From positions 1 to 12,822 of the forward strand of contig CADBRC010000222.1 of assembly GCA_902796985.1 (NCBI GenBank): a stretch of 12,822 nucleotides of DNA, given 5' to 3'. The translations under genes were made by a program, and so were the position numbers. Origin of the DNA: an uncultured Spirochaetaceae bacterium. Lineage in GTDB: Bacteria > Spirochaetota > Spirochaetia > Treponematales > Treponemataceae. The notes beneath the pieces are model-generated. The model had not been told where the DNA came from, made no database searches, and saw only the letters and a list, made by a program, of their open reading frames with translations. How positions within the stretch are numbered: the stretch's first letter is position 1; each line of letters starts with the position of its first letter. Below, in pieces: positions 1-12,822 of the stretch.

Positions 1-39
1 CACTCCGACCTTATGACCTTCCATAGACATAGCAGACAT
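1..39 (-). CDS. Possible start of a gene running off the left edge (unidentified)
   Basis: Thirteen codons are open on the minus strand from an ATG at 39 to the window edge, reading MSAMSMEGHKVGV. A stop codon (TGA) lies in frame four codons upstream of that ATG, and other in-frame ATGs occur at 30 and 24. The start lies 32 bases downstream of the ndk stop on the same strand, so an operon with ndk is possible. The only ribosome-binding hint is GGGG just before the ATG. The fragment is too short to identify, and it may not be a gene at all. Confidence 0.25.
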   Translation of the reverse strand, partial: MSAMSMEGHKVGV

Positions 40-71
40 ATCCCCGCATCAAAGTTTTCAGTGAACGAACC

Positions 72-518
72 CTAGAACCAGAGGGAGGCCTGATCCTCCC
101 AGTCAATTATCTCCTCAGGGGCAAAGAAGAGGTCTATCTCCCGCTTCGCGCTCTCCTCGCAGTCGCTCGCATGGATGATGTTGTGCGAGGTGTGGGAGCA
201 GAAGTCCCCGCGGATTGTTCCCGGATGGGCATCGAGCGGGCTGGTGGAGCCGGTTATGCGGCGGATCAGGGAAATGCAGTCGTCCCCCTGCCAGACCATG
301 GCGATGACCGGGCCGCTCGTGATATAGTCCACGAGGGGATCGTAGAAAGGCTTACCCTTGTGCTCGGCATAGTGCTTGGAGGCCAGCTCCGGGCCAATGT
401 TAATCAACTTGAGGCCGACGAGCTTGAGCCCCTTCTTCTCCAGGCGGCTGATAACCTCGCCGACGAGCCTGCGGTTCAGGACACCGGGCTTCAACATAGC
501 AAAACATCTCGTACTCAT
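72..518 (-). CDS. ndk: Nucleoside diphosphate kinase, spirochaete type
   Basis: This cytoplasmic enzyme moves the gamma-phosphate of ATP to other nucleoside diphosphates through a phospho-histidine, balancing the NTP and dNTP pools. The 148-residue product covers the whole family length. Visible landmarks are Lys10 in the N-terminal MLKPG strand, HYAEHKGKPF (49-58), ITSGPVIAMVW (66-76), the PGTIRGDF loop (99-106) and the catalytic NIIHASD with His116. The usual KPDG loop is KPGV here, missing the Asp; the same shortened loop occurs in the treponemal Ndk I remember, so it is a lineage marker rather than damage. There is no Shine-Dalgarno sequence before the ATG. A weak promoter (TAGCCA, 17 bp, TAAACT) ends nine bases upstream, suggesting a leader of only a few bases. 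The gene is divergent from the DUF3592 gene. The identification is secure. Confidence 0.97.
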   Translation of the reverse strand: MSTRCFAMLKPGVLNRRLVGEVISRLEKKGLKLVGLKLINIGPELASKHYAEHKGKPFYDPLVDYITSGPVIAMVWQGDDCISLIRRITGSTSPLDAHPGTIRGDFCSHTSHNIIHASDCEESAKREIDLFFAPEEIIDWEDQASLWF

Positions 519-527
519 AATTGAACC

Positions 528-556
528 AGTTTAGCAGAAAAGGCCGACTTTGGCTA
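528..556 (-). promoter_or_regulatory. Weak putative promoter of ndk
   Basis: On the minus strand, TAGCCA (556-551) is followed after 17 bp by TAAACT (533-528). Each hexamer matches the sigma70 consensus at four of six positions. The -10 ends nine bases before the ndk ATG, which would give a leader of about three bases. This is a pattern match only. Confidence 0.4.
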
Positions 557-595
557 GTAGCCGGGCAAGCCTTCGCAGGACGACAGCCCCTCCGC

Positions 596-624
596 TTGCC
601 AAACCCCGTCCCAGCCCGTATACT
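596..624 (+). promoter_or_regulatory. Promoter of the DUF3592 gene, start codon at the expected +1
   Basis: TTGCCA (596-601), a 17-bp spacer and TATACT (619-624) form a near-consensus sigma70 promoter. Six bases (GTGAGT) separate the -10 from the ATG at 631, so transcription should begin at the A of the start codon. This also supports 631 as the start: an upstream TTG at 550 in the same frame would place the promoter inside the coding region. Confidence 0.75.
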
Positions 625-630
625 GTGAGT

Positions 631-1821
631 ATGCAAAAGGAACTCGATACCCAAAGGCATCCCCTGTTTTTCCTTATCCCCGTGGCGGTCGGCCTGTTCT
701 TCGCCGGCTTCGGCCTGTACCTGATCCGCGAGAACAGACAGCTCGCCGCCCGCTGCACGGAAGAGGTTCCGGGAATCGTCGCCGGGCTGCAGGAGCATTA
801 CGGCAACAGCGGGACGCTCTACGCCCCCGTATTCGAATACAGCTTCGACGGCATGGAGTTCCGGCAGGAAAGCGACATGGCCTCCTCCCCGCCGAAGTTC
901 AGCGCGGGAGAAGCGGTCACCGTCATGGTGAACCCGGACGACCCGTATGAATACACCGTGCAGGGCTACACGGAAAAGACCACGATGGCAAGAGTCTTCA
1001 TCATACTGGGACTTGTCATCACAGCATTCTTTCTATTGCTTGCATACCATTTCCACAGAATCAACAAGGATGAGAAGGAGGGAAAGGAATCGAGAGGAAT
1101 ACGGGTCGGCGTCGTCTTCCTCCTGATAGGCCTTTTTTCGGCGGCAATCCCTGTCGCCGCCATCAAGCTGAAAGGCGGGAGCGAGGATTTCTTCACTGTC
1201 ACCAGCACCGTAAACGGCATCCAGACGACCGAACAAAATCCCTTCCTCGTCATCGCCATGCTCGCGTTCTGCTTCATCTTCGCGCTGGCCTTCATCATCC
1301 TCGGCATCGTGATGATACGGAAACGCTCGCTCGGCTTCACCGTCGGAGTTTCCGTCGAAGCGGAGACGGACACGCAGGGAAATGTCACGCACCTGTCACA
1401 CAGCGGGGGCACGGGCGGCCTCGTGCTGCCAAGGGTTTTCATTGCAATCGGCCTGTTTCTCCTGGTCATCGGGGGAAGCCTGCTCGCATACGACAGGATT
1501 TCGCTCAAATCCCGCATACAGACGGAAGCCGAAGTCATCGGCACGCACAGCAGGTCGCACTCATCCGGCGGAAAAACGAGCCGGACCTACTATGCGGACA
1601 TAGAATACATGCTGGACGGCGAGCTGTACCGGAGCCAGATAACGGTTTCGGCATTCTTCAGCAAATCCCGCGTCACCGTCTGGTGCAAGCCGGACAATCC
1701 CATGATCTGCCGGACCAAGACGGAATTCCTGCTCTTCTACATCGTCCTCTTCGGTGCAGGAAGCATGTTCTTTGCCGTGGGCCTTTTCATCGCGAAGGCT
1801 ATGAAGCAAGAAGGAGCCTGA
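631..1821 (+). CDS. Integral membrane protein with two DUF3592 units
   Basis: The function is unknown. The 396-residue protein has about six membrane segments (roughly 12-33, 121-140, 158-180, 205-229, 267-288, 365-388). Two repeated units each consist of a helix, a beta-rich extramembrane loop and another helix. The first loop (about 41-112) holds YAPVFEYSFDG and VTVMVNPDDPYEY; the second (about 296-362) holds YYADIEYMLDG and VTVWCKPDNP. The repeated pattern Y-x-P/A-x-x-EY-x-x-DG followed by VTV-x-x-x-P-D is typical of DUF3592. I chose ATG 631 over the farther upstream TTG because a strong promoter ends at 624 and the upstream stretch does not resemble protein. The last 23 bp overlap the convergent permease gene. 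No neighbour suggests a role. Confidence 0.85.
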   Translation: MQKELDTQRHPLFFLIPVAVGLFFAGFGLYLIRENRQLAARCTEEVPGIVAGLQEHYGNSGTLYAPVFEYSFDGMEFRQESDMASSPPKFSAGEAVTVMVNPDDPYEYTVQGYTEKTTMARVFIILGLVITAFFLLLAYHFHRINKDEKEGKESRGIRVGVVFLLIGLFSAAIPVAAIKLKGGSEDFFTVTSTVNGIQTTEQNPFLVIAMLAFCFIFALAFIILGIVMIRKRSLGFTVGVSVEAETDTQGNVTHLSHSGGTGGLVLPRVFIAIGLFLLVIGGSLLAYDRISLKSRIQTEAEVIGTHSRSHSSGGKTSRTYYADIEYMLDGELYRSQITVSAFFSKSRVTVWCKPDNPMICRTKTEFLLFYIVLFGAGSMFFAVGLFIAKAMKQEGA

Positions 1822-3007
1822 GGACGCACAGGACTATCAGGAAGGCGACGTTCATCACGCTGAAACTTGCAAGGTATGCAAGGACAGACGGGAGCGCAAG
1901 CCTTTCCCGCGAGCCGGAATAGAGCTTGAAGGAGATGAGGCTTGCCAGCGAGGCGACGAGCGTCCCCAGGCCTCCTATGTTCACGCCAGCCATCAGGGCC
2001 CTGGCATCGCCCGAGAAAGGATAGAGCAGCAGGGTCGCGGGGACGTTGCTGATGACCTGGCTGCACAGGACGGAGACAACGAACTCATGACCCGAGACCG
2101 CGGCCTCCAGGAAAGTCCGCACGGAATGAATCCCGGCGATGTTCCCCGTAAAGATGAAGAATGCCGTGAACGTCAGGAGGAGCATGTAGTCCACGGAGGC
2201 GAGGACCTTGCGGTTCAGCACGAGCAGGACGGCAAGCACCAAGGCGGCCGCGACGAACTTGGGGACAAAGCGGAGGACGCAGAGCAGGCAGAGGACGAAC
2301 AGGGCGGCATATATGCCAAGCTGCACGCGCTCGGGAACCCGTTCCCGGAGGGGACGATTTCCCTCCGCAGGGGCTTTTTCCCCCGCTTCCAGAGGCTTCC
2401 CGGAGGATTGCGGAACTGGCACCGCCTGCACGGGGGATTTCGCGGGCGACAGGTGCTCGTCCCGGACAAGCAGCAGCGAGAGCAAAAGCAGGACAAGGCT
2501 CGCCGCGCAGTAGGGCAGGATTATCATGACGAACTCCCCGATTCCCGTCCCCATCTTGGAGAAGAGGAAGAGGTTCTGAGGGTTGCCGAGAGGGGTGAGC
2601 ATGCTGCCCATGTTGGCGGCGACCGTCTCAAGGACGACCGTCAGGAGCACAGACCTGCCGCTCGCCGTCGTCCCGAGAAGGGCCAGCGAGAAGGGCACGA
2701 ATGTCAGGAGGGCCACGTCGTTCGTTATCAGCATGCTCGTGAAGAAGCAGAGCAGGACGAGCACCCCGCTCAGAATCCTCGCCCGGTGGATGTGCGAGCA
2801 CAGCATGAACGCCACACGGTCAAAGAGGCCGCAGGCCCTGAACGCGGCGATGACCGCCATGAGGGCGAAGAGGATGAAAAGGGTGTTCCAGTCGATGTAT
2901 GAAAGGTAGGCCATGGACGGCGGGACAAAGAAACTGCTCGCCGCCGCGCACAAGGCCGCTATGCAGAAAACCGTCTCACGGCGGATAAAGGCAATGATGC
3001 GTCTCAT
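1799..3007 (-). CDS. SLC13 / ArsB-NhaD superfamily permease
   Basis: A 402-residue inner-membrane transporter of the ion transporter superfamily (CitMHS / SLC13 / ArsB / NhaD type), which moves anions or exchanges ions using Na+ or H+ gradients. Two inverted halves are visible. The first has FFTSMLITNDVALLTFVPF (88-106) and the MGSMLTPLGNPQNLFLF signature (133-149). The second has SQVISNVPATLLLYPFSG (316-333), mirroring TNDVALLTFVP. A polar, Pro/Glu-rich cytoplasmic linker (about 186-226) joins them. The substrate cannot be read from the sequence: dicarboxylate, sulfate, arsenite and Na+/H+ exchange are all possible, and no ars or metabolic genes are adjacent. There is no clear Shine-Dalgarno sequence; a promoter -10 ends nine bases upstream. 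The 3' end overlaps the convergent DUF3592 gene. Confidence 0.88.
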   Translation of the reverse strand: MRRIIAFIRRETVFCIAALCAAASSFFVPPSMAYLSYIDWNTLFILFALMAVIAAFRACGLFDRVAFMLCSHIHRARILSGVLVLLCFFTSMLITNDVALLTFVPFSLALLGTTASGRSVLLTVVLETVAANMGSMLTPLGNPQNLFLFSKMGTGIGEFVMIILPYCAASLVLLLLSLLLVRDEHLSPAKSPVQAVPVPQSSGKPLEAGEKAPAEGNRPLRERVPERVQLGIYAALFVLCLLCVLRFVPKFVAAALVLAVLLVLNRKVLASVDYMLLLTFTAFFIFTGNIAGIHSVRTFLEAAVSGHEFVVSVLCSQVISNVPATLLLYPFSGDARALMAGVNIGGLGTLVASLASLISFKLYSGSRERLALPSVLAYLASFSVMNVAFLIVLCVLRLLLAS

Positions 3008-3016
3008 CGTAGCAAG

Positions 3017-3044
3017 ATAATAGCACTTTGCCCGAAAAAAGCAA
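3017..3044 (-). promoter_or_regulatory. Putative promoter of the SLC13-type permease
   Basis: On the minus strand, TTGCTT (3044-3039), 16 bp and TATTAT (3022-3017) lie nine bases before the permease ATG at 3007, giving a leader of about three bases. The -35 overlaps the T-rich tail of the preceding terminator, a very compact arrangement. Confidence 0.55.
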
Positions 3045-3057
3045 GGGGCAGCCCCCT
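3035..3057 (-). terminator. Rho-independent-like terminator after the GDYXXLXY gene
   Basis: Reading the minus strand, the last bases of the stop codon begin the stem AGGGG, loop GCTG, CCCCT, followed by TGCTTTTTT. The stem is only 5 bp but GC-rich with a good T tract. It would end the two-gene DUF2157 / GDYXXLXY operon directly at its stop codon. Confidence 0.55.
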
Positions 3058-3667
3058 ACTCGCTCAGCCTCCGCCGGCAGTATTCCTCGATAGGAATCCG
3101 CTCACCTGCGTCCAGCACGGTCAGCCCCTTCTGGACGCAGCGGCCGTCCTTGCCGACGTAGAGGGACAGCACCGGCTCCAGTGCGTTGAAGTCGTCCCAT
3201 TGTATGCGGTCCACGAGGCGGGCATAGTTCTCCTGCATGTAATACTCATTGAAGTCGTAGTCCAGGCTGACCTTCGTGTCGTTGTACCAGCGGTTCTTCG
3301 CCGCGATATATACACCCCCGTCCTGCGGGTGCGTGCGGCGGATTCCCCTCACCGTCCAGATACCATCTGCCCCTTCCTGCATGCGGAGGCAGACTTTCTT
3401 TCCCCGGGAAGCAGCCAGGTGTTCCCGGCTCTCACCGTCAAGCTGTTCTTTCGGAACATCGGACTGCTCGAATGTCAGGCGGACGTAGCGGCCCTTGAAG
3501 GGACTGAAGGGATCATACGCCTTGCATGCGAGCGAAATGACGCTCCCGGTCTTAAGTGCGTGGCTCCTCACCCGTGCCGTATAGAAGAGGAGCGAAAGGG
3601 TGACGAACAGTTGCAATGCGATTGCAGCAGCTATGAATGCCGGCCTCATTTTATCCGTTAACTTCAT
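3056..3667 (-). CDS. GDYXXLXY-family membrane-anchored protein
   Basis: A 203-residue protein with one N-terminal membrane helix (about 8-31) and a beta-rich domain expected outside the cytoplasm. The family hallmark, normally F-x-G-D-Y-x-x-L-x-Y, appears as FKGRYVRLTF (57-66): the Asp is Arg and the last Tyr is Phe. A WYND segment (127-130) and an acidic Tyr-rich segment, DYDFNEYYMQE (136-146), follow. Family members commonly sit next to DUF2157/DUF4401 genes, as here, and probably work with them; the function is unknown. I chose ATG 3667 because GGGGAGG lies six bases upstream. An ATG at 3703 gives a longer N-terminus, and one at 3649 sits just after the upstream stop codon. From 3667 the gene overlaps the upstream gene by 17 bp, indicating translational coupling. 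Confidence 0.82.
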   Translation of the reverse strand: MKLTDKMRPAFIAAAIALQLFVTLSLLFYTARVRSHALKTGSVISLACKAYDPFSPFKGRYVRLTFEQSDVPKEQLDGESREHLAASRGKKVCLRMQEGADGIWTVRGIRRTHPQDGGVYIAAKNRWYNDTKVSLDYDFNEYYMQENYARLVDRIQWDDFNALEPVLSLYVGKDGRCVQKGLTVLDAGERIPIEEYCRRRLSE

Positions 3668-6635
3668 TCTGAACCTCCCCGGCGACTTTCTTCTTGCGCT
3701 CAACCCGATACAAGAGAAGGTTTAAAAGCAGCATGGCCACTCCAAGCACGATGAACAGGATTCCCTTCGCAACAAATCCATAGTCGTCGCTGAAGAACTT
3801 TATGACGAGGGCAAGTGCGGCATAGCAGGCAGCTATGTTCGCCTTGGCAAGGGAGCCTTCCATATATGCCTCATAGATGAAATATCCCGCCACAAGAAAG
3901 ACACAGGCAAAGCTCGTAAATGACATCGCTTTGTCAAGAGGCTTTGTACGCGGGTCATTTCCTGAAATACCAGCCGCGAGGATGGCAAACAGGAATCCAA
4001 CCACGACAAGCAGATGCAGTGCAAACACATAATTGAACCGCAGCTTCTTTCTGAGCAAAGAAACCGCAGGGAGCATAGTCATGAACGCGTATGCCAGCAG
4101 GGCAATGCACACCGGGGCAAGCTGCGGCAAATCCAGATGGCGGGCATGGCAAAAGCTTCCCCCTGAAAAGGCCGAGGCGAACACCATTCCGGCACTGAGG
4201 ACGCCCCACAGGAGGCTGATTCCCTGTACCCCCTGCCGGACCGTTTTCTTCTCATGCTCTATGGCAAAGAAATACAGGCCGCACAGCAAGGGCATGACAG
4301 GCGAACAGAGGAACCATGCCTCTGTATTGTGGTACAGACAGACGATTGTCACAAGCACGAACACAATGCTGTACGGCAGGTATTCAAGCCTCTTGTGCAG
4401 GCGGAAGCGGACGAATCCGTACACACCCGCGCCAGCAAAGATGTAGAGGAAAGCATACAGACTCTTTTCAGTCAACTCAGTCCCTTCACCGAACCACAGT
4501 ACCGCCGACAAAATCAGCAGGACAGCAAGGAGAATCAGGACATCAAGCGAGTCCTTCCACTTGTGCGACAGGAACAGAAGGACAAGGGCGGCAAGGGCTA
4601 TGAGCCCGCATGAGGCCATCTGGAAAGGCAGTGCCCCCTGTTCGTATACGGTAAATGCATCTCCCTCCTGTAAGAATAAGGCGACGCAGGGCATCCAGAC
4701 CGCCGCAAGAATCCGGGAAAACACATACGCCGCTCGGCCTTCCATTTCATTCCGGCTTGCCCGGTAACGCCCGGCCGCCTCAAAAAGCAGGATGAACGCT
4801 GACAGGGAAACAACCGGGCAGTTCAGCTGCATCACAAATCCCGACATCCAGAAGAAATATACGGTCAGCGCAGCAAAGGGCAGAATGTAGGATACAAGTC
4901 CCCTGTCATCTCCAGCTCCTGCATTCACGACATGCCAGCTGCATACAAAAAGCAGAACGCAGAAATAGGCCATGCATATAACATCGTCCCCGAGCGGGAA
5001 AGCAAGCCCGAGCAGGGAAAGCAGGATGACCGCAGCGCACACGACAATTATATCCAGAGACTTAGCAATTTTCCGCGAGCGGGCAAAGAGGCAGGCAGCG
5101 GCAATCAGATAGAGGGCATACAGTACGAGCTGGAGCGGAAGAGCTTGTTGTTTGTACAGGACGAAAAGTCCGTCCTTCATCGTCAGCAGGTATGCCGTTG
5201 CCGCAAGAAGCAGGACAAAGCCTGCGGACCGTATAAAAACGCCATGATAGTTTCCGGTCGATGCAAGGAGAAGCAGAAGCACGGCAAGCGCAAGAACCGG
5301 CATGTTCAGCTGCGTAATGCATGCCGACACGAACAGGAAGCCAAGCAGGAAATATGAATATGCCCGTTTGGAATACAGGGTGTGCGCAAGGAAGAGCAGG
5401 GAGAAGAGAAAAACCACCGTAGTCGGTGCAAGGTACAGGCTGTGCAGGCGGCTTCCCTGCGGAACAAAGCTGTAGACAATAAAAAGCCCGCAGACAACAA
5501 GCGCACACAGAGGGTATACCAGCTTCCATCTGGGGAAAGGCTTCTTGCGAAGACAGGCGGCGAACTGCCATGCAGCAGCCAGACCTGTAAAGCAGAACGC
5601 GAGAAGGCTGTCAAAAACGAAGCCCCAGACAGAAGAGCTCCCTGCGATGCGGTTCCAGTCCAGGCTCCTGACAGGCCACATATCATCAACGGAAAGACAA
5701 AGGAGCAGGATGCACAGTGCCGCTGCGGACAGGTACTTGATTCCCTTGCTTCCGCATGACATACCGTATTCAAGGCAGAGCACCGCGAAAGACACGTTGC
5801 AGATTATCCGTAAACCGAAATTATTTCCATCCAGGATCACGTTCAGCATAACCGCAAATACGGCAAGCATAATCTTTCTTCCGTATTTGAAATGCAGAGC
5901 GAACGGACAGAGCGAGGCGAACAGGAGGCAGAAAAGAAATGCCGACCCGCTCACCCCCTCGCTGGCAAATGCGTAGGATGAAGTCAAAAGGAGCGAGATG
6001 ATGAACGCCCCGACGGACCGCATCGCGTATGTCAACAGTATAGAAGAAACTGCCCACACGAGCAGGAAGGATGCGGTGTCCCCCGGCAGACGGCATATCT
6101 GAGAAATGAATGCGACCACGCCGCCGAACATCAGCGACCACAGAACGGCCACCCCTTCCCGCCATGCGGTTTTGGAGAAGAACTTCTCCCGGACGAATAC
6201 AAACACACCGCCCGCCTGCACCGCAATCAAAAGGATAAATGCAAAGACGGCTTTGACCGTACGGGGAATGGCATTCCAGTTGTAGGCAGTCAGAGAAATT
6301 ACCCCGGCGGCAATGAGAACAGCGGCAATCACGCTCAATATAACGGGAATACTCGCAACATCAATTGCCTTAAGGCGGCTTTTTTCTGCAGCAACCCGCT
6401 TGTTTATGTCAGCGTAGATGTTCTCCGGCGCCGTGTCCGTTCCAGCCGGAACTGGAGCCGTTACAGCCATATCTGAGGCAGTCGGAGAGGCGGAGACAGT
6501 TCCAGCCGGAGATGCGGCTTCAGATTGCGATGCATAGTAATCCGCTATCCGCTTTGCAGTCTCCTCTGTTATGACACGCTTCTTGGCGAGCACATCCAGC
6601 TCATCCAAAAGCCAGAAAACATGGTAAGTGTCCAT
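3651..6635 (-). CDS. Giant polytopic membrane protein, DUF2157 N-terminus with DUF4401-like remainder
   Basis: A 994-residue protein made almost entirely of hydrophobic helices (well over twenty candidates). Residues 1-35 are a soluble helical segment (LDELDVLAKKRVITEETAKRI), typical of the start of DUF2157 proteins. A low-complexity Ala/Pro/Thr/Ser linker (about 36-70) follows, then the DUF2157 core: helix 93-116, AYNWNAIPRTVKAVF (117-131) and FGGVVAFISQICRLPGD (170-186). The rest resembles the long DUF4401-type arrays often fused to or encoded beside DUF2157. The biochemical function is unknown. It lies upstream of and overlaps the GDYXXLXY gene, a familiar pairing that suggests an envelope complex. 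Base composition in the sampled stretch is lower in GC (about 48%) than the CDF gene. No good Shine-Dalgarno sequence or -10 is apparent before ATG 6635. Confidence 0.85.
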   Translation of the reverse strand: MDTYHVFWLLDELDVLAKKRVITEETAKRIADYYASQSEAASPAGTVSASPTASDMAVTAPVPAGTDTAPENIYADINKRVAAEKSRLKAIDVASIPVILSVIAAVLIAAGVISLTAYNWNAIPRTVKAVFAFILLIAVQAGGVFVFVREKFFSKTAWREGVAVLWSLMFGGVVAFISQICRLPGDTASFLLVWAVSSILLTYAMRSVGAFIISLLLTSSYAFASEGVSGSAFLFCLLFASLCPFALHFKYGRKIMLAVFAVMLNVILDGNNFGLRIICNVSFAVLCLEYGMSCGSKGIKYLSAAALCILLLCLSVDDMWPVRSLDWNRIAGSSSVWGFVFDSLLAFCFTGLAAAWQFAACLRKKPFPRWKLVYPLCALVVCGLFIVYSFVPQGSRLHSLYLAPTTVVFLFSLLFLAHTLYSKRAYSYFLLGFLFVSACITQLNMPVLALAVLLLLLASTGNYHGVFIRSAGFVLLLAATAYLLTMKDGLFVLYKQQALPLQLVLYALYLIAAACLFARSRKIAKSLDIIVVCAAVILLSLLGLAFPLGDDVICMAYFCVLLFVCSWHVVNAGAGDDRGLVSYILPFAALTVYFFWMSGFVMQLNCPVVSLSAFILLFEAAGRYRASRNEMEGRAAYVFSRILAAVWMPCVALFLQEGDAFTVYEQGALPFQMASCGLIALAALVLLFLSHKWKDSLDVLILLAVLLILSAVLWFGEGTELTEKSLYAFLYIFAGAGVYGFVRFRLHKRLEYLPYSIVFVLVTIVCLYHNTEAWFLCSPVMPLLCGLYFFAIEHEKKTVRQGVQGISLLWGVLSAGMVFASAFSGGSFCHARHLDLPQLAPVCIALLAYAFMTMLPAVSLLRKKLRFNYVFALHLLVVVGFLFAILAAGISGNDPRTKPLDKAMSFTSFACVFLVAGYFIYEAYMEGSLAKANIAACYAALALVIKFFSDDYGFVAKGILFIVLGVAMLLLNLLLYRVERKKKVAGEVQNEVNG

Positions 6636-6663
6636 ATCGGGAAAACAAAAAGCATTTCAAATA

Positions 6664-6693
6664 GTAACAAAGAAGGCCATTTTGTGATATAAT
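6664..6693 (+). promoter_or_regulatory. Extended -10 promoter of the alpha/beta hydrolase
   Basis: TGATATAAT (6685-6693) gives a perfect -10 with an extended TGn element. A weak -35, GTAACA (6664-6669), lies 18 bp upstream. Transcription should start near 6700, leaving a leader of about 37 bases with the Shine-Dalgarno-like GAAGG at 6726-6730. A second possible -10, TATACT (6698-6703), has no convincing -35. The 102-bp divergent gap (6636-6737) must also hold the promoter of the DUF2157 operon, which I could not place. Confidence 0.6.
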
Positions 6694-6737
6694 GAGGTAT
6701 ACTTTATAGAAGAAATCAAGAGAGAAGAAGGTGCATC

Positions 6738-7763
6738 ATGAGAACTTTCAGCGAGACGATATGGGAAAAAGGCGAATACAGCTACAAGGCAGCCTACGGA
6801 TTCGTGCCGAATATACACGCATACCTGCACGAGGACGGCACGCACGACTGCCTGATTGTTGTGCCGGGAGGAGGCTACTGCATGTGTGTTCCTTCGGAAG
6901 GGGAAATCGTCGCCAAAGAATTCTATGAGCGGGGGATGAATGTATTCGTTCTTACCTACACGACCGACATAACGATGTCAGTTCCGCTCAAAAAGCAGCC
7001 GCTCGAAGACATAGCCCGCGCCGTCCGATTCGTGCGCTCACGGGCAAAGGACTACTCGCTTGGAAAGAAGCTCTTTGTCTGCGGATTTTCCGCAGGGGCC
7101 CATGTCTGCGGAACGCTCGCAGTCCATTATGACGAAGTCACGGAAAAGAATCCTGCGTACTCCGACATTTCCTGCCGCCCGGACGGAGTAATCCTCTGTT
7201 ATCCGGTCATTACAACAGGCAAGTACACGCATCCGTCTTCCGTGGAAGCGCTCATCGGAAAGAATCCGCCCGCCGAGGAACTTGAATACTTCTCTTTGGA
7301 AAAAAACGTCACAGACAGGACGCCCCCCTGCTTCCTCTGGCAGACCGCGACGGACAACCTGGTTCCCGTCCAAAACAGCTACCTCTTCGCACAGGCCCTG
7401 AAAGAACAGGGCGTCCCCTTCGCACATCACGTCTTTCCGGCAGGCTTCCACGGACTGAGCACGGCGAGCGAGGACTTCTTTCAGGAAAAGTTCGGCGAAC
7501 CTTACACGATGGAGCAGGTACGACGGGCAGTACATGCAGTCAAGGCCGGAAACGGCATCAACGTCAGTGAGCGCCGTCGTGCCGAACTTGAAGCACAGTT
7601 TCCGGATGAAGGACAGCAGGCCGCGCATGCACAAAACGGCGGGCAAGAAGAGCAGCAAAGCTCCGGTGCGCCGGACGAATTCTTTCACGCCCAGGCAGCT
7701 GATTACGAGGATGTCCATCAATGGCTCAACCTCGCCGCACTGTGGATGAAAAAGCGTTTATAG
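6738..7763 (+). CDS. Alpha/beta hydrolase, acetyl-xylan-esterase / BD-FAE-like
   Basis: A probable serine esterase of the alpha/beta hydrolase fold (341 residues, no signal peptide, so cytoplasmic). Visible elements: oxyanion-hole GGGYC (44-48), nucleophile elbow GFSAG with Ser118, acid Asp206 in TATDNLVPV, and base His238 in FHGLS. HGxG-type and GGGY-type members act on acetylated or feruloylated sugars and similar small esters; the substrate here is inferred only from family. The protein is longer than the usual 270-280 residues because about 60 polar residues (around 259-322, rich in Gln, Glu and Ala) separate His238 from the usual C-terminal helix VHQWLNLAALWM. GAAGG lies seven bases upstream of the ATG. 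It stands alone between a divergent and a convergent gene. Confidence 0.85.
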   Translation: MRTFSETIWEKGEYSYKAAYGFVPNIHAYLHEDGTHDCLIVVPGGGYCMCVPSEGEIVAKEFYERGMNVFVLTYTTDITMSVPLKKQPLEDIARAVRFVRSRAKDYSLGKKLFVCGFSAGAHVCGTLAVHYDEVTEKNPAYSDISCRPDGVILCYPVITTGKYTHPSSVEALIGKNPPAEELEYFSLEKNVTDRTPPCFLWQTATDNLVPVQNSYLFAQALKEQGVPFAHHVFPAGFHGLSTASEDFFQEKFGEPYTMEQVRRAVHAVKAGNGINVSERRRAELEAQFPDEGQQAAHAQNGGQEEQQSSGAPDEFFHAQAADYEDVHQWLNLAALWMKKRL

Positions 7764-7778
7764 TTCGTGCGGCGTTAC

Positions 7779-7800
7779 CTGCGGGGCTTGTCCCCGGCAG
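7779..7800. terminator. Hairpin between convergent hydrolase and XRE-regulator genes
   Basis: CTGCGGGG (7779-7786), loop CTTGT, then CCCC-G-GCAG (7792-7800) form an 8-bp stem with one bulged G. It lies 16 bases after the hydrolase stop codon. Only a short T run (CCTTTG) follows, so termination is plausible but not certain. It also sits near the point where the sequence becomes AT-richer. Confidence 0.4.
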
Positions 7801-7845
7801 CCTTTGCCATGCAGCTTTGACCAACCGTCAGTTCACAGGCACGCC

Positions 7846-8514
7846 TTACTTACATGCTATATATACGTCCATGCTCTCGCCATCTGTTTCAAAGCATGGT
7901 ATTACTTCATTCCACGCCTGTTCCAAACCGTTGGTCCGCATGAAATCCTTCAGTGTATGATATGCTCCAGGTATCGTAACGAATGGATTATCAAACGGTC
8001 TGTCTATATGAATCGCCACATATTTATGCGCAGGCTGTTCCTTGATCTGTGCCCCTTCCGGTGCAACTCCGTCAGGAAGTATCAAAGCAGCAGTATATCC
8101 GTGCATATTAAAGACGTTGACCTGCTCTTGGGAAAGATTCGGGAAATCCCATCCAATCACTTTCGGGGTATCGATGCCGCTCTCTTTTGCAATTTTATAC
8201 ATGCGGCTGATCGCATCGCTTTCAGGATCCGTACTGATTACAGTATGCGCTATGTAACGAAATCCGGCGACATCTTCTACACGCAGGTTTGAGTATGCAT
8301 CACTTCGCTTATCCATTTCCTCCCTGAAAAGATTATCCAGAGAGCAGTTAAAGATCTTACATATTTCAAGTGCCTTATCCATTTCCGGATTTGCCGCATC
8401 CATTTCCCATTTTGAAATTGTCTGACGGCTGACACCCAGTTTTTCAGCCAAAGCCTCCTGTGTCATATCCTTACTAAGCTGGCGTAAATACTGAAGGTTC
8501 TTTCCAAAGCTCAT
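7846..8514 (-). CDS. XRE-family regulator with GyrI-like ligand-binding domain
   Basis: A 222-residue cytoplasmic DNA-binding regulator. Residues 4-61 are a Cro/C1-type helix-turn-helix (MTQEALAEKLGVSRQTISKWE at 17-37; the second helix of this unit contacts DNA). After a short linker, about 76-222 resemble the GyrI-like / AraC effector-binding fold, which binds small hydrophobic ligands: LRVEDVAGFRYIAH (77-90), YTAALILPDG (140-149) and YHTLKDFMRTNGLEQAWNEVIPCFE (185-209). I chose ATG 8514 because AAGGAG lies seven bases upstream; an ATG at 8532 has no such signal. The gene is about 40-43% GC in sampled stretches against about 60% for the CDF gene, suggesting recent transfer, possibly from a Firmicute. 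Targets are unknown; the repeats upstream suggest self-regulation. Confidence 0.85.
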   Translation of the reverse strand: MSFGKNLQYLRQLSKDMTQEALAEKLGVSRQTISKWEMDAANPEMDKALEICKIFNCSLDNLFREEMDKRSDAYSNLRVEDVAGFRYIAHTVISTDPESDAISRMYKIAKESGIDTPKVIGWDFPNLSQEQVNVFNMHGYTAALILPDGVAPEGAQIKEQPAHKYVAIHIDRPFDNPFVTIPGAYHTLKDFMRTNGLEQAWNEVIPCFETDGESMDVYIACK

Positions 8515-8532
8515 AGTGTTTCTCCTTATCAT

Positions 8533-8547
8533 CTATAGTTGCTATAG
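8533..8547. promoter_or_regulatory. Candidate operator of the XRE regulator (CTATAG-TTG-CTATAG)
   Basis: Two self-complementary CTATAG units flank TTG, giving a dyad that is also a 9-bp direct repeat (AACTATAGC then AACTATAGA on the minus strand). It lies directly upstream of the regulator's Shine-Dalgarno sequence. It shares the nonamer GCAACTATA with the palindrome at 8641-8657, as expected for paired sites of one autoregulator. Confidence 0.45.
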
Positions 8548-8576
8548 TTTCGTGTACCAGTTTGCCCCGCGGTGCA

Positions 8577-8605
8577 AATATAGATTACTTGATAAATACA
8601 GTCAT
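8577..8605 (-). promoter_or_regulatory. Probable promoter of the XRE regulator
   Basis: On the minus strand, ATGACT (8605-8600), 17 bp and TATATT (8582-8577) match sigma70 hexamers at four and five of six positions. The start would be near 8570, giving a leader of about 56 bases that contains the CTATAG repeat and the AAGGAG site. Confidence 0.45.
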
Positions 8606-8640
8606 CTCCACCAACCCGCACGTGCTTTTTCAACAGATTC

Positions 8641-8657
8641 CGCAACTATAAGTTGCG
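8641..8657. promoter_or_regulatory. Palindrome CGCAACT-ATA-AGTTGCG, candidate regulator site
   Basis: A perfect 7-bp inverted repeat with a 3-bp centre. Its left half plus the centre reads GCAACTATA, the same nonamer found on the opposite strand at 8542-8534. It lies upstream of the probable regulator promoter, so it is a second candidate binding site for that protein. In RNA it could also form a short hairpin. Confidence 0.45.
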
Positions 8658-8666
8658 TGCAGTTTG

Positions 8667-8676
8667 CCCCCCCCCC
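8667..8676. repeat. Homopolymer tract of ten C
   Basis: Ten consecutive C (poly-G on the minus strand), followed by five T, lie in the gene-free control region, just before the palindrome when read in the direction of the regulator gene. Tracts of this length can slip during replication. In Treponema pallidum, promoter-adjacent poly-G tracts are known to vary in length and alter expression. Confidence 0.9.
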
Positions 8677-8727
8677 TTTTTCATACAAGATGCAGGTGCC
8701 CGACGTGTTGAATCACCTCATGCCCGG

Positions 8728-8756
8728 ATTATAGCATAGGGCCGGAGACGGGACAA
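8728..8756 (-). promoter_or_regulatory. Strong minus-strand promoter with no gene directly attached
   Basis: TTGTCC (8756-8751), 17 bp and a perfect TATAAT (8733-8728) point toward the XRE regulator. An ATG begins six bases past the -10, the same spacing as in the leaderless genes here, but it reads ATG-AGG-TGA and stops at once. The promoter may drive a roughly 207-base leader for the regulator or a small RNA, or it may be a relic of a lost gene. Confidence 0.55.
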
Positions 8757-8841
8757 GTATTTGCTTATACGGCATGAAAAAGGGAGGCTTAAACACAGAC
8801 ACTGACACGCAGGTATGGAGACAGCCTCGAGGCAGGACCGC

Positions 8842-8870
8842 TACACAGAACCAGCGAAATATGCTATAGT
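8842..8870 (+). promoter_or_regulatory. Promoter of the CDF gene, start codon at the expected +1
   Basis: TACACA (8842-8847), 17 bp and TATAGT (8865-8870) match at four and five of six positions. Six bases (CGCGAT) then lead into the ATG at 8877. No Shine-Dalgarno sequence is present, so the mRNA should be leaderless. Confidence 0.65.
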
Positions 8871-8876
8871 CGCGAT

Positions 8877-10016
8877 ATGCCTAACGAAGGAAACATCGAC
8901 AATAAAGCGGTCCGCGAGCGGACAATCATACGGGCGAGCGTGCTCGGCATTGTGGCGAACGCCATCCTCGCCCTCTTCAAGGCGGCAGTCGGCCTGCTGT
9001 CCAACTCCATCGCAATCACGCTGGATGCGGTGAACAACCTGAGCGACGCGCTCAGTTCGGTTATCACGATAGTGGGAACAAAACTGGCTGCAAAGCCTGC
9101 TGACAAAAAGCATCCGTTCGGCTACGGGCGGCTGGAATATTTAAGTGCGATGGTCATATCCGTCATCATCCTGTATGCGGGTGTGACCTCGTTCGTGGAG
9201 TCGCTCAAGAAGATATTCCACCCCGCGCTGCCGGAATACAGCACGCCGTCGCTGATCATCCTCGCCGCAGCCGTCGCCGTCAAAGTAGCAATGGGCCTGT
9301 ACGTCCGGTCCGTCGGCAGACGGGTGAACTCGGACTCCCTCGTCGCAAGCGGTCAGGACGCGCTCATGGATTCCATCATATCCGCCACGACCATCATCGC
9401 CGCACTCGTCTACATCTTCACGGGACTCCGTTTGGAAGCCTACCTGGGCGTGATCATCTCCTGCATGATCATAAAGGCAGGCTTTGAGACCATGCACGGC
9501 ACCATCAGCGAGATTCTGGGTGAACGGGCGGCCGAAGGTCTTGCGAAGGACATAAAGCGTACTATATTGCAGGTGGAGGGAGTCCGCGGCGTGTATGACC
9601 TGGTGCTCAACAACTACGGCCCCGACAGCTTCGTCGCCTCGGTGCACATCGAGGTTGACGACGACACAACGGCGGTCCAGATTGACAAACTGCAGCGGCG
9701 GATTACCGAACTGGTGTATAAGGAACAGCATGTGCTGCTCGCCGCGATCGGGGTGTACCCGTCAAACACCGGAAACAGCAAGGCCAGCGAGATAAAGCAG
9801 CGGGTCATGCAGATTCTCTCGGAGCATCCCGAAGTCCTCCAAATGCACGGCCTGTATGTGGACGAGGAGGAAGAGACGGTGCGCATGGACATCATCATCG
9901 ACTTTGACACCAAGGACAGGCTCGCGCTGTTCGAGCAGATTCGGAAAGAAATCGCAGCCCGCATCCCGGAATACAAGACGAACGTCCAGCTGGACCTTGA
10001 CGTAACGGCACTGTAG
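8877..10016 (+). CDS. Cation diffusion facilitator (CDF) metal efflux transporter, possibly Mn2+
   Basis: An inner-membrane, proton-coupled exporter of divalent metals; CDF proteins work as dimers. Six helices span about residues 17-204. The transport site should be Asn53-x3-Asp57 in helix 2 (LDAVNNLSDALSS) and Asp161-x3-Asp165 in helix 5 (SGQDALMDS). An N-D/D-D set is what I recall for bacterial manganese CDFs, rather than the His-containing zinc type, so Mn2+ is the best guess. KHPFGYGRLEY (78-88) is the usual helix 2-3 loop. A first cytoplasmic domain (about 220-295, with LNNYGPDSFVASVHIEVD) is followed by a second, similar ferredoxin-like domain (about 300-379), making the protein longer than the usual 300 residues. 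The start is fixed by the promoter ending six bases upstream. Confidence 0.92.
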   Translation: MPNEGNIDNKAVRERTIIRASVLGIVANAILALFKAAVGLLSNSIAITLDAVNNLSDALSSVITIVGTKLAAKPADKKHPFGYGRLEYLSAMVISVIILYAGVTSFVESLKKIFHPALPEYSTPSLIILAAAVAVKVAMGLYVRSVGRRVNSDSLVASGQDALMDSIISATTIIAALVYIFTGLRLEAYLGVIISCMIIKAGFETMHGTISEILGERAAEGLAKDIKRTILQVEGVRGVYDLVLNNYGPDSFVASVHIEVDDDTTAVQIDKLQRRITELVYKEQHVLLAAIGVYPSNTGNSKASEIKQRVMQILSEHPEVLQMHGLYVDEEEETVRMDIIIDFDTKDRLALFEQIRKEIAARIPEYKTNVQLDLDVTAL

Positions 10017-10021
10017 GATCC

Positions 10022-10040
10022 GCCCGGAAGAAGTCCGGGC
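10022..10040. terminator. Hairpin between the convergent CDF and OLD-like genes
   Basis: GCCCGGA (10022-10028), loop AGAAG and TCCGGGC (10034-10040) form a perfect 7-bp GC-rich stem, starting five bases after the CDF stop codon. No T tract follows on either strand. It may stop RNA polymerase weakly or protect 3' ends; it is the only structure in the 52-bp gap. Confidence 0.45.
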
Positions 10041-10068
10041 TACAGGTTACACGTAAATCGCCCCTCCC

Positions 10069-11667
10069 CTACCGCACGCAGGCAGCCTCCAGTATGCTGA
10101 GGAGCGGGGCATATTCGCTCCGCACGGTGTCGGGGTCTGAAAGGAGCAGGTGCTTGCGCTCCATGTGGAAGAGCCTGTCCTTGCCCGCGACCGGCATATA
10201 GCGGACGGACGACTGGGTGTAGTAATGCTCTATGCAGCCCTGGGAGAGTATATAGACACCTGCTGCAGAGGCGGCGGCAAGGATGAGGTTAAAGAGGTTC
10301 CGCACGAGCGGCAGGCTCCCGGAGATGGATTCCGGCAAATGCCTCTCAAGCTGCTCCTGCAACTCCCCCTCCGCAATGACCCCCTGCAAAACGACGGTCT
10401 TGAACGTATCCACATTCTCTGCCCGGGAATGTTTCTGATCCAGCGAGTCCAGTTTTTCCACAAGCAGTGCCAGCTCACCTTCAAGGGGACCAGACTCCAG
10501 GCCATCCTCCTGCCGAGTTCCGTCTTCTCCCTCATACCCCACTGAGCTTTGCACATCACAGAGCGCACGCCCTATGACGGCAAGGTAACGTTCCAGACGG
10601 AAGATAAGCTTTTCCAGCGTAATCTTTGCCCCAAGCTCCCGCACCGTAAAGATGCTTTCGTAAAACGGCCGCTGCTTTTCCCCCTGCCGCTCAAGCCACT
10701 GGGCAGCCCTTGCGTCAGCACAGAACACATCACGAAGTTTTCCGCCGAAGAGGGAGTCCAGGTCGGTGATGATGCGGCTGTTGGTGCCGAGCAGGTCGCA
10801 GACTTTGCAGAATACCCCCAGCTCGTCTTTTCCGCCGACATCGATTATGCCGGTACCAGCGACTCCCCGCTCAGTCTGCACATACGGAAGCAGGCTCGCG
10901 AACAGCTGCTGGTCGGTGTAGCCTTCCACAAAAATCTGGTTGTCGGAGAAGAAGAACTGTTTGTGATAACTGTTGAAACGGGGCAGAAAGCGGCCGAGCA
11001 ACTCTTCGTCCCGCCGCCCCAGCTCCTCTATGTGCGTCGGCTCCCTGTTCGTATGGCAGACCAGCACGCCCAGAAAATCTTCCGGAAAACGCAGGTCTAT
11101 AAAAAAAGGTGAATGTGTCACAATGAAATACATCCGCGTGGGATGCCGCTGCGACACCCGCCTGAGCTCATCGGCGAAAAACTGCTGGAACTGGGGATGC
11201 AGGTGCAGCTCCGGCTCGTCAAAGATAAGGCAGCTGTTGCCGGTGTTGGCGTACAGGGCTGCCAGCAGCGTGATTATCTCCCTGAGACCGTGGCACTCCA
11301 CTTCCTCCAGATTGTACTCAACATTCCAGGCCCGGTTCACGACGACCGGAACATAGGAGCCCCCCTCCCCCTGCTTGAAAACGATTGTCTTTCCGAACAT
11401 GCTGGAAAGCACTGCCTGGATCTTCTGGCGGATGGCTTCGTTTCCCTGCACGATGTCAAGGGCCTCCCTGTCCTCCCGTTGATCCGCACGGAAGAATTTG
11501 ACGGCATAACCCGATGCAGAAAACGCTTCGGCAATAGCCTCGACAAGAAGGGTCTTGCCCGACCCGTTGGGGCCCACGACGAGATTAATGTTCCTCCACT
11601 CATCTTTTTTAAAGACCGCCCTGCCCCAGAGGAAGGGCATTTTCACCTTTACCGGAACGTGCACCAT
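10069..11667 (-). CDS. OLD-like ABC-type ATPase with TOPRIM nuclease-like domain
   Basis: A 532-residue cytoplasmic protein resembling overcoming-lysogenization-defect (OLD) nucleases, many of which are antiphage effectors. The ATPase has Walker A GPNGSGKT (32-39), a signature-like CHGLREI (125-131), Walker B CLIFDEP (146-152, catalytic Glu151), ELHLHPQ and the THSPFF switch His185. A TOPRIM-like region follows: IFVEGYTD with Glu248, DVGGKDEL (276-283) and IITDLDS with Asp302 and Asp304. About 220 C-terminal residues (310-532) are unfamiliar. No UvrD-like helicase follows, so it is not a Gabija-type pair but closer to stand-alone class 1 OLD or AbiL-like proteins. It has its own promoter six bases before the ATG and no Shine-Dalgarno, though read-through from the ADP-ribosylglycohydrolase gene, 42 bp upstream, is possible. 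Confidence 0.85.
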   Translation of the reverse strand: MVHVPVKVKMPFLWGRAVFKKDEWRNINLVVGPNGSGKTLLVEAIAEAFSASGYAVKFFRADQREDREALDIVQGNEAIRQKIQAVLSSMFGKTIVFKQGEGGSYVPVVVNRAWNVEYNLEEVECHGLREIITLLAALYANTGNSCLIFDEPELHLHPQFQQFFADELRRVSQRHPTRMYFIVTHSPFFIDLRFPEDFLGVLVCHTNREPTHIEELGRRDEELLGRFLPRFNSYHKQFFFSDNQIFVEGYTDQQLFASLLPYVQTERGVAGTGIIDVGGKDELGVFCKVCDLLGTNSRIITDLDSLFGGKLRDVFCADARAAQWLERQGEKQRPFYESIFTVRELGAKITLEKLIFRLERYLAVIGRALCDVQSSVGYEGEDGTRQEDGLESGPLEGELALLVEKLDSLDQKHSRAENVDTFKTVVLQGVIAEGELQEQLERHLPESISGSLPLVRNLFNLILAAASAAGVYILSQGCIEHYYTQSSVRYMPVAGKDRLFHMERKHLLLSDPDTVRSEYAPLLSILEAACVR

Positions 11668-11673
11668 ACCCCC

Positions 11674-11702
11674 AGTATACGGCAGGAAACCGTGTTTGTA
11701 AA
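11674..11702 (-). promoter_or_regulatory. Promoter of the OLD-like gene, start codon at the expected +1
   Basis: On the minus strand, TTTACA (11702-11697), 17 bp and TATACT (11679-11674) match sigma70 consensus at five of six each. GGGGGT separates the -10 from the ATG at 11667. The G run touches the ATG, so it is too close to act as a normal ribosome-binding site. The promoter fills the 42-bp gap after the ADP-ribosylglycohydrolase gene. Confidence 0.75.
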
Positions 11703-11709
11703 GAAAAAG

Positions 11710-12540
11710 CTAGAACAGGCAGGCTTCCAGCATCTCCTTCTTCCTGAGAGCGGAAATCCACGACGCGGGGATGGCATCGTAGCCGTACAGGATTCCCGCA
11801 AGTCCGCCGGTCACCGCGCCCACGGTATCCGTGTCCTCGCCGAGGTTTACGGCGGCCTCCACCGCAGCCCGGAAGGAGTCCGTCGTAAGAAGGCACCAGA
11901 GCGCGGCTTCCAGCGTGTCCACGACGAAGCCCGACGAGCGGATGCTTTCCCTTGTCCTGCTTCCTATGGAAGCGAGCGGGGCGAATGTCTTGGACACGTT
12001 CTGCACGTTGCCGTTCACCGCGTCTTTGACGGGCTTCCCCGCCAGCAGGTCCCGCGCGATGTGTATGTAAATGCGGCATGCCTCGCAGGAGATGGCGTGG
12101 GCGTGCGTAAGAGATGACACAGCGTCTATCACGCCGTCATCGGCGGATTCCACGAACGCAAGGGGGACAATCCGCATAAGCGAGCCGTTGCCGTTGGAAT
12201 AGAAATCGTCCAGCCCCTTCCCCCGTTTTACGGCCGCATAGCAGGTGTTCCCGATGTCAAACGCCCTGCCGTCCTGCGTGTACTTGCCCGACGAAAGCCA
12301 CGAGGAGAACTTGTCCATGATGTCCTCAACGTCAACCCGGCCTTTTTCCCGTATGCTGTCGCACAGCGCGAGCGTCATGCTCGTGTCGTCCGTCCACGTT
12401 CCCGCCTCCTTGCCGAAGCAGTCGCAGTACAGCATCTCCGTCACCTGTGGATAGGTCCCCCTGTCCTGGAACTGCACCGGCGAGCCGAGCGCGTCCCCCA
12501 CCGCAACACCGTATACCGCATCACGAAGCTTTGCCACCAT
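11710..12540 (-). CDS. ADP-ribosylglycohydrolase (DraG / ARH family)
   Basis: A 276-residue cytoplasmic hydrolase expected to remove ADP-ribose from a protein or other target, using two Mg2+ or Mn2+ ions. The family core is complete: GVAVGDALGSPVQF (11-24), metal ligands Thr50-Asp51-Asp52 in GTWTDDTSM, NGNGSLMRIVPLA (116-128), THAHAISCEA (145-154), and the second metal motif GEDTDT (234-239) with Asp236, Asp238 and Thr239 inside NLGEDTDTVGAVTGGLAG. No ADP-ribosyltransferase is visible here, so the substrate is unknown; nitrogen-control DraG is unlikely without nif context. GGAGG lies seven bases before the ATG. The leader has a 7-bp hairpin. Its position between the OLD-like gene and the divergent MmeI-like gene suggests a role in, or a passenger of, a defence cluster. 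Confidence 0.92.
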   Translation of the reverse strand: MVAKLRDAVYGVAVGDALGSPVQFQDRGTYPQVTEMLYCDCFGKEAGTWTDDTSMTLALCDSIREKGRVDVEDIMDKFSSWLSSGKYTQDGRAFDIGNTCYAAVKRGKGLDDFYSNGNGSLMRIVPLAFVESADDGVIDAVSSLTHAHAISCEACRIYIHIARDLLAGKPVKDAVNGNVQNVSKTFAPLASIGSRTRESIRSSGFVVDTLEAALWCLLTTDSFRAAVEAAVNLGEDTDTVGAVTGGLAGILYGYDAIPASWISALRKKEMLEACLF

Positions 12541-12569
12541 AGTTTTACCTCCATATGAATTTGCACCTC

Positions 12570-12589
12570 AAGGGAACCGTCTTTCCCTT
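12570..12589 (-). promoter_or_regulatory. Leader hairpin of the ADP-ribosylglycohydrolase mRNA
   Basis: AAGGGAA and TTCCCTT form a perfect 7-bp stem with a 6-base loop, about 30 bases before the start codon and outside the GGAGG site. It could stabilise the transcript or control access; it lacks the T tract of an attenuator. Confidence 0.4.
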
Positions 12590-12601
12590 GTGCGTGTCCA
12601 T

Positions 12602-12607
12602 AGTATA
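12602..12607 (-). promoter_or_regulatory. -10 element of the ADP-ribosylglycohydrolase gene
   Basis: TATACT on the minus strand would start transcription near 12595, giving a leader of about 55 bases. No good -35 stands at 16-18 bp. GCGACA in the neighbouring inverted repeat is 20 bp away, which suggests a weak promoter or one that needs an activator. Confidence 0.45.
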
Positions 12608-12625
12608 CAGCATCGGGGGCGGGAG

Positions 12626-12648
12626 TTTGTCGCCAAAACGGCGACAAA
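12626..12648. promoter_or_regulatory. Perfect inverted repeat between divergent promoters (candidate operator)
   Basis: Arms TTTGTCGCC (12626-12634) and GGCGACAAA (12640-12648) are fully complementary, separated by five bases (AAAAC). The right arm contains the -35 (GCGACA) of the MmeI-like gene, and the left arm lies just upstream of the ADP-ribosylglycohydrolase -10. A bound dimer could control both genes. Its regulator is not visible in the window. Confidence 0.6.
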
Positions 12649-12669
12649 TTCCTCGCGATGTGCTATAAT
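12641..12669 (+). promoter_or_regulatory. Promoter of the MmeI-like gene, start codon at the expected +1
   Basis: GCGACA (12641-12646, four of six), 17 bp and a perfect TATAAT (12664-12669) precede the ATG at 12676 by six bases (TCCAGT counted with the last T). No Shine-Dalgarno sequence exists. The -35 is inside the inverted repeat. Confidence 0.7.
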
Positions 12670-12675
12670 TCCAGT

Positions 12676-12822
12676 ATGAATCAGATTGAACAGGTAAAGA
12701 ACGCCGGTGATTTCGCCGGATTCTGGGCGGACAAGGGCAATGAGAAGCAGGAGTGCCAGCGTTTCTGGATAGACTTACTCCAGAACGTCCTCGGCGTAGA
12801 AAGCCCGGCAAAGTACATCGAG
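12676..12822 (+). CDS. N-terminus of an MmeI-type restriction-modification enzyme (cut by window end)
   Basis: Forty-nine codons are open from ATG 12676 to the right edge. The segment GDFAGFWADKG (residues 11-21), then a Glu- and Lys-bearing turn, FWIDLLQNVLGVE (31-43) and AKYIE (45-49) match the opening of MmeI-family proteins (single-chain type IIL/IIG restriction-methylation enzymes, often labelled class I SAM-dependent DNA methyltransferase). That pattern, F-x-x-FW-x-x-(K/R)G-x-E-K followed by FW-x-x-LL-x-x-V-x-G, is characteristic of the family's N-terminal domain. Full members run about 900 residues, with a PD-(D/E)xK nuclease followed by an N6-adenine methylase. Those parts lie beyond the window, so activity cannot be judged. 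The gene appears leaderless. Confidence 0.72.
   Translation, partial: MNQIEQVKNAGDFAGFWADKGNEKQECQRFWIDLLQNVLGVESPAKYIE

Follow-up and report, generated by a model that had tools for sequence, protein, structure and literature searches.

Leaderless initiation in spirochaetes and other bacteria

Leaderless starts are already known in other bacteria and in spirochaetes, and in the treponemes they would form a second way of starting genes. In Actinobacteria and Deinococcus-Thermus, the so-called TA-led genes carry a TANNNT motif some 12 nt ahead of the start codon, have no Shine-Dalgarno (SD) sequence and stand alongside SD-led genes, with leaderless genes accounting for a mean of 19% and 39% of genes, respectively (Zheng et al. 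2011; PMC3160421). Of the 18 Spirochaetes genomes in the same study, 6 were predicted to contain leaderless genes, which made up 1.8-6.9% of their genes. In the spirochaete Leptospira interrogans, leaderless mRNAs have been mapped by dRNA-seq, and about 440 mRNAs have leaders of less than 10 nt, half of them of less than 2 nt (PMC5243855). Leaderless transcripts are also stated to occur at high frequency in Borrelia burgdorferi (PMC10618245), a member of the Spirochaetia; the term 'leaderless' does not occur in a paper on RNA ends in Borrelia (PMC10319736).

Within the treponemes, leadered genes have been demonstrated: transcription of the T. denticola flaA operon and of flaB2 starts 14 nt and 124 nt before the start codon, respectively (PMC9481697), and tprL of T. 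pallidum has a predicted GGAG site (PMC7864442). A literature search, judged mostly from titles and abstract openings, found no paper on leaderless mRNA in Treponema. The view of the earlier note that such messages are not established in treponemes can be retained to this extent, but the spirochaetes are no blank, with mapped cases in Leptospira and predicted ones in some spirochaete genomes.

Candidate leaderless genes in the window

The window, which is the whole stretch of 12,822 nucleotides that was analysed, holds 11 genes by our own count. Four of them had been noted for a sigma-70-like -10 element exactly six bases before the ATG, a 17-bp promoter spacer and no SD sequence. This layout was recovered by eye and by script in all four (Table 1), and none has an SD word of at least 4 nt within positions -20 to -4. 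The first T of the -10 lies at -12 in this rumen Treponema, much as in the TA-led genes. Both weak -35 elements share no more than 4 of 6 positions with TTGACA, and in both promoters TGC directly precedes the -10 as an extended -10 element. Three of the four candidates are divergent from their neighbour gene. For the DUF3592 gene, the RNA would be expected to start at A631.

Table 1. Promoters and genes of the window with a -10 element close to the start codon
Feature	Position	Strand	Details
Promoter of DUF3592 gene	596..630	+	-35 TTGCCA 596-601; 17-bp spacer; -10 TATACT 619-624; discriminator GTGAGT 625-630
DUF3592 membrane protein gene, putatively leaderless	631..1821	+	396 aa; Pfam PF12158
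Promoter of CDF gene	8842..8876	+	-35 TACACA 8842-8847 (weak); 17-bp spacer ending TGC; -10 TATAGT 8865-8870; discriminator CGCGAT
Cation diffusion facilitator (CDF) gene, putatively leaderless	8877..10016	+	379 aa; PF01545, PF16916, TIGR01297
Promoter of OLD-like gene	11668..11702	-	-35 TTTACA 11697-11702; 17-bp spacer; -10 TATACT 11674-11679; discriminator GGGGGT 11668-11673
OLD/GajA-like AAA ATPase-Toprim gene, putatively leaderless	10069..11667	-	532 aa; PF13304, PF20469; PADLOC Old and GajA models
Promoter of MmeI-like gene	12641..12675	+	-35 GCGACA 12641-12646 (weak); 17-bp spacer ending TGC; -10 TATAAT 12664-12669; discriminator TCCAGT
MmeI-like restriction-modification gene, start only	12676..12822	+	contig ends after 49 codons; PF20464 MmeI_N
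-10-like element of ndk	519..533	-	TAAACT (528-533); 9-base gap before ATG (518); weak -35
-10 element of CitMHS permease gene	3008..3022	-	TATTAT (3017-3022); 9-base gap before ATG (3007)

The nine-base gaps before ndk and the permease gene were present as described, although the ndk promoter is weak. With this spacing, ndk would be near-leaderless at most, and the permease gene is probably near-leaderless, with a leader of some 2-3 nt. SD-type signals were also found where they had been reported, with a GGAGG site before the gene at 12540 on the minus strand and a GA-rich stretch before the gene at 6738 on the plus strand.

In the mechanism that we propose, the housekeeping sigma-70 RNA polymerase would bind a -35/-10 promoter set so close to the ATG that transcription, starting as usual 6-8 nt past the -10, would begin on its A. 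From what is generally known of leaderless mRNAs, the ribosome would then start directly at the 5'-terminal AUG without SD contact. This mode would operate alongside SD-led initiation and would be used mainly by genes leading transcription units.

Distribution of the -10 gap across the genome

Gene starts were called without the use of SD or promoter signals in 81 of the 426 contigs of this metagenome-assembled genome (MAG), the window included. The sample contains 251 ATG genes, of which 22 have a strong -10 at gap 6-8 where 4.1 would be expected (p = 5e-10). The surplus corresponds to about 7% of these genes (18/251), as compared with the higher means of Actinobacteria and Deinococcus-Thermus. 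No such element preceded the GTG (0/39) or TTG (0/17) starts of this sample; in T. bryantii, the corresponding figures were 1/16 and 1/21. Furthermore, the whole genome contains 357 TATAMTN{2,14}ATG sites, and among the first 100 of these the gaps 6, 7 and 8 account for 18, 18 and 13 sites, with 0-9 at every other gap. When near sites were counted genome-wide against a shifted control at gap 12-14, 164 near sites stood against 70 shifted ones (p = 4e-10). The distance plot that had been proposed hence shows a peak above control, but the gap of exactly six holds for the four window genes and widens to 6-8 across the genome, and the accompanying SD loss is partly mechanical.

Features of the gap 6-8 class

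SD words of at least 4 nt precede 1 of the 22 gap 6-8 genes and 153 of the 229 others in the own-genome sample, in agreement with the suggestion that two initiation modes coexist. The loss is largely mechanical, since a -10 at that position occupies the SD site. Permuted hexamers at the same position retain an SD word in 21% of cases, and in 24% in T. bryantii; against these baselines, the deficit amounts to p = 0.04 and p = 0.0006, respectively. A pyrimidine at -1 is found in 18/22 gap 6-8 genes as compared with 129/229 others, in 24/27 versus 135/266 in T. bryantii and in 12/12 versus 77/155 in other Treponema. A pyrimidine preceding the ATG of gap 6-8 genes speaks for its A as the initiating nucleotide. 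A -35 with at least 4 of 6 matches accompanies 17 of the 22 at a spacer of 16-18, compared with 2 when the spacer is shifted, and is weaker in T. bryantii (11/27 versus 4/27).

With unit-leading genes defined as those that are divergent or at least 40 nt from a co-directional neighbour, a gap 6-8 -10 precedes 18 of 115 unit-leading genes and 2 of 101 internal genes. Among 12 chance-level matches in Firmicutes, SD words were seen in 2 and a close co-directional neighbour in none, and the -1 base was a pyrimidine in 9 (not significant). Because SD loss is partly mechanical and these chance matches behave alike, the SD loss, the unit-leading position and the -1 pyrimidine are regarded as supportive, not decisive.

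Orthologues and homologues of the four genes

The gap of 6 is kept in orthologues of the DUF3592 gene at 96% and 62% identity. For the CDF gene, reading by eye gave a gap of 6 in L002 (79% amino acid identity) and of 7 in both L081 and L041 (T. bryantii NK4A124). Among 30 orthologue loci of the OLD-like gene, its own included, 17 have a strong -10 at gap 6-7; 2 of these 17 also have an SD word and 4 start with GTG. In the T. bryantii orthologue, L281, the gap is 6. For the MmeI-like gene, 21 of 30 homologue loci, again with its own, have gap 6-8, and 19 of the 21 have exactly 6. No strong -10 at gap 6-10 was found in 9 of the 30 loci of either gene. The codon aligned to residue 1 is a start codon in 30/30 OLD-like and 28/30 MmeI-like loci, and in the MmeI homologues L298 and L302 the ATG used lies 14 and 3 codons ahead of the aligned start.

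The assignment of the 49-codon MmeI-like fragment was made at 28.4 bits against MmeI_N (cut-off 27), and a homologue from L287 matched MmeI_N, MmeI_hel and MmeI_Mtase. Some restriction-modification controller operons give leaderless messages, so a putatively leaderless restriction-modification gene has a likeness elsewhere, with the difference that the present gene would encode an MmeI-like enzyme of a single chain. None of 8 plasmid and none of 11 other-class MmeI homologues that were read showed the layout.

Preferred and alternative interpretations

A chance clustering of AT-rich hexamers is vanishingly improbable. Nothing speaks for it except the small numbers within the window, where, with a background rate of 0.0054 per gene and gap taken from genes outside it, 4 of 11 genes at one gap gives p = 2.7e-7, or 8e-6 (about 1e-5) allowing for 30 gaps. 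More weight belongs to the test outside the window, because the window was chosen by its reader for its patterns: in the remaining 80 contigs, 19 of 241 ATG genes had a strong -10 at gap 6-8 (4, 9 and 6 at gaps 6, 7 and 8) against 3.9 expected (p = 4e-8). Moreover, 300 draws of permuted hexamers yielded 1.7 such genes on average and never more than 8, compared with the 22 observed.

The reading that we prefer, with a probability of roughly 0.9 as judged from sequence, is that transcription of some genes starts at the A of the ATG, yielding leaderless mRNAs and a second start mode in treponemes. It overlaps with the possible but rather doubtful alternative that transcription of some genes begins 1-4 nt ahead of the ATG, with a leader so small that it has no room for an SD sequence. 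The gaps 7, 8, 9 and 10 are indeed frequent (9, 6, 6 and 4 genes in the own sample), ndk and the permease gene have gap 9, and the odds favour at least one of the four window genes being near-leaderless; the -1 pyrimidine and the predominance of gap 6 among the MmeI matches argue against it. It is improbable that the -10 elements are real but minor, with main transcription coming from upstream promoters and an unstructured or S1-bound leader devoid of SD. Another SD-less mode may exist, given that both an SD word and a gap 6-8 -10 are lacking in 35 of the 115 unit-leading genes, but three of the four are transcribed divergently from their neighbour and a leadered mRNA gives no reason for a -10 at 6-8 nt before the ATG in orthologues that have diverged in DNA. 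Least credible among the readings with real promoters is a misannotation of start codons, in which translation would truly begin further downstream, behind SD sites, and the -10 would drive a leadered mRNA. The starts are predicted and the ATG precedes the aligned start in L298 and L302; the alignment of start codons at residue 1 speaks against it, as does the -10 that precedes the start even where the codon is GTG.

Occurrence in other treponemes and Spirochaetia

In 400 kb of T. bryantii, 27 of 293 ATG genes have gap 6-8 against 10.3 expected (p = 1e-5), as do 12 of 167 against 4.2 in 13 loci of other Treponema; less favourable is G077, of another genus of the family, with 20 against 12.5. 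No excess was seen in 66 Firmicutes-named loci (12/699 versus 17.3 expected). Leaving aside the small-genome family f7, 32 Spirochaetia genomes were sampled; the near/shifted ratio exceeds 1.25 in 30 of them, and the uncorrected p is below 1e-3 in 26. Little or no enrichment is seen in G197 (0.99), G042 (1.18) and all 7 f7 genomes (0.92-1.25). The f7 genomes, presumed to be Borrelia-like from their size and AT-richness, have no clear excess at gap 6-8, unlike the high frequency stated for Borrelia burgdorferi. Across 159 genomes of the phylum outside Spirochaetia, possibly including Leptospira, whose leaderless mRNAs are known from experiment, the median ratio is 1.03, with 11 above 1.25. A best-hit test on partial samples of this genome, T. 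bryantii and G077 gave 15, 9 and 17 pairs, with none leaderless on both sides and four on one side only; the numbers are too small for a verdict and do not speak for a shared leaderless status.

The leaderless mode would be a standing feature of treponemes and most sampled Spirochaetia, not peculiar to the four genes. We lean slightly towards a broader reading in which this second mode extends across most Spirochaetia, treponemes included, serves about 1 in 6-7 unit-leading genes (chance not subtracted), core genes among them, and is taken on by incoming mobile genes, as the MmeI-like genes are leaderless-looking in Treponema, in contrast to the plasmid relatives from Firmicutes that were read; the small-genome family devoid of signal would have lost it.

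Gene finders that expect SD sequences mis-call leaderless starts, and treponeme genetics, from reporters to expression, depends on the correct start type. Single gene families of one genus appear to combine SD-led and leaderless starts in these orthologue sets, which makes a change of initiation mode testable in the culturable rumen species T. bryantii. As for the anti-SD (CCTCC) that ends the 16S, a search of 24 genomes of the genus located GGNTGGATCACCTCCTT in 2 (G001 and G010) and not in this MAG or G015, with 16S genes possibly missing from MAGs; a version with a trailing A occurred in 2 of 39 genomes and a short pattern in 6 of 39.

The promoters of the four window genes

The window is a single entire contig of 12,822 bases from a metagenome-assembled genome of 2.28 Mb (426 contigs, 76% complete). 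An earlier note had proposed that four of its genes are leaderless, each with a -10 hexamer ending exactly six bases before the ATG, a 17-bp promoter spacer and no Shine-Dalgarno (SD) sequence. The hexamers, gaps and spacers were found in place in all four genes, and the probability that four of the 11 window genes share one gap by chance is about 8e-6, with 30 gaps allowed for. Judging from this layout, the RNA would start at the A of the ATG.

Features of the window and their coordinates
Feature	Position	Strand	Details
XRE-type HTH gene	7846-8532	-	
CTATAGTT, two copies	8533-8549		one base apart, immediately upstream of the XRE-type HTH gene; noted by eye
Run of ten C	8667-8676		between the HTH and CDF genes
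Inverted repeat	12622-12652		near-perfect, 13-nt arms (92%), 5-nt loop; overlaps the -35 of the MmeI-like gene
Defence-like genes	10069-12822		OLD/GajA-like ATPase-Toprim and MmeI-like R-M genes on either side of an ADP-ribosylglycohydrolase gene
DUF3592 gene, start	631	+	good -35 (TTGCCA); divergent from upstream neighbour
CDF (cation diffusion facilitator) gene, start	8877	+	weak -35 (4/6 matches), TGC before the -10; divergent from upstream neighbour
OLD-like gene, start	11667	-	good -35 (TTTACA); 42 bp from a co-directional gene
MmeI-like gene, start	12676	+	weak -35 (4/6 matches), TGC before the -10; divergent from upstream neighbour

The inverted repeat could be an operator of the MmeI-like gene, and the doubled CTATAGTT is possibly an autoregulatory site of the HTH gene. 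With regard to the C run, the available text of one study describes G tracts of varying length in T. pallidum promoters (PMC7864442). The defence-like genes possibly form a defence neighbourhood that is interrupted by the contig end.

An excess of -10 elements close to the start codon

Genes were called from coding potential alone, with SD and promoter signals unused, and those with an ATG start and 60 nt upstream were kept: 251 of 338 in the genome under study (81 of the 426 contigs, 421 kb), 293 of 335 in a genome of the same genus taken to be Treponema bryantii (G015; 400 kb), 167 of 182 in 13 other Treponema loci and 699 of 809 in 66 Firmicutes-named loci. A strong -10 was defined as TANNNT with the middle three bases matching TAA at two or more positions, and the count expected at gaps of 6-8 bases was taken from the mean of gaps 12-44. 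The genome under study has 22 strong -10s at gap 6-8 against 4.1 expected, T. bryantii 27 against 10.3 and the other Treponema loci 12 against 4.2, whereas the Firmicutes-named loci present no such excess (12 against 17.3). This positional excess is the main evidence for a leaderless class and supports the interpretation of the earlier note. It persists outside the window (19 of 241 genes, 3.9 expected), where gaps of 6, 7 and 8 account for 4, 9 and 6 genes, respectively, and the distribution has a shoulder at 9-10; the distance plot proposed in that note yields a peak at 6-8, not at exactly six. Across the whole genome, the exact pattern TATAMTN{2,14}ATG occurs at 357 sites, compared with 111 for the reversed pattern.

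The excess corresponds to about 18 of the 251 ATG genes, or about 7%. Pfam matches among the 19 members outside the window include EF-P, acetate kinase, UvrC, MurB, a PEP-utilising enzyme, an alanyl-tRNA-synthetase-like protein, a response regulator and a LacI-type regulator, and two have no match. About four of the 22 members are expected to be false; one likely false member is a bactofilin gene (locus L202), which has an SD word and lies 5 nt from its neighbour.

Several further marks accompany the class. A pyrimidine precedes the ATG in 18/22 members against 129/229 other genes in the genome under study, in 24/27 against 135/266 in T. bryantii, and in 12/12 against 77/155 in the other Treponema. 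A -35 with at least 4/6 matches, 16-18 bp upstream, is found in 17/22 members against 2/22 at a shifted distance, and in T. bryantii in 11/27 against 4/27. SD words of at least 4 nt occur in 1/22 members against 153/229 other genes, and in T. bryantii in 0/27 against 193/266. Since the -10 occupies the place of the SD, permuted hexamers are the fair baseline; they give 21% and 24%, respectively, and the deficit then has p values of 0.04 and 0.0006. Among genes with a known neighbour, 18/115 unit-leading genes belong to the class against 2/101 internal ones, and in T. bryantii 19/131 against 5/147. The 12 chance-level Firmicutes matches share the tendency (SD 2/12, close co-directional neighbour 0/12, pyrimidine at -1 9/12), and the SD, neighbour and pyrimidine marks are therefore supportive, not decisive.

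Orthologues of the four genes

The OLD-like gene was compared in 30 loci, the window included (57-100% amino acid identity). A strong -10 lies at gap 6 in 12 and at gap 7 in five; these 17 include four with a GTG start and two that also have an SD word. Four further loci have gap 9-10, and the remaining nine include six with an SD word. In orthologues L261, L262, L263 and L265 the -10 stands six bases before a GTG, and the RNA would therefore begin with GUG. For the MmeI-like gene (30 of 34 matches, two from the genome under study), gap 6-8 is found in 21 loci, exactly six in 19 of them; three of the nine loci without such a -10 have an SD word. The DUF3592 gene has a match in 9 of 98 genomes, and its two other full-length relatives (96% and 62%) both have gap 6, the ATG of the latter lying two codons before the aligned start. 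As read by eye, the CDF gene has gap 6 in its nearest named record (L002, an uncultured Spirochaetaceae genome, 79% amino acid identity), gap 7 in L041 and L081, and neither in the other 11 of 14 loci.

The layout is absent from all eight plasmid MmeI homologues read, which represent 8 of 300 records, come from Firmicutes and include two near-identical pairs, and from all 11 read in other classes of the phylum, where 80 of 159 genomes were searched, 11 had a match, 12 of 19 matches were taken and a start was assigned in 11. This suggests that the layout tracks the treponeme host and not the MmeI gene family.

Known and probable leaderless genes in the Spirochaetes

Leaderless initiation is of a kind already known. 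In the available text of Zheng et al. (2011; PMC3160421), leaderless genes are reported in 6 of 18 Spirochaetes genomes, at 1.8-6.9%; our sequence data fit the definition given there, and our excess is near the upper end of that range. Likewise, the accessible parts of two other papers report about 440 Leptospira interrogans mRNAs with a leader under 10 nt (PMC5243855) and call leaderless mRNAs frequent in Borrelia (PMC10618245). For treponemes, the literature searches made, judged on titles and abstract beginnings, returned no published account of leaderless mRNAs, with or without reference to transcription start sites.

Sites at gap 6-8 (near) and gap 12-14 (shifted) were counted in 198 genomes of the phylum, with one-sided, uncorrected binomial p values; the test is weaker in AT-rich genomes, where the background is high. 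The genome under study has 164 near and 70 shifted sites, and p < 1e-3 was obtained in all 13 genomes drawn from its genus and in 6 of 7 further genomes from its family. In G077, from another genus of that family, gene-level calls gave 20 against 12.5, and 16 of 19 genes carry a pyrimidine at -1. Among the class genomes, 39 in all, the near/shifted ratio is highest in G038 (3.2, from 58/18 sites) and G041 (2.9, from 72/25), two members of another family of the order (f4) in which the counts are small. The seven genomes of family f7 (1.0-1.8 Mb), which we take to be Borrelia-like, have ratios of 0.92-1.25. Elsewhere in the class, p < 1e-3 was found in 26 of 32 genomes and ratios above 1.25 in 30, the two below being G197 (0.99) and G042 (1.18). 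The 159 genomes outside the class have a median ratio of 1.03, with 11 above 1.25 and five at p < 1e-3.
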